This document shows positions 1 to 64,000 of a stretch of DNA of 64,000 bases, piece after piece. The notes below the pieces were generated by a model. The model saw only the letters and a program-made list of their open reading frames with translations. It did no database searches and was not told where the DNA came from. This stretch comes from Vibrio rhizosphaerae (GTDB taxonomy: Bacteria; Pseudomonadota; Gammaproteobacteria; Enterobacterales; Vibrionaceae): positions 620,001-684,000 of the forward strand of contig NZ_AP024903.1 in the NCBI RefSeq assembly GCF_024347095.1, read 5' to 3'. A program made the translations under genes and the position numbers. How positions within the stretch are numbered: position 1 is the first letter of the stretch; each line of letters opens with the position of its first letter.

Positions 1-344
1 TCTAGTTGTACATGCAAAGGTGGGGCGAAGTTAGTAAAATGATATAAATCAACGTAGTGAACGACGTTTTTAGGGATGTAAATAAATATCAAAACTATGT
101 TCTTAAAGGATTTTTTTGTTAAAAAGCAAAGTTCCATTACTTGAAAAATTTGATCTATATTTATTTTTTTTTACGACTTTTGCTTCATATTTAGAATAAT
201 AGTTTGTGGCATGGATCAATTTTTTATCTGTGTGGTTCAGCGTACTAATTTAGTGATATCCAAGATTTCTAAATAGAGATCTTGAATTTAGATGATTTCG
301 CTACCAACTTTGTTTACACTGAGACAATCAATTTGAATGAAAAG
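1..344. other. AT-rich non-coding region and greA leader
   Basis: No credible gene is seen here. The stretch is AT-rich with many T runs. An open frame in phase with greA reaches back to a TTG at 282 but runs through the leader hairpin and has no resemblance to GreA, so I treat it as untranslated leader. The gene upstream of the window is not visible. Confidence 0.6.
170..197 (+). promoter_or_regulatory. candidate greA promoter
   Basis: A TTTACG -35-like hexamer (170-175) is separated by 16 bp from a TAGAAT -10-like hexamer (192-197). It would give a leader of about 200 nt before greA. The surrounding AT richness makes chance matches likely. Confidence 0.3.
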
Positions 345-379
345 CTACCTAATCCTCGGGATTGGGTAGTTTTGTTTTG
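345..379 (+). terminator. intrinsic terminator/attenuator in greA leader
   Basis: Positions 345-355 pair with 359-369 over 11 bp with a single T-G wobble and a 3-nt loop, followed by TTTTGTTTTG. This lies upstream of the greA start at 411, so it would end leader transcripts before the gene. E. coli greA has a comparable leader terminator that produces the GraL short RNAs; the equivalence here is inferred from position and shape. Confidence 0.65.
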
Positions 380-410
380 TCCAAAGATAACTTTGGTTTC
401 GAGGTATAAA

Positions 411-884
411 ATGGAAAAAGTTCCAATGACGGTTCGTGGCGAGCAACTCCTTCGTGAAGAGCTTGACCGACTTCTGAAATTAAGACCAAAGATTTCACAG
501 GCGATTGCTGAAGCTCGTGAACTGGGAGATCTGAAGGAAAATGCAGAATATCATGCTGCCCGGGAAGAACAGGGTATCTGTGAGGCTCAAATTCGCGATA
601 TTGAGTATAAACTCTCTGTTGCTCAAGTGATTGATGTTACGAAGCTTGATAATTCAGGTAAAATTATTTTTGGGTCTACGGTCACTCTGATAGATGTAGA
701 GACCGATGAAGAAAAAAGCTACCAAATTGTCGGTGATGATGAAGCTGACATCAAAGCTGGCCGTATTTCAGTGAGTTCTCCGATTGCCCGCGGACTGATT
801 GGTAAGATCGAAGGCGATGAAGTGACGATCGTGACTCCGGGTGGTGAAAAAACGTTTGATATCGATAAAGTTGAGTATAAATAA
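411..884 (+). CDS. greA: transcription elongation factor GreA
   Basis: GreA enters the RNA polymerase secondary channel and stimulates cleavage of the backtracked 3' RNA end, rescuing stalled complexes. The 157-residue product matches the family length (158 in E. coli). It has the N-terminal coiled coil with the acidic tip ([20 protein letters not shown], near residues 36-55) and the C-terminal FKBP-like domain with [12 protein letters not shown] start at the ATG at 411 ([10 protein letters not shown]), which matches known GreA N-termini, rather than the in-frame TTG at 282. A hairpin with a T run precedes it and a bidirectional terminator follows it. Confidence 0.97.
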
Positions 885-920
885 AACTGATCATGAATCG
901 GTATTCTGTTTGGATGTAGT

Positions 921-947
921 AAAAAAGCCGCTTCAGCGGCTTTTTTT
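921..947. terminator. bidirectional terminator greA / yhbY
   Basis: A run of A, the stem GCCGCT-TC-AGCGGC and a run of T form a symmetrical terminator serving greA from the left and yhbY from the right. The yhbY stop codon (946-948) sits inside the T run. Confidence 0.9.
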
Positions 948-1242
948 ACTTTCTAGGTATCTCAATTCTTTTTTGTTCTGAAGGACGGTATAACACCAAC
1001 ACTTTGCCAATGGTTTGGATTTTTTCCGCACCCGTTTCGCGAATAATTGCGTCAATAATCAGCTGCTTGGTTTCCCGATCTTCTGACACAACTTTGACTT
1101 TGATTAATTCGTGATGATTCAGTGCAATTTCGATCTCTGCAAGCACGGCTTCTGTCAGGCCATTTGCGCCCATAAGAACGATGGGTTTCAAATGGTGGGC
1201 TAAGCCCTTTAAATGCTGTTTTTGTTTTGTGCTTAGGTTCAT
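946..1242 (-). CDS. yhbY: ribosome assembly RNA-binding protein YhbY
   Basis: A 98-residue single CRM-domain protein that associates with pre-50S ribosomal subunits in E. coli. The sequence starts MNLSTKQKQHLKGLAHHLKP and carries the typical GANGLTEAVLAEIE segment and the fold's C-terminal part, full length for the family (97 in E. coli). It is divergent from rlmE, the usual arrangement in gammaproteobacteria, with about 120 bp between the starts. It is probably monocistronic and ends in the shared terminator. Confidence 0.95.
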   Translation of the reverse strand: MNLSTKQKQHLKGLAHHLKPIVLMGANGLTEAVLAEIEIALNHHELIKVKVVSEDRETKQLIIDAIIRETGAEKIQTIGKVLVLYRPSEQKRIEIPRK

Positions 1243-1364
1243 GATGCAGCCAATTTAATTTACTATATTAGGGTTGAAAACAACTATTTTAGCGCCATCT
1301 ATGGAAGATGACCACACCTTCCGTCTCTTGTTTATCTGGTGAAGTGATTTGTATTGGAACAGAA

Positions 1365-1994
1365 ATGAGTAAAAATAAGCACTCTGCAAGCTCAGGCCGA
1401 TGGCTGAAAGAGCATTTTGATGATAAATATGTAAATGATGCAAAGAAGAAAGGTTATCGTTCTCGTGCTATCTTCAAACTAGAAGAAATTCAAGGGAAAG
1501 ATAAACTGCTCAAACCGGGAATGACCGTGGTTGATTTGGGAGCCGCTCCAGGCGGATGGTCTCAATATGCTGCTAATGTCGTCGGGGATTCGGGGCAGGT
1601 GATTGCATGCGACATTCTACCGATGGATTCTATTGCTGGTGTTGCCTTTCTCCAGGGGGATTTCCGGGAAGAGACGGTTTTAAATACATTACTCGATAGA
1701 ATTTCTCCGAACCTTGTCGATGTCGTGATGTCTGATATGGCACCGAATATGGCCGGAAATTTATCCGTTGATCAGCCCAGAGCGATGTATTTGGTAGAAT
1801 TGGCACTCGACATGTGTCGACAAGTGCTCGCTGAGAATGGTAGTTTTATTGTCAAGGTCTTTCAGGGAGAAGGCTTTGAGCAATACGTGAAAGATGTCCG
1901 GTCACTGTTTAAAGTGGTAAAAATAAGAAAACCAGACTCATCGAGAGCACGCTCTCGGGAAGTCTACATTGTAGCAACTGGTTACAAAGGGTAA
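1365..1994 (+). CDS. rlmE: 23S rRNA (uridine(2552)-2'-O)-methyltransferase RlmE
   Basis: RlmE (FtsJ/RrmJ) methylates the 2'-O of U2552 in the A loop of 23S rRNA, a late step in 50S maturation. The 209-residue product matches E. coli length. It shows the SAM-binding segment [14 protein letters not shown], the SDMAPNM motif with a catalytic Asp, and VKVFQGEGF containing the catalytic Lys; [17 protein letters not shown] is the conserved tail. I choose the ATG at 1365 ([13 protein letters not shown]) because residues upstream of it in the longer frame do not match the family. It lies directly upstream of ftsH, as in E. coli. Confidence 0.95.
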
Positions 1995-2014
1995 CCATTT
2001 ACGGGGTTCAGGCG

Positions 2015-2043
2015 CTGTCGATACGGTAGCGACATACTATAAT
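2015..2043 (+). promoter_or_regulatory. candidate ftsH promoter (-10 TATAAT)
   Basis: A perfect TATAAT lies at 2038-2043 in the 98-bp rlmE-ftsH gap, but the matching -35 region (near 2015-2021) is poor. No sigma-32 type promoter, as known for E. coli ftsH, was evident. Confidence 0.35.
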
Positions 2044-2092
2044 CTGTAGTACCCTACCTTTAATTACAACTAGTTATCGCGAGGCTTACACC

Positions 2093-4054
2093 TTGAGTGA
2101 CATGGCAAAAAATCTAATATTATGGCTGGTTATCGCCGTTGTCTTAATGTCCGTATTTCAGAGCTTTGGCCCTGGAGATAATAGTGGCAGGGCGGTTGAC
2201 TATACCACTTTTGTAAAAGAAGTGGGTCAGGGGCAAATTCAGGAAGCTCAATTCAAAGATAGTGAGATTACCTTTACTCGCCGAGGCAGTAGCTCTCGTT
2301 ACGTCACATACATGCCAGTATACGATCAGAAGTTACTTGATGATCTGATCAATCAGAATGTCAAAGTTCAGGGGACGCCTCCTGAAGAACAAAGCTTGCT
2401 AGGCACAATATTCATTTCTTGGTTCCCCATGATTTTATTAATCGGGGTCTGGATCTTCTTTATGCGTCAGATGCAGGGCGGTGGTGGCAAAGGTGCCATG
2501 TCGTTCGGTAAGAGCAAAGCTCGCATGATGACTGAAGAGCAAATTAAAACCACATTTGGTGATGTTGCCGGTTGTGATGAAGCAAAAGAAGATGTTAAAG
2601 AGCTGGTCGATTATCTGCGTGATCCGAGCCGTTTCCAGAAACTGGGTGGGAAAATACCAACTGGGGTTTTGATGGTTGGTCCTCCGGGTACAGGTAAGAC
2701 CCTATTAGCCAAGGCGATTGCCGGAGAGGCGAAAGTACCGTTTTTTACGATCTCAGGTTCAGATTTTGTCGAAATGTTTGTCGGGGTCGGTGCTTCCCGG
2801 GTCAGAGATATGTTTGAGCAGGCCAAGAAAGCTTCTCCTTGTATTATCTTCATTGATGAAATTGATGCTGTCGGACGTCAACGTGGTGCTGGTGTCGGCG
2901 GTGGACACGATGAACGTGAACAAACATTGAACCAAATGCTGGTTGAAATGGATGGTTTTGAAGGGCATGAAGGCATCATTGTTATTGCGGCGACTAACCG
3001 CCCGGATGTTTTAGACCCAGCATTACTGCGTCCCGGACGTTTTGACCGTCAGGTTGTGGTTGGGCTACCGGATATCCGTGGTCGTGAACAGATTCTGAAA
3101 GTTCACATGCGTAAAGTTCCGACGTCTAACGATGTTAATGCTTCACTGATTGCCCGTGGTACGCCAGGTTTCTCTGGTGCCGATTTGGCTAACTTAGTCA
3201 ATGAAGCTGCGTTGTTTGCCGCACGGGGAAACAAACGCAATGTCTCGATGGTTGAGTTTGAACTCGCGAAAGACAAAATCATGATGGGTGCCGAACGGCG
3301 TTCGATGGTTATGTCAGAAGATACAAAAGCTTCAACCGCATATCATGAAGCTGGACACGCGATTGTCGGTCGTTTAGTACCTGAGCATGATCCCGTTTAT
3401 AAAGTGTCGATTATTCCGCGTGGACGTGCTTTAGGGGTTACGATGTACCTACCGGAGCAAGATCGCATTAGTATGTCTCGGCAACATCTGGAATCAATGA
3501 TTTCCAGTCTCTATGGCGGACGTCTGGCGGAAGAATTAATTTATGGTGCAGACAAAGTATCAACCGGGGCATCAAATGATATTGAGCGTGCAACAGATAT
3601 TGCTCGTAAGATGGTGACCCAGTGGGGATTTTCCGAAAAATTAGGTCCGCTTCTATATACCGAAGAAGAGGGTGAAGTTTTTCTGGGACGAAGTGTTACG
3701 AAAACCAAACACATGTCTGACGATACCGCGAAACTGATCGATGATGAAATTCGTAAAATTATTGATCGAAATTACGAGAGAGCGAAAAAGATCCTGTTGG
3801 ATAATATGGATATCATGCATTCGATGAAAGATGCATTGATGAAATATGAGACCATTGATGCAGGTCAGATTGATGACTTGATGGATCGTAAGCCTGAGAT
3901 CCGGGAGCCTGCGGGTTGGGTTGAACAGGAGCTTGCAGCTCAAGAAAAAGCGAAGTCTGCTGAAGCCTCTCGTGATGATACACCTGAAGAAACGGCAAAT
4001 GACGCTTCGCAGGATAAATCAGATAATGATGATCAAAGTGGACGAACTGAGTAA
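2093..4054 (+). CDS. ftsH: ATP-dependent zinc metalloprotease FtsH
   Basis: FtsH is a hexameric inner-membrane AAA+ protease that degrades unassembled membrane proteins and short-lived regulators such as LpxC. The 653-residue product has two N-terminal membrane segments around a periplasmic domain (TM1 in the first 25 residues; TM2 [17 protein letters not shown]), Walker A GPPGTGKT near residue 197, Walker [12 protein letters not shown], the second region of homology ([20 protein letters not shown]) and the zinc site HEAGH near residue 418. The TTG at 2093 is preferred over the ATG at 2102 because GAGG sits 8 nt upstream of it. The last 40 residues are low-complexity and acidic. A terminator follows. 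Confidence 0.97.
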
Positions 4055-4070
4055 ATCGTTTTGTCGCTGA

Positions 4071-4097
4071 AAAAGCCCCGGTATAATCGGGGCTTTT
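4071..4097 (+). terminator. ftsH terminator
   Basis: AAAAGCCCCG and CGGGGCTTTT form a 10-bp stem with a 7-nt loop just after the ftsH stop. Transcription of folP may depend on readthrough or on its own start. Confidence 0.85.
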
Positions 4098-4120
4098 GCT
4101 ATTATGGGGGATAGGATGTG

Positions 4121-4957
4121 ATGGAGATTCGGACATCCAATAAAGCTTTAAATTTAAGTTGTCCTCAGGTGATGGGAATTTTGAATACAACACCTGATTC
4201 TTTTTCTGATGGTGGATTGTTTGCTTCTCCGGAAAAAGCGTTAGCTCATGCCGATACAATGATTAATGCTGGCGCCACCATCATTGATGTTGGTGGCGAG
4301 TCAACCCGCCCGGGTGCTGCAGAAGTGACTGTCGCAGAAGAATTGAAACGAGTGGTGCCTGTTGTCAGCGCCATTCGACAAAAGTATCCGGACATCTGGA
4401 TCTCTGTTGATACAAGTAAAGCTGAAGTGATGCAACAGAGTATTGATGCCGGTGCAGACCTGATTAATGACATTCGTTCACTTCAGGAGCCGGGGGCATT
4501 AGCAGTCGTTGCGAAAGCAGGTATTCCCGTGTGTCTCATGCATATGCAAGGGCAGCCGGAAACCATGCAGGAACGCCCGGAGTACCGTGATGTGCTTCAG
4601 GATGTTTATACCTTTTTAGAGCATCGAATTGTCGCATGTGAAAAGGCTGGTATTCGACGAGAGAACATTATTCTTGATCCCGGCTTTGGTTTTGGCAAAG
4701 CGCTTGAGCATAATTATCAGTTATTAGCGAATCTAAAAGTTTTCCATCAATTTGGTTTGCCCTTGTTGATTGGGTTATCCAGAAAAACCATGTTGCATAA
4801 ATTTCTCAATAAACAACCGGCTGATTGTATGGTCGCAAGTGTTGTTTGTGCAGCGGTTGCAGCCATGCAAGGTGCACAAATTTTCCGGGTTCATGATGTC
4901 GCTGAAACCGTTGAAGCCATGAAAATAATCAGTATGATTCAAGCCAATCAATTATAA
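4121..4957 (+). CDS. folP: dihydropteroate synthase FolP
   Basis: FolP condenses 6-hydroxymethyl-dihydropterin pyrophosphate with p-aminobenzoate in folate synthesis and is the sulfonamide target. Family motifs are all present: [16 protein letters not shown] at the N-terminus, [47 protein letters not shown] and the RVHDV end. The ATG at 4121 gives 278 residues; an immediately upstream GTG (4118) fits the GGGGG Shine-Dalgarno spacing about as well. glmM begins 16 nt after the stop, so the two are co-transcribed, as in most gammaproteobacteria. Confidence 0.96.
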
Positions 4958-4973
4958 GAAAATAGGAATAACG

Positions 4974-6314
4974 ATGTCGAATCACAGACGCTATTTTGGT
5001 ACCGACGGCGTTCGGGGAAAGGTTGGAGTGTTCCCGATTACTCCTGATTTTGTCATGAAACTGGGATGGGCTGCGGGGCGAGTTTTATCGAAACAAGGCA
5101 CTCGTAAAGTGATTATCGGTAAGGATACCCGGATCTCTGGATATATGTTGGAATCAGCTCTGGAAGCTGGTTTGGCTGCAGCGGGTCTTGAAGCCACGTT
5201 AACAGGGCCGATGCCGACCCCGGCTGTTGCTTATCTGACGCAAACTTTTCGTGCTGAAGCGGGAATCGTTATTTCAGCCTCACATAATCCGTATGATGAT
5301 AATGGCATTAAATTCTTTTCATCTGAAGGAACCAAATTACCGGATGAAGTGGAACTCGAAATTGAGCAAGAACTCGACAAGGTTATTGAATGTGTGCCTT
5401 CTGCTGAGCTAGGTAAGGCCTCTCGCTTAACTGATGCTGCAGGTCGTTACATTGAGTTTTGTAAAAGTACGTTCCCATCGAGACTCAGTTTGGCCGGGTT
5501 AAAAATTGTCGTCGATTGTGCTCATGGTGCGACTTATCATATTGCACCCAGTGTTTTCAGAGAGCTAGGCGCTGATGTAATTGCGATTGGTGTGAAGCCA
5601 AATGGCTTAAACATTAATGAACAGGTGGGGGCGACAGATACCAGAGCGCTTCAGCAGAAAGTATTGGAAGAAAAAGCAGATCTTGGCTTGGCCTTTGATG
5701 GTGATGGTGATCGTCTCATCATGGTGGATGCATTCGGCTGTAAAGTCGATGGTGATCAAATTGCCTATATTATTGCTCGATACTTGCTACGTAAGGGCGA
5801 GTTGAAAGGGGGAGTTGTTGGTACATTGATGACTAACCTCGGTATGGAGGTTGCCTTAAAGCAATTGGGGATTCCATTTGCCCGGGCTGCTGTCGGTGAT
5901 CGATATGTAATGGAAAAACTGCTGGAAAAAGACTGGAAAATCGGTGCAGAGAATTCAGGGCATGTGATCTTATTAGACAAAATGACCACCGGAGACGCAA
6001 TTGTCGCTGCGCTACAAGTTTTAACAGCCGTTGTTGATAGTGAAATGTCACTCAGTGAATTATCGAGCGGTATGAAACTTTTCCCACAGGTACTGGAAAA
6101 TGTGCGGTTCAGCGGAGATTCTAATCCACTTGATGCTGAGGCTGTCAAACAGTGTGTTGCGACAGTTGAAGCTGAATTAGGAGAGAAAGGGCGCGTTCTG
6201 CTGAGAAAATCAGGCACGGAGCCATTACTTCGGGTTATGGTTGAAGGTGAAGATGAAACACAGGTTCGTGAATCTGCTTTAAAAATCGCTGATGTTGTGA
6301 AGGCAAATTGTTAA
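4974..6314 (+). CDS. glmM: phosphoglucosamine mutase GlmM
   Basis: GlmM interconverts glucosamine-6-phosphate and glucosamine-1-phosphate, supplying UDP-GlcNAc for peptidoglycan and LPS. The 446-residue product has the family architecture: FGTDGVRG at the start, the active-site phosphoserine loop [15 protein letters not shown] (near residues 95-110), the metal loop DGDGDRL, the sugar-binding GAENSGHVI region and the phosphate-binding [15 protein letters not shown] at the C-terminus. It follows folP closely and ends at a terminator. Confidence 0.97.
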
Positions 6315-6322
6315 ATTTGGAA

Positions 6323-6352
6323 AAAGGAATCCTCAAACGTGAGGGTTCCTTT
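6323..6352 (+). terminator. glmM terminator
   Basis: AAAGGAATCCTC pairs with GAGGGTTCCTTT with one mismatch-type pair and a 6-nt loop, followed by a T-rich stretch. It closes the folP-glmM unit. Confidence 0.75.
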
Positions 6353-6446
6353 CCTTTCATTCACGCTGTTTGAATGGTGAAAAGATAGTGGTTGTCCCTT
6401 TTTTAACCGCTTAGCCATGAATTTGAAAAAAAAGTAATTTATCCTC

Positions 6447-6475
6447 TTGCCAGTTTTCAATCCTTTCGTTAGTAT
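6447..6475 (+). promoter_or_regulatory. sigma-70 promoter for secG-tRNA-Leu
   Basis: TTGCCA (6447-6452), a 17-bp spacer and TAGTAT (6470-6475) form a good promoter about 95 bp before secG. Its leader can fold around the GTTCT/AGAAC arms near 6500-6530. Confidence 0.6.
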
Positions 6476-6570
6476 TGCCCCCACTTCCGAGACGGAGGGC
6501 GCTAGCCTAGTTCTGGTCGATAGATAAGAACGGCGCTGGCTCAACAATTTGGAACATAGGTGGATATGTT

Positions 6571-6921
6571 ATGTTTACAGTTCTACTTGTGATTTACCTG
6601 TTGGCAGCGGTTGCTATCATCGGATTGGTGTTGATTCAACAAGGTAAAGGCGCAGATATGGGAGCCTCATTCGGGGCCGGTGCTTCAAATACAGTATTTG
6701 GTGCCGGTGGCTCTGGAAATTTCTTAACTCGAATGACTGCAATTTTTGCAATTGTATTCCTAATTGTTAGTCTGGTATTAGGAAACTTATCAACACATAA
6801 AGCAAAGTCTCAATGGGTTGATCCTGCTCAGAACCAAGCGGTTCAAGAGAAGACACAGACTGATAATACTGATAATGGTATTCCTGCTGATAATACAAAC
6901 AGTAGCGAAATTCCTCAGTAA
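6571..6921 (+). CDS. secG: preprotein translocase subunit SecG
   Basis: SecG is the small accessory subunit of the SecYEG channel and assists SecA-driven export. The 116-residue product has two membrane segments (residues about 2-22 and 52-73) and the conserved cytoplasmic loop LVLIQQGKGADMGASFGAG ... TVFGAGGSGNFLTRMTA between them. The C-terminal 40 residues are polar, Asn/Thr/Asp-rich and poorly conserved. It is followed after 10 bp by tRNA-Leu, the same pairing as secG-leuU in E. coli, so the tRNA is probably processed from the secG transcript. Confidence 0.95.
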   Translation: MFTVLLVIYLLAAVAIIGLVLIQQGKGADMGASFGAGASNTVFGAGGSGNFLTRMTAIFAIVFLIVSLVLGNLSTHKAKSQWVDPAQNQAVQEKTQTDNTDNGIPADNTNSSEIPQ

Positions 6922-6931
6922 AAAGAATTTA

Positions 6932-7015
6932 GCCGAGATGGTGAAATTGGTAGACACACTAGCATGAGGTGCTAGCGCCTATGGTGTGAGGGTTCGAGTC
7001 CCTCTCTCGGCACCA
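6932..7015 (+). tRNA. tRNA-Leu (anticodon GAG)
   Basis: GCCGAGA pairs with TCTCGGC as the 7-bp acceptor stem; the anticodon arm CTAGC-ATGAGGT-GCTAG gives anticodon GAG. A long variable arm, the TTCGAGT T loop and an encoded CCA end are present. Its position after secG matches leuU of E. coli. Confidence 0.97.
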
Positions 7016-7030
7016 TTATTCTTTACAAAC

Positions 7031-7058
7031 TTGTAAATGAAGATTGAGAGCGTATAAT
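7031..7058 (+). promoter_or_regulatory. promoter for initiator tRNA / rimP-nusA operon
   Basis: TTGTAA (7031-7036), a 16-bp spacer and a perfect TATAAT (7053-7058) lie 15 bp before the mature tRNA-fMet. This is the expected place for the metY-nusA operon promoter. Confidence 0.65.
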
Positions 7059-7073
7059 GCTCAGCAAGTCGGA

Positions 7074-7145
<72 letters not shown>

Positions 7146-7150
<5 letters not shown>

Positions 7151-7223
7151 ATTCTGAATTGGTTGTTGCAGGTTTGATAGTGAGAAATATTTCTCACTAT
7201 ATGTTAAGACAGCGTCTTAACAT
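7146..7223. repeat. three consecutive perfect inverted repeats after tRNA-fMet
   Basis: Three perfect dyads follow one another: 7146-7153 with 7157-7164 (AACCAATT/AATTGGTT, starting in the tRNA CCA end), 7180-7197 (GTGAGAAATATTTCTCAC) and 7201-7210 with 7214-7223 (ATGTTAAGAC/GTCTTAACAT). None has a T run of its own. They may guide tRNA 3' processing or shape the rimP leader. Confidence 0.7.
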
Positions 7224-7241
7224 TCAGGGTCCAGCATAGAT

Positions 7242-7266
7242 AAAAACCCCGACTATCGGGGTTTTT
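7242..7266 (+). terminator. terminator between tRNA-fMet and rimP
   Basis: AAAAACCCCG-ACTAT-CGGGGTTTTT is a strong intrinsic terminator. Readthrough or antitermination would be needed for rimP-nusA to be expressed from the tRNA promoter, as described for the E. coli metY-nusA operon. Confidence 0.85.
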
Positions 7267-7345
7267 TGTTATCTGATTCTTGTATATGAGTAGTCGTCAC
7301 TGTTCATATATCAAAGATTTGGTCTGTTTGCTTGGAATTGAAATT

Positions 7346-7365
7346 GGGCTCATAGCCCTTTTTTT
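7346..7365 (+). terminator. second leader terminator/attenuator before rimP
   Basis: GGGCT-CAT-AGCCC followed by seven T residues ends 18 bp before the rimP start. It is a short terminator immediately ahead of the ribosome binding site, so it may attenuate rimP-nusA-infB. Confidence 0.6.
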
Positions 7366-7383
7366 GTTTCTGGAGTCGTTTAA

Positions 7384-7839
7384 ATGACAGGGTTAGAAAA
7401 ACAACTATCTGAATTACTTGAGGCACCTGTTGTTGCTGCAGGTTATGAATTGGTCGGATTAGAATTTGTTCGTGCCGGTGCACATTCGACACTACGAATT
7501 TATATTGATCACGACAATGGCATAACGGTCGATGACTGTGCTGAGGTGAGTCGTCAGGTCAGCGCTGTGCTTGATGTAGAAGATCCTATTTCTGTGGCTT
7601 ATAACCTTGAAGTTTCTTCACCAGGCGTAGACAGACCTTTGTTTAAGTCTGAACACTATGAGCAATTTATTGGTCACGAGGTCAATATTGTTTTGAAAAT
7701 GGCTGTTGGAAACCGCCGCAAATGGAAAGGTATCATCCAATCGGTTGATGGTGAAACGATTGCGGTTACTGTTGATGGGCAAGAAGAACAATTCGCGCTC
7801 AGCAACATTTCAAAAGCTAATCTGATCCCTAAATTTTAA
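7384..7839 (+). CDS. rimP: ribosome maturation factor RimP
   Basis: RimP binds the 30S subunit and helps its maturation. The 151-residue product has the two family parts: an N-terminal domain with [17 protein letters not shown] and [28 protein letters not shown], including the [11 protein letters not shown] signature, and a C-terminal SH3-like barrel. It is full length and precedes nusA by 21 bp, the universal proteobacterial order. Confidence 0.96.
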
Positions 7840-7860
7840 GTCTTAAAGAGGCTGGAAATA

Positions 7861-9348
7861 ATGAGTAAAGAAATTTTAGCGGTAGTTGAGGCGGTTTCAA
7901 ACGAGAAGGCTGTTCCTCGTGAACGTATTTTTGAAGCGCTTGAAACTGCATTAGCAACTTCGACTAAGAAAAAATACGACATCGATATTGATGTTCGTGT
8001 TGCAATTGATAGAAAAACCGGTGAATTTGAAACATTCCGTCGCTGGTTAGTGGTAGAAGACGTCCAGAATCCGACTAAAGAAATTTCAGTTGAAGCGGCT
8101 CAATTTGATGATGATTCCATCGAATTGGGTGACTTTATTGAAGATCAAATTGAATCGGTTAAGTTCGACCGGATCACCACTCAAACGGCAAAACAAGTGA
8201 TTGTTCAGAAAGTTCGTGAAGCTGAACGGGCACAAATTGTTGAGCAGTTTATTGATAATGAGGGTGAACTTGTTACTGGCGCTGTGAAGAAAGTGAGTCG
8301 GGATAGCATTATTCTCGATCTCGGCAATAACGCAGAAGCTGTGATTTTGCGAGAAGATCAACTTCCTCGAGAAAACTTCCGCCCTGGTGACCGTGTTCGT
8401 GGTTTGCTTTATGCCGTGAGACCTGAAGCGCGTGGGTTCCAGCTCTTTATTACACGCTCTAAGCCTGAAATGCTGGCTGAATTATTCCGTGTTGAAGTCC
8501 CAGAAATTGGCGAAGAATTAATTGAGCTGAAAGGCGCATCTCGCGATCCGGGATCCAGAGCAAAAATCGCAGTAAAAACTAACGATAAGCGGATTGATCC
8601 AGTCGGCGCATGTGTCGGCATGCGGGGAGCCCGTGTTCAGGCCGTTTCCGGTGAATTGGGTGGTGAGCGGATTGATATTGTGCTGTGGGACGATAACCCG
8701 GCGCAATTTGTTATTAATGCGATGGCACCAGCTGATGTTGCATCTATTATCGTTGATGAAGATGCCCATTCGATGGACATTGCTGTTGAAGCCGACAATC
8801 TGGCTCAGGCCATTGGCCGTAGTGGGCAGAATGTTCGTTTGGCCTCTCAGTTAACTGGCTGGGAACTCAATGTGATGACCGTTGAAGATCTTCAGAAGAA
8901 ACATCAGGAAGAATCAACAGAGTCGATTGAGTTGTTTATGAAGCATCTTGATATTGAGCAGGACTTTGCTGAATTGTTGGTTGAAGAAGGCTTCTCCACA
9001 TTAGAAGAAGTTGCCTATGTACCAGTGAATGAGTTGCTTGAGGTTGACGGGTTGGATGAAGACCTTGTTGAAGAATTGCGTACTCGTGCAAAAGATGCAC
9101 TAACAACTCTTGCCTTGGCGAGAGAAGAGTCACTGGATGGAGGTGAGCCGGCTGAAGATCTGTTGAATCTATCTGGTCTTGAGCGTGACATGGCTTACAA
9201 ACTGGCAGCTAAGGGAGTCATCACTCTCGAAGATTTGGCTGATCAGGGAATTGATGATCTTGAAGGTATTGAAGGACTGACAGAAGAACGCGCCGGAGAA
9301 TTAATTATGGCTGCGCGTAATATTTGTTGGTTTGGCGAAGACGCGTAA
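7861..9348 (+). CDS. nusA: transcription termination/antitermination protein NusA
   Basis: NusA binds RNA polymerase, enhances pausing and hairpin termination, and joins antitermination complexes. The 495 residues match E. coli (495). The order is an N-terminal RNAP-binding domain, an S1 domain (about 135-200, [16 protein letters not shown]), two KH domains (about 230-345, with [15 protein letters not shown] and [13 protein letters not shown]) and two C-terminal acidic helix-hairpin-helix repeats (about 360-490). It sits between rimP and infB with short gaps. In E. coli NusA autoregulates this operon; the leader terminators upstream would allow the same here. Confidence 0.97.
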
Positions 9349-9372
9349 TTTTCAGCAAGGGGAGAAAGCGGC

Positions 9373-12075
9373 ATGACAGAACTTACAGTTAAAGCACTGA
9401 GTGAAGAGATTGGTACACCAGTTGACCGCTTATTAGAGCAACTTGCTGACGCAGGAATGACCAAAACGGGAGCGGATAGTGTTTCTGAAGATGAAAAACA
9501 GAAACTGTTAACTTTTCTGCGTAAAGAGCACGGTGGTAGCTCTTCAAAGGATGAACCGACTCGTTTGACATTACAGCGAAAAACTCGCAGCACACTCAGT
9601 GTGAATGCGGGGGGTGGTAAAAGTAAGAATGTTCAGGTTGAAGTGCGCAAAAAACGTACGTATGTTAAGCGTAGTGCAATCGAAGATGAAGCGAAACGTC
9701 AGGCTGAAGAAGCAGCCCAGCGTGAAGCCGAAGAGAAAGCAAAGTTAGAAGCTGAAAAAGCAAAATTAGAAGCTCAGGCGAAGCGTGAAGCTGAAGAAAA
9801 AGCCAAACGGGAAGCTGAAGAGCAGATGAAGCGTGACGCGGAAGAAAAAGCGAAGCGTGAAGAGAAAAGCAGTCAGAAAGTCCAGCTTTCTGATGAAGAG
9901 AAATCCAAGCAAGAGGCAGCGCGACAAGAAGCCGAAGCACTGAAGCGTCGTCAGGAAGAAGAATTGAGACGTAAAGCTGAAGAGGAAAGTCAGCGTCAGC
10001 TCGAAAAAGCGCGTGAATTGGCTGAAAAGAATCAAGAGCGTTGGTCTGCTGCAGAAGAGAAAAAAGGTGATATGGAAGACGAATATACAGATTACCATCT
10101 AACTACTTCCCGTTATGCCCAAGAGGCAGAAGACGAAGCAGACCGTCGAGATGAAGGTAGTCGCCGTGCAAAAGCGAAGAAAAAAGCTTCTGCTCGCGAT
10201 GAACAACGCCAAGAACGTGATATGCGTCCTCGCGGTGGTAAAGGTGGCCGTAACTTAAATCGAGGCCGTGGTAAACCTTCATCAATGCAGCAAGGTTTCG
10301 ATAAAAACGCGACTGTTGCCAAATCTGATGTTGTTATCGGTGAAACGATTGTTGTCTCTGAACTGGCTCAGAAAATGTCAGTAAAAGGCACCGAGGTCAT
10401 CAAAGTGATGATGAAAATGGGTGCAATGGCTACGATCAACCAAGTCATTGATCAGGAAACTGCACAGCTCGTTGCCGAAGAAATGGGTCATAAAGTGATT
10501 CTCCGCAAAGAGAATGAGCTGGAAGAAGCGGTTCTTTCTGACCGGGACAGCAATTCAGAGGCTGTTCCTCGTGCACCGGTTGTAACCATCATGGGACACG
10601 TTGACCACGGGAAAACATCGACACTGGATTACATCCGCCGTACGCACGTTGCGTCCGCCGAAGCAGGTGGTATTACCCAGCACATCGGTGCTTACCATGT
10701 TGAAACTGACAATGGGATGATTACGTTCCTTGATACTCCGGGACACGCGGCATTTACAGCGATGCGTGCTCGTGGTGCTCAGGCGACAGATATCGTGGTA
10801 TTGGTTGTGGCTGCTGACGATGGGGTAATGCCTCAGACGATTGAAGCAATCCAACACTCTAAAGCCGCGAATGTGCCTCTTATCGTTGCCGTGAACAAGA
10901 TCGACAAAGAAGAAGCTAACCCAGATAACGTCAAGAACGAACTGGCTCAATACGACATCATTCCTGAGGAATGGGGTGGTGAAAACATGTTTGTTCATAT
11001 TTCTGCTAAGCAGGGAACAAACGTTGACGCTTTGTTGGAAGCGATCCTGCTTCAAGCGGAAGTTCTGGAACTGACTGCTGTTGCTGATGGCATGGGTTCT
11101 GGTGTTGTGGTTGAGTCTCGGCTGGATAAAGGCCGTGGTCCTGTTGCGACGATTCTGGTTCAGTCTGGTACGCTGCGCAAAGGGGATATCCTGCTTTGTG
11201 GTCAGGAGTATGGCCGAGTCAGAGCGATGCGTGATGAAGTCGGAAATGAAGTGCTGGAAGCGGGGCCGTCAATTCCGGTCGAAGTGCTTGGACTTTCTGG
11301 CGTACCGGCTGCGGGTGATGAAGCTACCGTGGTTCGCGATGAGCGTAAAGCGCGTGAAGTGGCGAACTATCGTCAGGGTAAATTCCGTGAAGTCAAACTG
11401 GCTCGTCAGCAGAAAGCGAAGTTGGAGAATATGTTCTCGAACATGACTGCCGGTGAAGTCGCTGAATTGAATATCGTCCTGAAAGCTGATGTTCAAGGTT
11501 CAGTTGAAGCAATTACTGATGCCTTAGTCAAACTGTCAACTGATGAAGTCAAAGTGAATATCGTTGGTTCTGGTGTCGGTGGTATCACCGAAACTGACGC
11601 GACACTGGCTGCTGCATCGAATGCTATCGTACTGGGCTTTAACGTTCGTGCGGATGCATCTGCTCGCCGAACAATTGAAGCAGAAAACCTTGACCTGCGT
11701 TACTACTCCATCATCTATCAGTTGATTGATGAAGTGAAACAGGCGATGAGCGGCATGCTGGCTCCTGAATTTAAACAGGAGATTATCGGTCTGGCTGAAG
11801 TTCGTGATGTATTCCGTTCTCCGAAACTGGGTGCTATCGCGGGCTGTATGGTGACAGAAGGACTGATTAAACGGAATAATCCGATTCGTGTCCTGCGTGA
11901 TAACGTGGTTATCTATGAAGGTGAACTGGAATCACTCCGTCGCTTTAAAGATGATGTTGCAGAAGTGAAGAATGGTTATGAATGTGGTGTCGGTGTGAAA
12001 AACTATAACGATGTCCGCGTTGGTGACCAGATCGAAGTCTTTGAAACAGTGGAAATTAAACGGTCAATCGACTAA
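9373..12075 (+). CDS. infB: translation initiation factor IF-2
   Basis: IF-2 is the GTPase that places fMet-tRNA on the 30S subunit and promotes subunit joining. The 900-residue product has an N-terminal IF2_N domain, a long charged Ala/Glu/Lys/Arg region (about 100-220) built of imperfect [13 protein letters not shown] repeats, an Arg/Gly-rich linker (about 280-305), and the G domain with GHVDHGKT at 408-415, DTPGH from 454 and NKID from 508. Domains III and IV follow, ending in the fMet-tRNA-binding beta barrel. Shorter isoforms from internal starts exist in E. coli; I did not locate them here. Confidence 0.97.
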
Positions 12076-12143
12076 CCGTTATGGGTGATCTCTTTTGATC
12101 ACCGGAACCGTTGTTGAATGGATCGTTGGTTGTTGAATACACC

Positions 12144-12172
12144 ATGGGGGGTTGGCTAGACCATCCCCCCAT
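12144..12172 (+). repeat. G/C-tract hairpin between infB and rbfA
   Basis: ATGGGGGG (12144-12151) pairs with CCCCCCAT (12165-12172), and an inner TGG/CCA continues the stem. A pyrimidine-rich stretch, not a clean T run, follows. It could be a weak terminator or a processing/stability hairpin inside the operon. Confidence 0.55.
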
Positions 12173-12195
12173 TCTTTCTATGAGAAAGTTTAAAT

Positions 12196-12591
12196 ATGGC
12201 AAAAGATTTTAGTCGTACGCAGCGCGTGTCTCAGCAGCTGCAGAAAGAGCTGGCAATGATATTGCAGCGTGAAGTCAGAGATTCTCGTCTGGGGATGGTG
12301 ACAATTTCTGAAGTAAAAGTTTCCCGGGATTTGGCGTATGCCAAAGTGTATGTCTCCTTCTTATGTGTTGGCGAGCAGACGCCTGAAAGCTGTCTGAAAG
12401 CGCTGAAAGAGCATGAGTCTCACATTCGGATGATGTTAGGCAAGCGGATTCGTCTGCGCCTGACACCTGAAGTCCGGTTTGTTTATGACGATACGTTGGT
12501 TGAAGGGATGCGCATGTCGAATCTGGTCAATCAAGCTGTTGATGAAGACAAACGAAAAAGAGGTGAATCAGGCTCGGATGAGGAGGCGTAA
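12196..12591 (+). CDS. rbfA: 30S ribosome-binding factor RbfA
   Basis: RbfA acts in late 16S rRNA processing and cold adaptation. The 131-residue product starts [19 protein letters not shown] and has the type II KH-like core ([22 protein letters not shown]) and the [23 protein letters not shown] segment. The last 15 residues are a charged tail. The truB ATG overlaps its stop (TAATG), so translation is probably coupled. Confidence 0.96.
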
Positions 12592-13529
12592 TGGCTCGTC
12601 GTCGTAAAGGTCGCCCGGTTGATGGCATCATTTTACTGGATAAACCTACGGGGATTTCCTCCAATGATGCGCTCCAGAAAGTGAAGCGCATTTTCTTTGC
12701 AGAAAAGGCCGGACATACGGGGGCGTTAGATCCGCTGGCAACCGGTATGCTTCCTATCTGTCTGGGAGAGGCGACCAAGTTTTCTCAATTTCTTCTCGAT
12801 TCAGATAAAAAATATCGGGTGATTGCAAAACTGGGGATCCGGACCAATACCTCTGACTCTGACGGTGAGGTTGTTGAGACTCGTCCGGTGCAAATCACTG
12901 AAGTGGATTTGATGCGGTCGATTGAGAAATTTAAAGGTGAAACCGCGCAGATTCCATCGATGTTTTCAGCATTGAAGTATCAAGGGCGACCTCTGTATGA
13001 ATATGCCCGGGAAGGCATCGAAGTGCCCAGAGAGGCCCGTCAGATCACGGTTTATTCCATTGAACTGCTCCGCTATGAAGCGGATGAAGTCGAGATGGAA
13101 ATCCATTGTTCTAAAGGCACTTATATTCGGACGATCGTTGATGATCTGGGTGAAATGTTAGGCTGCGGGGCTCATGTGACGTATCTACGTCGTACCGCAG
13201 TTGCTCAATATCCGGCTGAACGGATGGTGACACTTGATGCGCTGGAAGAGATACTTCAGTCAGCCCGTGAACAGGATGTTGCCCCAAGTACCTTACTTGA
13301 CCCGCTGTTATTGCCGATGGATTCCGCCGTTCAGTCACTGCCTGAAGTGAATTTGATTCCTGATTTGGCTGGTATGGTTCAGAAAGGGCAGGCTGTTCAG
13401 GTTTTTGGTGCGCCAACCCATGGCACCATCCGATTAACGGTTGGGGAAGAACACGGTTTTATCGGCGTTGGTGAGATTGACGATGACGGCAAGATCGCTC
13501 CCAAACGATTAGTTGTTTTTCGTGAGTGA
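12591..13529 (+). CDS. truB: tRNA pseudouridine(55) synthase TruB
   Basis: TruB makes pseudouridine 55 in the T loop of tRNAs. The 312-residue product has [18 protein letters not shown], the catalytic segment [15 protein letters not shown] (Asp in ALD), the [14 protein letters not shown] motif, and the C-terminal PUA-like domain. The start overlaps the rbfA stop by one base. The next gene, rpsO, has its own promoter. Confidence 0.96.
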
Positions 13530-13558
13530 AACATCGGTTATTTCCGAATGATTCGCTA

Positions 13559-13593
13559 TTGCGGGGATAGGGAATATTCTCTATAATCCCCGC
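13559..13593 (+). promoter_or_regulatory. rpsO promoter inside an inverted repeat
   Basis: TTGCGG (13559-13564), a 17-bp spacer and TATAAT (13582-13587) form a good sigma-70 promoter. GCGGGGAT (13561-13568) and ATCCCCGC (13586-13593) flank it as perfect inverted arms, so the -10 lies inside a dyad. Confidence 0.65.
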
Positions 13594-13660
13594 TCCTCGT
13601 GTCGGCTGAATCAGAGATTGGCTGACACAAACTAAAACTCAAACTCTTAGGAGAGAAATT

Positions 13661-13930
13661 ATGTCTCTGAATGCAGAAACTAAAGCAGCAATCGTTGCTG
13701 ATTACGCGCGTGGCGAAGGCGATACTGGTTCACCAGAAGTTCAAGTTGCTCTATTGACAGCTTCAATCAACCACCTTCAAGGTCACTTCAAAGAGCACAA
13801 AGGCGATCACCATAGCCGTCGTGGTCTTTTACGCATGGTTTCTCGTCGTCGTAAGCTTCTGGATTACCTGAAAGGTAAAGATCTGGATCGTTACCACGAC
13901 CTTATCCAACGTCTTGGCCTACGTCGCTAA
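13661..13930 (+). CDS. rpsO: 30S ribosomal protein S15
   Basis: S15 is a primary 16S rRNA-binding protein of the 30S platform. The 89-residue product is full length and shows the family sequence [44 protein letters not shown] and [19 protein letters not shown] lies upstream at good spacing. A strong terminator follows, then the pnp leader, the same rpsO-pnp order as E. coli. Confidence 0.98.
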
Positions 13931-13944
13931 GATTGGATTTGTAC

Positions 13945-13970
13945 AAAAAAGGGGCGAAAGCCCCTTTTTT
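13945..13970 (+). terminator. rpsO terminator
   Basis: AAAAAAGGGGC-GAAA-GCCCCTTTTTT is a GNRA-loop intrinsic terminator. A perfect dyad GGCTAAATTTAGCC follows at 13974-13987. Confidence 0.92.
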
Positions 13971-14088
13971 AATGGCTAAATTTAGCCAAAGGCCGCTCGA
14001 GTAGTTTATACTAGCGACCGTTGAAGTCAGTTGACTGAATTCAACACTCAGACTCAAAGCATGACAGTCACCGAAGTCGGCCAAAAGG

Positions 14089-14148
14089 TCGCGACTATTC
14101 AAAGGAGATTGGTATCGATGTTGTTCAGTATCCTTTCACTAGTCGCGA
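14089..14148 (+). promoter_or_regulatory. long stem in pnp leader, likely RNase III site
   Basis: TCGCGACTA (14089-14097) pairs with TAGTCGCGA (14140-14148), and AAAGGA (14101-14106) with TCCTTT (14131-14136), separated by a 3x3 internal loop. The stem lies 60 bp before the pnp start. In E. coli a pnp leader duplex is cut by RNase III, after which PNPase represses its own mRNA; the same role is inferred. Confidence 0.65.
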
Positions 14149-14208
14149 TTTGTGATGCCTTGAGGATTGTTCACCCATTTCTAGGATAACCTAGGCAAAG
14201 GAATAATA

Positions 14209-16344
14209 ATGTTTGAAAAACCAGTTGTGAAAACCTTTCAATATGGCAATCACACCGTCACGATTGAAACTGGCGTAATTGCACGTCAGGCAACCTCAGC
14301 AGTTATGGTCACCATGGACGATACATCGGTATTCGTTTCTGTGGTTGGAAAAAAAGAAGCGGTAGAAGGTCAAGATTTCTTCCCGCTCACAGTGAACTAT
14401 CAGGAACGGACTTATGCAGCCGGTAAGATTCCTGGCGGATTCTTTAAACGTGAAGGTCGTCCTTCTGAAGGCGAAACGCTGACGGCTCGCCTGATCGACC
14501 GTCCAATTCGTCCTCTGTTCCCTGATGGCTTTACCAATGAAGTTCAGATTATTGCCACGGTGATGGCGGTGAATCCTGATGTTCAACCCGATATCCCAAG
14601 CATGATCGGTACTTCTGCCGCGTTGGCGATTTCCGGGATTCCATTTAATGGCCCGATTGGTGCGGCTCGTGTGGGTCACATTGATGGTCAACTCGTACTG
14701 AACCCAAGCGCAAAAGAACTGGCTCAGTCTCGTCTGGACTTGGTTGTTGCAGGTACAGAGAATGCCGTTCTGATGGTTGAATCTGAAGCAGATATTCTGT
14801 CTGAAGAAGAGATGCTTTCTGCGGTCGTTTTTGGTCATGAACAGCAACAAGTCGTGATCCAAGCGATCAATGAATTTGCAGCTGAAGTTGCAACGCCGGC
14901 ATGGTCTTGGAGCGCGCCTGAAGTCAATGTAAGTTTGAAAGCATTGGTTGCAGAACATGCAGAAACTCGTCTTGCTGAGGCGTATCAAATTACTGAAAAG
15001 CTAGCACGTTACGAGCAAGTGGGTCAGATCAAATCGGAAGTCATTGCTAAATTGTTAGAGCAAGATGATTCTCTGGATGAAAATGAACTGCGTAATATGC
15101 TGAGTTCATTAGAAAAACAAGTCGTTCGTAGCCGTATCCTTTCTGGTGCGCCGCGTATTGACGGTCGTGAAAAAGATATGGTTCGTGCACTGGATGTGCG
15201 TACTGGTGTACTGCCTCGCGTGCATGGTTCATCTCTGTTTACTCGTGGTGAAACCCAAGCCATCGTCACTGCGACACTGGGGACTCAGCGTGATGCACAG
15301 ATTATCGATGAGTTAACGGGTGAGAGAAAAGATCACTTCTTGTTCCACTATAACTTCCCTCCTTACTGTGTGGGTGAAACCGGGTTTGTTGGTTCACCAA
15401 AACGTCGTGAAATCGGTCATGGTCGTTTGGCGAAGCGTGGTATTCAAGCCGTGATGCCATCAATTGATGAATTCCCATATACCGTTCGTGTGGTCTCTGA
15501 AATTACAGAATCGAATGGCTCTTCTTCAATGGCTTCTGTGTGTGGTTCATCCTTGGCATTGATGGATGCCGGTGTGCCAATTAAGGCTTCTGTTGCCGGT
15601 ATCGCGATGGGTCTGGTGAAAGAGAACGATGATTTTGTCGTTCTGTCTGACATTCTGGGTGATGAAGATCACCTGGGTGATATGGACTTTAAAGTTGCCG
15701 GAACATCAAATGGTGTGACTGCACTGCAAATGGATATCAAAATCGAAGGGATCACAAAAGAGATCATGCAGATCGCATTGAATCAGGCAAAAGGTGCGCG
15801 TTTGCACATTCTGTCTGTGATGGATAAAGCGATCGGGAGTGCGCGTGATGATATTTCTCAGTTTGCACCTCGTATCCATACAATGAAAATCAGTGCTGAT
15901 AAGATCAAAGATGTTATCGGTAAGGGGGGTGCAGTGATTCGTGCACTGACCGAAGAAACGGGTACCACAATTGAAATTGAAGATGATGGCACGATTAAGA
16001 TCGCTGCAACAGAAGGTGAAGCGGCTAAACATGCGATTCGTCGTATTGAAGAGTTGACTGCTGAAGTTGAAGTTGGTCGGATCTACACGGGTAAAGTGAC
16101 TCGTATCGTCGATTTCGGTGCTTTCGTCGCTGTACTTGGTGCTAAAGAAGGTCTGGTTCATATTTCTCAAATCGCAGATCAGCGGGTTGAGAAAGTGACT
16201 GATTACCTGAAAGAAGGTCAAGAAGTTCAGGTGAAAGTATTGGAAATTGATCGTCAAAACCGTATTCGCCTGAGTATGAAAGAAGCCGTCGCGAAACCAG
16301 CGGCTGAAGACGCATCACAACAAGCACCATCTGACGCAGAATAG
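14209..16344 (+). CDS. pnp: polyribonucleotide nucleotidyltransferase (PNPase)
   Basis: PNPase is a trimeric phosphorolytic 3'-5' exoribonuclease and a degradosome subunit. The 711-residue product matches E. coli length. It has two RNase PH domains (about 1-210 and 310-545) joined by a helical linker, then KH (about 555-615, [17 protein letters not shown]) and S1 (about 620-690, [33 protein letters not shown]). The catalytic-core sequence [28 protein letters not shown] is present. A leader stem upstream points to RNase III autoregulation. Confidence 0.97.
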
Positions 16345-16408
16345 AAACGAACCTCTGGGATAAGATATATCCTTTGGGTCGCTTTTTTATTTGCAAGCAT
16401 GATGTTAT

Positions 16409-16437
16409 AAAGGGGGCTGTTTGGCTCCCTTTTTTTA
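16409..16437 (+). terminator. pnp terminator
   Basis: AAAGGG...GC / GGCTCCCTTT stem with one G-T pair, a short loop and a run of seven T. It lies between pnp and the chosen nlpI start. Confidence 0.75.
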
Positions 16438-16460
16438 TGAGAGCGTTGAGGAGAATAATT

Positions 16461-17363
16461 TTGGCGAAGTGGTTTCTCACAGTTTTGACTGGCTTCAGTT
16501 TACTTCTGATTGCTGGGTGCTCATCGATGCAGCATCAACAGGAGTCTGAGTGGTTGTACGCCCCGATGGCTCGGCCGTTACAACCGACGATTCAACAAGA
16601 AGTAAAAATTTTACGCTTGAGTCAGCTGCTCCAACAAAAAGAACTCTCTGACGAAATCCGGGCCAAAGTATTTTATGAGCGCGGAAATAGTTACGATTCG
16701 CTGGGATTAAAAAATCTGGCTCGTTTGGATTTTGAACAGTCGTTACGCTTTTATCCGTCTCAGCCTGAAGTCTTCAATATGCTGGGCGTTTATTACACCG
16801 AAATCAACGATTTTGATGCTGCTTATGAGTCATTTGATTCGGCGCTCGAACTTGATCCGAAAAGTGTATACGCAGGCAGAAATTTGGCCATTGCACTACA
16901 TTACGGTGGTCGGCCTCGTTTAGCGCGGGATGAAATCGAGCAGGTCATCCAACAAGATCCCGCCGATCCTTTCAGTGCTTTATGGCAATATCTGATTGTC
17001 AGTGATATTGATGCGGATGTTGCACAGCAAGCGTTGTTAAAAAGTTATCAGTCACATCAGTCTGATGCAAAAGAGGCTTGGGGATGGTCATTGGTTGCCA
17101 TGATGTTGGGTGAAACTGATGACTCGACTGTCTTCAAACAAATTTTGCAGGAGACCAGTGACAACACGGTACTGGCTCGTCGATTAACGGAAGCCTATTT
17201 TTATCTCGGTAAGCGTTACCAGATGCAAGACCAATATGCAGAAGCGGTCGCACTTTATAAACTCGCAATCTCAATGAATGTTTACGAGTATGTTGAACAT
17301 CGTTACGCTTTCTTAGAACTGGAACAGATATACCATAAGATTAAGGACAATCATTCATCGTAA
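16461..17363 (+). CDS. nlpI: lipoprotein NlpI
   Basis: NlpI is an outer-membrane lipoprotein with tetratricopeptide repeats that scaffolds peptidoglycan hydrolases and the protease Prc. I start at a TTG at 16461 with GAGGAG 7 nt upstream; in-frame ATGs further up lie within or before the pnp terminator. The 300-residue product then has a signal peptide and lipobox (LLIAGC, Cys at residue 20). TPR units include DSLGLKNLARLDFEQSLRFYP and EVFNMLGVYYTEINDFDAAYESFDSALELDP. Length and position after pnp match E. coli nlpI (294 residues). Confidence 0.94.
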   Translation: MAKWFLTVLTGFSLLLIAGCSSMQHQQESEWLYAPMARPLQPTIQQEVKILRLSQLLQQKELSDEIRAKVFYERGNSYDSLGLKNLARLDFEQSLRFYPSQPEVFNMLGVYYTEINDFDAAYESFDSALELDPKSVYAGRNLAIALHYGGRPRLARDEIEQVIQQDPADPFSALWQYLIVSDIDADVAQQALLKSYQSHQSDAKEAWGWSLVAMMLGETDDSTVFKQILQETSDNTVLARRLTEAYFYLGKRYQMQDQYAEAVALYKLAISMNVYEYVEHRYAFLELEQIYHKIKDNHSS

Positions 17364-17449
17364 TCTCGATGTTTTCTTGATTAAAATGATTACCTCAGGA
17401 CGGTTTTTCAGCTTTTGAATTCGTTACCCGAGGTGAAGTGTATCGTAGG

Positions 17450-17480
17450 CAGCCTGCATGAATTTTTGCAGGCTGTTTGT
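17450..17480 (+). terminator. nlpI terminator
   Basis: CAGCCTGC (17450-17457) and GCAGGCTG (17468-17475) make an 8-bp stem with a 10-nt loop and a short T-rich tail, just before the MATE gene. Confidence 0.65.
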
Positions 17481-17501
17481 ATTTCAGGTTTGGATTGAAT
17501 C

Positions 17502-18827
17502 ATGCAATTGTCCATTTATTCACAGTATTTTCGTTATGCTATTCCAACCGTTGCTGCCATGTTAGTCAATGGGGTATACCAGCTCATTGATGGTATTTTT
17601 ATTGGACAGTATCTTGGGGTTGACGGACTCGCCGGGATCAATATTGCCTGGACGATGATTGGCTTCTTGGTTGGTATCGGTTTAATGGTTGGTGTCGGCA
17701 CCGGAGCCATTACTTCGATTTACAAAGGACAAAAGAATATTTCGGCGGCCCGCCAGACGATCAGTACCGGACTGATTCTGTTGGTGTTGTTATCGGTTTT
17801 ACTGTCTGTTGGATTGTGGCATTTTATGGTCGATATCCTCAATTGGCAAACGCATGACCCCCACGTATTTGCAATGGCGATGCAGTATATGCAGGTGGTG
17901 TTGTTCACCTCTTGTTTTACTCTGGCTTCAACCGCATTCCCCTTTCTGATGAGAAACGATGACAGTCCGGCACTGGCAACCTATCTGATGATCATCGGCG
18001 GGTGTCTGAATATTGTCTTTGACTATCTCTTCATTGTGGTCTGGGAAATGGGTTTACAGGGCGCTGCGATTGCGACGGCGATATCACAGGGCGTCGTCAC
18101 GATTGTCGGGCTGAGTTATTTCTTTTCTCCGGCAGCCTCTTTACGTTTGACGTTGGCTGACCTCCGGTTTTTCCGTTGGCAGGATATTCGTCAGATTGTT
18201 CTGGTTGGTCTTTCAAGCTTTTTTATGTACCTCTACTGGAGTGTCATGGTTGCACTGCATAACAGTCAATTTGCGATTTATGGCGGCACCACGGCTTTGG
18301 GGGCATACACGATTCTCGGCTATGTTGTGACATTCTATTATTTGACGGTGGAAGGGTTTGCCAGTGGGATGCAACCGTTAGTCAGCTTTAACTACGGTGC
18401 TAAGCAGTGGCACAATATTAAACAGCTATTATGGCTCGCGATGGGATTGTCGGTATCATTTGGTGTGATTGTGACTCTGGTTATGAATCTTTATCCTCAT
18501 GATATTATTGCGATTTTCAACCGTGATAATGCTGAACTCAGTGACTATGCGACTTACGGGATACGGCTCCATTTTATTGCCCTGTTCTTGGATGGATTTA
18601 TTGTCGTGGCATCTGCGTTTTATCAATCGATCAACCGGGGGAAAAAGGCCATCGGGATCGCTTTAGGGAACATTCTGATTCAGCCGCCATTCCTCTTTTT
18701 GCTCCCGTTAAGCTGGGGATTAACCGGCGTTTGGTTAGCATTTCCCATTTCAAATATTGTGTTGTCTTCGGTGGTGTTGGTTATCTTGTACAAAGATATC
18801 AGACGGCTGTTTTATTCAGCCGCCTGA
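17502..18827 (+). CDS. MATE family efflux transporter
   Basis: A 441-residue polytopic membrane protein with about 12 predicted membrane segments. The N-terminus (RYAIPTVAAMLVNGVYQLIDGIFIGQYLGVDGLAGINI) and the repeat-like second half (GFASGMQPLVSFNYGAKQW) are typical of MATE drug/sodium antiporters of the DinF/NorM superfamily. The substrate cannot be told from sequence. It is probably a single-gene unit, convergent with ubiV. Confidence 0.85.
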   Translation: MQLSIYSQYFRYAIPTVAAMLVNGVYQLIDGIFIGQYLGVDGLAGINIAWTMIGFLVGIGLMVGVGTGAITSIYKGQKNISAARQTISTGLILLVLLSVLLSVGLWHFMVDILNWQTHDPHVFAMAMQYMQVVLFTSCFTLASTAFPFLMRNDDSPALATYLMIIGGCLNIVFDYLFIVVWEMGLQGAAIATAISQGVVTIVGLSYFFSPAASLRLTLADLRFFRWQDIRQIVLVGLSSFFMYLYWSVMVALHNSQFAIYGGTTALGAYTILGYVVTFYYLTVEGFASGMQPLVSFNYGAKQWHNIKQLLWLAMGLSVSFGVIVTLVMNLYPHDIIAIFNRDNAELSDYATYGIRLHFIALFLDGFIVVASAFYQSINRGKKAIGIALGNILIQPPFLFLLPLSWGLTGVWLAFPISNIVLSSVVLVILYKDIRRLFYSAA

Positions 18828-18868
18828 TAGGCATTGCATCCGATCATGCAGGGGGTGCATCGTGCGTT

Positions 18869-19756
18869 TTAGCGGGATTCAGCAGGCACATTCTCTAAAC
18901 CCGCGACACGGTGCCAATAGCCATTACATTGGTGACTGTCTAATGGATAGGATTGCGCTGCGGTTTCGTTATCGCGAAATGCTTGCAGGGTTGTCAGGGT
19001 TTGCGCATCTGTCGGACTAAGGCGGACCACATCGACGCTGTCGGTCATCGTGGGTAATTCGTTGATCAAATTATAGCAGTAGCCTGATTGTGTCTGAATG
19101 CCGTTCAGATTAAAGACGTCTTGCCCTTCCTGACTTTGGACACGGATACCATTGGGATAATTGATACAACAGGTTTTACATTCATCTTTCGGGCGGTTTT
19201 CGGCCCGGGCCGTGAAACAACGGGCGGAGTATGCCAGAGGGAGATAACCATAGCCGAATATTTCAACTTCAAAGGCGTTGCGAATCCCTAATGTTTCACA
19301 TTGATGTAGCACTTGTTGCAGCCATGAATGAGAAAGTTCGACGGGCATACACCATCGGATCATGCCTTGGCGAAGAAGGTATTTCAACGTATGAGCGTTG
19401 TAACAGTTAATCGCCGGCCCGACAACAAATGGTACCCGCTTTTCACTGGCGAGATGAACCGCTGAAACATCGTTGGCTTCAATGATAAAATCACCGTTAT
19501 CAATGTATTTCTTCATCACGGTCAGTTCACTGCGGGACTCAAGCAATGCCATCGTTGACAGGACAACTTGTTTACCTGTCTGTGCCATGTCCTGTGCGAT
19601 TGCCAGCCAGTCGTGTGCTTTTAACTCTCGCCGTTTGGAACAAACCGTTTCTCCCAGATAAATAATATCTGCGCTGGAGGTTTGCGCCTGACGGTAGAAC
19701 TGTTCAAGCTCGGCTTTGGGCCAGAAATAGAGTAATGGGCCTAATGCATATTTCAT
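18869..19756 (-). CDS. ubiV: ubiquinone anaerobic biosynthesis protein UbiV
   Basis: UbiV, a U32-family 4Fe-4S protein, works with UbiU and UbiT in the oxygen-independent hydroxylations of ubiquinone synthesis. The 295-residue product closely follows E. coli YhbV (292): MKYALGPLLYFWPK at the start, SADIIYLGETVCSKRRELK, RWCMPVELS, and the cysteine cluster CFTARAENRPKDECKTCC that binds iron-sulfur with the earlier Cys near residue 39. It lies 32 bp after ubiU, so the two form an operon. Confidence 0.95.
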   Translation of the reverse strand: MKYALGPLLYFWPKAELEQFYRQAQTSSADIIYLGETVCSKRRELKAHDWLAIAQDMAQTGKQVVLSTMALLESRSELTVMKKYIDNGDFIIEANDVSAVHLASEKRVPFVVGPAINCYNAHTLKYLLRQGMIRWCMPVELSHSWLQQVLHQCETLGIRNAFEVEIFGYGYLPLAYSARCFTARAENRPKDECKTCCINYPNGIRVQSQEGQDVFNLNGIQTQSGYCYNLINELPTMTDSVDVVRLSPTDAQTLTTLQAFRDNETAAQSYPLDSHQCNGYWHRVAGLENVPAESR

Positions 19757-19788
19757 CTGTGAATTCTCTTGTTATGACCACTTTCTTG

Positions 19789-20802
19789 TTATTGCCACTT
19801 TCTATGATAGGCACCAAGCGTCGTCTGGGTGCCTTCGGACACATTGGCAAGGGTGCGGTTCCATGTCTCGTCAACCTGATAACTTGGCGGGTCTGACAAA
19901 TAGCGATCAATCGCTGCCCGCCAGGTTTTGGTCACCTGCTCGACATAGGCCGGACTGCGTTGTCGGCCTTCAATTTTGACGGAGGCGACATTCGCGGCAA
20001 ACAGTTCCGGTAACAACGATAGCGTATTCAGACTCGTCGGCTCTTCCAGTGTGTGATAACACGGTTGCTGACCGTTCAACACGGTCCTGAAACGGCCTTT
20101 ACATAAAGTGGGATAGCCCGCATTCTCTCCGGGTTTGTATTGATCAATAAGAATGTTATTCAGCCGGGTTTCCATTCCATGTGGTGTTTCCTGCCAACGC
20201 ACAAATTTCGCAGGTGAACACGCTCCGACCGTATTGGGAGATTCGCCCGTCATATATGAAGATAAGTAGCAGCGGCCTTCCGACATAATACAAAGGCTAC
20301 CAAATGCAAACACTTCCAGATCAACGTCATCAGCCACTGCCTGAGAGAGTTGTTTGACTTGGTGAATCGAGAGAACCCGGGGGAGTACAACACGCTTGAT
20401 GTTGAAGTTTTGATGATAAAACGCAATGGCTGCGCTGTTGGTGGCTGAGGCTTGAACGGAAAGATGGATTTCTTGTTCGGGATAGCGGTTCGAGATGTAT
20501 TCCAACAGCGCTATATCGGCCACGATCAATGCGTCGACTCCCAGCTCAACCGCCTTATCTGCCGCTGCTGTCCAGTGGTTAAACCGGTCCGGATGGGCAA
20601 ATGTATTGAGTGCGACATGGATTTTCCTGTGATGCTCATGCACGAACTGAACAGCACTTTCCAGTTTCTTTCCTGAGAAATTTAAGCCGGCAAAGTGGCG
20701 GGCATTGGTGTCGTCTTTAAAACCGATATACACCGCATCGGCACCATTGGTGATTGCCGTCTTCAGGGCGGGCAGGTTTCCCGCAGGACAAAGCAGTTCC
20801 AT
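19789..20802 (-). CDS. ubiU: ubiquinone anaerobic biosynthesis protein UbiU
   Basis: UbiU is the U32-family partner of UbiV and also carries a 4Fe-4S cluster. The 337-residue product begins MELLCPAGNLPALKTAI and contains GADAVYIGFKDDTNARHF, HLSVQAS and the cysteine pattern GSLCIMSEGRCYLSSYMTG...GACSP plus a further Cys in TLCKGRF. E. coli UbiU has 331 residues. It is the first gene of the ubiU-ubiV operon; a -10 with an upstream FNR-like half-site lies in front of it. Confidence 0.95.
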   Translation of the reverse strand: MELLCPAGNLPALKTAITNGADAVYIGFKDDTNARHFAGLNFSGKKLESAVQFVHEHHRKIHVALNTFAHPDRFNHWTAAADKAVELGVDALIVADIALLEYISNRYPEQEIHLSVQASATNSAAIAFYHQNFNIKRVVLPRVLSIHQVKQLSQAVADDVDLEVFAFGSLCIMSEGRCYLSSYMTGESPNTVGACSPAKFVRWQETPHGMETRLNNILIDQYKPGENAGYPTLCKGRFRTVLNGQQPCYHTLEEPTSLNTLSLLPELFAANVASVKIEGRQRSPAYVEQVTKTWRAAIDRYLSDPPSYQVDETWNRTLANVSEGTQTTLGAYHRKWQ

Positions 20803-20840
20803 AGTAACTTAATTTCACTGGTAGCTCTTGAAGTGGCTGT

Positions 20841-20882
20841 ATTGTATGGAAAAGCGTTGCAGAATGAATTGATGTGAGGCAG
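20841..20882 (-). promoter_or_regulatory. candidate anaerobic promoter of ubiU (FNR-like half-site)
   Basis: Read on the minus strand, TACAAT (complement of 20841-20846) is a -10. It predicts a start near 20834 and puts ATCAA (complement of 20869-20873), a perfect FNR half-site, in the exact register of a site centred at -41.5. The other half (CTGCC) is poor. Confidence 0.4.
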
Positions 20883-20905
20883 GTTTGACCTGAATTGATC
20901 TGGAT

Positions 20906-22945
20906 TTATGACGCTGAGTGGCGTCGGTTTTGGGCAAATAATGCTTCGGCTTCCTGCTTGGGTTGCGGACGATGAAAGTGGAATCCTTGGATCGAATGAC
21001 AGTGAAGATTCGCGAGTAAAATCGCTTGCTGCTGTGTTTCTACACCTTCAGCCACGACTTTTAACCGGAGAGATTGACCGAGATTGATGATGTTTTCAAT
21101 GACCGTCAACTGTTTGGGTAATTGATCGATTTCTGTAATGAAGGCGCGATCGATTTTGAGTTCATCAATCGGAAAACGGGCGAGATAAGAGAGTGATGAA
21201 TAACCGGTGCCGAAATCATCAATCGATAAAGTAAAGCCGAGTTTTTTAATCGCATTCAACATTTGCACGGTGTGTTCGCTGTTGCTCATGACCGCACTTT
21301 CGGTCAGTTCAAATGTAATACAGCTTGGATCGAGCTGGGTCGAGCGCAGGAGTTTCTCCATAAAATCGATCAGTTTCGGGTTACCAAATTGTTCCGGGGA
21401 CAGATTGATCGCGACCGGGCCGGGGAGGATCCCCTGTTGTTTCCAACGTTTGACCGTGGTAAAAACATCCCGCATGACAGCCCGACCCAGATGCTCGATT
21501 AATCCTGCCTTTTCCGCAACGGGAATAAATGAACCGGGGCTGATATACCCTTCGACCGGATGCTTCCATCGCACCAAGGCTTCAGCACCGTTGATACTAA
21601 AATCTCTGGCACTGACTTTCGGTTGATACCAAACTTCAAGCCCATTATTTTGCAGGGCTTTTTGCAGCTCGATCTCCAGCCACAAACGGGTTCTCGCTTC
21701 TTTATTCATTTGCGAACTGAAGCGAATCATACGATTGCGGCCTCTTGCTTTCGCTTCATACATCGCCGTGTCGGCATTTTGCAGTAAGATTCGGGCATCA
21801 CTACCGTCACCTGGATAAGTCACACTACCAATGGAACAGGCCAGTCGTTTGCTAAAATAATTTAAATCGAAAGGTTGATTGACTAAGGCAATAATCCGTT
21901 CCGAAAGCATTTCTGCGGAACGGGGTTTCTCCGGCTCCGGCAGGAGTAAACCAAACTCATCTGCGCCCAGATGCCCTAAAATGGCATTTTGGGGGAGAAG
22001 TCGTTTGAGACGAGCCGCAACCTCTCGGATCACTTTATCTCCGATATGATGTCCCAGTGAGTCGTTGATGTTTTTAAAGTTATCAATATCGAGATAGAGC
22101 ATCACCAAGGGCGTGTTATCAGCAATGAACATATCGAGTCGTTTGGTAAAACCCGTTCGGTTATACAAACCCGTTAATGGGTCAATATGGGCATCAATTG
22201 AAGGGTGATGTAATCGTTCCGGTTTCTTTTTTTCTTGTGGTTGAATGAGGACAAAGAATGCCTGACTGCCAAAAATCTTGATGGCTTCAGTGCGAAGTGT
22301 CACCTGACGTTCTTCTCCGTATGCTTGAGTTGTATAGCAGGAAACCGGGTGTTGAATGGCAGAGGAGGCATTGAGAACAAAGGGTTTTTGAGTTGATGTC
22401 TGAATAAAAATTTCTGAGAGTTGCTCGCCGTAAAGTTCATCGACCGTATTGATCCCCAGAGAATGCGCCGCCGCAGGATTGCAGGAAATGATGGTATTCT
22501 TTTCAACAATCAGCACGGCTTCTTTCAGCATATCCACTAATGCTGAGAATTTTTTTTCTGACTCATCGATGGTATCAAGTAACATTTGCTTTTCTGATAC
22601 ATCGACAGCCTGAAAGATGATACCGGGCGCTTGCTCATCGGACGGCAGTCGCGAGAGCGATATCAGTAATGTCGTCTCGATATGCATGTCACTGAGCGTC
22701 AGCTCGGTTTCAATGATTTCACCGTTAAACGCGCGAAGGTAATAGGGGCGAATGGCTTGATAGAATGATTCACCGAAGACTGCCCGATCATTTGAACCGA
22801 TGAGTTGATCACTGGTGAGACCGGATATGTCACAATAGCGTTCATTTACCATCGTATAGTTGTGCTGGGCATCGAGAATGGCAAAAAAGAAAGGGCTATG
22901 TAACGTTAGCTGGGTCAACCAGCGTTGAAATTCTTGTGAAATCAT
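20906..22945 (-). CDS. PAS-PAS-GGDEF-EAL cyclic-di-GMP protein
   Basis: A 679-residue cytosolic signalling protein with no membrane segments: PAS domains at about 5-120 and 130-240, a GGDEF domain (about 255-415; DPLTGLYNRTGF at its start) and an EAL domain (about 430-670). The GGDEF signature reads GADEF (327-331) and no RxxD inhibitory site is seen just before it, so cyclase activity is doubtful. The EAL domain keeps EAL (GAEALVRW), the DDFGTGYSSLSYL loop and the late KVVAEGVET segment, so phosphodiesterase activity is likely. It sits between ubiU-ubiV and ubiT. The signal sensed by the PAS domains is unknown. Confidence 0.9.
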   Translation of the reverse strand: MISQEFQRWLTQLTLHSPFFFAILDAQHNYTMVNERYCDISGLTSDQLIGSNDRAVFGESFYQAIRPYYLRAFNGEIIETELTLSDMHIETTLLISLSRLPSDEQAPGIIFQAVDVSEKQMLLDTIDESEKKFSALVDMLKEAVLIVEKNTIISCNPAAAHSLGINTVDELYGEQLSEIFIQTSTQKPFVLNASSAIQHPVSCYTTQAYGEERQVTLRTEAIKIFGSQAFFVLIQPQEKKKPERLHHPSIDAHIDPLTGLYNRTGFTKRLDMFIADNTPLVMLYLDIDNFKNINDSLGHHIGDKVIREVAARLKRLLPQNAILGHLGADEFGLLLPEPEKPRSAEMLSERIIALVNQPFDLNYFSKRLACSIGSVTYPGDGSDARILLQNADTAMYEAKARGRNRMIRFSSQMNKEARTRLWLEIELQKALQNNGLEVWYQPKVSARDFSINGAEALVRWKHPVEGYISPGSFIPVAEKAGLIEHLGRAVMRDVFTTVKRWKQQGILPGPVAINLSPEQFGNPKLIDFMEKLLRSTQLDPSCITFELTESAVMSNSEHTVQMLNAIKKLGFTLSIDDFGTGYSSLSYLARFPIDELKIDRAFITEIDQLPKQLTVIENIINLGQSLRLKVVAEGVETQQQAILLANLHCHSIQGFHFHRPQPKQEAEALFAQNRRHSAS

Positions 22946-23062
22946 GCCAACTATTCATTGCTCCGAAACCAGACAGGTACTCAGCATTTAGAAATCGATA
23001 CGGAGTACGCCACTATAACCGTCTTTATAACATTAGTGAAGCGTATGGCGGTCTTGGATTTT

Positions 23063-23104
23063 TTGATTCACAACAGCAATTCAGGTTCAATCTTTCAGTA
23101 TGAT
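23063..23104 (+). promoter_or_regulatory. candidate anaerobic promoter of ubiT (FNR-like site)
   Basis: TATGAT (23099-23104) as -10 predicts a start at 23111. The 14-mer TTGATTCACAACAG (23063-23076) then falls exactly at -48 to -35, centre -41.5, the class II FNR position. Its first half is perfect (TTGAT); the second matches ATCAA at three of five positions. Confidence 0.45.
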
Positions 23105-23138
23105 AGCGCCATTGATATCAACTTAGTGGATAACGAGT

Positions 23139-23669
23139 GTGTTTAACAAGATTCAGAACTACATGGTACAAAATGCAGCTTCATTTTTGAGAACACCAGC
23201 ACGCTTCTTGCCAAACATTGTGCAAAACAAAATTCTTTTAGAAGCTTTGAATACCATTTTTAAAGAAGCTCTGGCCGAAGGTGAGTTTGAGTTTCTTGAG
23301 AATAAATGCTTGAAAGTTCAAGTGAAAGATTTAGAACTCGCTTGGCATCTGACCTGTTGTAAAGCGCAACTGGTTATTGCAGAACCGACGGTTGAGCCGG
23401 ATGCCTGTTTTAGTGGTTCTCTGAATGATTTCGTGTTAATTGCCGGGCGGAAAGAAGATCCGGATACTCTTTTTTTCCAGCGACGTCTCTCAATTGAAGG
23501 AGATACAGAATTGGGACTGGAGGTGAAGAATATGATGGATAGCGTGGATCTGGAGACATTCCCTGTCCTCATTAAATATTCTTTGAATCAGCTCTCTGAT
23601 TTTGTGTATAAAGGGATGCAGTCAGAACACTCACACCAGAAAGGAACCGTGAATGCTTATTCGCACTGA
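23139..23669 (+). CDS. ubiT: ubiquinone anaerobic biosynthesis accessory factor UbiT
   Basis: UbiT has an SCP2 sterol-carrier-like domain that binds the isoprenoid intermediates of ubiquinone in the O2-independent pathway. The 176-residue product resembles E. coli YhbT (174), including ARKEDPDTLFFQRRLSIEGDTELGLEVKNMMD. It starts at a GTG (23139) and overlaps the next gene by 17 bp. It is separated from ubiU-ubiV by the GGDEF-EAL gene but encodes the third component of the same pathway. Confidence 0.94.
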   Translation: MFNKIQNYMVQNAASFLRTPARFLPNIVQNKILLEALNTIFKEALAEGEFEFLENKCLKVQVKDLELAWHLTCCKAQLVIAEPTVEPDACFSGSLNDFVLIAGRKEDPDTLFFQRRLSIEGDTELGLEVKNMMDSVDLETFPVLIKYSLNQLSDFVYKGMQSEHSHQKGTVNAYSH

Positions 23670-24171
23670 AGCACCTGCCGATATTTTACCCATCGATCAG
23701 TTACTACGTTCATCACTGAACGACGACGATACGGCTGATCTGGTGATGGCTTACCGGGAAAGCAGTCGTATTACCTTATCGCTGGTGGCCTGCGATGATG
23801 AAGGACAGATTCTGGGGTATATTCTCTTTACGCCAGTGGCACATGATGGTGTGTTTCATAGCTGGCAGCATCTGCGTTTGTTGCTCACAGCGCCTCAGAC
23901 TCAGGATGATATCAAGCCACAGTTAGTCACCGAAGGGCTGAATTCGCTTTATGAATTCGGCTATCCTGTATGTACGGTATTTGGTGTCGATGAATATTAT
24001 CAGTCACTTGGTTTTCGGCCGGGAAATCATTTTGGGATCAGCCCGGCGGCGGTGTTGCCATCACCTCATCAGTTACTGATTTGTGAGATGGTTTCGGGGA
24101 CGGTCGATGCAATGAGCGGACATCCGCTTGAGTTTGACGCGTCACTGCTTTCAGTTTTTCCCGGCTTCTGA
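23653..24171 (+). CDS. YhbS-like GNAT-fold protein with degenerate acetyl-CoA loop
   Basis: A 172-residue protein resembling E. coli YhbS at its start (MLIRTEAPADILPIDQLLRSSL) and in LVACDDEGQILGYILFTPV and EGLNSLYEFGYPV. The usual acetyl-CoA pyrophosphate-binding loop (R/Q-x-x-G-x-G/A) between beta4 and alpha3 is replaced by TAPQTQDDIKPQLV, without glycines, so acetyltransferase activity is uncertain. In E. coli yhbS is also next to yhbT (ubiT), and here the two overlap, suggesting coupled translation. Function is not established. Confidence 0.75.
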   Translation: MLIRTEAPADILPIDQLLRSSLNDDDTADLVMAYRESSRITLSLVACDDEGQILGYILFTPVAHDGVFHSWQHLRLLLTAPQTQDDIKPQLVTEGLNSLYEFGYPVCTVFGVDEYYQSLGFRPGNHFGISPAAVLPSPHQLLICEMVSGTVDAMSGHPLEFDASLLSVFPGF

Positions 24172-24233
24172 TTCAAAAGGAAATTTGTTAATATAGCGCT
24201 CCTCTCTTTTATTGGTTCATTGGGCTGACATTC

Positions 24234-24638
24234 ATGCAAGAGCGTCAACAAAATTATTTACAGGAAATGGGGATTCAGCGCTGGCAGCTCGTTCATCCTG
24301 AGCGATTGCAAGGGGTTGTTCACACGCCATATGCGTTACCATCATCCTGTAAATTGTTATTTGTCAGCCCGGTGCTGCCCGAAGGGGCTCAGGCAGTGAT
24401 GTTTGAAAAAGTGCTCAAGAGTTTTCATGTCTCACTCGAAGAAGCCTGCCATATCTATCCTCATTCTCTCGATTTAGTCTCGCATACAGATATTGAATGG
24501 TTCTGGTTTGCCGGTTGTCCTGCACCCGAAGCAATGGCAGGAAAGCTGCTCACCTCACCCTTGCTGAGTCAGATTGACGGCCATCCTCAGCATCGTCGTG
24601 ATCTCTGGCGTCAAATCTGTTCTTATCAGGCCTCATGA
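24234..24638 (+). CDS. holD: DNA polymerase III psi subunit HolD
   Basis: HolD bridges the clamp loader (via chi) and SSB in the replisome. The 134-residue product matches the family (137 in E. coli): RQQNYLQEMGIQRWQLVHPERLQG at the N-terminus, which binds the clamp loader, and LLFVSPVLPEG and the WFWFAGCP core. The rimI ATG overlaps its stop (ATGA at 24635), the classic holD-rimI coupling. Confidence 0.92.
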   Translation: MQERQQNYLQEMGIQRWQLVHPERLQGVVHTPYALPSSCKLLFVSPVLPEGAQAVMFEKVLKSFHVSLEEACHIYPHSLDLVSHTDIEWFWFAGCPAPEAMAGKLLTSPLLSQIDGHPQHRRDLWRQICSYQAS

Positions 24639-25078
24639 ATATTTCGATTGTCCCTATGTCTGCTGATCATCTGGATCAGATCTATCAAATTGAGCGTCGG
24701 GCTCACTCATTTCCCTGGAAAGAGTCGATCATTCGTGCACTGGATAGTCGTGGTGCTTGTCATCATACGTTGTTGGTTGATGGGCGGGTCGGTGGCTATT
24801 TTTACGCTCAGAATATTGTCGGAGAAGTCTCGTTGCTCAATATTGCCATTGACCCCGTGTATCAGGGCAAAGGGCTTGGCCGTCAACTGCTGGTGTTTTT
24901 GCTCTCGCTCTGTGAGCAACAAACTGCAGAAAGCGTGTGGTTGGAAGTGAGGGCAAGTAATCTGCCGGCGTATCAGCTCTATCTCAATGCAGGGTTTAAT
25001 GAGGTTGATCGACGCTTTGGTTACTACCCTACAGAAAATGGACGTGAAGATGCGATCATCATGAGTTATTTTCTATGA
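24635..25078 (+). CDS. rimI: [ribosomal protein S18]-alanine N-acetyltransferase RimI
   Basis: RimI acetylates the N-terminal alanine of ribosomal protein S18. The 147-residue GNAT protein has the acetyl-CoA loop VYQGKGLGRQLL, the EVRASNLPAYQLYLNAGF motif, and NGREDAIIMS at the end, all typical. It overlaps holD. In E. coli holD-rimI lies close to prfC; here some 24 kb of EPS genes separate rimI from prfC. Confidence 0.95.
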   Translation: MNISIVPMSADHLDQIYQIERRAHSFPWKESIIRALDSRGACHHTLLVDGRVGGYFYAQNIVGEVSLLNIAIDPVYQGKGLGRQLLVFLLSLCEQQTAESVWLEVRASNLPAYQLYLNAGFNEVDRRFGYYPTENGREDAIIMSYFL

Positions 25079-25279
25079 TATTGTCGTCATTACATTTTAT
25101 CTAAATATTTTCTCTAACCTCTCATCTGCCACCATATTTCGTTTTGTGGCTATTCATCTGTTTTAATATCGTCGTTAATCGGAACTGATTTAATAGTCAC
25201 CATCGATTCAATTAAAATTATTGAAGTATTTATCGTTTTAAATAAATATTTTTGAGCAGAGTGTCTCATTATTGAGGTT

Positions 25280-25308
25280 TTGACACCAAAATAACATTGC
25301 CATGTATT
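25280..25308 (+). promoter_or_regulatory. candidate EPS operon promoter
   Basis: A consensus TTGACA -35 is followed after 17 bp by TGTATT (four of six). It lies just upstream of two operator-like dyads. Confidence 0.4.
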
Positions 25309-25315
25309 TTCCTTG

Positions 25316-25341
25316 ATATCGATTTACTTGTGTATCGATAT
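25316..25341. repeat. operator-like inverted repeat in the EPS promoter region
   Basis: ATATCGAT (25316-25323) and ATCGATAT (25334-25341) are perfect arms with a 10-bp spacer, one helical turn class, just downstream of the candidate -10. A second dyad, TGACC-ATAC-GGTCA, follows at 25346-25359. Confidence 0.5.
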
Positions 25342-25683
25342 AAATTGACCATACGGTCAGTAAAAAATAATAACAATGAGTCATGCTTTCTTACGTATTT
25401 TATCATTATTCATCATGACATGAGTCTTTCGTCTCATTTTTAAGAATGGCAAGAATATAGACATGATTTGCTTTTATTAACATTGAAACAATAGTGACTC
25501 ATGTCGCATACTTTCGTTATGGTCAACTTCACATTTTGACAAATAAAGTGAAGTGGCACATTTGGTTTGGGTAGGTAAGTGCTGATTCGTTTCTTTAAAA
25601 ATCACATATAAACAAAGGGTTATAATTTTTTAACCATGATGCTATAGCGTTACTGATTCAGTTTGTGGGGTGCTTCACCCAAG

Positions 25684-25695
25684 GGCGGTAGCATA
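25684..25695 (+). promoter_or_regulatory. ops element (JUMPStart core), RfaH recruitment site
   Basis: GGCGGTAGCATA matches the ops consensus GGCGGTAG-Y-N-T carried in the non-template strand of RfaH-controlled operons. It is 32 bp before the first EPS start codon, as expected for a leader element that recruits RfaH to the elongating polymerase. It implies that distal genes depend on RfaH antitermination. Confidence 0.85.
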
Positions 25696-25726
25696 CTAAA
25701 TTTATATTGGTTAGGTGGGATGTCAG

Positions 25727-27130
25727 ATGGGATACGGTAGTCGAATTAAATATTATGGAGAAGAATCATCAGTCGGCTTTAAGATTGTTGATATTTTTGT
25801 TATTTCAATAATTTTATTTTTAGTATCAGAGTCATACTTGGATGATTTTGCAACTATCTATCAATTAATATTGAGTCTATTTGCTGTTGTCTATTTTGTT
25901 ATATCTGATATTGCTGGTGTTTATCGGCCGTACAAATATATTTCATTCAAACAAAACTTCTTTGCGATACTTATGACTTGGAGTATTTGTGTCGCATTAT
26001 CTCTCATTGTTGGTTTCTTTCTTAAAGTCAGTGAAGATTATTCTCGTCTGGTCATTGGTATATGGTTCGGGATTACCCCGTTGTGTCTGGTGGGGTGGCG
26101 CTGGCTGGTTCACGGGATGTTCCGGATTATTTTTCCCGGCGATAAACATCGCAGTAAAGCGATTATTATCGGAGCGACAGGCTCGGGGCTTCAGCTGGCT
26201 CAAGAACTCAAACAGCACCGTTCAAGCCGCGAAGTGCTGGTCGGTTTCTATGATGACCGCAGTCTGGATCGAATCGGCTTACATCGCCTCTCTTCTCCGC
26301 TACGTGGCAAGATCGATGATGCACTGATGCTGGCAAAAAGCCACAGTGTACAGAAAGTTTATATTGCGCTGCCGATGGAAGCTGCCAAACGAATTAAACA
26401 AATCTTAAATGCCTTCGCTGACTCCAATGCCCACGTCTATGTTGTTCCTGATTTCTTTACCTTTGATCTGATGCAGTCACGGCTGAAAAATATCGGTAAA
26501 GTCGTCACATTAAGTGTTTACGACACACCTTTTTACGGTTTTACCTCTCTGATCAAGCGGATTGAAGACATCATTCTCGCCTCACTGATCACCATGTTGA
26601 TTAGTCCCGTGCTGTTGTTTGTTGCCATTGGTGTGAAACTGTCATCACCGGGGCCGATTATTTTCAAACAGGAGCGTTATGGACTTGACGGGAAGCCGAT
26701 CAAAGTCTGGAAATTCCGATCTATGCGAGTGATGGATAACGGTTCTGTGGTCAAACAGGCAACCAAGAATGATCCTCGTGTAACCCGATTCGGCGCGTTT
26801 ATTCGCCGCACCTCTTTGGATGAGCTCCCTCAGTTTATCAATGTGATTACCGGACAGATGTCAATTGTCGGCCCGCGTCCGCACGCGGTTGCTCACAATG
26901 AGGAATATCGTGGACTGATCGATAAGTATATGCTTCGTCATCATGTGAAACCGGGGATTACAGGATGGGCTCAGATTAATGGTTACCGGGGAGAAACCGA
27001 CACACTCGATAAGATGGAAAAACGGGTTGAGTTTGATTTGAGCTATATTCAGACATGGTCTCTGTGGCTCGATTTAAAAATCATATTCTTGACGGTATTT
27101 AAAGGATTTGTCGGGAAAACAGCGTATTAA
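25727..27130 (+). CDS. polyprenyl glycosylphosphotransferase (EPS chain initiator)
   Basis: A 467-residue inner-membrane enzyme of the WcaJ/WbaP/VpsL type that would transfer the first sugar-1-phosphate to undecaprenyl phosphate. It has four N-terminal membrane segments, a central Rossmann-like CoA_binding_3 domain (about 135-260, KAIIIGATGSGLQLAQEL), a fifth segment (ILASLITMLISPVLLFVAIGVKL) and the catalytic C-terminus with FKQERYGLDGKPIKVWKFRSMR, DELPQFINVITGQMSIVGPRPH and KPGITGWAQINGYRGET. The ATG at 25727 has AGGTGGG 7 nt upstream, so I prefer it to the GTG at 25715. The sugar, likely glucose, is inferred. Confidence 0.93.
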   Translation: MGYGSRIKYYGEESSVGFKIVDIFVISIILFLVSESYLDDFATIYQLILSLFAVVYFVISDIAGVYRPYKYISFKQNFFAILMTWSICVALSLIVGFFLKVSEDYSRLVIGIWFGITPLCLVGWRWLVHGMFRIIFPGDKHRSKAIIIGATGSGLQLAQELKQHRSSREVLVGFYDDRSLDRIGLHRLSSPLRGKIDDALMLAKSHSVQKVYIALPMEAAKRIKQILNAFADSNAHVYVVPDFFTFDLMQSRLKNIGKVVTLSVYDTPFYGFTSLIKRIEDIILASLITMLISPVLLFVAIGVKLSSPGPIIFKQERYGLDGKPIKVWKFRSMRVMDNGSVVKQATKNDPRVTRFGAFIRRTSLDELPQFINVITGQMSIVGPRPHAVAHNEEYRGLIDKYMLRHHVKPGITGWAQINGYRGETDTLDKMEKRVEFDLSYIQTWSLWLDLKIIFLTVFKGFVGKTAY

Positions 27131-27175
27131 TTCACTGTTTTCGAGAATGAGTTTTAAAGTTCTGACAGGTAATTG

Positions 27176-27739
27176 ATGTTGAAAATAATATTAAAAAGCA
27201 TGGTCTTATGCTGCATTTTCTTTTCTTTTTATTCAAGTGCGGCTGAATATAGATTAGGTGCTGGAGATACAATCAGAATTTCTGTATATGGGGAGCCCGA
27301 CTTATCATATGAGGCGTATCTCATCGATAGTGGGGGCACAATGGATTACCCTTATTTAGGGAGTCTGGAATTAAAACATAAAACACTTCGTGAACTTCGC
27401 AATATGATTGTCAGTGGTCTGAAAGGTGAATATTTAGTGGATCCTAAAGTAACAATCAATATTGTGAAATATCGAAATATCTATGTGAATGGTGTGGTGA
27501 ATTCTCCGGGTGGTTACGAATATCAACCGGGCCTGACTGTTCAGAAAGCGATTGCTCTGGCTGGCGGATTTCTCGCGAAATACCGCAAGACGCGTGGTAT
27601 CTATTTAACCAAAGATGAAGAAATCGAAGGGTTATCTCAGGATCAGATTGAGGAATTACTGAAAGGTAAGCATGAAGTCGAACTGAATGAAGCGGTTCAT
27701 CCCGGTGATACGATTTATGTGGTGAGTTCTTTTTGGTAA
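27176..27739 (+). CDS. short polysaccharide export (OPX/Wza-like) protein
   Basis: A 187-residue secreted protein: signal peptide cleaved near SSA-AEYRLG, then a poly_export domain (YRLGAGDTIRISVYGEPDLSYEAYLIDSGG) and a soluble ligand-binding SLBB domain (YVNGVVNSPGGYEYQPGLTVQKAIALAGGF). It is half the length of E. coli Wza (379): the later SLBB repeat and the C-terminal helix that spans the outer membrane are missing, and there is no lipobox cysteine. The stop is natural, with a normal gap to the kinase gene. Such short OPX proteins are thought to need a separate outer-membrane barrel. Confidence 0.88.
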   Translation: MLKIILKSMVLCCIFFSFYSSAAEYRLGAGDTIRISVYGEPDLSYEAYLIDSGGTMDYPYLGSLELKHKTLRELRNMIVSGLKGEYLVDPKVTINIVKYRNIYVNGVVNSPGGYEYQPGLTVQKAIALAGGFLAKYRKTRGIYLTKDEEIEGLSQDQIEELLKGKHEVELNEAVHPGDTIYVVSSFW

Positions 27740-27776
27740 GTCTGAAAATATAAAATAGATGAAGGCAAGGTAAAAC

Positions 27777-29969
27777 ATGCAAGAGCACTTTGAAGATAAT
27801 GCCAATCAGCAGAATGATATAATTGATTTGACACATTATCTGAATTTAATCAAGAGAAACTGGATCTCAATATTTATCTTCTCAGTATTGGTGACCGGAC
27901 TATCGGTATTCGTTGCTCTGTCTTTAAAATCGAAATATACCGCAACCGCGACTTTACTGATTGAATCAAAAGAACGACAAGCGATTTCAATTGAAGATGT
28001 TGTCGGGATCGAGCCGAATCAGAAAGAATATTATCAAACACAGTTTGAGATATTAAGATCCAATCAGATTGCCGAAAAAGTAATTCATAAATTGGCGTTG
28101 GATCAGAAAGAAGAGTTTAATCCGCTGTTGAATCAGGAACCCGGTCTTGTCGAGACGATAAAATCTTATCCCGTTATTGCGGCATTGCTTGGTTCGAAGC
28201 ATGAAGAAGATGCGCCGGATCCTGAATATATTCGTCAGAAAGTGTTAGATGCATTTAAGAAAAACCTTGAGATTACCCCGATTTTAAAGACCCAGCTGGT
28301 CAATATCAGTTTTACATCTGAGGATCCTCAACTGGCAGCCCAAATCGCCAATGAAGTGGGTTATGCCTATATTGAGAATAATCTTGAATCGAAAATCTCC
28401 GCAACCCAGTATGCATCGAGCTGGATTACGTCGCGCTTATCTGAATTAAGAGAGCAATTAGCGGATTCTGAAAAAGCACTCTCTGATTTTTTGATCAAAG
28501 AGAAATTAATCGATGACAGCGGGATTGAATCTCTTGCCAGCAAACAGTTGGCAAGTTTGACTGAGCGTTTGGCGCAGGTTCGTGATGAACGGATAGAAAC
28601 GGAATCGGCCTATAAAGCGTTAACCTCTGGCAATGTGAAAGATATCGCTTCTTTATCTGCGATCCCTTCGATCTCTCAGCATCCTCAGGTCATTGATATC
28701 CGCAATGCGGAGCTGGAAGCCCAGAATGAAGTCAATGAATTGAGTAAACGCTATGGGCCGAAGCATGACAAAATGATTGCTGCGCAAGCTAAACTCAAGT
28801 CAATTGAAGATCAGGCGCAACGTGTGACTCAGAAATTAATTCGGGGGATCGGCAAAGAACTTCAGGCAACAAAAGAGCAAGAAGCGCTGTTGGTCAAGGA
28901 AGTTGCGCGCGAGAAAAATGACTTTCAGGACTTGACCGTCAAGAAAAGTAAATATGATTCATTGCAGCGTGAAGTTGAAACCAACCGGGAAATTCTTAAT
29001 CTCTTTCTGACGCGACAAAAAGAAACCACGGCAACCAGTGATTTCGACTCCACCAGTGCGCGATTTACGGATCAGGCTTTGATCCCACAGTTACCCAGTG
29101 CACCGAAACGAAAACTGATTGTCATTGCGGCATTTATTCTCAGTATGGGGATGGCAATTGGCTTTGTTTTGATGCTTGATCTGCTGAAAAATACCATTGA
29201 ATCGGCGGGTGATTTTGAAGATAAGTTCGGCTTAATTCCGATGGGGGGCATTCCGGTGGTCAAATCGAAACGATTCCGTAAGAAACCCATCGATAGCAGC
29301 ATCTTTGCGGATGAGAATGAAGTCGGTTTTAGTGAGTCGATTCGTTCGATCCGGACCTCCCTGCTGGTCAATCACATCGACCGACAACACCGGAAAATTG
29401 CGGTGACATCCTCATTACCTGAAGAAGGCAAAACGACTGTTGCTCTGAATTTAGCGGTTTCCTTTGCCAAGGTTGAACAAGTTTTATTGATCGATCTCGA
29501 TTTACGCAAACCGGCGGTTGCCGAACGGTTTGCTTACAAAAAGTATCAACAAGGACTGACCAATCATCTGTTGATGAACACGCTGTTAGATGAATGTATT
29601 TTCAAAGATGAAGCGTCAGGTTTATCCATTTTACCGGCCGGAATGTTAGCGGCTAATCCCCAAGAGCTGTTGAGTTCTCCCCAGTTGAAAGCCTTACTGA
29701 CAGAACTGGAAGAGCACTATGATCGAATCATTATTGATACACCGCCGACGTTACCGGTCAGTGATTCTTTAATCATCGGGCAGTGTGTGGATTCAGTGGT
29801 ACTGGTGGTGAAAGCCAATGCGACCAAACAGACACTGGTGAAGAAAGCGATGACGAAGCTTATCAGTCATCAAGTTACGCTTGCGGGGGTGGTCGTGAAT
29901 CAAATCAGCCAGAAATCAGGGGCGCTTGAGTATGAGTATGGTCAGTATTATGGCTATGCGGAAAACTGA
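27777..29969 (+). CDS. Wzc-like polysaccharide copolymerase / BY tyrosine kinase
   Basis: A 730-residue inner-membrane protein controlling EPS chain length. It has an N-terminal Wzz domain with TM1 (NWISIFIFSVLVTGLSVFVAL), a long periplasmic coiled-coil region (about 190-395), TM2 (KLIVIAAFILSMGMAIGFVLML) and a C-terminal BY-kinase domain with Walker A SLPEEGKTT, Walker A' VLLIDLDLRKP and Walker B IIIDTPP. The tail is a tyrosine cluster (YEYGQYYGY), the usual autophosphorylation site. A low-molecular-weight phosphatase at 44.8 kb is its likely partner. It corresponds in position to VpsO of V. cholerae. Confidence 0.93.
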   Translation: MQEHFEDNANQQNDIIDLTHYLNLIKRNWISIFIFSVLVTGLSVFVALSLKSKYTATATLLIESKERQAISIEDVVGIEPNQKEYYQTQFEILRSNQIAEKVIHKLALDQKEEFNPLLNQEPGLVETIKSYPVIAALLGSKHEEDAPDPEYIRQKVLDAFKKNLEITPILKTQLVNISFTSEDPQLAAQIANEVGYAYIENNLESKISATQYASSWITSRLSELREQLADSEKALSDFLIKEKLIDDSGIESLASKQLASLTERLAQVRDERIETESAYKALTSGNVKDIASLSAIPSISQHPQVIDIRNAELEAQNEVNELSKRYGPKHDKMIAAQAKLKSIEDQAQRVTQKLIRGIGKELQATKEQEALLVKEVAREKNDFQDLTVKKSKYDSLQREVETNREILNLFLTRQKETTATSDFDSTSARFTDQALIPQLPSAPKRKLIVIAAFILSMGMAIGFVLMLDLLKNTIESAGDFEDKFGLIPMGGIPVVKSKRFRKKPIDSSIFADENEVGFSESIRSIRTSLLVNHIDRQHRKIAVTSSLPEEGKTTVALNLAVSFAKVEQVLLIDLDLRKPAVAERFAYKKYQQGLTNHLLMNTLLDECIFKDEASGLSILPAGMLAANPQELLSSPQLKALLTELEEHYDRIIIDTPPTLPVSDSLIIGQCVDSVVLVVKANATKQTLVKKAMTKLISHQVTLAGVVVNQISQKSGALEYEYGQYYGYAEN

Positions 29970-30711
29970 GATCTTACCGCATCGTTCTGAGACGGTGGCA
30001 ATCCGTGGCGCGAAAATTTCACAATATGCGCTGATTGCACTCTCGGTCTGGATGATCTTTTTCTCGGCACAGACTCTGATGGGAAGTTTGTACAGCAATG
30101 TCGTCCAGCTCGGAATTGAACGGATTGATCAATCAGGTCACCCGATGGCCGATACGCTTGCGCAGTTGAATCAATTCAGCGACGAGATGTTGTCATGGGA
30201 CGACGACAACCCGGAACATCTGTCAATGGCCGCTTATACGGCGTTACTCAATAGCTTTGTGGCTGAGGGCGTTGAAAAAGAGCAGTATTTACAGCAAAGC
30301 GACCATTATAACTGGCAGTCGATCCGGCTCAGACCTTTGTTTCCTGATGGCTATACTCAGGAAACGGAACTGCTCGCTTTATGGGAAAAGCCATTTGATG
30401 ATGTCATCGGTGTTTTGAATCGGGCGGCGTTCTTCGGACCATACGAAAAATATACAGCTGAAACGGCCATGAATGTGTTGTTTCAGTATTGGTCGCAGCT
30501 CTCCCCACAACAACGCCTCAATGCCGTTCACTATATGACTGCGCATGAACAATATGGACTGAAACGGTGGCGGTTGAATGAAATATTCAAAGTTTCGCCT
30601 TACAAACAGCAGTTTTGTAGTGTGGCTGTTTTTATGCGTTTGCCACTGTGGACATGTGGCAACTTATCGGATGCTACACGTGATCATCCTTATTCTCAGG
30701 AGGGCGTTTGA
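29932..30711 (+). CDS. VpsP-like membrane-anchored EPS protein
   Basis: A 259-residue protein with one N-terminal membrane segment (ISQYALIALSVWMIFFSAQTLMG) and a mainly helical periplasmic remainder, including YNWQSIRLRPLFPDGYTQETEL and a Cys pair near the end. By position after the kinase and by overall shape it resembles VpsP of the V. cholerae vps-II block; the assignment is tentative and the function unknown. Several starts are possible; the ATG at 29932 has AGGGG 9 nt upstream and overlaps the kinase gene by 38 bp. Confidence 0.6.
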   Translation: MSMVSIMAMRKTEILPHRSETVAIRGAKISQYALIALSVWMIFFSAQTLMGSLYSNVVQLGIERIDQSGHPMADTLAQLNQFSDEMLSWDDDNPEHLSMAAYTALLNSFVAEGVEKEQYLQQSDHYNWQSIRLRPLFPDGYTQETELLALWEKPFDDVIGVLNRAAFFGPYEKYTAETAMNVLFQYWSQLSPQQRLNAVHYMTAHEQYGLKRWRLNEIFKVSPYKQQFCSVAVFMRLPLWTCGNLSDATRDHPYSQEGV

Positions 30712-31113
30712 ATGAAGCAATATCGGATACTAATCTTGGCGGTTGCTGTGGTCGGCATGCTTTCATTGAGTAAGAGTAGTGGGGTGGGGGCGCAATATGT
30801 GATTGCGTTGGAGGAGCTGCTGGGCGGAGATAAACATCTTCACTTCCTGTGTGCTTTGATGTTAACCGGTCTGTCGGTTTGGGTCACCAGAACTCAGACG
30901 CGTAAGGAGCCGTCTCCCCATTTGATTGGCTGGCCGACGGTTCTCGTTATTACGCTGATGATGTTGGATGAATGTTCCCAGTACTGGCTGGAAAGACGTG
31001 AATTTTCAGTTGATGACATGATGACGAATCTGCTGGGGGCCGGGATTGCCTTGTGCATCGCAACCGTGGTGGATTACATCCTGTCAAAGCGCGTCGTCAT
31101 GCCCAAATCCTGA
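30712..31113 (+). CDS. VanZ-like membrane protein
   Basis: A 133-residue protein with about four membrane segments. GGDKHLHFLCALMLTGLSV, MMLDECSQYWLERREFSVDDMMTNLLGAGI follow the VanZ-family pattern of conserved H-x-H, E-x-x-Q and D-x-x-x-N. The start follows the previous stop directly, with AGGAGG upstream. It would match VpsQ in position. VanZ-like proteins in polysaccharide loci have no firmly known activity. Confidence 0.7.
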   Translation: MKQYRILILAVAVVGMLSLSKSSGVGAQYVIALEELLGGDKHLHFLCALMLTGLSVWVTRTQTRKEPSPHLIGWPTVLVITLMMLDECSQYWLERREFSVDDMMTNLLGAGIALCIATVVDYILSKRVVMPKS

Positions 31114-31160
31114 GCGATGGGGCGTCCGGCTGATGATGACCGAGCACAGAAGTGAGTTCA

Positions 31161-32516
31161 ATGAGATTCCACAAAAACACGCTATACAGTCTTTTAATTT
31201 CGTCTAATTTACTATTTTTGACGCTGTCTAATGGTTTGTTCAAACGCCCGATTCTGACGTTGTATCTACTGATGTTTCTGGGATTGTCATTGCGGCCGGC
31301 GCTCATCAAGCAGATGTTTTCATTATGCCGGCGTTGTTATCCATTGATGATCGTTTTTGTATGGTGTGCGGTGACGGCCCAATGGTCGCCATGGCCGAAA
31401 GTGACCTACTACGAATTGTTCTGGCAGCTGATCTTATTTGGTTATGTCACGCTGTTTGTTCTGCATTTCTATGCCATCAATGCCCGGCGCGTGGTGTATT
31501 ACACGTTCTGTTTCTGGTTATGTTGTACATATCTTTTGGTCATGAAGAACGATGTGCTGGCCGGGCGGGTGTTAGAAATATCGGGTGCATTTGCCAACAA
31601 AAATAATTTAGGGCCGATTATCAGTGTCTTCTTATTCTTCTATCTCTACTCGGTGCAGCGCTGGAATTTATGGCGGGTCGGGATGTTGCTGGCAACATTT
31701 TTACTGCTGCTGGCAACGTTATCCAAAACATCCATTGCGCTGTTTGTACTGGTGATTGTGCTTGCTTGGCTGATTTTTTCTTGGGACCGACTGCTGATAC
31801 ATCGTTTCCGCCGGTTCTATTACGGCAGCGGGCGTATTGTCGCATTTGGCGTGTCAGTCACACTTGTGTTGCTGTTCGTGCTTTATTACCGGGATCTGGT
31901 CGATTGGGTACTGACGCATGTCCGGGAAGAGTGGTTAACAGGCCGCGGAAAGCTGTGGTTGGTGATGTTGAATCAATCTTACGAAAAGCTGTTCTTAGGC
32001 GTGGGTTACTCGGCTGTCTGGGGATTAGGGGACAACAACCTGATCCAAGAAACGGAATTGGCCCAATATGCGCCGGAATGGGTTGAAAAGTTAGCCGCAT
32101 CGGATGGTGGCTACGTCGATATGCTGATTTCTATCGGTGCCATCGGAACCGCGCTCTTCGTTTATACCATTTGTGATTTTTTTATGACCTTTTATACATC
32201 ACTGCGGACTCAAAAAAATGTCGCAATCACCAAGTTATGTTTTTGTGTCGGTACGTTTGTTGTGTTGAATAATGTCACTGAGACGAAGTTTTTATTGGGC
32301 TCCGGCTTTAGCTGGTTTTGTTTTCTCTTCTGTTATGTGTTGTTGAAATACATCACAGGCAAAGAGCGTGTTTTCAGCCGTCGATCTTTAAACCATCGAT
32401 CTTTAAACGAACAAGCTTCAGGCCATTGTATTTTAAACAATCGTATTTCAAACAGTCGTATCTCAAACAATCGCATTTTAAATCAGCGGATTTTAAACAA
32501 TAAAGTGTCGTCATGA
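31161..32516 (+). CDS. O-antigen polymerase/ligase family protein (Wzy-like) with repeat tail
   Basis: A 451-residue polytopic inner-membrane protein with about 11 membrane segments and a large periplasmic loop containing GRGKLWLVMLNQSYEKLFLGVGYSAVWGLGDNN, the Wzy_C pattern of EPS polymerases. It is the likely EPS polymerase. The final 45 residues do not belong to the fold: eight 5-residue units such as RILNN and RISNS encoded by a 15-bp tandem repeat. The ATG at 31161 is chosen over a GTG at 31152. The flippase gene overlaps its stop (ATGA). Confidence 0.85.
   Translation: MRFHKNTLYSLLISSNLLFLTLSNGLFKRPILTLYLLMFLGLSLRPALIKQMFSLCRRCYPLMIVFVWCAVTAQWSPWPKVTYYELFWQLILFGYVTLFVLHFYAINARRVVYYTFCFWLCCTYLLVMKNDVLAGRVLEISGAFANKNNLGPIISVFLFFYLYSVQRWNLWRVGMLLATFLLLLATLSKTSIALFVLVIVLAWLIFSWDRLLIHRFRRFYYGSGRIVAFGVSVTLVLLFVLYYRDLVDWVLTHVREEWLTGRGKLWLVMLNQSYEKLFLGVGYSAVWGLGDNNLIQETELAQYAPEWVEKLAASDGGYVDMLISIGAIGTALFVYTICDFFMTFYTSLRTQKNVAITKLCFCVGTFVVLNNVTETKFLLGSGFSWFCFLFCYVLLKYITGKERVFSRRSLNHRSLNEQASGHCILNNRISNSRISNNRILNQRILNNKVSS
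32382..32501 (+). repeat. 15-bp minisatellite, eight units, at the 3' end of the wzy-like gene
   Basis: Eight diverged copies of a 15-bp unit, consensus near CGTATTTTAAACAAT, run head to tail. The third unit (32412-32426) is the most diverged. Because 15 is divisible by three, copy changes would keep the frame and alter only the number of C-terminal pentapeptides. Confidence 0.9.
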
Positions 32517-33844
32517 GTAATATTCGAAAATTAATTTGGTTCAGCTTAGACAATCTCGGTGGTGTATTGTTTGGCTTGTTTAGTATCGTCTTTATTGCCC
32601 GAATATACGGCCCGACGAATATGGGATACCTCTCCTATATTCAAGCGCTGGCGAGCATTCTTTCCTGTGTGTTCATTCTCGGGATGGATAACGTGGTGAT
32701 GAAAGAATATGTCCGCCACGATGAGAAAAAGCGGGTGTTTTATGCCGTTTCTCTGGTGCGGTTAGTCGGTGGCGTGGTGTTCTTTATTGCAGTTTTTTGT
32801 TGGGCCTATTTTTTCAGCAAGACACCGGATGAACTGGTCTTGGCGTTGTCACTTACCGCTTGTGTTACCACTTATTTTGGCAAATCTTCTGCATTTCGGC
32901 TGTATTTCCAAGCGACCGAACAACCCCGGATTCTGTCCGTTTCCACCGTGGCATCTCGTGTTGCTGCGATTGTCTATATTCTTGGGGTGATTTACTTTCA
33001 GTTGAATTTTGTGTGGGCCATTTTCTATCTGGTGGTCTACTCAGTGGTGGCACAGGTGATTCTGCTGAGGGCGTTTTATCGCGAGACCAAAGATGAGTTG
33101 TTCCCTGCGATTGCCGACAGCCTGCGATATGGAAAACAGCTTATCAGCGAATCAAAATTTGTATTTTTCTCTTCGATCCTGTTTCCGATCTTTATGTACT
33201 TTGATGTGGTGATCATTGAGAAATTCCTCTCCCCGGAGGCGGTCGGTCTATACGGTGTCGCAACGAAATTGGTCATGCAGTTACTGTTTGTCGGTCATAT
33301 TTTTGTCTTTGCATTTTTTACCCGGCTCAATCAGGAACTGAACGAAGAAAAACTGGACGGTCATATTTTCAGAAATATTGTCCGCTTGATGATTTATTGT
33401 TCTGTCGGTGGCGGTATTTTTGTCAGTTTAACCGGGGACTACATTGTTCATTTACTTTACGGTGCTCAGTATCAGGGGGCGGGGATCATTCTCAAAATCC
33501 TGATCTGGAAACTGGTGTTTTCTTACTTCGGAGCGCTGTTTTCCAGAGTCCTGATCATTCGTCAGTGGACCCGTATTGAACTGATTAAAACGATTGTCGC
33601 ATCGACGGTTTCTCTCTGTGCATCGATTGTTGCGGTACAGGTCTGGGGGGCGACAGGTGTGGCGACGGTATCGGTGGTTTCTTATGCGATCGCTGACTTA
33701 CTTGCTTATCTGCTGTTTCCCCGGACCCGCATTTTTGTCGTGGTCGTAGTTCAGGAATTGGGGCGTATTGTGTGCCGGCCGATTGAAGCATTCAGACAGA
33801 GTTTTATATTTTTGGTCGAGGGGCGTCAGCGTTATGGAAATTAG
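32513..33844 (+). CDS. oligosaccharide flippase (Wzx-like)
   Basis: A 443-residue protein with about 12 membrane segments of the MOP/polysaccharide biosynthesis (PST) family, which flips lipid-linked repeat units across the inner membrane. The N-terminus SLDNLGGVLFGLFSIVFIARIYGPTNMGYLSYIQALASI and KFLSPEAVGLYGVATKLV are typical. Its start overlaps the wzy-like stop and its end overlaps the next glycosyltransferase, marking tight co-expression. Confidence 0.9.
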   Translation: MSNIRKLIWFSLDNLGGVLFGLFSIVFIARIYGPTNMGYLSYIQALASILSCVFILGMDNVVMKEYVRHDEKKRVFYAVSLVRLVGGVVFFIAVFCWAYFFSKTPDELVLALSLTACVTTYFGKSSAFRLYFQATEQPRILSVSTVASRVAAIVYILGVIYFQLNFVWAIFYLVVYSVVAQVILLRAFYRETKDELFPAIADSLRYGKQLISESKFVFFSSILFPIFMYFDVVIIEKFLSPEAVGLYGVATKLVMQLLFVGHIFVFAFFTRLNQELNEEKLDGHIFRNIVRLMIYCSVGGGIFVSLTGDYIVHLLYGAQYQGAGIILKILIWKLVFSYFGALFSRVLIIRQWTRIELIKTIVASTVSLCASIVAVQVWGATGVATVSVVSYAIADLLAYLLFPRTRIFVVVVVQELGRIVCRPIEAFRQSFIFLVEGRQRYGN

Positions 33845-34823
33845 TATTATTATCCCGGCATACAATGCAGCCGAAACTTTGCCCGATACACTTCAGTCTA
33901 TTTTTGCCAGTTGCCCGCATGGGGATGACCAGTTTGAAGTGATTGTGATTGATGATGGTTCCGGGGATGCGACCCAGAGACAATTAGAAACGCGTTTTGC
34001 GGAGCCATTGCGTACCGGGAGGTTGTGTTATCACTATCAGCCCAATGCCGGGGTCAGTGTCGCGAGAAATACAGGGTTGAATCTGGCTCAGGGGCGTTAT
34101 ATCACCTTTGTTGACGCTGATGATGCCGTGCAGCATGACTATCTCATTCGTCTTTACGCGCTGATTCACCAGCATCCTGATGTCGATATTTTCGAGTTCG
34201 GTTATCAGACGTTTCGCAATCAGGTTGAAACCGTTCTGGGCACGGGACATGTCACTCGCTGCCGCGGTCTGAATGACAAGGCCCAAGCATTTGAAGGGGC
34301 GGTTTCCTCATTTGTCTGGCTAGTCATGTGCCGTTTGATCCGGGCTGACGTGGCAAAGCGGGCGACGTTTCCTGCCGGCGTGAAATACTGTGAAGATTTG
34401 ATGTACCTGTGTACGGTGTATACGCAGGCGCGTACCTGTTACGCCAGTGATCAGACCTTGTATCGTTACCGGATTGGTGAAACCAGTGCGATTTCCCGGG
34501 TGACGATGGCGCAGTGTCAGCGGGTACGCGATTTTCTCAATGTTCATGTGTTTGCTGATCCTCGGGATAATTGCGGTGAACACGGGATCGAATCAACCGA
34601 TACTACTCATCTCAAAACGATTGTGGACGCGAATTTGTATTATATGTGCCACTCGGCAGGCAAACGGACGATGCCATTCTTTGATTTTTGCCGTCAGGTC
34701 AAACGTCTGCCGGTACTGACGATTTGCAGACTTTATCTTCAGGGGCTGTTATCCCGTCGTAAAACGATGATCTGTCTCTTTCCCTCGATTTATTTTTTCG
34801 GCCACAGGATGAAACGGCGATGA
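33834..34823 (+). CDS. family 2 glycosyltransferase
   Basis: A 329-residue GT-A enzyme expected to add one sugar to the lipid-linked EPS unit on the cytoplasmic face. MEISIIIPAYNAAETLPDTLQSI, VIVIDDGSGDATQ, ARNTGLNLAQGRYITFVDADD (the DxD metal site) are classical GT2 motifs. The ATG at 33834 starts directly at the GT2 fold, so the upstream residues of the frame (from 33768) are excluded. It overlaps the flippase by 11 bp and the next gene by 4 bp. Donor and acceptor are unknown. Confidence 0.9.
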   Translation: MEISIIIPAYNAAETLPDTLQSIFASCPHGDDQFEVIVIDDGSGDATQRQLETRFAEPLRTGRLCYHYQPNAGVSVARNTGLNLAQGRYITFVDADDAVQHDYLIRLYALIHQHPDVDIFEFGYQTFRNQVETVLGTGHVTRCRGLNDKAQAFEGAVSSFVWLVMCRLIRADVAKRATFPAGVKYCEDLMYLCTVYTQARTCYASDQTLYRYRIGETSAISRVTMAQCQRVRDFLNVHVFADPRDNCGEHGIESTDTTHLKTIVDANLYYMCHSAGKRTMPFFDFCRQVKRLPVLTICRLYLQGLLSRRKTMICLFPSIYFFGHRMKRR

Positions 34824-35968
34824 GAATTATTTTTCGTATTTCTTATATGGGATTCGGCGGCGCAGAACAGGTGTTTCTGTCCGTTGCCAGAACATTGATG
34901 CAGGATCATGCGGTGTTATTCGTCACCGACCGTAGCGAGGGGGCGAGTTACACCACACTATTGAATGAAAACATTCCGGTGCGCAGTCTGGATGTGCCGC
35001 GAACGTTTATGAGTCTGTGGCGTTTTAAGCGGGTGATCGAGGACTTTAAACCGGACGTGATACTTTCGGCTTATCCGGATACCAATGCGGCTTGCTTGCT
35101 GTCCGCTGCAATTGCGCGTCACCGGGCCAAAGTTGTGGTGAGTGAACACGCCTCGATCGTGGAACATTTTCAGCATAAATCAGTGCTGACACGCTTGAAA
35201 GTCCGTCTGATTGTGCAGTGGCTTTATCGTATGGCCGATCGGGTGGTGGCGGTTTCCGAAGGGGTGATGAACGACATCGTGCCGCTGATCAAACAGGCCG
35301 ATAAATGCTGTTTCATTCATAACCCGGTGCGCTTTAATCAGGCAGCTCCCGCGCAGGAGGCGACCCCCGTTTCACAGTCTGTTGAGCGGCCTGTAAACGT
35401 CCCCGGTTCAACAGAACCAGAGACGGTGACCAAAACGATTCTGGCGGTTGGGCGTGTCACCCCGCAAAAAGATTACATGACTTTACTTCGGGCTGTCTGT
35501 GCCCTGATAGAGACCCGACCTCAACATGATATACAGGTCATGATTGTCGGTGGCACCCATGATCAGGCTGAAATGGCCCGGTTAACCGAGTATATCGATC
35601 AGCATCATTTACAGTCTTACATCACGTTCATCGGGTTTTCAGATCAGGTGGAACGTTATTACGCGCAAGCCGATCTGTTTGTTCTGTCTTCCGCGTGGGA
35701 AGGATTTGGCAACGTGATTGTTGAGGCGCTCGCATTTGGTGTGCCGGTCGTGTCAACCGACTGTCGCAGTGGCCCCGCTGAAATTTTACAAGGCGGCCAG
35801 TTTGGCCGGTTAGTCTCCGTCGGTGATAGTGCCGCGCTGGCCAGAGCGATGAGTGATGAGCTGGCAACGCCTTCTTGTTCTCGTGCCGCACGTTTAGCGC
35901 GCGCAGCACAGTTTTCTGAGCGGGAAATCAGTGAGCGTTATAAAACGCTCTTTGAAGCATTGGTTTAA
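34820..35968 (+). CDS. family 4 glycosyltransferase
   Basis: A 382-residue GT-B enzyme. The N-terminal domain has FRISYMGFGGAEQVFLSVARTLMQ, and the C-terminal GT4 domain has LAVGRVTPQKDYMTLLRAV, ADLFVLSSAWEGFGNVIVEALAFGVPVVSTDCRSGPAEIL with the E-x7-E nucleotide-sugar site. An unusually long Pro/Thr/Glu-rich linker (about residues 174-202) joins the two domains. Its start overlaps the previous gene (ATGA). Sugar specificity cannot be inferred. Confidence 0.9.
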   Translation: MRIIFRISYMGFGGAEQVFLSVARTLMQDHAVLFVTDRSEGASYTTLLNENIPVRSLDVPRTFMSLWRFKRVIEDFKPDVILSAYPDTNAACLLSAAIARHRAKVVVSEHASIVEHFQHKSVLTRLKVRLIVQWLYRMADRVVAVSEGVMNDIVPLIKQADKCCFIHNPVRFNQAAPAQEATPVSQSVERPVNVPGSTEPETVTKTILAVGRVTPQKDYMTLLRAVCALIETRPQHDIQVMIVGGTHDQAEMARLTEYIDQHHLQSYITFIGFSDQVERYYAQADLFVLSSAWEGFGNVIVEALAFGVPVVSTDCRSGPAEILQGGQFGRLVSVGDSAALARAMSDELATPSCSRAARLARAAQFSEREISERYKTLFEALV

Positions 35969-35979
35969 GGTTTTCGTAG

Positions 35980-36519
35980 ATGTTGAATCATATCAGAGCA
36001 GATGTCTTTCGTTGGTATGGAAGATACAGCACATTACTACTCGTGAAGGCTTTTCTTAGCCAGAAGGGATTTCGGTTTGTTTTGTTGATGCGATTGGCAA
36101 AACATAGCCGGCATATTCCGGGACTCAATCTCTTGTTTATCTTGCTCTATAAGGTAGCCAAGATCATTTACACCAGTGATGTCAATTATCGCGCCTCGAT
36201 TGGTCCGGGGCTGAGAATGCACCATGTGTTCGGTACGACTTGGGGAGAACATGTCACGATCGGCCGGAATGCAACGATTGTCCACAATGTCACCATTGCC
36301 GGTAAAAACGGTGCGTGGCCGACCATTGGTGACAATGTTTATCTCGGTTCGGGCTGCTGTATCCTCGGCGGCATTCGTATTGGTGATAATGTGGTGGTCG
36401 GCGCCAACGCAGTGGTGACGAAAGATGTCCCTGATCATGCCATTGTGGCCGGTATTCCTGCCAAAGTGGTATCAGAAAAAGGGTCTGCGGAATTGATGGT
36501 CAACCCATGGAGTGACTGA
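35980..36519 (+). CDS. serine acetyltransferase-like hexapeptide acyltransferase
   Basis: A 179-residue left-handed beta-helix protein. After a helical N-terminal part, hexapeptide repeats run from about residue 70: IGPGLRMHHVFGTTWGEHVTIGRNATIVHNVTIAG, VYLGSGCCILGGIRIGDNVVVGANAVVTKDVPDHAIVAGIPAKVV. This layout occurs in EPS-locus CysE/WcaB-like O-acetyltransferases, so it probably acetylates a sugar rather than serine. It lies between two glycosyltransferase genes. Confidence 0.82.
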   Translation: MLNHIRADVFRWYGRYSTLLLVKAFLSQKGFRFVLLMRLAKHSRHIPGLNLLFILLYKVAKIIYTSDVNYRASIGPGLRMHHVFGTTWGEHVTIGRNATIVHNVTIAGKNGAWPTIGDNVYLGSGCCILGGIRIGDNVVVGANAVVTKDVPDHAIVAGIPAKVVSEKGSAELMVNPWSD

Positions 36520-36521
36520 GA

Positions 36522-37547
36522 ATGGAAATTATCGTATTAGGCACCGGTCAGAATGGCGGAATTGATGCTGTGATTAACAATCTGAAGCTCAATTTGAATC
36601 AGCAGTTTCGTTATCGTCGGTTTATCAGCCATAAAGGGGAACATAAATTATCCGACCTGATGCTGGCATTATGGGGATTGTGGGTCGTTTTCTGGTTATC
36701 TCTTCTTCCCGGAGAGCGTATTTTTCACCTGCACATGTCTTATCGTGGCAGTTTCTGGCGTAAAAGAATGTACCTCAAAGTGGCGCAGTTTTTTGGGCGG
36801 AAGGTGTTGATTCATCTGCACGGTTCAGAATTTAAAAAATTCTATCAGGGCAGTGATCGGGGTGTGCAGCAGAAGATTCGAGATCTGATCTGCGATGCGG
36901 ATGCTTTTATCGTCCTTTCGGAATCATGGCGTGAGTATGTCGAATCGATCCTTGAGTCCTCCCGACAAGCGAATCTGGTGGTCTTACCCAATTTTGCCGT
37001 CGTCGCACCCTCTCCGGAATCAGAAGGGCAACAAAATCATGTGCTGTTTTTAGGGGCACTGATTGAGCGCAAAGGGATTTTTGACCTGTTGCGTGCTTTA
37101 CGTGCGTTACCGGATGTCGTTTTGCATGTCGGTGGCGGTGGTGATGTGGCACGTTTTCAGCAGGCGGTGGCTGAATTCGGGGTTGAGAAACAGTTGGTAT
37201 TTCATGGCTGGATTGATCACCAGCAGAAAGCCCGGCTGATGGCTGAAACACAGCTTCTGATCCTGCCTTCTTATAACGAAGGATTGCCCGTCGTGATTCT
37301 GGAAGCGATGGCTGCCGGACTCCCGGTTTTGTCAACCCCGGTCGGAGGGATTCCTGAGGTGATTATCCCTGAGCAGACCGGTTATCTGGTGGATCCGGGA
37401 AATGTTGAACAGTTGACGACGATGATTCGTCAGGCGCTCGATGATGAGCGTCGGTTAAGCATGGCTGCGAATGCCAGAGCGCTTTATCAACAACATTATG
37501 ATGTGTCGGTCGTGATGCCGCGCTTAGAAAAATTATACGTCAGTTAA
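36522..37547 (+). CDS. family 4 glycosyltransferase
   Basis: A 341-residue GT-B enzyme. HLHMSYRGSFWRKRMYLKVAQFFGRKVLIHLHGSEF belongs to the acceptor domain, VLFLGALIERKGIFDLLRAL starts the GT4 domain, and LLILPSYNEGLPVVILEAMAAGLPVLSTPVGGIPEVI contains the E-x7-E motif. It begins 2 bp after the acyltransferase stop. It would add a further sugar to the EPS repeat; the sugar is unknown. Confidence 0.9.
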   Translation: MEIIVLGTGQNGGIDAVINNLKLNLNQQFRYRRFISHKGEHKLSDLMLALWGLWVVFWLSLLPGERIFHLHMSYRGSFWRKRMYLKVAQFFGRKVLIHLHGSEFKKFYQGSDRGVQQKIRDLICDADAFIVLSESWREYVESILESSRQANLVVLPNFAVVAPSPESEGQQNHVLFLGALIERKGIFDLLRALRALPDVVLHVGGGGDVARFQQAVAEFGVEKQLVFHGWIDHQQKARLMAETQLLILPSYNEGLPVVILEAMAAGLPVLSTPVGGIPEVIIPEQTGYLVDPGNVEQLTTMIRQALDDERRLSMAANARALYQQHYDVSVVMPRLEKLYVS

Positions 37548-37556
37548 GGTTAGGTT

Positions 37557-38309
37557 ATGATCATGAGGAAAATGCTATATCTATGTCTCTTTGGGGGTTT
37601 GGGAAGTTATTCAGCGATGGCGACGGCCTGTTGCAGTAATGAGGAAAAGACTGCCGAGCTGAAACGGGTGATTGAATATAATCAACCCGCCGAACAGTTC
37701 TTTTTTGAAGCCAATCCGAAAGCCATCGCGATGAAAGACGATGGGGTGCAGTTTATTCTGAACGGGAATAATTCTTATATTTTTAACGGTGAACGTTCGG
37801 AAGTGAGTGTCCAGAGCCCCTATGAGGTCGGGGATACGATCCGTTATCAGTTCTCTTTTAAACTACTGGACTCGCCGGTTTTTTCTCAAGGATGGGATGG
37901 TGTATGGGTGATTGTCGCCCAGTGGCATGATCAACCGGATCCGAGAAAAGGAGAAACCTGGTCCAATTATAAGAGCAGCTCTCCGCCGCTCTCCTATCAG
38001 CTCGAATATGATGATCAACTGTATCTGGTACTGCATACGGCGAATCACGATGAACGAATTCCGGTCCGGCCCAAGCAGCAAATCACCTGTCGTACTCAGG
38101 TGCATTGGCTCTATAAGACCGATGGACGGGTTTCCGGCTGGTGTGATGTAGACGGGAAACGTCATTCGTTTGATTTTGCCGATAAGATCATGCTGAACGA
38201 TTACTACCACTATTTTAAGTTTGGTTTATATCGCGACAAAAACATCGATGAATTGATGGGCATCGAATATAGCGCGCTGACGATCAATGAGGTCAAGAAT
38301 GAAAAATAA
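37557..38309 (+). CDS. secreted polysaccharide lyase-like protein
   Basis: A 250-residue exported protein with a signal peptide (cleavage near AMATA) and a predicted beta-sandwich. QFSFKLLDSPVFSQGWDGVWVIVAQWHD, PPLSYQLEYDDQLYLVLHT and NDYYHYFKFGLYRD recall jelly-roll polysaccharide lyases (the heparin-lyase-like group), where late Tyr/His and Lys residues take part in cleavage. A periplasmic lyase fits an EPS locus, where it could trim or clear polymer. The family call rests on pattern only, and activity is not shown. Confidence 0.55.
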   Translation: MIMRKMLYLCLFGGLGSYSAMATACCSNEEKTAELKRVIEYNQPAEQFFFEANPKAIAMKDDGVQFILNGNNSYIFNGERSEVSVQSPYEVGDTIRYQFSFKLLDSPVFSQGWDGVWVIVAQWHDQPDPRKGETWSNYKSSSPPLSYQLEYDDQLYLVLHTANHDERIPVRPKQQITCRTQVHWLYKTDGRVSGWCDVDGKRHSFDFADKIMLNDYYHYFKFGLYRDKNIDELMGIEYSALTINEVKNEK

Positions 38310-38748
38310 AATATTGCTGGTGGCTTCCCCGGGCGGGCACTTTGTTCAATTGAGCCTGCTTTCTGAAAAGCTCGATTGTTGTGACCGGGTGATCGCTGGG
38401 ACTTACGACAATCAGCCCGGCTTTATGGCGGGAGAGCGCTATTATCAAATTTCTGACTTTAGCCGGGATACGGCTTATCTCGCGGTTAAAGTGGTCTTCC
38501 AGTGTTGGCAGATCCTCCGCAAAGAACGCCCGTCTCTGGTGGTGACCACCGGGGCGGCACCCGGGCTGGTGATGGCACTGCTGAGTAAAATGAGCGGGAT
38601 AAAAACAGTCTGGGTTGACAGTATCGCCAATTCGAAAAAGTTGTCGCTTTCAGGGCGGCTGGCCGCTCAATGTCGGATTCATGTGATCTCGCAATGGCGC
38701 GAAGTCGCTGAATCCCATCAGGTGACCTATCAAGGAAGAGTGATATGA
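38299..38748 (+). CDS. Alg14-like glycosyltransferase membrane subunit
   Basis: A 149-residue protein like Alg14/PssD/EpsE-type subunits that anchor and activate a separate catalytic partner. KILLVASPGGHFVQLSLLSEKL is the family start, and PSLVVTTGAAPGLVMALLSKMSGIKTVWVDSIA the core. The ATG at 38299 has GAGG 6 nt upstream and overlaps the lyase-like gene. The ATGA overlap with the next gene (38745) ties it to its Alg13-like partner. Confidence 0.88.
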   Translation: MKNKILLVASPGGHFVQLSLLSEKLDCCDRVIAGTYDNQPGFMAGERYYQISDFSRDTAYLAVKVVFQCWQILRKERPSLVVTTGAAPGLVMALLSKMSGIKTVWVDSIANSKKLSLSGRLAAQCRIHVISQWREVAESHQVTYQGRVI

Positions 38749-39218
38749 TTTTTTTAACTGTAGGGACACAACTGCCGTTTGATCGTTTGGTTCAAACGGT
38801 GGATCAACTTGCTGAAAAATATCAGCTGGATGTGAGCAGCCAGATTGGTGAATCTGACTATCAGGCCAAGTCGATTCAGAGTGCCAAGTTTTTTGCGCCC
38901 GATGAACTGGATGAGCAGTTTCGTCAGTCTGAATTGATCATCTCTCACGCCGGGATGGGGACGATCATCAATTGCTTGCGGATCCGCAAGCCGTTAATTA
39001 TTTTCCCCCGGCTGGCGCAGTATCAGGAACATCGCAATGATCATCAGTTGGATACCCTGAATTCATTTTCAAATGTGAAGGGGATTTATACTGCCCGGGA
39101 TGAACATGAGCTGGAAGCGTTGTTGCGTGATTATCAGACACTCGCGGCGCCTGAAGGGCTGGATACACCGGAACGAGATCAATTGGCGCAGTACATCTTG
39201 TCACTGGCCAGCGCATGA
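38745..39218 (+). CDS. Alg13-like glycosyltransferase catalytic subunit
   Basis: A 157-residue GT28 C-terminal-type domain like Alg13/PssE. MIFLTVGTQLPFDRLVQTVDQLA opens the fold, and ELIISHAGMGTIINCLRIRKPLIIFPRLAQYQEHRNDHQ is the nucleotide-sugar binding region. With the preceding Alg14-like subunit it forms a split enzyme that usually transfers a sugar as the second step on the lipid carrier. Confidence 0.9.
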   Translation: MIFLTVGTQLPFDRLVQTVDQLAEKYQLDVSSQIGESDYQAKSIQSAKFFAPDELDEQFRQSELIISHAGMGTIINCLRIRKPLIIFPRLAQYQEHRNDHQLDTLNSFSNVKGIYTARDEHELEALLRDYQTLAAPEGLDTPERDQLAQYILSLASA

Positions 39219-39245
39219 TGACCAGACGTAGGGTAGATATTTACG

Positions 39246-39692
39246 ATGATGAAAAAAATAAAAGATTTTATCCAAATTCAGCTCCGCCAACGTCTTCTCT
39301 CTTTGAATGTGTGGTATCTCAATCGTTTTTTTGGAACCCATATCGACGCAACGGCAAGAATTTCTTTAAAAGCGAAAATCGATAAACGTAATGGCGATGG
39401 GATCTACATTGGCGAAGGGACATACGTTGCGTTTGGGGTCGCGATTTTGGCGCATGATATGTGTCGCCATCTCAAAGCGGATGTGAAGATTGGTAAAAAT
39501 TGTCATATCGGCTGTAATTCGTTGATCTTACCCGGGGTCACGATAGGTGATTCATGTATTGTAGCGGCGGGTGCGGTGGTCACCAAAGATGTCCCGTCTA
39601 ACACGTTAGTGGCTGGTAATCCGGCTATTGTCAAAAAAGAAGGTATTCAATTGAATCGACTGGGGATTTTCCCAAAAGATTCAGTTCAATAA
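39246..39692 (+). CDS. hexapeptide-repeat acyltransferase (LbetaH)
   Basis: A 148-residue left-handed beta-helix acyltransferase: GTHIDATARISLKAKIDKRNGDGIYIGEGTYVAFGVAILAHD, GKNCHIGCNSLILPGVTIGDSCIVAAGAVVTKDVPSNTLVAGNPAIV. It resembles the maltose/galactoside acetyltransferase group and is likely a second EPS O-acetyltransferase. It starts 27 bp after the GT28 gene. Confidence 0.85.
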   Translation: MMKKIKDFIQIQLRQRLLSLNVWYLNRFFGTHIDATARISLKAKIDKRNGDGIYIGEGTYVAFGVAILAHDMCRHLKADVKIGKNCHIGCNSLILPGVTIGDSCIVAAGAVVTKDVPSNTLVAGNPAIVKKEGIQLNRLGIFPKDSVQ

Positions 39693-39705
39693 TGGAAGTG
39701 AATGC

Positions 39706-40521
39706 ATGATAGGTATCAACAATCAACGTCAACATCGGCTAAAGTTAAACATCAGCAGTTTTTATCTCGGGATACTCATGGTTTTCGTTACACCGCTTCA
39801 GGCAAGTGCCGGTAAAATCACGTTTCCGAATGGGGCTCATGTCGCGGTTCATCTGTCATACGATGACGCGCTTGCGTCTCAGTTGGAGCACGCGGTGCCG
39901 GTGTTAGATCAGTACCATATTAAAGGATCTTTTTATCTGCTCCCCGGTTCTGCAACACTCAATAATCAATCGCAGGTTGATGCCTGGAAGAAAGTCGCAC
40001 AAGAAGGGCACGAGCTGGGAAATCATACCGTGTTTCATCCGTGCTCTTCTCAAGGACCGGACCGGAGTTGGGTCAAGCCCTATGCATCGCTGGAGCAGCG
40101 GACTCCGGAATGGATGGCAGCGGAAGTGAAGATGGCAAATACGTTCCTGTTTTTACTCGATGGGCAAAAGAGTCGCACGTTAACGCCACCATGTTTTGAG
40201 ACGATGACGGGGAGCGGTGATTATCTGTCAGCCGTACGGCCTTTGGTCGCCGGAGTCTACGGGCAAACATTACCCAAGCCGGAAGAAGTTTACTGGTCTG
40301 CTCATAATGTCTCTGGAGAACAGCTGATCAACTACATTGAACACTCGGCTGCGAATCCGCAGACTAAAATTATCGGAATTAAATTTCATGGTGTTGGCGG
40401 CGATTATTTATCGACCAGTGATCAGGCACACCGTGAATTAGTACAGTATCTGGCCAAACATCAGGATCAATACTGGGTAACAACGTATAAAAATATTGTT
40501 GATTATATTCATCAGCAATAA
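39706..40521 (+). CDS. exported polysaccharide deacetylase (NodB domain)
   Basis: A 271-residue protein with an N-terminal signal/anchor segment (FYLGILMVFVTPLQASAG) and a NodB deacetylase domain. The metal site is intact: SYDDA supplies the first Asp pair and HELGNHTVFHP the H-x3-H. It probably N- or O-deacetylates the EPS in the periplasm. It contrasts with the second NodB-like protein of the locus (45.6 kb), whose histidines are gone. A large inverted repeat follows it, and a new promoter is likely before the next gene. Confidence 0.85.
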   Translation: MIGINNQRQHRLKLNISSFYLGILMVFVTPLQASAGKITFPNGAHVAVHLSYDDALASQLEHAVPVLDQYHIKGSFYLLPGSATLNNQSQVDAWKKVAQEGHELGNHTVFHPCSSQGPDRSWVKPYASLEQRTPEWMAAEVKMANTFLFLLDGQKSRTLTPPCFETMTGSGDYLSAVRPLVAGVYGQTLPKPEEVYWSAHNVSGEQLINYIEHSAANPQTKIIGIKFHGVGGDYLSTSDQAHRELVQYLAKHQDQYWVTTYKNIVDYIHQQ

Positions 40522-40555
40522 CACTTGCCGCGATAAATAATTTTCCCCGCTCTCG

Positions 40556-40595
40556 GAGACTCATTCATCGGGTTACTATTCAATGAATGAGTCTC
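40556..40595. repeat. 13-bp perfect inverted repeat after the deacetylase gene
   Basis: GAGACTCATTCAT (40556-40568) and ATGAATGAGTCTC (40583-40595) with a 14-nt loop form a perfect 13-bp stem. There is no T run, so it is not a canonical terminator; an RNA-stabilising hairpin or Rho-dependent boundary is possible. Confidence 0.75.
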
Positions 40596-40663
40596 ATCAA
40601 TGTATATTTCAGAATCTATTTGTCTCACTATTGATAATAATAACATTTGCTGATTTTATCGTC

Positions 40664-40693
40664 TTGTTTTACGCCCCCGAATCCCCCTATAGT
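40664..40693 (+). promoter_or_regulatory. candidate promoter of the second EPS unit
   Basis: TTGTTT (40664-40669), an 18-bp spacer and TATAGT (40688-40693) lie in the 280-bp gap before the 165-residue secreted protein gene, downstream of the inverted repeat. Confidence 0.4.
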
Positions 40694-40803
40694 TTGAATC
40701 ATTGAATGCATGTAGCTGTCTGCTCAGCCTGAATGGTTATATACATGAACAGATGGGATCGTCATGATTAAATTTGGCATAACGACGGGTGGACGGGGAA
40801 ATA

Positions 40804-41301
40804 ATGATGAAACTCAAAGGATTGACAGTGCATATTTTATGGAGTGTCGGATTGGCATCTTCCGTCATGGCTGCACCGGGGAACGGCACTCAGGCTAATA
40901 CCGTTTTGGCAGCCGCTTCCAAGGGTGAACAAGCGCGAATCGAGCAACGGGTTGAACGATTGTTTGTGACCAGTGCGCCGCTCGATGTGGTTCGTATTAT
41001 GGCGGAGGAAAATCCGCTGGATGCACCGTTAGTGCTTCAGGCGGTGTATCGCAAAGCACCGAACGAATCCCTTGAAGACCTCGTCTTGGCCGCATTTAAT
41101 GCTGCGCCTGAAGCGGCGCTGGCAATTGCATCAATGGCACTTGATTTGGGCTTAGATGCAACGCTGTTACCGGAACTGGCGATTGTCGCGAATATTGACC
41201 CGACAACTGTTGCGCAAGCCACTGCAGCGGGGCCGGCTCCAACCCAACAAGCGCCGATTATCCGGCGTCACCTCCGGGGAAGTGGTATTTCTCCCAGCTA
41301 A
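40804..41301 (+). CDS. secreted helical protein of unknown function
   Basis: I do not recognise this family. The 165-residue product has a signal peptide (MMKLKGLTVHILWSVGLASSVMA-A) and a mature part that is Ala/Leu/Glu/Pro-rich and predicted all-helical. Two segments look like distant repeats, NPLDAPLVLQAVYRKAP and AAPEAALAIASMALDLGLDA. The tail is Pro/Gln-rich then basic. The start is placed at the ATG at 40804 because GGGGA is 5 nt upstream, not at the GTG at 40789. Its place before the ligase-family gene suggests a periplasmic role in EPS assembly. Confidence 0.6.
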   Translation: MMKLKGLTVHILWSVGLASSVMAAPGNGTQANTVLAAASKGEQARIEQRVERLFVTSAPLDVVRIMAEENPLDAPLVLQAVYRKAPNESLEDLVLAAFNAAPEAALAIASMALDLGLDATLLPELAIVANIDPTTVAQATAAGPAPTQQAPIIRRHLRGSGISPS

Positions 41302-41383
41302 TGCCGGGCTCAGCATGTACATCGGGGCATGGGTTTATCGTTCCAACACGACCTGAACATGTTCATCTTAAACGGGGATACAT

Positions 41384-42784
41384 ATGACGCGGATCGAACG
41401 TGGATGCTGGTATTCTTTATTGCTCATGCTGGTCTGGCTGCCGATTCCGCTCGGGAGCCACAGAATGTGGTCATGGTCGATATTTGAAATCTGGATAGCC
41501 TGTCAGACGCTGTTACTCACCGTCTCTTTATGGCATCAGTTTCCCTGGCAGAAAATCCGAAAATTTGTCTGGTTGTTGGCACCGCTGAGTCTTTTCCAGT
41601 TGTGGGTCGCCATTCAGGCAATCCCATTGCCGTTAGAGGTACTCCGTGTCATTGCACCGGATGTGGCTCAGATTTATCGTCAGGCAGGGGCCGATGTCGG
41701 CAGTCTTTCTTATGATCGTTATGCGACATTCACCGGGCTGATGAAAGGGATCGCTTATACGCTGTTTGCGCTGAATGCGGTGATTTTGATCGATTCCGTC
41801 AAGCGTGTGAAAACTGTGCTGTATGCGTTGGTCATCAGTGGCACTTTTCAAGCGTTTTACGGGGGCTTGACCATATTATTAGATGTCCGTCAAAGCTGGG
41901 TATTTCACTTGCCGCAAGGCAATCGGGCCACAGGGACATTTGTTTATTTCAATCATTTTGCCAATTATTTGGTGATGTGTTTATGTCTGGGGATTGGACT
42001 GATTATTTCGCAACTGCATCAGACTGAATCCGGCTCTTGGCAGGTGCGTATCCGGCGTTGGTTCAGTGCGTTGCTGTCCGCCAAAATGATGCTCCGTTTA
42101 TGTCTGATTGTGATGGTGATTGCTCTGATCATGACGCGTTCACGCATGGGGAATGCAGTTTTCTTTTCGGTGATCGCATGTGGCGGGGTCATTGCTCTGT
42201 GTTTTTATCAGCGCAGACCGAGGGCACTGACGGCATTGATTATTTCCATGATGCTGATTGATACATTGCTGGTCGGTACATTGTTTGGGATTGATAAAGT
42301 GAAACAGCGTATCGAATCCACTTCCGTTGCGGCTGAGACGCGTGATCAGGCGGTGGCGTGGAGTCTGGATATCATTCGTGATTATCCGTTGAGCGGTACG
42401 GGATTAGGCAGCTTCTATTCGACGTTCCCTCACTACACGCACTACAATATCGGCTATTACAACTATGCCCATAACGAGTATATTCAATTCGCTGTCGAGG
42501 CCGGGCTCCCTGCGGTTGTACTGTTAAGTTTACCGATACTGATCGCACTATGGTTTTGCTTCAGGGGGATCAGAACCCGACACAGTAAAACCTTAAAAGG
42601 AACCGCATTAGGCTGCCTGATGGGCATTTTGGCGATGCTGGCGCAAATCAGTGTCGATTTTCATCTTCAGGCTCCCGCGAATGCGGTGACGTTTATCCTG
42701 ATTCTGGTGCTGTCCGGTTGTGTGAGATACATCCAGATTCGTCCGGCGAATCATTCTGTTGCCGCTGAAATGGCGACTGTCTGA
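41384..42784 (+). CDS. O-antigen ligase/polymerase family membrane protein
   Basis: A 466-residue polytopic protein with about 12 membrane segments of the WaaL/Wzy group. The periplasmic loop holds QGNRATGTFVYFNHFANYL, TRSRMGN and the Wzy_C-type end GTGLGSFYSTFPHY...YAHNEYIQFAVEAGLPAVVLLSL. It is the second protein of this kind in the locus besides the one at 31.2 kb. One may polymerise and the other ligate or anchor the polymer; sequence alone does not say which. Confidence 0.85.
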   Translation: MTRIERGCWYSLLLMLVWLPIPLGSHRMWSWSIFEIWIACQTLLLTVSLWHQFPWQKIRKFVWLLAPLSLFQLWVAIQAIPLPLEVLRVIAPDVAQIYRQAGADVGSLSYDRYATFTGLMKGIAYTLFALNAVILIDSVKRVKTVLYALVISGTFQAFYGGLTILLDVRQSWVFHLPQGNRATGTFVYFNHFANYLVMCLCLGIGLIISQLHQTESGSWQVRIRRWFSALLSAKMMLRLCLIVMVIALIMTRSRMGNAVFFSVIACGGVIALCFYQRRPRALTALIISMMLIDTLLVGTLFGIDKVKQRIESTSVAAETRDQAVAWSLDIIRDYPLSGTGLGSFYSTFPHYTHYNIGYYNYAHNEYIQFAVEAGLPAVVLLSLPILIALWFCFRGIRTRHSKTLKGTALGCLMGILAMLAQISVDFHLQAPANAVTFILILVLSGCVRYIQIRPANHSVAAEMATV

Positions 42785-43046
42785 GCGTCACTGTTTTATT
42801 TCATGATGGTGCAACCAGACGAGAATTTGTTTTATTCATAAGAATTATACGAGAAATATTTTTATTGATTGAGCGCTGAACAAGAACTTTCATGAAGTTG
42901 ACGTCTGTGCTTTTGATTTATGGATTAATTCAATCGTTTTGCACTCGCAAAATATGACGCCAAACCTGGGTCGTAAATCGTTTTTACTGAAATTTTTTGT
43001 AGAGATAAATAGGACGTCAGTACGATTAAAATAATCGGGGAATAAC

Positions 43047-44009
43047 ATGAAAAAAACATTAATTACGTTAGCAGTGGCGAGTAGTGCTTCGGTGACTCAT
43101 GCCGCGGAAATATATTCACTGGATGGTGTGACTGTTGATTTATCCGGGGAAGTGGATGTGCAGTATTATAAATCTCAGGATAAAAGCAAGCATTCTGAAT
43201 GGAATGTCAACGAAGCGAAATTTGGCTTTGATATGACCTATGAGCTGACCGAAGATTTGGTGGTGGGTTCGCATATGAATGTCGATGCCAATGATGAAGA
43301 GGATAATAGCTCGATCCGACGCGGCGATGTATACGGTAAGATCATCTATCTTCAGTCTCATACCATTAGTTTTGGTGCGCAACCGACGATTTTGGATGAC
43401 TCCGGTATCGGGGACGACTATGAATTCGGTTTTACCTCCTTTGTTGAAAGTGCCAAGAACGAAGGGGATCAGGTGATTAAATATAAATATGACGGCGGTG
43501 AAATGTTTTATGGCGGGCTGGCATATTTGGAGAATAAGAATAATACCAATGCTTCCGGGAGTAACGATGATTACCAGCTCGATGGTAATTTAGGAGCAAG
43601 AGTCGAAGACTTTGATTTTACCATTTTTCTTGCTCAGGCTCAGAAGAATAAAATGGATATTCGAACCTACGATCTGGAAGTCCGTTATCTGTATGGTGAC
43701 TGGCAGTTTGCGACAACCTATGGTGTTTCTTCGACGGAGCAGGAAAATGCATCGGATCGGGATAAATCAACCTATGGTTTGACGGTGAGTTATAACGATG
43801 GCGGACGGTTTGAATATGCTGCCGGATGGGCGGTTGTCGAGACGGATCATAGCATCAGCAACGCTGTGCCAAACGGTGATGTCAATGATTTCTATTTCAA
43901 TGTGACTTATGCATTGTCGAATGATGTCGCAATCTATGCCGAAGTCGGCCTGACCGATCAGGATGATCAAGAAACAGGTTACGTGGTCGGTATGGATACA
44001 ACATTCTGA
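43047..44009 (+). CDS. outer-membrane beta-barrel porin
   Basis: A 320-residue exported protein: signal peptide ending THA-AEIYSLDG, then alternating beta strands (DLSGEVDVQYY, KFGFDMTYELTEDLVVGSHM, KIIYLQSHTISFGAQPTI) and a C-terminal Phe (VVGMDTTF) that the BAM machinery recognises. It resembles general Gram-negative trimeric porins but is encoded within the EPS locus. Because the locus OPX protein lacks its own outer-membrane segment, this barrel is a candidate export partner; it may equally be an ordinary porin. Confidence 0.8.
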   Translation: MKKTLITLAVASSASVTHAAEIYSLDGVTVDLSGEVDVQYYKSQDKSKHSEWNVNEAKFGFDMTYELTEDLVVGSHMNVDANDEEDNSSIRRGDVYGKIIYLQSHTISFGAQPTILDDSGIGDDYEFGFTSFVESAKNEGDQVIKYKYDGGEMFYGGLAYLENKNNTNASGSNDDYQLDGNLGARVEDFDFTIFLAQAQKNKMDIRTYDLEVRYLYGDWQFATTYGVSSTEQENASDRDKSTYGLTVSYNDGGRFEYAAGWAVVETDHSISNAVPNGDVNDFYFNVTYALSNDVAIYAEVGLTDQDDQETGYVVGMDTTF

Positions 44010-44091
44010 TCTTGTCGGATGTCACGGCGCGATTGTTCAGTCGGGCCAACGCGGGTTCATGCAAATATCAACATCACCTCAGGGAGTCATT

Positions 44092-44772
44092 TTGAAACGT
44101 ATTCTATCTATTCTTGGACTGCTCGCCGGGTGTTTTTCCGGTGCTGTATGTGCGGCAGAACTGAGCTTGCCGGGCAGTGTGGCACTATTGGCTGTTGATG
44201 GGCAGAAAGTGGAGCATACTCAGATGATTCAGTTGCCGGGAGGGACGCATCAGTTTGTATTCCGGTACGAAGAATCATTGCGGTATGGTTCCCGGAAGAA
44301 GAAATATCAGTCAACACCTTTGGTTGTGTTCATCCCGTTTTCAGAATCGGCGTCAATGGTTCTGAGTCATTCGCGTTTTCGTGACTATTCAACTGCGGAA
44401 TCTGCATTTGAAAATGGAACGGTGGTGTGGCAATTAGTCGATTCGCAGGGTAAATATACGGCTCTCCAACCGGTTGAACTGCCGGGGAATCCCGGTTTTC
44501 TGCCTTATCAGAATATTGAAGCTGCTATTGCGCGCTATAATCGCCAGCAGGGGATTTCGCGCTTATCCGGCGGCACGTCGTCGCCCCGGACTGAGTTGTC
44601 TCCGTCCATGTCCAAGTCACCGCAATCGACAGATACGGGGCAAACCGAGATTGCTCAGCCATCAGATTCCCGGTCTGCTGATCATTTTGTGCCTCAGATT
44701 CAGGCTTGGTATTTACAAGCAACTGATGCACAACGTAAAGCCTTGCTCAAGTGGATGATTGAGCAACAATAA
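44092..44772 (+). CDS. DUF2057 (YccT/CsgI-like) exported protein
   Basis: A 226-residue protein with a signal peptide (KRILSILGLLAGCFSGAVCA-AEL) and a DUF2057 domain: LSLPGSVALLAVDGQKV, LPGGTHQFVFRYEESLRYGSRKKKYQSTPLVV. The end AWYLQATDAQRKALLKWMIEQQ matches the YccT C-terminus, after a Ser/Pro-rich linker. E. coli YccT (CsgI) has been linked to inhibition of curli assembly; a role in surface polymer control here is inference. A TTG at 44092 with GGGAG 5 nt upstream starts exactly at the signal peptide. Confidence 0.75.
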   Translation: MKRILSILGLLAGCFSGAVCAAELSLPGSVALLAVDGQKVEHTQMIQLPGGTHQFVFRYEESLRYGSRKKKYQSTPLVVFIPFSESASMVLSHSRFRDYSTAESAFENGTVVWQLVDSQGKYTALQPVELPGNPGFLPYQNIEAAIARYNRQQGISRLSGGTSSPRTELSPSMSKSPQSTDTGQTEIAQPSDSRSADHFVPQIQAWYLQATDAQRKALLKWMIEQQ

Positions 44773-44791
44773 TGCTTCGAAGAGATGCCTT

Positions 44792-45238
44792 ATGTTTGAA
44801 AACATTCTCGTGATTTGTGCCGGGAATATCTGCCGTTCTCCTTATGCGGCCGAACGGCTTCAGCGCCTCATGCCATCTTATTCGGTGTGCTCTGCCGGAT
44901 TAGTGACTGAGAAAAGTGGACTCGTCGGTGCTCCGGCTGACCTGACTGCGCAAGATATTGCCTGTACATTGGGGATCGATCTGACCGGTCACCGGGCACA
45001 ACAAGTTACCCCTGCTATGGTTGATTGCTGTGATTTAATCTTAGTGATGAATCTCAATCAGATTGATATGCTGAGTCGCATGTTTCCGCAAGCACGTCAT
45101 AAAGCGATGCTTTTCGGACATTGGCTGGGGATCAGTCAGATTGATGACCCCTATCAACAACCCCCGGCAGTTTTTCAACAGGTTTATACTGTGCTCGATC
45201 GTGCTGCGCAAGCTTGGGCCGATAAGATCTGTCAGTAA
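44792..45238 (+). CDS. low-molecular-weight protein tyrosine phosphatase (Wzb-like)
   Basis: A 148-residue phosphatase with the P-loop CAGNICRSP (catalytic Cys and Arg) at its N-terminus and the general-acid Asp in QIDDPYQQP near residue 117. Wzb-type enzymes dephosphorylate the tyrosine cluster of the Wzc kinase, and the phosphorylation cycle is required for polymer assembly. Its substrate is very likely the kinase encoded at 27.8 kb. It is the last gene of the run that started with the ligase-family protein. Confidence 0.92.
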   Translation: MFENILVICAGNICRSPYAAERLQRLMPSYSVCSAGLVTEKSGLVGAPADLTAQDIACTLGIDLTGHRAQQVTPAMVDCCDLILVMNLNQIDMLSRMFPQARHKAMLFGHWLGISQIDDPYQQPPAVFQQVYTVLDRAAQAWADKICQ

Positions 45239-45586
45239 ACCTCATTCCCCCACAGATTGACTGTTTTTCAACCTAAATGGTCAGTCTGTGCCATATTTAT
45301 AGATACGTATCATAATAAAATTCCCCTAACTTTTGTCATGCTTCCCAAAATAAGAAGGCTAAACATATACATACAGCAATCTTACTTTTCTCTGTTATTT
45401 CAAATTGTTTTGCCATGCATGATCGCGCCTGATGAATGAACGACGTTGCTTGTTTGAATTAAATGGATTCGTATGGGTGTTTTTATTCAGTCGTTTTTGC
45501 TGAAACAACATCTAAGGTAATTCGGGGGACTGCCCCCGGTTCATAATCAATGAAACCGTCTGTTTTTATGATGAGGGAGAGAAAAT
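45239..45586 (+). other. non-coding gap before the second NodB-like gene
   Basis: No gene is supported. A perfect palindrome GATACGTATC lies at 45302-45311, and CGGGGG-ACTG-CCCCCG (45523-45538) forms a GC hairpin in the probable leader without a T run. No clear promoter could be fixed. Confidence 0.5.
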
Positions 45587-47155
45587 ATGCAGTTAGCTAG
45601 GTGGCTTTTATCTTTACATCACCGGTTACTCGGTGGTTTGTTACTGATTTGTTTGACGGCAGTTGCTGTCACTACTCAAGCCAGTGAATCGGAATCAACA
45701 AGTCTGCCCACGCCGACATTACTGGAAAGTTTTGACTCGATGACGGGGTGGTCCGTCAATCGTGGGGGAACCTTCCGGCAGGTTTGTCCGGTGACGGAAG
45801 GGCAGGGAGCCATGGCTGTGTTGGGGAAGGGTAAAGAACTGTCCCATGCCATTGCCCAGAAGCGTTTATCGGCGTCGATCAATTCGAATGATATGGGCGT
45901 GATTGCCTTTGCTGTTCACAAAGCGTTACCTCGTGTGACGAGCAACCTGAATGTCAGACTGGGAACCGCTGGTGGTTCGTACACCGGCATCAATTATAAT
46001 CTCAATGTCGCCAATCTGAATTCGAATGCACCGCTGAAAACGTATTGGATTGCATTTCATCAATCAGAAGATCCCTTGTTGTCTCAATCGGTTGATGTCA
46101 CCAGAGTTCGGGTCAGCTCACCGGCTCGTACCGCGCCTTATTTGATCAACAATACCATTGATTCACTATATGCGAATGCAAAAGGTCAACCCACCGTCGT
46201 CATCGGTTTTGACGATGGTGAAGATACGATAGAAAGCATTGCTTATCCCTATATGGCGCAATATGGGTTAGTCGGCACTATTTATGTACCAACCGAGCAG
46301 GTTGGGTGGACGAATCGGTTAACTTGGGAGCAGATTTCGATGTTGTCGGATGCCGGCTGGGCGATTAGCGTGGATGGTTCACCCGATGATACGCCGATGA
46401 CCGATGCTGCGGATGTTGCCACTGCCGTTACCAATGCGACTTCCGCGTGGGATGCGTTGAAACAACATGGCCTTGATTCCGAGGCGATGTACCATTTCTG
46501 TTATCCCGGCGGGAAGTTTTTTGACACCAAGGTCCGGCCGATTCAGGTCACATCGATGACTTCCGATGGCTCAAATGTGGTGACACTGGATAGCAATTAT
46601 CCGATTCATGTCGGGATGCGCGTTTATGGTTCAAATATTCCTAAGAATACCTATGTCATTAATGGTGGCGGCGATGCAGTCTCTTCGGTCACTTTGTCAC
46701 AAAAGATTCCGCCACAGAACTTACCCGCGATGTTTAACGATGAGTCGGGGGAGTTTTATTTAGATAAACTGCCAGAGGCACTCCGGGATGCCGGGTTTAA
46801 GTCCGGACGAATTACCGTCGGCGGGGATATGTACACGCGTTTTGGTTTTGGCGGCCGGGAGATGACCACTATTGGTCAGGGCGTTTCTTATATGACATTT
46901 AATCAGTTTTCTCCGTTGTTAGATCGCGTGCTTTTACGCGGTACGACGCTTGAAACCTATTTTCACCGGATCGTGCCTGACCCGGAAGAGGGGTGGACAC
47001 CTGATACACCCAATCCGGGGATCAATGTGTATGAGTCATTTTTCAAAGCCTACATTGATGCTGTCGCTGAAAAGGTTCAGGCCGGAGAACTGGTGGTGCT
47101 GACCAAACCGCAGTGGTATGAGCGAGATATTAAAAAGACAGTGCCTGAATCATAG
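45587..47155 (+). CDS. exported NodB-fold protein, probable pseudo-deacetylase
   Basis: A 522-residue exported protein with a signal peptide (LLGGLLLICLTAVAVTTQA), an N-terminal beta domain (about 35-195) and a NodB-like domain beginning VVIGFDDGEDTIESIAYPYMAQYGLVGTIYVPTEQVG. The first motif (FDDG) and a late YPGGKF are kept, but the zinc-binding H-x3-H segment, expected after DAGW, reads ISVDGSPDDTPM with no histidine. A beta segment (about 323-385, VGMRVYGSNIPKNTYVINGGG) of a type seen in surface and phage-tail proteins is inserted. I infer binding rather than catalysis. Confidence 0.75.
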   Translation: MQLARWLLSLHHRLLGGLLLICLTAVAVTTQASESESTSLPTPTLLESFDSMTGWSVNRGGTFRQVCPVTEGQGAMAVLGKGKELSHAIAQKRLSASINSNDMGVIAFAVHKALPRVTSNLNVRLGTAGGSYTGINYNLNVANLNSNAPLKTYWIAFHQSEDPLLSQSVDVTRVRVSSPARTAPYLINNTIDSLYANAKGQPTVVIGFDDGEDTIESIAYPYMAQYGLVGTIYVPTEQVGWTNRLTWEQISMLSDAGWAISVDGSPDDTPMTDAADVATAVTNATSAWDALKQHGLDSEAMYHFCYPGGKFFDTKVRPIQVTSMTSDGSNVVTLDSNYPIHVGMRVYGSNIPKNTYVINGGGDAVSSVTLSQKIPPQNLPAMFNDESGEFYLDKLPEALRDAGFKSGRITVGGDMYTRFGFGGREMTTIGQGVSYMTFNQFSPLLDRVLLRGTTLETYFHRIVPDPEEGWTPDTPNPGINVYESFFKAYIDAVAEKVQAGELVVLTKPQWYERDIKKTVPES

Positions 47156-47275
47156 ATACTGTTTTCTGTCCTTTCAGCCCGACTGAGGTGATTTGGTACA
47201 AAATACTACATTCTTTTGGGCTGAATTTCGTTACACTGGTTTCGATAGTCATTTGATTTTGAGGAGCCAGAAATA

Positions 47276-48004
47276 ATGACCCCCTACCTGAATTACAATA
47301 AACGTATTCTTCTGGTGGAAGATGACGTCGAGCTTTCTAGCTTGATCGCGGATTTTTTGTCTCGCTACGGTTTTGACGTGATGACGGTGAATAACGGTAC
47401 TGATGCGATTAAGCAAGTGGCTGATCTTTCGCCGGATCTGGTGATTCTTGATGTAATGTTACCGGGGATGAATGGTATGGAGGTTTGTCGGGAGCTCCGC
47501 ACTTTTTATTCCGGCTATATCTTGATGCAAACGGCTTTAGACGATGATGCTGACCAGATGAAAGGACTGGAAATCGGTGCCGATGATTATGTGATTAAGC
47601 AGGTGCAGCCTCATTTATTACTTTCCCGGATTTATGCTTTATTACGGCGTTCGGAACGAAAATCATCCCATTCCAATATAACGATGGAACCCTATACGCT
47701 GGTCTGCGGACCATTGGTGATTGATTTAAGTAATCGGACCGTTGTGTTGAATCAGGCGCCCGTTGAAACGACCACTGCTGAATTTGAACTCTTGGTTTTA
47801 CTGGCCAGTACGGTTGGTAAAGTGGTCAGCCGGGATGAGATTCTGCAGAAAATCCGTGGTTTTGAATATGATGGTTTAGATCGTTCGATTGATCGCCGTA
47901 TCTCCCGATTAAGACAAAAGCTCGTGTTGGACGATGGTAAAGCGCTGATCAAAACCATCCGGGGGGTTGGCTACCAGTTGTGTGTTTATGCCGAAGAGGA
48001 TTAA
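47276..48004 (+). CDS. orphan OmpR-family response regulator
   Basis: A 242-residue regulator with a receiver domain (LLVEDDVEL, phospho-acceptor Asp59 in VILDVMLPGMNG, Thr in LMQTALDD, Lys108 in DDYVIKQVQP) and a winged-helix DNA-binding domain (about 140-235, ETTTAEFELLVLLASTVGKVVSRDEIL, SIDRRISRLRQKL, IRGVGYQL). Gln replaces the usual cis-Pro after Lys108. GAGGAG precedes the start. No histidine kinase lies nearby, so the partner is elsewhere. It probably regulates adjacent EPS genes. Confidence 0.88.
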   Translation: MTPYLNYNKRILLVEDDVELSSLIADFLSRYGFDVMTVNNGTDAIKQVADLSPDLVILDVMLPGMNGMEVCRELRTFYSGYILMQTALDDDADQMKGLEIGADDYVIKQVQPHLLLSRIYALLRRSERKSSHSNITMEPYTLVCGPLVIDLSNRTVVLNQAPVETTTAEFELLVLLASTVGKVVSRDEILQKIRGFEYDGLDRSIDRRISRLRQKLVLDDGKALIKTIRGVGYQLCVYAEED

Positions 48005-48281
48005 TTCTGTTCCGCCATCACGTGGTATGCAGCGGATAGCGTTGACTCCGGGGAACGGAGTCAGGCTTGCCGTTTCCTCAAAAATTCAATGAACTGGGCC
48101 GCAATCGGATGTTCAGTCTGGCCCGGTCTCCCGTCACAAATCTCCTGTTCAGACTACCGGTTCGCGGTTACAGACTGTCACACAACGTCACTATAAGTCG
48201 CTCAAATATCAGCCTCTTTTCAATGATAATGACTTGCCAATTGATTTTGTCCATTTTCATTGTTGTAGAGGAAAAGTAGTC

Positions 48282-48824
48282 GTGAAAAAATTGATCAGTT
48301 TTTTAGGTGTCGTTAGTGTATTACTCGCATCAACCAGTGAGGCAGCGACATGGATTGGGATTGAAACCGGAGTCGGGTCTTCCGATTATAAATCGGCATC
48401 GGATAATATTGATGTTTCATGGACCGGTGCACTTATGGCCGGGATAGATTTGAATCAGAACTGGAGCGTTTTGGCCGGCTTACATATGGGATCCGGAAGT
48501 AGTGTGCCACGTAAAGACATTGGTATTGCGACGAAGTCAGAAGAAGAGCTGGATTACCGGGCATTATCACTGAGTCTGAACCGCAACTTCTATCTTACGG
48601 ATCGCCAGTTTCTTTATGCGTCTGTCGGGCTGAACTATAACCAGACCGAAGTTGAATTACGTTCAGTCAAAACCATTGACGAAGACGGGATTGGTTATAA
48701 TTTGCGGGCGGGATGGCTGTTTCGATTCAATCAACGTTTTTCATTCAATATCGGACTGCAACGATTGGGGATGAGTGATGTGGATGTCAACTCGGCCAAT
48801 ATCGGCATGATGTACAGATTTTAA
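48282..48824 (+). CDS. small outer-membrane beta-barrel protein
   Basis: A 180-residue protein starting at a GTG (48282) with AGAGGA upstream: signal peptide MKKLISFLGVVSVLLASTSEA-A, then about eight amphipathic strands (TWIGIETGVGSSDYKS, LMAGIDLNQNWSVLAGLHMGSGS, LSLSLNRNFYLTDRQFLYASVGLNYNQ) ending in MMYRF with the terminal aromatic of outer-membrane proteins. It resembles OmpA-like/OmpX-size barrels. Its function is unknown; it is the last gene before the conserved prfC. Confidence 0.75.
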   Translation: MKKLISFLGVVSVLLASTSEAATWIGIETGVGSSDYKSASDNIDVSWTGALMAGIDLNQNWSVLAGLHMGSGSSVPRKDIGIATKSEEELDYRALSLSLNRNFYLTDRQFLYASVGLNYNQTEVELRSVKTIDEDGIGYNLRAGWLFRFNQRFSFNIGLQRLGMSDVDVNSANIGMMYRF

Positions 48825-49098
48825 TTCACATCCGACCGTGATTGATGACGAGTCATTTCATTTTATACGCTGATCCGTTGCTTGCACGCCTGAAAATCGT
48901 GTCGGGCACGGATTTTTCGCTTCGTCAGTCTGATTCATTCACATCACTGGGATTGTTGCACAACCAGATTGTTTAAACAGCCAAGATCAGCGAGAATAGC
49001 AGCCTATTACGATTCACCTGACGGGTTTGATCCGTGGCGCACCTGAAAAGCGCCTGAAAAGTGCGTGCAAATCCGTGTACAGATAAAAGATTTTATTC

Positions 49099-50688
49099 AT
49101 GGCTGACCAGAATTTTCTCAACGAAGTTAATAAGCGAAGAACCTTTGCGATCATTTCCCACCCGGATGCGGGTAAAACCACCATTACTGAAAAAGTGTTG
49201 TTATTCGGACGTGCGATTCAACAGGCCGGTACGGTCAAAGGGCGTGGCTCGAATCAACATGCGAAATCGGACTGGATGGATATGGAAAAAGAGCGGGGCA
49301 TCTCGATTACCACGTCAGTCATGCAATTTCCTTATAATGATTGCCTGGTTAACCTGCTCGATACTCCCGGACACGAAGACTTTTCTGAAGATACCTATCG
49401 GACGCTGACTGCGGTCGATTCTTGCCTGATGGTGATCGATGCTGCCAAAGGGGTTGAAGACCGGACCCGTAAGCTGATGGAAGTCACCCGTCTGCGGGAT
49501 ACACCGATTGTTACCTTCATGAATAAGTTGGACCGCGATATCCGCGATCCGATGGAGCTGTTAGATGAAGTAGAGAATGAGCTGGATATTCTTTGTGCGC
49601 CGGTGACTTGGCCGATTGGCTGCGGTAAAAACTTCAAAGGTGTTTATCACCTACGCCGTGATGAAACCATTTTATATTCGACCGGTCAGGGGCATACCAT
49701 TCAAGAATTGCGGATCGTCAAAGGGCTTGATAATCCGGAGCTCGATCAGGCAGTCGGTGATGATCTGGCCGCGCAACTGCGAGAAGAGCTGGAACTGGTT
49801 GTCGGTGCTTCGAATGAGTTTGATCAGGAACTGTTCCTGCAGGGTGAGTTGACTCCGGTATTCTTCGGCACAGCCTTGGGGAACTTTGGTGTTGATCATA
49901 TGCTTGATGGGCTGACGGAATGGGCACCTGCGCCGCTGGGGCGTCAAACGGCTGACCGTGTTGTTGAGGCGACGGAAGAAAAATTCTCTGGGTTTGTGTT
50001 TAAAATTCAGGCCAATATGGATCCTAAACACCGTGACCGTATCGCCTTTATGCGGATTGTCTCCGGTGCTTACCAGCAAGGGATGAAGATCAATCACGTA
50101 CGAATCGGTAAACAGGTCAGTATTTCTGATGCAGTGACGTTTATGGCCGGTGACCGGGCGCGTGCTGAAGAGGCGTTTGCCGGCGATATTATCGGTTTAC
50201 ACAACCACGGTACAATTCAGATCGGGGATACTTTTACGCAGGGAGAAACAATGAAGTTCTCCGGCATCCCGAATTTTGCGCCTGAGCTGTTCCGTCGCAT
50301 TCGTCTTAAAGATCCATTGAAGCAGAAACAACTGCTGAAAGGATTGGTGCAGTTATCTGAAGAAGGGGCGGTGCAGGTCTTCCGTCCGATGCAGAATAAC
50401 GATCTGATCGTTGGCGCGGTCGGGGTGCTACAGTTTGACGTGGTCGTGGCTCGGCTGAAATCTGAGTATAACGTGGAAGCGATTTATGAGAGTGTCAATG
50501 TGGCAACGGCACGCTGGGTCGAGTGTGATGATGCGAAGAAATTAGATGAATTTCAGCGTAAGAATCAGGCTAATCTTGCATTGGATGGTGGAGATAATCT
50601 GGCTTATATCGCGCCAACGATGGTCAATCTCAATCTGGCTAAAGAACGTTTTCCGGACATTGATTTTCGCGCTACCCGTGAGCACTAA
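49099..50688 (+). CDS. prfC: peptide chain release factor 3
   Basis: RF3 is the translational GTPase that removes RF1/RF2 from the ribosome after peptide release. The 529-residue product (E. coli 529) has the G domain with [32 protein letters not shown] (switch I), [12 protein letters not shown] and NKLDRD, followed by the EF-Tu-like domain 2 and the RF3 C-terminal domain ([17 protein letters not shown]). It ends at a bidirectional terminator shared with srmB. Confidence 0.97.
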
Positions 50689-50706
50689 TCACGCCACGGC
50701 AGAGAC

Positions 50707-50733
50707 AAAAAAGCTCCCTCGGGGAGCTTTTTT
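50707..50733. terminator. bidirectional terminator prfC / srmB
   Basis: AAAAAAGCTCCC-TCG-GGGAGCTTTTTT with flanking A and T runs works in both directions. Confidence 0.92.
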
Positions 50734-50754
50734 GATCTCGGTGTGAAAGCAACA

Positions 50755-51999
50755 TTACTTTTTCTTTTTAGCCGCTTTCTTCTTCACCGCTTTTTTATCT
50801 TTAGTTGCTGCCTTTTTCTTCGCCGGTGACTTTTTCTTTTTGAAGACCGGTTTTTTATGCTGCGGTCGTAAACCGTCGATAAAGCGCTCTTTGATCTCTT
50901 CGTTCATATAACGCTGAATTCGTTCGATCATCGGTTGGTCATGCGCTTCAACCAGTGAAATCGCAATTCCTTTTTTCCCGGCCCGGGCCGTTCGGCCGAT
51001 ACGGTGCAGGAATACATCGGCGGTTCTGGGCAGATCATAGTTGATCACATGGCTGATGTCGGAAATATCTAAGCCGCGGGCGGCGACATCCGTTGCCAGT
51101 AAAATATTGATCTCTCCTTCACGAAAGCGGGTAATTGCATTATTACGCCGCTCTTGCGGCATTTCACCCTGAATCCATGCACAAGGGATCTGGCTGCGTT
51201 CTAATTCTGAACGTAACTCTGCCAGTCGCTCCCGGGTTTTGATGAAGACGATAGCGCGCTGAGACTGGGCGGTCAGGATCTCTTTGAGCAGTTCATTCTT
51301 ATGCGCCAGACTGTCTGCACGATGGTACCACTGAGTGATTTTTTTCCGTTCCCGTCTTGGCGGTTCGGCGCGGACTTCTGCCGGTTCGTTCAACAGATCT
51401 GCGGCAAACCCGTCAACTCCTTTTCCTTCCAGTGTGGCAGAGAACAGTAAGGTCTGTTTACGCCAGCGACATTCGGTGGAAAGGCGATTCACGGTTGGTG
51501 CAAAGCCCATATCCAGCATGCGATCCGCTTCATCTAAGATCAGCCATTCAATGGCCCGACAGTCAAAACGCTCGGCCTCAATGTACTCCATTAACCGACC
51601 GGGCGTTGCTACCACAATATCTTGTGTCGCATTGAGCAGATCGGCATGCTGCTGATATTGGACGCCACCGGTGATCGTGACGATTTTCAGATGGGTGAAT
51701 TGCGCCAGTGTCTGGATCTGTTCCGCCACCTGAATGGCCAGTTCCCGGGTCGGCGTGAGGATCAGGATTCGGGCAGGCCCCGGCTTTTTCCGTGGAAAGT
51801 CGATTAAATACTGAATCGCGGGCAAGCCAAAAGCGGCAGTTTTTCCGGTACCGGTTGGGGCAGAAGCCATGACATCCCGACCATCTAAAGCATAGGGAAT
51901 GGACTCGGCCTGAACTTGCGTCGGACGAGTAAATCCTGCTTTTTCAATGGCTTCAAGAAGACAAGGATCTAATTCTAAGTCTGAAAAATTTTTAATCAC
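50755..51999 (-). CDS. srmB: ATP-dependent RNA helicase SrmB
   Basis: SrmB is a DEAD-box helicase in early 50S assembly. The product has FTRPTQVQAESIPYALDGRDVMASAPTGTGKTAAF (Q motif and motif I), PTRELAIQV, TPGRL, DEAD (motif II), FSATLEG (motif III), DVAARGLDISDISHVIN and HRIGRTARAGKKG. The last 40 residues are a Lys-rich tail. I start at a GTG at 51999 (MIKNFSDLELD), which aligns with the known N-terminus; the frame upstream (to 52107) lacks similarity. The result is 414 residues. Confidence 0.93.
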   Translation of the reverse strand: MIKNFSDLELDPCLLEAIEKAGFTRPTQVQAESIPYALDGRDVMASAPTGTGKTAAFGLPAIQYLIDFPRKKPGPARILILTPTRELAIQVAEQIQTLAQFTHLKIVTITGGVQYQQHADLLNATQDIVVATPGRLMEYIEAERFDCRAIEWLILDEADRMLDMGFAPTVNRLSTECRWRKQTLLFSATLEGKGVDGFAADLLNEPAEVRAEPPRRERKKITQWYHRADSLAHKNELLKEILTAQSQRAIVFIKTRERLAELRSELERSQIPCAWIQGEMPQERRNNAITRFREGEINILLATDVAARGLDISDISHVINYDLPRTADVFLHRIGRTARAGKKGIAISLVEAHDQPMIERIQRYMNEEIKERFIDGLRPQHKKPVFKKKKSPAKKKAATKDKKAVKKKAAKKKK

Positions 52000-52169
52000 G
52001 GCTATTTCTCTGCTTGTCGAACGCTCTGCATCAAAACGCTCATTCATCAAACTATCTGTTAAGCTATCCGTTATCCGAGACAGGTGCAACGGGGATGGCA
52101 AAACCAAAGCTCGGCATTATAGAGACTTCCATCACGATCTTACATCCTTTTTTACATCTTCAGGCTTTT

Positions 52170-52892
52170 TTACATTTTGAGGTAAAACGCCCGGGTCAGT
52201 TCGGTAAACGCCGATGTATAGCTGTTTTGAGCGCGAATTGTGAGCTGGGTGAATTCACAGGCCGATGGTGCTGTTTTGCTGAGTGAAAACAGTACCCGGG
52301 CAGGAGGTTTGGTATCGGTGGGAGAGACCAGACAATAGCGGGTTAGAAACCACCCCTGTTGTTTGGCGACTTCAATCAGCGCATCCCCTTCCTGACAAGG
52401 CAAAATCATACTGAGTTGTCCTGAAGGTGAAAGCAAATGATAACAATGATGTAAAAGCTGTTGGTGAGAGAAGCCGGAAACGTGTCGGGCCAGTGCCCGT
52501 TCCGGCACGACGGACGTTTGCCCTGAGGTGAAATAAGGCGGATTGCAGATAATCGCATCATAATCCGACCGGGGAGCAAAAGTTAAGATATCTTGATGTT
52601 CTATTTTGATCCGTGATGCCCATGGCGAATGATCCCGGTTGTGGATCGCCGTCTGAATGGCTTGTTGATCAATATCGAGTGCCGTGATCTGTGCCGTTGG
52701 AAAACGTTGGGCACAAAATAAAGCCAATAAGCCGGTGCCGGTACCGATATCGAGAATCGAACGAAGATGCTCGCCATTCATCCAGGCACCTAATAACACA
52801 CCATCCGTACTCACGGGCATGCCGCACTCGCCAGCGGAGACCGAAAATTGTTTGAAATGAAACGTTTTGGGGGACGGTGAGCCTTTTTTCAT
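52170..52892 (-). CDS. trmN6: tRNA1(Val) (adenine(37)-N6)-methyltransferase TrmN6
   Basis: TrmN6 (YfiC) N6-methylates A37 of tRNA-Val1. The 240-residue product has the SAM site LDIGTGTGLLALFCAQRFP and the catalytic NPPY (CNPPYFTSG), with VSTDGVLLGAW before and TELTRAFYLKM at the end, matching the E. coli length (245). I choose the ATG at 52892 because the 59 residues upstream of it do not match the family. It is adjacent to srmB, as in E. coli, but here both lie on the same strand. Confidence 0.9.
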   Translation of the reverse strand: MKKGSPSPKTFHFKQFSVSAGECGMPVSTDGVLLGAWMNGEHLRSILDIGTGTGLLALFCAQRFPTAQITALDIDQQAIQTAIHNRDHSPWASRIKIEHQDILTFAPRSDYDAIICNPPYFTSGQTSVVPERALARHVSGFSHQQLLHHCYHLLSPSGQLSMILPCQEGDALIEVAKQQGWFLTRYCLVSPTDTKPPARVLFSLSKTAPSACEFTQLTIRAQNSYTSAFTELTRAFYLKM

Positions 52893-53100
52893 CGATATTG
52901 TTTTATCCGGCGTTGACTTCACTTCACCGAAGCGGCGTTCAATGCTTTTCCGGTCATGAGGTGTACATTGAGCGAGATGTTGGCAGGAATCGTATGACCT
53001 TTCAAGTCCATCCAGCAGAGACTGCATTTGTGAATAAGTTGTACCAATAGTTTTTATTTTTTGTATCATTTTTTTACTTTCTTATTGGTTTTTTGTTCTA

Positions 53101-53155
53101 GTAAATGTGAATTTACATGGATCAATTGACTATTTTTTATCGTTTTATTGATTAT
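53101..53155 (+). promoter_or_regulatory. candidate brnQ operator and promoter
   Basis: GTAAAT-GTGA-ATTTAC (53101-53116) is a perfect dyad just upstream of TTGACT (53126-53131), followed after 18 bp by GATTAT (53150-53155). The 354-bp gap between trmN6 and brnQ is otherwise AT-rich without a gene. Confidence 0.35.
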
Positions 53156-53246
53156 TTCATTCTGTTTGTTCATTATCGCCGCATAAAAACGAGAGGCAGT
53201 CTACTGCCGCAGTGACAAACACAACATAAACATAAGAAGGTGCTCT

Positions 53247-54563
53247 GTGAAACAGACATTGAAATTAACCGATATTATGGCGGTCGGCTTTATGCTGTTC
53301 GCTTTTTTTCTTGGGGCCGGTAACATCATTTTTCCTCCGCTTGCCGGACAAATGGCAGGCGAACACCTTTCATCGGCAATGGGTGGATTTCTCCTGACGG
53401 CCGTCGGACTCCCTTTAATTGCTATTATTGCGGTTGCGGTTGCAGGCGGCAGCTGGCAACACCTGACCAAAGATTTACCACTTAGAGTCTCGACGATTAT
53501 GGCGGTGCTGATTTTTATCATTATCGGCCCTGCTTTTGCCGCCCCCCGAACCGGGCTTGTTGCTTTTGAGATGGCATTTAACCCCTTGGTTGGTGACAGT
53601 AGCTTTGCTAATCTGACTTTTTTCTCTGTTCTATTTTTTGTCGTTGCTGCTTTTTTCTCTTGGTCTCAAGGGAAACTGATTGATTTAATTGGTAAGGTTT
53701 TAACGCCAACGTTATTTGTCGGTCTGATTATTGTTGCTGTGGGTGTCGTTGTTCATCCACAAGGAACGATTGTGGCTGCGCAAGGCGCGTATCTGGAAAA
53801 ACCTTTAACCACAGGTTTTCTGGAAGGTTATAACACCATGGATACCTTCGCGTCGTTGATGTTCGGGATGTTGATGGTGGATGTCCTGCGCGGCAAAGGG
53901 ATTACCGAATCTCAAGCCACGACCAAGTATCTGATTGCGGCCGCCTTTATTGCGGCTTTCGGTCTCGCATTTGTCTATATTTCGTTGTTCTATCTGGGAG
54001 CAACCAGTTCAGTCATTGCGAGCGGGGCTGACAACGGTGGGGTGATTCTCAGTCTGTATGTGCAGGCGATGTTTGGCTACTTTGGGCAAGTTGTTTTATC
54101 CATTATTGTATTGTTGGCTTGTCTGACGACAGCGATTGGTCTCATTTCTGCGTGTTCTGATTACTTTAGTTCACTGACGCGATTCAGTTATCATCAGTGG
54201 GTCATTGTGAACAGTGTGGTTTGTGCTGTGGTTGCAAATGTTGGCTTAAGCCAGTTAATTTCACTGTCTATTCCCGTGCTGTTTGCTTTGTATCCGGTCG
54301 CGATTACGCTGGTTGCACTGACATTTATCCGCAATAAATTACCGAATCCTAAACTGGCTTACCGGATCGCTTTACTGGTGCCTTTCCTGTTTGCGCTGAT
54401 TGATGCTTTCAAATTTGTTGGTGTGGATGTCTCTTATTTCAACTTCCTGCCACTGTTTGAGATTGGCATGGGATGGATCTTACCGACCGTCGTGACATTG
54501 ATTGCCATGTTTTTTATCCCGCGTTCAGAGCAATCGATGACCATGAATGAAGCAACCAACTGA
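53247..54563 (+). CDS. brnQ: branched-chain amino acid:sodium symporter BrnQ
   Basis: A 438-residue LIVCS-family transporter that imports leucine, isoleucine and valine with a cation. About 12 membrane segments are seen. GFMLFAFFLGAGNIIFPPLAGQMAG at the N-terminus and LIDLIGKVLTPTLFVGLI and GYNTMDTFASLMFGML are family signatures. It starts at a GTG (53247) and is a single gene. Two hairpins follow it. Confidence 0.93.
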   Translation: MKQTLKLTDIMAVGFMLFAFFLGAGNIIFPPLAGQMAGEHLSSAMGGFLLTAVGLPLIAIIAVAVAGGSWQHLTKDLPLRVSTIMAVLIFIIIGPAFAAPRTGLVAFEMAFNPLVGDSSFANLTFFSVLFFVVAAFFSWSQGKLIDLIGKVLTPTLFVGLIIVAVGVVVHPQGTIVAAQGAYLEKPLTTGFLEGYNTMDTFASLMFGMLMVDVLRGKGITESQATTKYLIAAAFIAAFGLAFVYISLFYLGATSSVIASGADNGGVILSLYVQAMFGYFGQVVLSIIVLLACLTTAIGLISACSDYFSSLTRFSYHQWVIVNSVVCAVVANVGLSQLISLSIPVLFALYPVAITLVALTFIRNKLPNPKLAYRIALLVPFLFALIDAFKFVGVDVSYFNFLPLFEIGMGWILPTVVTLIAMFFIPRSEQSMTMNEATN

Positions 54564-54622
54564 TTGGTCGCGACGGAGAATTGCCCGGTGAACCTTCACC
54601 GCGATTCTTGTGTTTCGCATCA

Positions 54623-54694
54623 CCGAACGCGACATGATTTCTGATCACATCCGCGTTCGGTTCAGTGATATCGCATGACAGGGAAAGTCATGCG
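54623..54694 (+). repeat. two hairpins between brnQ and prfB
   Basis: CCGAACGCG (54623-54631) pairs with CGCGTTCGG (54652-54660), with a TGAT/ATCA helix possible in its loop; CGCATGAC (54672-54679) pairs with GTCATGCG (54687-54694) over a 7-nt loop. Neither has a proper T run. They may end brnQ transcripts weakly or protect the 3' end. Confidence 0.55.
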
Positions 54695-54780
54695 TAACCC
54701 ACAATTTTTCCTGTATCTTCATCACATTTTTCAGTAGAATTCTTCGGTTAAATTCTACTCTAATAAACGACTGAGCAATC

Positions 54781-55879
54781 ATGTTTGAAATCAACCCGAT
54801 AAAAAACCGCCTACAGGATGTGTCTGAGCGCACAAATGTCCTGAGGGGGTATCTTTGACTATGATGTAAAAAAAGAACGTCTCGAAGAAGTCAACGCAGA
54901 ACTTGAACAACCCGAAGTTTGGAACGAACCTGAGCGAGCACAGGCGCTGGGAAAAGAGCGTGCCGCGTTAGAAGCCATCGTCGAAACCATCGATCTTTTG
55001 GATCGGGGTGTTGATGATGTTGAAGGCTTGCTTGAGCTGGCGATTGAAGCCGAAGATCAGGAAACGTTCGATGAGATCGGTCCCGAGCTGGATGAGCTTG
55101 AAGTTAATCTGGAAAAACTGGAGTTTCGCCGGATGTTCTCCGGAGAGCACGATCCTTCCGATTGTTATATTGACCTTCAGGCAGGTTCCGGTGGCACCGA
55201 AGCACAAGACTGGACTTCAATGCTACTGCGGATGTATTTGCGTTGGGCCGAAGCGAAAGGCTTTAAGACTGAAGTGATTGAAGTTTCCGAGGGTGAAGTT
55301 GCCGGGCTGAAATCGGTCACGGTGCGGATCGTCGGCGAATATGCTTATGGCTGGCTACGGACTGAGACTGGCGTTCACCGTTTGGTGCGTAAGTCACCGT
55401 TTGATTCCGGCGGTCGTCGTCATACTTCTTTTGCATCTGCGTTTGTCTATCCCGAGGTTGATGAAAACATTGATATCGATATCAATCCGGCTGATCTGCG
55501 CATCGATGTTTACCGGGCATCCGGTGCCGGTGGTCAGCACGTCAATACCACTGAGTCAGCGGTCCGGATTACGCACTTACCGACCAACACAGTTGTTCAG
55601 TGTCAGACTGACCGCTCCCAGCACAAAAATAAAGATCAGGCGATGAAGCAACTTCGTGCGAAGCTGTTTGAGCTTGAACTGCATAAACAGAATGCCGAGA
55701 AACAGGCGAATGAAGATGCCAAATCCGATATCGGATGGGGGAGTCAGATTCGTTCTTACGTGCTTGATGACTCGCGGATCAAAGATCTGAGAACGGGGAT
55801 CGAAAACCGGAATACTCAGGCGGTTCTGGATGGCGACTTAGATAAATTCATTGAAGCAAGCCTGAAATCAGGTCTTTAA
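54781..55879 (+). CDS. prfB: peptide chain release factor 2 (programmed +1 frameshift)
   Basis: RF2 reads UAA and UGA stops. Frame 0 starts at ATG 54781 and meets an in-frame TGA at codon 26 (54856-54858). A +1 shift there continues from GAC at 54857 to the stop at 55879, giving 365 residues, equal to E. coli. Seen in the sequence are the SPF codon-recognition motif ([10 protein letters not shown]), and GGQ in [16 protein letters not shown]. The residue three before GAGGQ is Ala ([11 protein letters not shown]), as in most bacteria, where E. coli K-12 has Thr246. lysS follows after 30 bp, the usual prfB-lysS operon. Confidence 0.97.
54844..54858 (+). promoter_or_regulatory. prfB autoregulatory +1 frameshift site
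   Basis: AGG GGG TAT CTT TGA C is the classical element: an internal Shine-Dalgarno-like AGGGGG, a 3-nt spacer, the slippery CTT and the UGA stop. Low RF2 slows termination at UGA and favours shifting to make more RF2. Confidence 0.97.
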
Positions 55880-55909
55880 GCTTTTCACCGATATGACAGG
55901 TACATCGAA

Positions 55910-57442
55910 ATGACTGATGCGATTCAAAACGAAACGACGCAAGAAAGTAACAGACAAGAAGAGAATAAACTTATCGCGGAACGACGCGGTAAGTTAGATT
56001 ATATCCGTCAGGATTGTAAGGCAAACGGTCACCCGAATGATTTTCGTCGTGATAGTCTGGCCAGTGATTTGCAACAAACATTCGGTGAAAAGACAAAAGA
56101 AGAATTGGAAGCATTGAATCATGTTGTAGCCATTGCCGGACGAATTATGGCAAAACGTGGCCCTTTCCTCGTGATTCAGGAAACTTCCGGCCGAATTCAG
56201 GCGTATGCCAGTAAAGATGTACAGAAAGATTTGAAAGCCAAATATCAAGGGCTGGATATCGGTGACATCATTGGTGTAAAAGGAGCACTGCATAAGTCCG
56301 GAAAAGGGGATTTATATGTCAATATGGAATCTTACCAACTGTTGACGAAAGCGCTGCGTCCATTACCCGAAAAATTCCACGGTCTGACGGATCAGGAAAT
56401 GCGTTATCGTCAACGTTATGTCGATCTGATCATGAACGAAGATTCACGTCAGGCATTCATCATCCGCTCTAAGTTGGTCAGTGCAATTCGTCACTTTATG
56501 ATCGGCAAAGGGTATATTGAAGTTGAAACACCAATGATGCAGAGCATTCCCGGTGGTGCAACGGCTCGTCCGTTTATTACCCACCATAATGCGTTAGATA
56601 TGGAAATGTATCTGCGGATTGCTCCGGAGCTTTATCTCAAACGTCTGGTTGTTGGTGGTTTTGACCGAGTCTTCGAAATCAACCGTAACTTCAGAAATGA
56701 AGGACTTTCTCCTCGCCACAATCCTGAATTTACCATGATGGAATTCTATCAGGCTTATGCGGATTATAAGGATTTGATGGATTTAACCGAAGAAATGTTA
56801 AGTTCGGTTGCGCTGGAAGTGCTAGGTTCGACGTCAATGCCTTATGGCGATGAAACGGTTGAGTTTGGTGGCCAGTATGCCCGTATGAGTATGTTAGAAG
56901 CGGTAATACACTACAATCCTGATCATGCAGAGATTCAGCGTCTTGATAATGACAAGATTCAGGATCGTGAGCTGATGGTTGCGATTGCTAAATCACTGCA
57001 TATCGAAGTTGAACCATTCTGGACATGTGGCCAGTTACTGGAAGAAATTTTTGGTGAAACTGCTGAGCCAAAACTGATTCAACCGACTTTCATTACGGGG
57101 TATCCGGCGGATATTTCTCCTCTGGCGCGTCGTAGTGATGATAATCCATTTCTTACGGATCGCTTTGAGTTCTTTATCGGTGGCCGGGAAGTTGCCAATG
57201 GTTTCTCTGAGTTGAATGATGCTGAAGATCAGGATGCACGCTTTAAGGCACAAGTTGATGCCAAAGATGCCGGGGATGATGAAGCGATGTTCTATGATGC
57301 TGATTATATTACTGCGCTAGAACATGGTTTACCGCCGACTGCGGGACAGGGGATTGGTATTGACCGCTTGGCCATGTTGTTCACAAACACGCATACCATT
57401 CGGGATGTCATTTTATTCCCGGCAATGCGTCCTCAGGGATAA
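55910..57442 (+). CDS. lysS: lysyl-tRNA synthetase (class II)
   Basis: Charges tRNA-Lys. The 510-residue product has an N-terminal OB-fold anticodon-binding domain (about 60-150, [27 protein letters not shown]) and a class II catalytic domain with motif 1 ([25 protein letters not shown]), motif 2 ([26 protein letters not shown]) and motif 3 ([13 protein letters not shown]). It follows prfB closely. A terminator ends the unit. Confidence 0.97.
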
Positions 57443-57489
57443 TTGACTAAATTTATTACTGGTGATGGATTAAAGTGCTAAAAAACACG

Positions 57490-57520
57490 GAAAGCCTTTC
57501 CTTCGGGAAAGGCTTTGTTT
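57490..57520 (+). terminator. lysS terminator
   Basis: AAAGCCTTTCC-TTCG-GGAAAGGCTTT, an 11-bp stem with a UUCG-type tetraloop and a following GTTTT. Confidence 0.92.
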
Positions 57521-57798
57521 TATCAGAAAGAGCAGGTAGGATGATTAGACCAGTGATGATTTCATATATTAGAGGAGTGGAAAGGGGGGAAATATATTTA
57601 AGTAGTTGTCATCGGATAAGGAAAACGGGTCGTAGTATTTTGTCGCTTTTGTTCTTTTTATGTCATCTTCTATGTTAGTCTCATAAGTAAGAATATGCGT
57701 TTTTTAATTCGTGCCTACGGTAGCGTAATTATTAATAATTAATACTATATAAGCCCCCAAATAACATAACAATATGAATAAATGATAAGGAATAGTTC

Positions 57799-59130
57799 AT
57801 GGGTAATCAGTTCCGTATGGACTCTGTGCCAGGTTCTCTTATCGTGGTTGGTGGCACGTATGAACCATGGCTTTCGGTATTAGAACAAGTTGGTTGGCGA
57901 TGTTCTCAAGTCGGCGATTTAAGAAAGGCAGATGTCTTGTTTGATGAAATCGGTCCATGTATCGGTATTGTCGATTTAAGTCACGATGAGTTCAGTTTAA
58001 ATGGGGTTGCGAACTTAGTGAGTAGTCATAGACAAGTTCGATGGCTGGCCTTCATTCGCGAATCACAATTAAGCTCAGATACAATATGTCAATTTATTGT
58101 AAACTTTTGTATTGATTTCTTTACTGCGCCAATCCCAGATGCGCAGCTGCTAAGTACGATCGGCCATCAGCTTGGTATGTTGAAGCTTGAGAAAAAAGTG
58201 TGGCCTCACTATGGGTTAAACGATAATTTTGGCCTGATTGGCGAGTCGGTACCAATGAAACGACTGCGTGATCAGATCAAACGAATCGGGCCAACCGATG
58301 TGAGTATTTTGATTCATGGTGAGAGTGGTTCAGGTAAAGAGATGGTTGCCAAGGCGGTCCATCATTCTTCTTCCCGTGCCAAAAAACCGTTTATCTCTGT
58401 TAACTGCCGTGCAATGTCCGAAAAACGTTTTGCGATGGAATTGTTTGGTATTGGCGCCGATGATGATTTTGTTTCAATTCTGGAAAAAGCAGATGGTGGC
58501 ACTGTTCTTCTGAATGATATTTTATCAATTACAAAAGATCAGCAGTTGAATTTGCTCCGTTTTTTTCAAGAAGGAACGATAGAGACATCGAGAGGATTCC
58601 AGACGGTTGATATCCGGATTCTCGCCGCAAATGCGACGGATATAGAGAAAGCTTTGATTGATGGTAATTTCAATGACGAGCTATATCACTATATCAATGT
58701 ACTGCGAATCAATGTCCCTAGCTTGAAAGAACGTGTTTCCGATATCCCTTTAATTGCCCGTCATTATCTTCAGCAATTTTCAAAAGAGTATAATGCCCAA
58801 GCTCGCGATTTTACAGAGGATGCACTCAAAATGCTTTCCCGCTACCATTGGCCAGGGAACATTCGTGAGTTAATCAATCAGGTAAAACGAATGGTCCTGA
58901 TGTCTGATACGGTCATGCTCGGTGAGAGCAATCTGGATTTACCAAAATTTGGAGATGGAAAACTAAGTCTGAAAAGTATTCGTGAACGTTCTGAGAAAGA
59001 AGCGTTGATGCTGGTGCTTGAGTCTAATTCCGGGCAAATTACTCAGGCAGCAAAAGAGTTAGGCATATCCAGAGCAACCATGTATCGTTTGCTGAATAAG
59101 CATAATTTAATTTCAGAAGACATGAATTAA
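57799..59130 (+). CDS. vpsR: biofilm regulator VpsR
   Basis: VpsR is the master activator of Vibrio polysaccharide genes and binds c-di-GMP. The 443-residue product closely follows V. cholerae VpsR: receiver-like domain with Asp59 (GIVDLSHDEF), AAA+ domain with Walker A GESGSGKE, and a Fis-type helix-turn-helix (ITQAAKELGISRATMYRLLNKHN). The GAFTGA sigma-54 contact loop is absent, and Walker B reads LLND in place of a D-E pair, both known for VpsR. It sits after lysS as in V. cholerae and 9 kb from the EPS locus, its probable target. Confidence 0.95.
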   Translation: MGNQFRMDSVPGSLIVVGGTYEPWLSVLEQVGWRCSQVGDLRKADVLFDEIGPCIGIVDLSHDEFSLNGVANLVSSHRQVRWLAFIRESQLSSDTICQFIVNFCIDFFTAPIPDAQLLSTIGHQLGMLKLEKKVWPHYGLNDNFGLIGESVPMKRLRDQIKRIGPTDVSILIHGESGSGKEMVAKAVHHSSSRAKKPFISVNCRAMSEKRFAMELFGIGADDDFVSILEKADGGTVLLNDILSITKDQQLNLLRFFQEGTIETSRGFQTVDIRILAANATDIEKALIDGNFNDELYHYINVLRINVPSLKERVSDIPLIARHYLQQFSKEYNAQARDFTEDALKMLSRYHWPGNIRELINQVKRMVLMSDTVMLGESNLDLPKFGDGKLSLKSIRERSEKEALMLVLESNSGQITQAAKELGISRATMYRLLNKHNLISEDMN

Positions 59131-59178
59131 TTTATATGATGATTATCTTATTTTAGGAAGTTCTTATAAATTGATTTG

Positions 59179-59214
59179 AAAAGCCTTATGATGTCGGTAA
59201 GGCTTTTTTATTTT
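59179..59214 (+). terminator. vpsR terminator
   Basis: AAAAGCCTTA ... TAAGGCTTTT stem with a 9-nt loop and a T-rich tail. The remainder of the 318-bp gap to the next small gene is AT-rich without another gene. Confidence 0.8.
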
Positions 59215-59360
59215 ATCCCTATCCTTGTATGACTAAAAATATTGTTAGTGAATTGTTTCAATAAAATAATTCATTTCAGCTGAATGTCATCATGGTTAAC
59301 TGAACGATTGTTAATTATTGAATTAATCTATTTTTTTGAAGAATATGGATGGTTCATTGA

Positions 59361-59389
59361 TTGATTTATTGATTTATTCCTATTAAATT
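59361..59389 (+). promoter_or_regulatory. candidate promoter of the small-protein pair
   Basis: TTGATT (59361-59366), a 17-bp spacer and TAAATT (59384-59389), about 60 bp before the 39-codon ORF. TTGATT-like repeats around it make the exact choice uncertain. Confidence 0.35.
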
Positions 59390-59448
59390 ATCGTTGTGAC
59401 TTCGGTCATCATTATCAATTGGATTGTAACAACTAAAGGAGACGCGCT

Positions 59449-59568
59449 ATGAAATCTTTATTCAGCATTATTTCTTGCCGTGCGTTTCTATCTCTACTTA
59501 TTTCTCATTTGCCAGTCAATACCACTACGGGTATGCCACAACAAATGAAACGAGATATTTTTAGTTAA
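59449..59568 (+). CDS. small hypothetical protein, 39 residues
   Basis: A short ORF (MKSLFSIISCRAFLSLLISH ... MKRDIFS) with an excellent ribosome binding site, AAAGGAG 7 nt before the ATG. The first 20 residues are hydrophobic; the rest is polar. I recognise no family. A 12-bp hairpin separates it from the DUF1127 gene, which also has an ideal ribosome binding site. It may be a membrane miniprotein or a leader peptide. Confidence 0.5.
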   Translation: MKSLFSIISCRAFLSLLISHLPVNTTTGMPQQMKRDIFS

Positions 59569-59585
59569 CCAATCCGTAAGCTTTT

Positions 59586-59618
59586 TTATTAGGCTGCGGA
59601 AATGTAGCAGCTTAATAA
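59586..59618 (+). repeat. hairpin between the two small genes
   Basis: TTATTAGGCTGC (59586-59597) pairs with GCAGCTTAATAA (59607-59618) over 12 bp with one G-T pair and a 9-nt loop. No T run follows, so it is more likely a processing or attenuation structure. Confidence 0.55.
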
Positions 59619-59702
59619 GTCAAAGAATCCAATTCTCTGTCCCGTATTCTATTAAGTACCGCTAGGTTTCCTTCAGCCGATGATCTCTCAAGGAGAATAC
59701 CT

Positions 59703-59963
59703 ATGCGTCATTCATTTTATTTATCACTTGCAGCATGGCTCATTCGAGCTGATTTACGTCGTGAAGAACGGGTATGGCGGGTATGGAGAAGAAAAGTACG
59801 TCGGAGTGCTTACGATATTCCATGGGACAATCCTCATTTGCTGCGTGATATCGGTCTGGAAGCGGATGGCCGGGCAATGTCTCGTTCGATCAATGAAGAT
59901 CAACGTGTGACTCGTCGGATGCACCTGCTCAGGCAGTTGATATCATTGCGAATACCGACATAA
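59703..59963 (+). CDS. DUF1127 family protein
   Basis: An 86-residue basic protein, MRHSFYLSLAAWLIRADLRREERVW..., with the DUF1127 signature NPHLLRDIGLEADGR (about residues 43-57). Start ATG 59703 has AAGGAG 7 nt upstream. Small Arg-rich DUF1127 proteins in other proteobacteria have been linked to RNA metabolism and phosphate/carbon control; no function can be assigned here. A perfect 12-bp terminator-like stem follows. Confidence 0.8.
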   Translation: MRHSFYLSLAAWLIRADLRREERVWRVWRRKVRRSAYDIPWDNPHLLRDIGLEADGRAMSRSINEDQRVTRRMHLLRQLISLRIPT

Positions 59964-59970
59964 CTCAAAC

Positions 59971-60000
59971 AGGCCAAAAGGATGTGCGTCCTTTTGGCCT
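59971..60000. terminator. terminator-like stem between the DUF1127 gene and tas
   Basis: AGGCCAAAAGGA and TCCTTTTGGCCT, a perfect 12-bp stem with a 6-nt loop. The T run is weak on both sides, but the convergent position fits a shared terminator. Confidence 0.65.
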
Positions 60001-60063
60001 GTGCTTATTTCGCTCGTCGATAGCCTTCAATAAGGCGGAGGGCTGTTATCAATAGCAATACAA

Positions 60064-61113
60064 TTACGGACAAGGGTTGGAGTAGGTTGTCGCAATCTCA
60101 TTGATCTTGGCGATGATTTCATCCGACAATGTGATTTCAATACTATCGATATTACTTTTTAATTGATCTAATGTTGTTGCCCCAATAATGTTGGCGCCGA
60201 CAAACGAACGCTGATTGACGAAAGCAAGGGCCATTTGTGCCGGGTCGAGTTGATAATCGCGGGCAAGTTGAATATAAGCTTCGGTTGCTTTAATTCCCTG
60301 AGGAGTGAAGTAGCGTTTAAATCGTTCGAAGCGAGTACAGCGAGCCCCTTCCGGCTTGGCACCATCGAGATATTTTCCGCTGAGAATGCCAAATGCAAGC
60401 GGGGAGTAAGCCAGTAATTTCACCCCTTCAAAATGACTGATTTCTGACAGGCCTATCTCAAAGCTACGATTCAACAGATTATAGGGGTTTTGAATCGTGA
60501 CAATCCGGGGTAAATCATGTTTTTCGGCTAACCGGAGATAAGTCATCACACCCCAAGGGGTCTCATTGGATACACCAATATAGCGGATCTTTCCTGCCCG
60601 GACGAGATCGGTCATTGCTTCCAGTGTTTCAATCAATGTCACTTCTTCTTTCTCTGGAAGTTCAGGATAATTGAGTGTGCCGAAACAGTTGGTTTGACGC
60701 TGTGGCCAATGCAGCTGGTACAAATCGATATAATCCGTTTTTAATCGTGCGAGACTATCGTCAATGGCTTGATGAATATTACGATGATCCAGTGCCATGT
60801 TCTCCCGGATCTGAAGTGGATTTCTTGGCCCTGCGTTGACCGGACCAGCCACTTTAGTTGCCAGCACGATTTTTTCTCTTTTGCCTGATTTTTCAAGCCA
60901 GTGGCCAATAAATTCTTCTGTTTTTCCCTGAGTTTCCGGAGAAGGGGGAATCGGATAGACTTCTGCCGTATCGATAAAATTCACGCCTCGTTCGAGAGCG
61001 TAGTCAAGTTGGCTGCAAGCATCATCACATGTATTTTGTTGACCGAAGGTCATGGTACCAAGGCAGATTTTACTGACTTCTAATGTTGAGTGAGGCAGCT
61101 TTGTATAATGCAT
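60064..61113 (-). CDS. tas: NADP(H)-dependent aldo-keto reductase Tas
   Basis: A 349-residue TIM-barrel oxidoreductase resembling E. coli Tas (346). It has KICLGTMTFGQQNT, FIDTAEVYP (catalytic Asp and Tyr), VLATKVAGP (catalytic Lys), YIDLYQLHWPQR (catalytic His) and GVSNETPWG. I start at the ATG at 61113 (MHYTKLPHS), with GGAAG upstream, because the 17 residues before it do not match. In E. coli tas is also near mutH. The physiological substrate is unknown. Confidence 0.93.
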   Translation of the reverse strand: MHYTKLPHSTLEVSKICLGTMTFGQQNTCDDACSQLDYALERGVNFIDTAEVYPIPPSPETQGKTEEFIGHWLEKSGKREKIVLATKVAGPVNAGPRNPLQIRENMALDHRNIHQAIDDSLARLKTDYIDLYQLHWPQRQTNCFGTLNYPELPEKEEVTLIETLEAMTDLVRAGKIRYIGVSNETPWGVMTYLRLAEKHDLPRIVTIQNPYNLLNRSFEIGLSEISHFEGVKLLAYSPLAFGILSGKYLDGAKPEGARCTRFERFKRYFTPQGIKATEAYIQLARDYQLDPAQMALAFVNQRSFVGANIIGATTLDQLKSNIDSIEITLSDEIIAKINEIATTYSNPCP

Positions 61114-61327
61114 ATGACTTCCTTTCTTGTTAGAGAACCAATTATCTAGCAGATCCGACTGCAATTTTCATTAGGTTTGAACGCGCGTATATATGCTTCG
61201 CCTTTCACTATAAGCGAAGTGCCTACCGAAAAGGAAATAGAAATTAATAGTCAAGGTTTGGTGATCAAAACCTGCAATCATCAAGGCTAGAACGATATCG
61301 GTTGTGGTGCAGTTTTGACTGATGCGT

Positions 61328-61993
61328 TTATATGAAATGATGGGCGAGAATCTGTGCGGTAAATTGAGTGCGCAGATAAAATCCGCGTGGGCGTGTGCGG
61401 ATTCTTTTTCCGTTATAGCCATAAGCTTCGGTTTTGACGCGACCGTTGGCCGCCTTGGGTCGTAATTGAAGGATCTCTCCATGTCTGGCGGTGACTTGTT
61501 CTATCTGGCCTAACACGATGAATTCCATCAGTTCTTCCCAGTCATTTTTGAGTTGTACTTCTTGTTGCGGTGAAGGGCTCCATAGCAGGGGGGCACCGAC
61601 TTTTCTGTCAGCGATGGGAATCTCTCGTTCTCCTTCTACCGGGATCCAGAGAACGCGCGACAGTTTGTTCCTGACATGACTGTTTTCCCAGGTCAGCCCC
61701 TGCACACCTGTTAACGGTGCCACGGAGACAAATGTTGTTTCAAGTGGTTTGCCGACAGCACTAACAGGAATACTTTTTAGCTCAATGCCCAGTTTTTCAA
61801 AATCCTGTTGGGGTTTGCTGCCTGCCGTTGCACCCAAGTGCCATTCGAGAAGTTGACCGACCCAACCTTTATCCTTTTTCAGATCCAGAGGCACTTTCAT
61901 CCCGGCAGTGGCTGCAAGTTCAGCAAAACTGAATCCGGCTATCTCCCAAGCTCTTTCAAGTAATTCTCTTTCTGTCTGTGGTTCTGGTCTCAT
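61328..61993 (-). CDS. mutH: DNA mismatch repair endonuclease MutH
   Basis: MutH nicks the unmethylated strand at hemimethylated GATC sites when activated by MutL. The 221-residue product has the catalytic D-x6-E-x-K in [33 protein letters not shown] and the C-terminal [20 protein letters not shown]. The ATG at 61993 ([12 protein letters not shown]) matches family N-termini. Its presence implies Dam-directed mismatch repair. It is divergent from rppH; the 628-bp gap carries DnaA boxes. Confidence 0.96.
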
Positions 61994-62119
61994 AAGATCT
62001 TTCAGATATTCGCAGTCGAAGGGCAACAGTTTAGGATGTAACGAGCACTAGTTTAACAGATGAAATGAGAGGTCGTCATGGTTTGTCTCAAAGAGCTACT
62101 CTGTGATGATTTCCTCAGC

Positions 62120-62237
62120 TTATCCACAGGACGCTTGTGTATAACGATGTGTTACTTCTCTATATGGATGGATATACAGGCTTTTTTACCGGTTTTCTAT
62201 GATTTTTTTAGTGAAATCGTTGTTGTGGTGTGGATAA
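62120..62237. promoter_or_regulatory. DnaA box cluster, candidate DARS2-type site
   Basis: Three perfect TTATNCACA boxes: TTATCCACA on the + strand (62120-62128), TTATACACA on the - strand (62136-62144) and TTATCCACA on the - strand (62229-62237). The first two face each other 7 bp apart and the third repeats the orientation of the second. E. coli DARS2, which reactivates DnaA by ADP/ATP exchange, lies between the same genes and, as I recall, has a core of the same polarity. Confidence 0.7.
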
Positions 62238-62406
62238 AAATGACAGTGGTTGATCTTTGTGCAATGTGATTCCGGGATTGATCCTGATGAATCAAATGAT
62301 GATCATCCGAGTCGTGGCTGTTGAACTAATTGATTGATAAGTAAGGTCTAGTTGGATTTTATCTCGTGTTGTTGAAAAGTTTGTTATGAGAAGAACATCG
62401 AATTAT

Positions 62407-62444
62407 TGTGAGTAATCTATCACTTTTTCACATAGTTACTCACA
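62407..62444. repeat. inverted repeat of DnaA-box-like arms
   Basis: TGTGAGTAA (62407-62415) and TTACTCACA (62436-62444) are perfect 9-bp arms with a 20-bp spacer. Each arm is one base from the DnaA box consensus TTATNCACA. Confidence 0.6.
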
Positions 62445-62621
62445 GAAAAGGTGAATAAGATCAGCCAAATTTGTCATCTTGTGTTAATAAGTTATTCATC
62501 GGCAGTGGCATCTCAAATTTAGTCCACGTCGTATTTTTGTTTTTATTGTCAATGGATATTTGCTACATCTGGGGATCTATGAAAAAATCAGGAGAAGTTA
62601 AATTTTATTAGAGGTTTGCCA

Positions 62622-63140
62622 GTGATAGATGGCGATGGTTATCGACTCAATGTCGGTATTGTAATCTGCAACAACCATGGTCAGGTATTCTGGGCGAAAC
62701 GATACGGACAACATTCTTGGCAATTCCCTCAGGGCGGCATTGATCATGGTGAAACACCAGAACAAGCCATGTTCAGAGAGTTGTACGAAGAGGTTGGTTT
62801 AACAAAAACGGATGTGAAGGTCATTGGTTCCAGTCGTCATTGGTTAAAGTATAAATTGCCCAAACGATTGGTACGCTGGGATTCTCAACCTGTCTGTATT
62901 GGACAAAAACAGAAATGGTTTCTTCTGCGTTTAGAGTGTCATGAGTCTAAAATCAACATGCAGCGTGGAGTAACCCCTGAATTTGATGGTTGGCGTTGGG
63001 TGAGTTATTGGTATCCGGTAAGGCAGGTCGTTTCATTTAAACGCGATGTTTATCGGCGGGCGATGAAAGAGTTTGCCTCGATAGCGATGCCATTTAAAGC
63101 ACGGAAAGTAAAAGGTAAACGGAAAGGGAAAAGAGGATAA
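62622..63140 (+). CDS. rppH: RNA pyrophosphohydrolase RppH
   Basis: RppH removes pyrophosphate from 5' triphosphate RNA ends and starts RNase E decay. The 172-residue product has the Nudix box [23 protein letters not shown], the [25 protein letters not shown] segment, and [26 protein letters not shown]. The GTG at 62622 (MIDGDGYR) aligns with E. coli RppH and has GAGG 7 nt upstream, so it is preferred over a TTG two codons earlier. ptsP follows after 2 bp, the usual operon. Confidence 0.95.
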
Positions 63141-63142
63141 GC

Positions 63143-64000
63143 ATGCTCTCTCAGCTTCGGGACATTATGGAACAGGTTTCAAAAGTTGAAGATGTTCATC
63201 AGGCTTTTGACATTCTGGTGAAACAGACCTGTGAGGCCATGAATACCGAGTGCTGCACAATTTATCTCGCCAATGAAGAAAAGTTACGCCTTGAACTGAT
63301 TGCGACTCAAGGGTTGAAATTTAAAGGCAATAAAATACATATCGGTTTTGATGAGGGGTTGGTCGGGTTAGTGAAACGTTCAGCTGAACCGATCAATCTG
63401 GCTGAAGCTTCAAAACACCCTAATTTCAAATATTTCAAACAACTTGGTGAAGAGGTGTACCAGAGTTTTCTCGGTGCACCGATTATTTACCGCAAGCAGG
63501 TGCTGGGGGTTTTGGTTATCCAGCAACGATCTCCCCGCCAATTTAGTGAAATCGAAGAATCATTTATTGTAACACTGTCGGCTCAGTTAGCCGTTTTGGT
63601 GGCGCACTCGCAATCTCAGGGATTATGGTCTCTGGCAAAACAACAGCCGGTTGTCCGTGGGATTGGTGTTTCTCCGGGAGTTGCGATTGGTGAATTCTGG
63701 TGGGATAACTCTCAACCAGAGCTGGAAAGCGTATTGCCGGCTTCGAGTCTTGACGTCAAAAAAGAACAAGAATGGTTATCCCGAGCCGTTGAAAATGCGC
63801 TGAGTGATTTTCGGCGAATGCGGAAAAAGCTGGATGGGGATATTCACAAAGATACGCTGGCTATTTTTGACCTGTTCACTCACTTACTCAATGATCCGAT
63901 GCTCCGTAAGGATCTGAAAGAGCAGATCCAGAAAGGTGACCGAGCGGATTGGGCCTTGCGTCAGGTGGTTGAAGCCTATGTTGAACGCTTTTCTCAAATG
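63143..64000 (+). CDS. ptsP: PTS-Ntr phosphoenolpyruvate phosphotransferase (EI-Ntr), 5' part
   Basis: The first 286 codons of PtsP; the gene runs off the window. The GAF sensor domain (about 1-150, MLSQLRDIMEQVSKVEDVHQAFDILVKQTCEAMNTECCTIYL) is complete, and the enzyme I N-terminal part begins at VRGIGVSPGVAIGEFWW. The phosphorylated His and PEP-binding domain lie beyond the end. EI-Ntr starts the regulatory PTS-Ntr phosphorelay. It is co-transcribed with rppH, as in E. coli. Confidence 0.95.
   Translation, partial: MLSQLRDIMEQVSKVEDVHQAFDILVKQTCEAMNTECCTIYLANEEKLRLELIATQGLKFKGNKIHIGFDEGLVGLVKRSAEPINLAEASKHPNFKYFKQLGEEVYQSFLGAPIIYRKQVLGVLVIQQRSPRQFSEIEESFIVTLSAQLAVLVAHSQSQGLWSLAKQQPVVRGIGVSPGVAIGEFWWDNSQPELESVLPASSLDVKKEQEWLSRAVENALSDFRRMRKKLDGDIHKDTLAIFDLFTHLLNDPMLRKDLKEQIQKGDRADWALRQVVEAYVERFSQM

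Follow-up and report, generated by a model that had tools for sequence, protein, structure and literature searches.

The three DnaA boxes found between mutH and rppH in Vibrio rhizosphaerae raise the question of whether this gap holds a DnaA-reactivating site of the DARS2 type and, if so, which of its boxes form the reactivating core. The window analysed here is a stretch of 64,000 nucleotides from chromosome 1, and positions without a prefix refer to it; C1 and C2 denote whole-chromosome coordinates. The gap is bounded on the left by mutH, on the reverse strand (61328 to ~61993; Pfam MutH, 1.9e-36), for which we chose the ATG at 61993 as start, an earlier TTG at 62026 being present in the same open reading frame (ORF). 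On the right lies rppH, on the forward strand (62622-63140; GTG start; Pfam NUDIX, 4.4e-25), named by its synteny with E. coli and relatives. Across six close species, the rppH leader (62530-62622) hardly varies (88/93 columns invariant).

The three perfect boxes that the first-pass annotation had placed within 118 bp, in the orientations it gave, are indeed exact in the sequence and inside the gap: TTATCCACA at 62120-62128 on the forward strand, TTATACACA at 62136-62144 on the reverse strand and TTATCCACA at 62229-62237 on the reverse strand. Exact TTATNCACA sites number 185 (95 + 90) in the 4,557,402 bp of the genome, and at this density a cluster of three within 118 bp should occur ~0.0018 times in the whole genome. 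The window holds 6 such sites against 2.45 expected in shuffles, a number reached by 6 of 100 shuffles. Overall, the window shows no strong enrichment in DnaA boxes; it is the clustering of the trio that exceeds chance.

E. coli DARS2 lies in the same intergenic region, as the annotation had also stated, both by gene order in MG1655 (where a gap containing the small gene ygdT separates rppH from mutH) and by its placement in the literature consulted. According to the descriptions available, boxes I and II of a DARS core stand head to head, and box III acts through box II. We located the core boxes of E. coli DARS2 from the sequence using the geometry of DARS1, which reads TTATCCACT-N5-TGTGGATAA-N3-TGTGTATTA. 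On the rppH side of the E. coli gap, TTCTTCACA act CTATCCACA gaaaa GGTGAATAA corresponds to III-N3-II-N5-I. Counted from the start of this box III, two IHF-consensus sites with 1 mismatch each were found at -87 and -71, with 3 bp between them, and a Fis consensus without mismatch at -125. Translocation tests are described as placing IBS1 and IBS2, 3 bp apart, between the core and FBS2-3, and the double boxes given for DnaA ChIP-seq are gTTCTTCACAactCTATCCACAg for DARS2 and cTAATACACAtggTTATCCACAg for DARS1 (PMC11317965, Table 1). The rppH-side placement is supported since the IHF and Fis positions and the III-II double boxes of PMC11317965 agree with it. A reading in which the E. coli counterpart of the 62229 box serves as core box III, with TTATCCACA...CTGGGATAA on the mutH side as boxes I-II, was dropped because the rppH-side cluster matches both DARS1 read on the reverse strand and the ChIP-seq table. 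In one published test, boxes IV-VI of E. coli DARS2 were dispensable.

The E. coli ygdT frame (48 residues; L001, 2331-2477) starts just before one DARS2 accessory box and ends past the other; it may be a spurious ORF, given that it spans both. By eye, a LexA-like CTGT-N8-ACAG sequence was also seen between the E. coli counterparts of the 62120 and 62229 boxes. When the gap was searched against E. coli genomes by blastn, 22 weak matches of ~30 bases were obtained (E about 8); among the five listed, two fell on ygdT, at the counterpart of 62229-62258, and three elsewhere.

The window contains the same core arrangement, as TTTTTCACA tag TTACTCACA gaaaa GGTGAATAA, that is, III-N3-II-N5-I. Box III (TTTTTCACA) occupies 62424-62432 on the forward strand; box II (TTACTCACA) follows in the same orientation 3 bp further on, at 62436-62444, and faces box I (TTATTCACC; 62450-62458, reverse strand) head to head across 5 bp. 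These boxes are degenerate, II and I carrying one mismatch each. The geometry and its conservation point to 62424-62458, outside the flagged coordinates and ~190 bases from the flagged boxes, as the likely core of a DARS2 ortholog. Around core box III, TGTGAGTAA (62407-62415) and TTACTCACA (62436-62444) form an inverted repeat seen only in the window and five sister species, and in this same clade a GATC (62459-62462) directly follows box I.

The conservation of the core was monitored in the loci of RppH relatives, of which the best 80 of 589 were taken (35 from Vibrionaceae and 45 from other groups). The core expression occurs in all 35 named Vibrionaceae loci, one of which (L007) starts inside box III at a contig end, and in 32/45 of the others; the 13 loci lacking it belong to Providencia (three), Photorhabdus, Proteus, Morganella, Pseudoalteromonas (five), Rheinheimera (one) and Aliidiomarina. 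Since Photorhabdus luminescens is among the species of Fig. 8 in PMC8682772, the expression may be overly stringent, or the site may have another location. Among six close species, 35/35 core columns are invariant, compared to 389/601 for the whole gap. When 62020-62640 was compared by BLAST with 24 other genomes of the genus, 19 matched 62424-62458 exactly or nearly so, the other recurrent match being the start of rppH; none of the 24 gave a match at the flagged boxes. Moreover, across the taxonomic order, a pattern for the core was found in 146/295 genomes, the reversed control giving 0 among the rows listed. All 21 genus genomes of that draw have at least one match, several have two and the window's genome has one; two are expected if the pattern catches DARS1-type sites too.

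Spacings were counted in 39 Vibrionaceae rows (the window, five sister loci and 33 of the 35 named loci, L007 and L033 having too little sequence ahead of the core) and in 33 other rows (E. coli and the 32 named loci with the core). These rows were selected for having the core, so that all box and spacing counts are conditional on it. Near the core, a box-like sequence on the reverse strand, TGTTAATAA (62482-62490), begins 58 bp from the core start; TGTTKATAA with at most 1 mismatch was found at this place in 30/39 Vibrionaceae rows and 33/33 other rows.

The three flagged boxes are not equally conserved. Allowing at most 1 mismatch, the 62120 box is retained in 39/39 Vibrionaceae rows and 31/33 other core-bearing rows, and the 62229 box in 36/39 and 31/33, respectively; both exceptions among the 33 are Rheinheimera. 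The 62136 box is perfect in 1/39 Vibrionaceae rows, the window itself, and reaches 1 mismatch or fewer in 2/39; the five closest species found have no counterpart of it. Among six close species, 9/9 columns are invariant in the 62120 box, 9/9 in the 62229 box and 4/9 in the 62136 box. The spacing from the 62120 to the 62229 box is 108-109 bp in the window's clade and 118-120 bp in the other Vibrionaceae rows keeping both, and a pair of this type was found in 134/148 genus genomes (reversed control, 1 genome). A query with 62060-62330 matched 27/227 genus genomes, the window's own included: five sisters, 77-81% identical to the window over this stretch, matched over most of it, and in the remaining genomes the match fell mostly around 62224-62271, on the 62229 box and the sequence beside it. 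The trio is composed of two conserved accessory boxes and one box peculiar to the window's genome. Its box number, spacing and orientation, whose conservation among close Vibrio species the first-pass annotation had made the touchstone of its proposal, are not kept, because the 62136 box is perfect in that single row. By position, the 62229 box, which adjoins the candidate Fis-site region, probably corresponds to box V of E. coli DARS2, and the 62120 box to the E. coli box at ChIP-seq peak 2969501, for which the label "box VI" would be apt.

Between these accessory boxes and the core, the window has an IHF consensus site without mismatch (TAATTGATTGATA; 62327-62339, forward strand) and a Fis-consensus candidate with 1 mismatch (TGACAGTGGTTGATC; 62241-62255) where E. 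coli has CGGCATTGGTTGATC. The distance from the 62229 box to the IHF site is 98 bp, equal to that in E. coli. Relative to the core, the 62229-type box, the Fis-like site and the IHF site lie at -185, -173 and -87 in E. coli and at -195, -183 and -97 in the window. Compared to E. coli, the accessory module is internally unchanged and sits 10 bp further from the core, close to one turn of the helix. More widely, the 62229-type box was found at -190 to -195 in the Vibrionaceae rows keeping it and at -185 in 29/31 other rows. Of the conserved spacing and IHF/Fis sites that were to be looked for, the spacing between the 62229 box, the Fis-like site and the IHF site is kept, but an IHF consensus with at most 1 mismatch occurs in just 22/39 Vibrionaceae rows and 6/33 others, and the Fis evidence is weak, because one-mismatch sites of this loose motif are common (10 were listed for the part of the window that was scanned, and 7 for the E. 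coli part). A wider conservation of IBS1-2 and FBS2-3 is stated by Kasho 2014 (PMC4245941). In the translocations of E. coli DARS2 described there, some 10-bp shifts were less harmful than 5-bp shifts, and moving IBS1-2 10 bp towards the core was as bad as moving it 5. The genome encodes Fis, with 78% identity over a 76-residue piece of the E. coli protein.

Given that mnmG (C1:3493244-3495124) is adjoined by a GATC-rich, origin-like sequence, we place oriC1 near 3,495.3 kb. The distance from the DARS2 core to oriC is then 0.198 of the chromosome, against 0.206 in E. coli. A DARS1 candidate, with head-to-head boxes across N5 ~430 bp upstream of the uvrB ORF (C1:1182609-1182631; L145, 4110-4132), lies at 0.340, against 0.329 for E. 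coli DARS1. The two sites thus have nearly the relative oriC distances of E. coli, though both are on one chromosome arm. Relative distance has been described as conserved among E. coli strains, and a DARS2 placed equally far away on the opposite arm as behaving like wild type (PMC5010248).

Overall, the locus resembles E. coli DARS2 in its gene neighbours, its III-N3-II-N5-I core, its accessory boxes at the 62229 and 62120 places, the 98 bp to the IHF site and the distance to oriC. It differs in the 10-bp displacement of the core, in the spacing of the 62120- and 62229-type boxes (109 bp, against 119 bp in E. coli), in the box sequences, in having one clear IHF site and no clear second where E. 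coli has two, and in the extra 62136 box. With E. coli DARS1 it shares the I-N5-II-N3-III core geometry; however, DARS1 lies upstream of uvrB, the accounts of it at hand describe no IHF/Fis module, and the window's genome has its own DARS1 candidate. DARS-like sequences have been noted in V. cholerae (PMC6090056, citing Fujimitsu 2009), which also figures as Vch in the legend of Fig. 8 of PMC8682772; the V. cholerae DARS2 is described as DARS-like and at the same location (PMC6090056; PMC8682772), a likeness that holds at the level of these descriptions.

Synteny, core geometry, conservation, module spacing, oriC distance and the presence of a Fis gene are the basis on which we consider that the mutH-rppH gap of chromosome 1 very probably holds the ortholog of E. 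coli DARS2, with its core at 62424-62458, and that it reactivates DnaA as in E. coli. The proposal of a DARS2-type site in this gap therefore holds for the locus, by its neighbours and its core, and not for the flagged boxes as the core. Each biochemical step, and the role of each protein at the site, would be as in E. coli. ADP-DnaA would bind boxes I and II, which face each other, together with the tandem box III (62424-62458), and IHF would bend the DNA at ~62327-62339, bringing the module of Fis site and 62229 box to the core. ADP would then leave DnaA, and the released apo-DnaA would take up ATP, so that the ATP-DnaA level increases before oriC1 initiates. At high ATP-DnaA, oligomerisation from the 62229 box would displace Fis and turn the site off.

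Other readings of the same boxes were weighed against this one. That the trio at 62120, 62136 and 62229 is itself the reactivating core, as first suggested, finds some appeal in three exact boxes with two of them head to head, but we regard it as highly improbable: the facing boxes are 7 bp apart instead of the 5 bp of a DARS core, and the 62136 box that makes up this pair is the one perfect in a single row of 39, with 4/9 invariant columns. Mere titration of DnaA could likewise draw on several strong boxes placed close together; yet it needs no fixed orientation or spacing, and the most conserved cluster is the one formed of weak boxes, which leaves this reading barely credible.

The boxes might instead allow DnaA to control the transcription of mutH or rppH, with no part in DnaA reactivation. 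They lie upstream of both divergent genes, and DnaA is described as regulating promoters, but the head-to-head DARS geometry is kept both here and at uvrB, and we hold this explanation to be unlikely. A sigma-70 promoter scan (1 site against 2.6 in shuffles) was uninformative for or against promoters. Promoter control and DnaA reactivation could also coexist at the gap.

A search for TTATCCAC-N{1,31}-GTGGATAA in 11 genomes yielded 46 pairs: 31 with N7, the spacing that belongs to DARS, 11 with N12, each genome having one, and 4 with N23. The other 28 spacings gave none in these 11 genomes, and the reversed control gave one pair (in G068). In the window's genome, the N7 spacing occurs at the uvrB site, at C1:1598426 and at a site on chromosome 2. 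The second of these (C1:1598426-1598448; L003, 2927-2949) has exact head-to-head boxes across N5 and lies 3' of uvrC- and pgsA-like ORFs; no third box was seen at N3, and similar pairs exist in sister genomes. The N12 pair (C1:3172783-3172810; L266, 1984-2011) is located between a queG-like ORF and tRNA-Gly genes adjoining an orn-like ORF, which is the gene context of E. coli datA; its distance to oriC, calculated by hand, is 0.092 of the chromosome versus ~0.10 for datA.

At the chromosome 2 pair, a third box-like sequence stands at N3, so that C2:627611-627645 (L146, around 3612-3646) reads TTATCCACA-N5-AGTGGATAA-N3-TTGGGATAA, with the I-N5-II-N3-III geometry and 2 mismatches in box III. This 35-bp pattern was found in 145/154 genus genomes, once per genome (reversed control, 0 among the rows listed), and in 2/102 genomes from other genera of the family. 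In 16 genomes behind named loci, a pair of the same spacer type occurs in species including V. furnissii and V. pectenicida; a single N7 pair, with a different spacer, was found in each of Photobacterium obscurum and Aliivibrio finisterrensis, and no N7 pair in Enterovibrio calviensis. In 10 genomes examined, chosen for having the pair, the gene downstream of the element encodes the same FAD oxidoreductase, which is 53-90% identical in 9/9 others. The assignment to chromosome 2 applies to the window's genome; in G131 the element-bearing contig is 4.07 Mb long. By our reading, C2 begins with ParA/ParB-like ORFs. A turn of its GC skew between the 468- and 520-kb samples would put the element ~0.81 of the way along the arm, counted from the presumed ori2.

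We tentatively propose, as a possibility that is more doubtful than not, that Vibrio has an additional DARS core on its second chromosome, and that the supply of ATP-DnaA to chromosome 1 may partly depend on chromosome 2 copy number. Chromosome 2 would in this way signal back to chromosome 1, against the direction of the crtS signal, which is known to run from chromosome 1 to chromosome 2. The element may alternatively be an operator of the FAD oxidoreductase gene. As reported in PMC3937223, blocking chromosome II replication left the timing and rate of chromosome I initiation undisturbed, and this result, as far as that account goes, counts against an importance of the chromosome 2 element. 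In the literature searched, which left subscription papers mostly outside, no report of such a chromosome 2 site was found.

DARS-like sites in V. cholerae are already published, and what the window's site adds is a likely core. This matters for the choice of mutation targets, as experiments on the flagged boxes would miss that core by ~190 bp. Moreover, the chromosome 2 element makes a possible DnaA-mediated talk-back to chromosome 1 testable.
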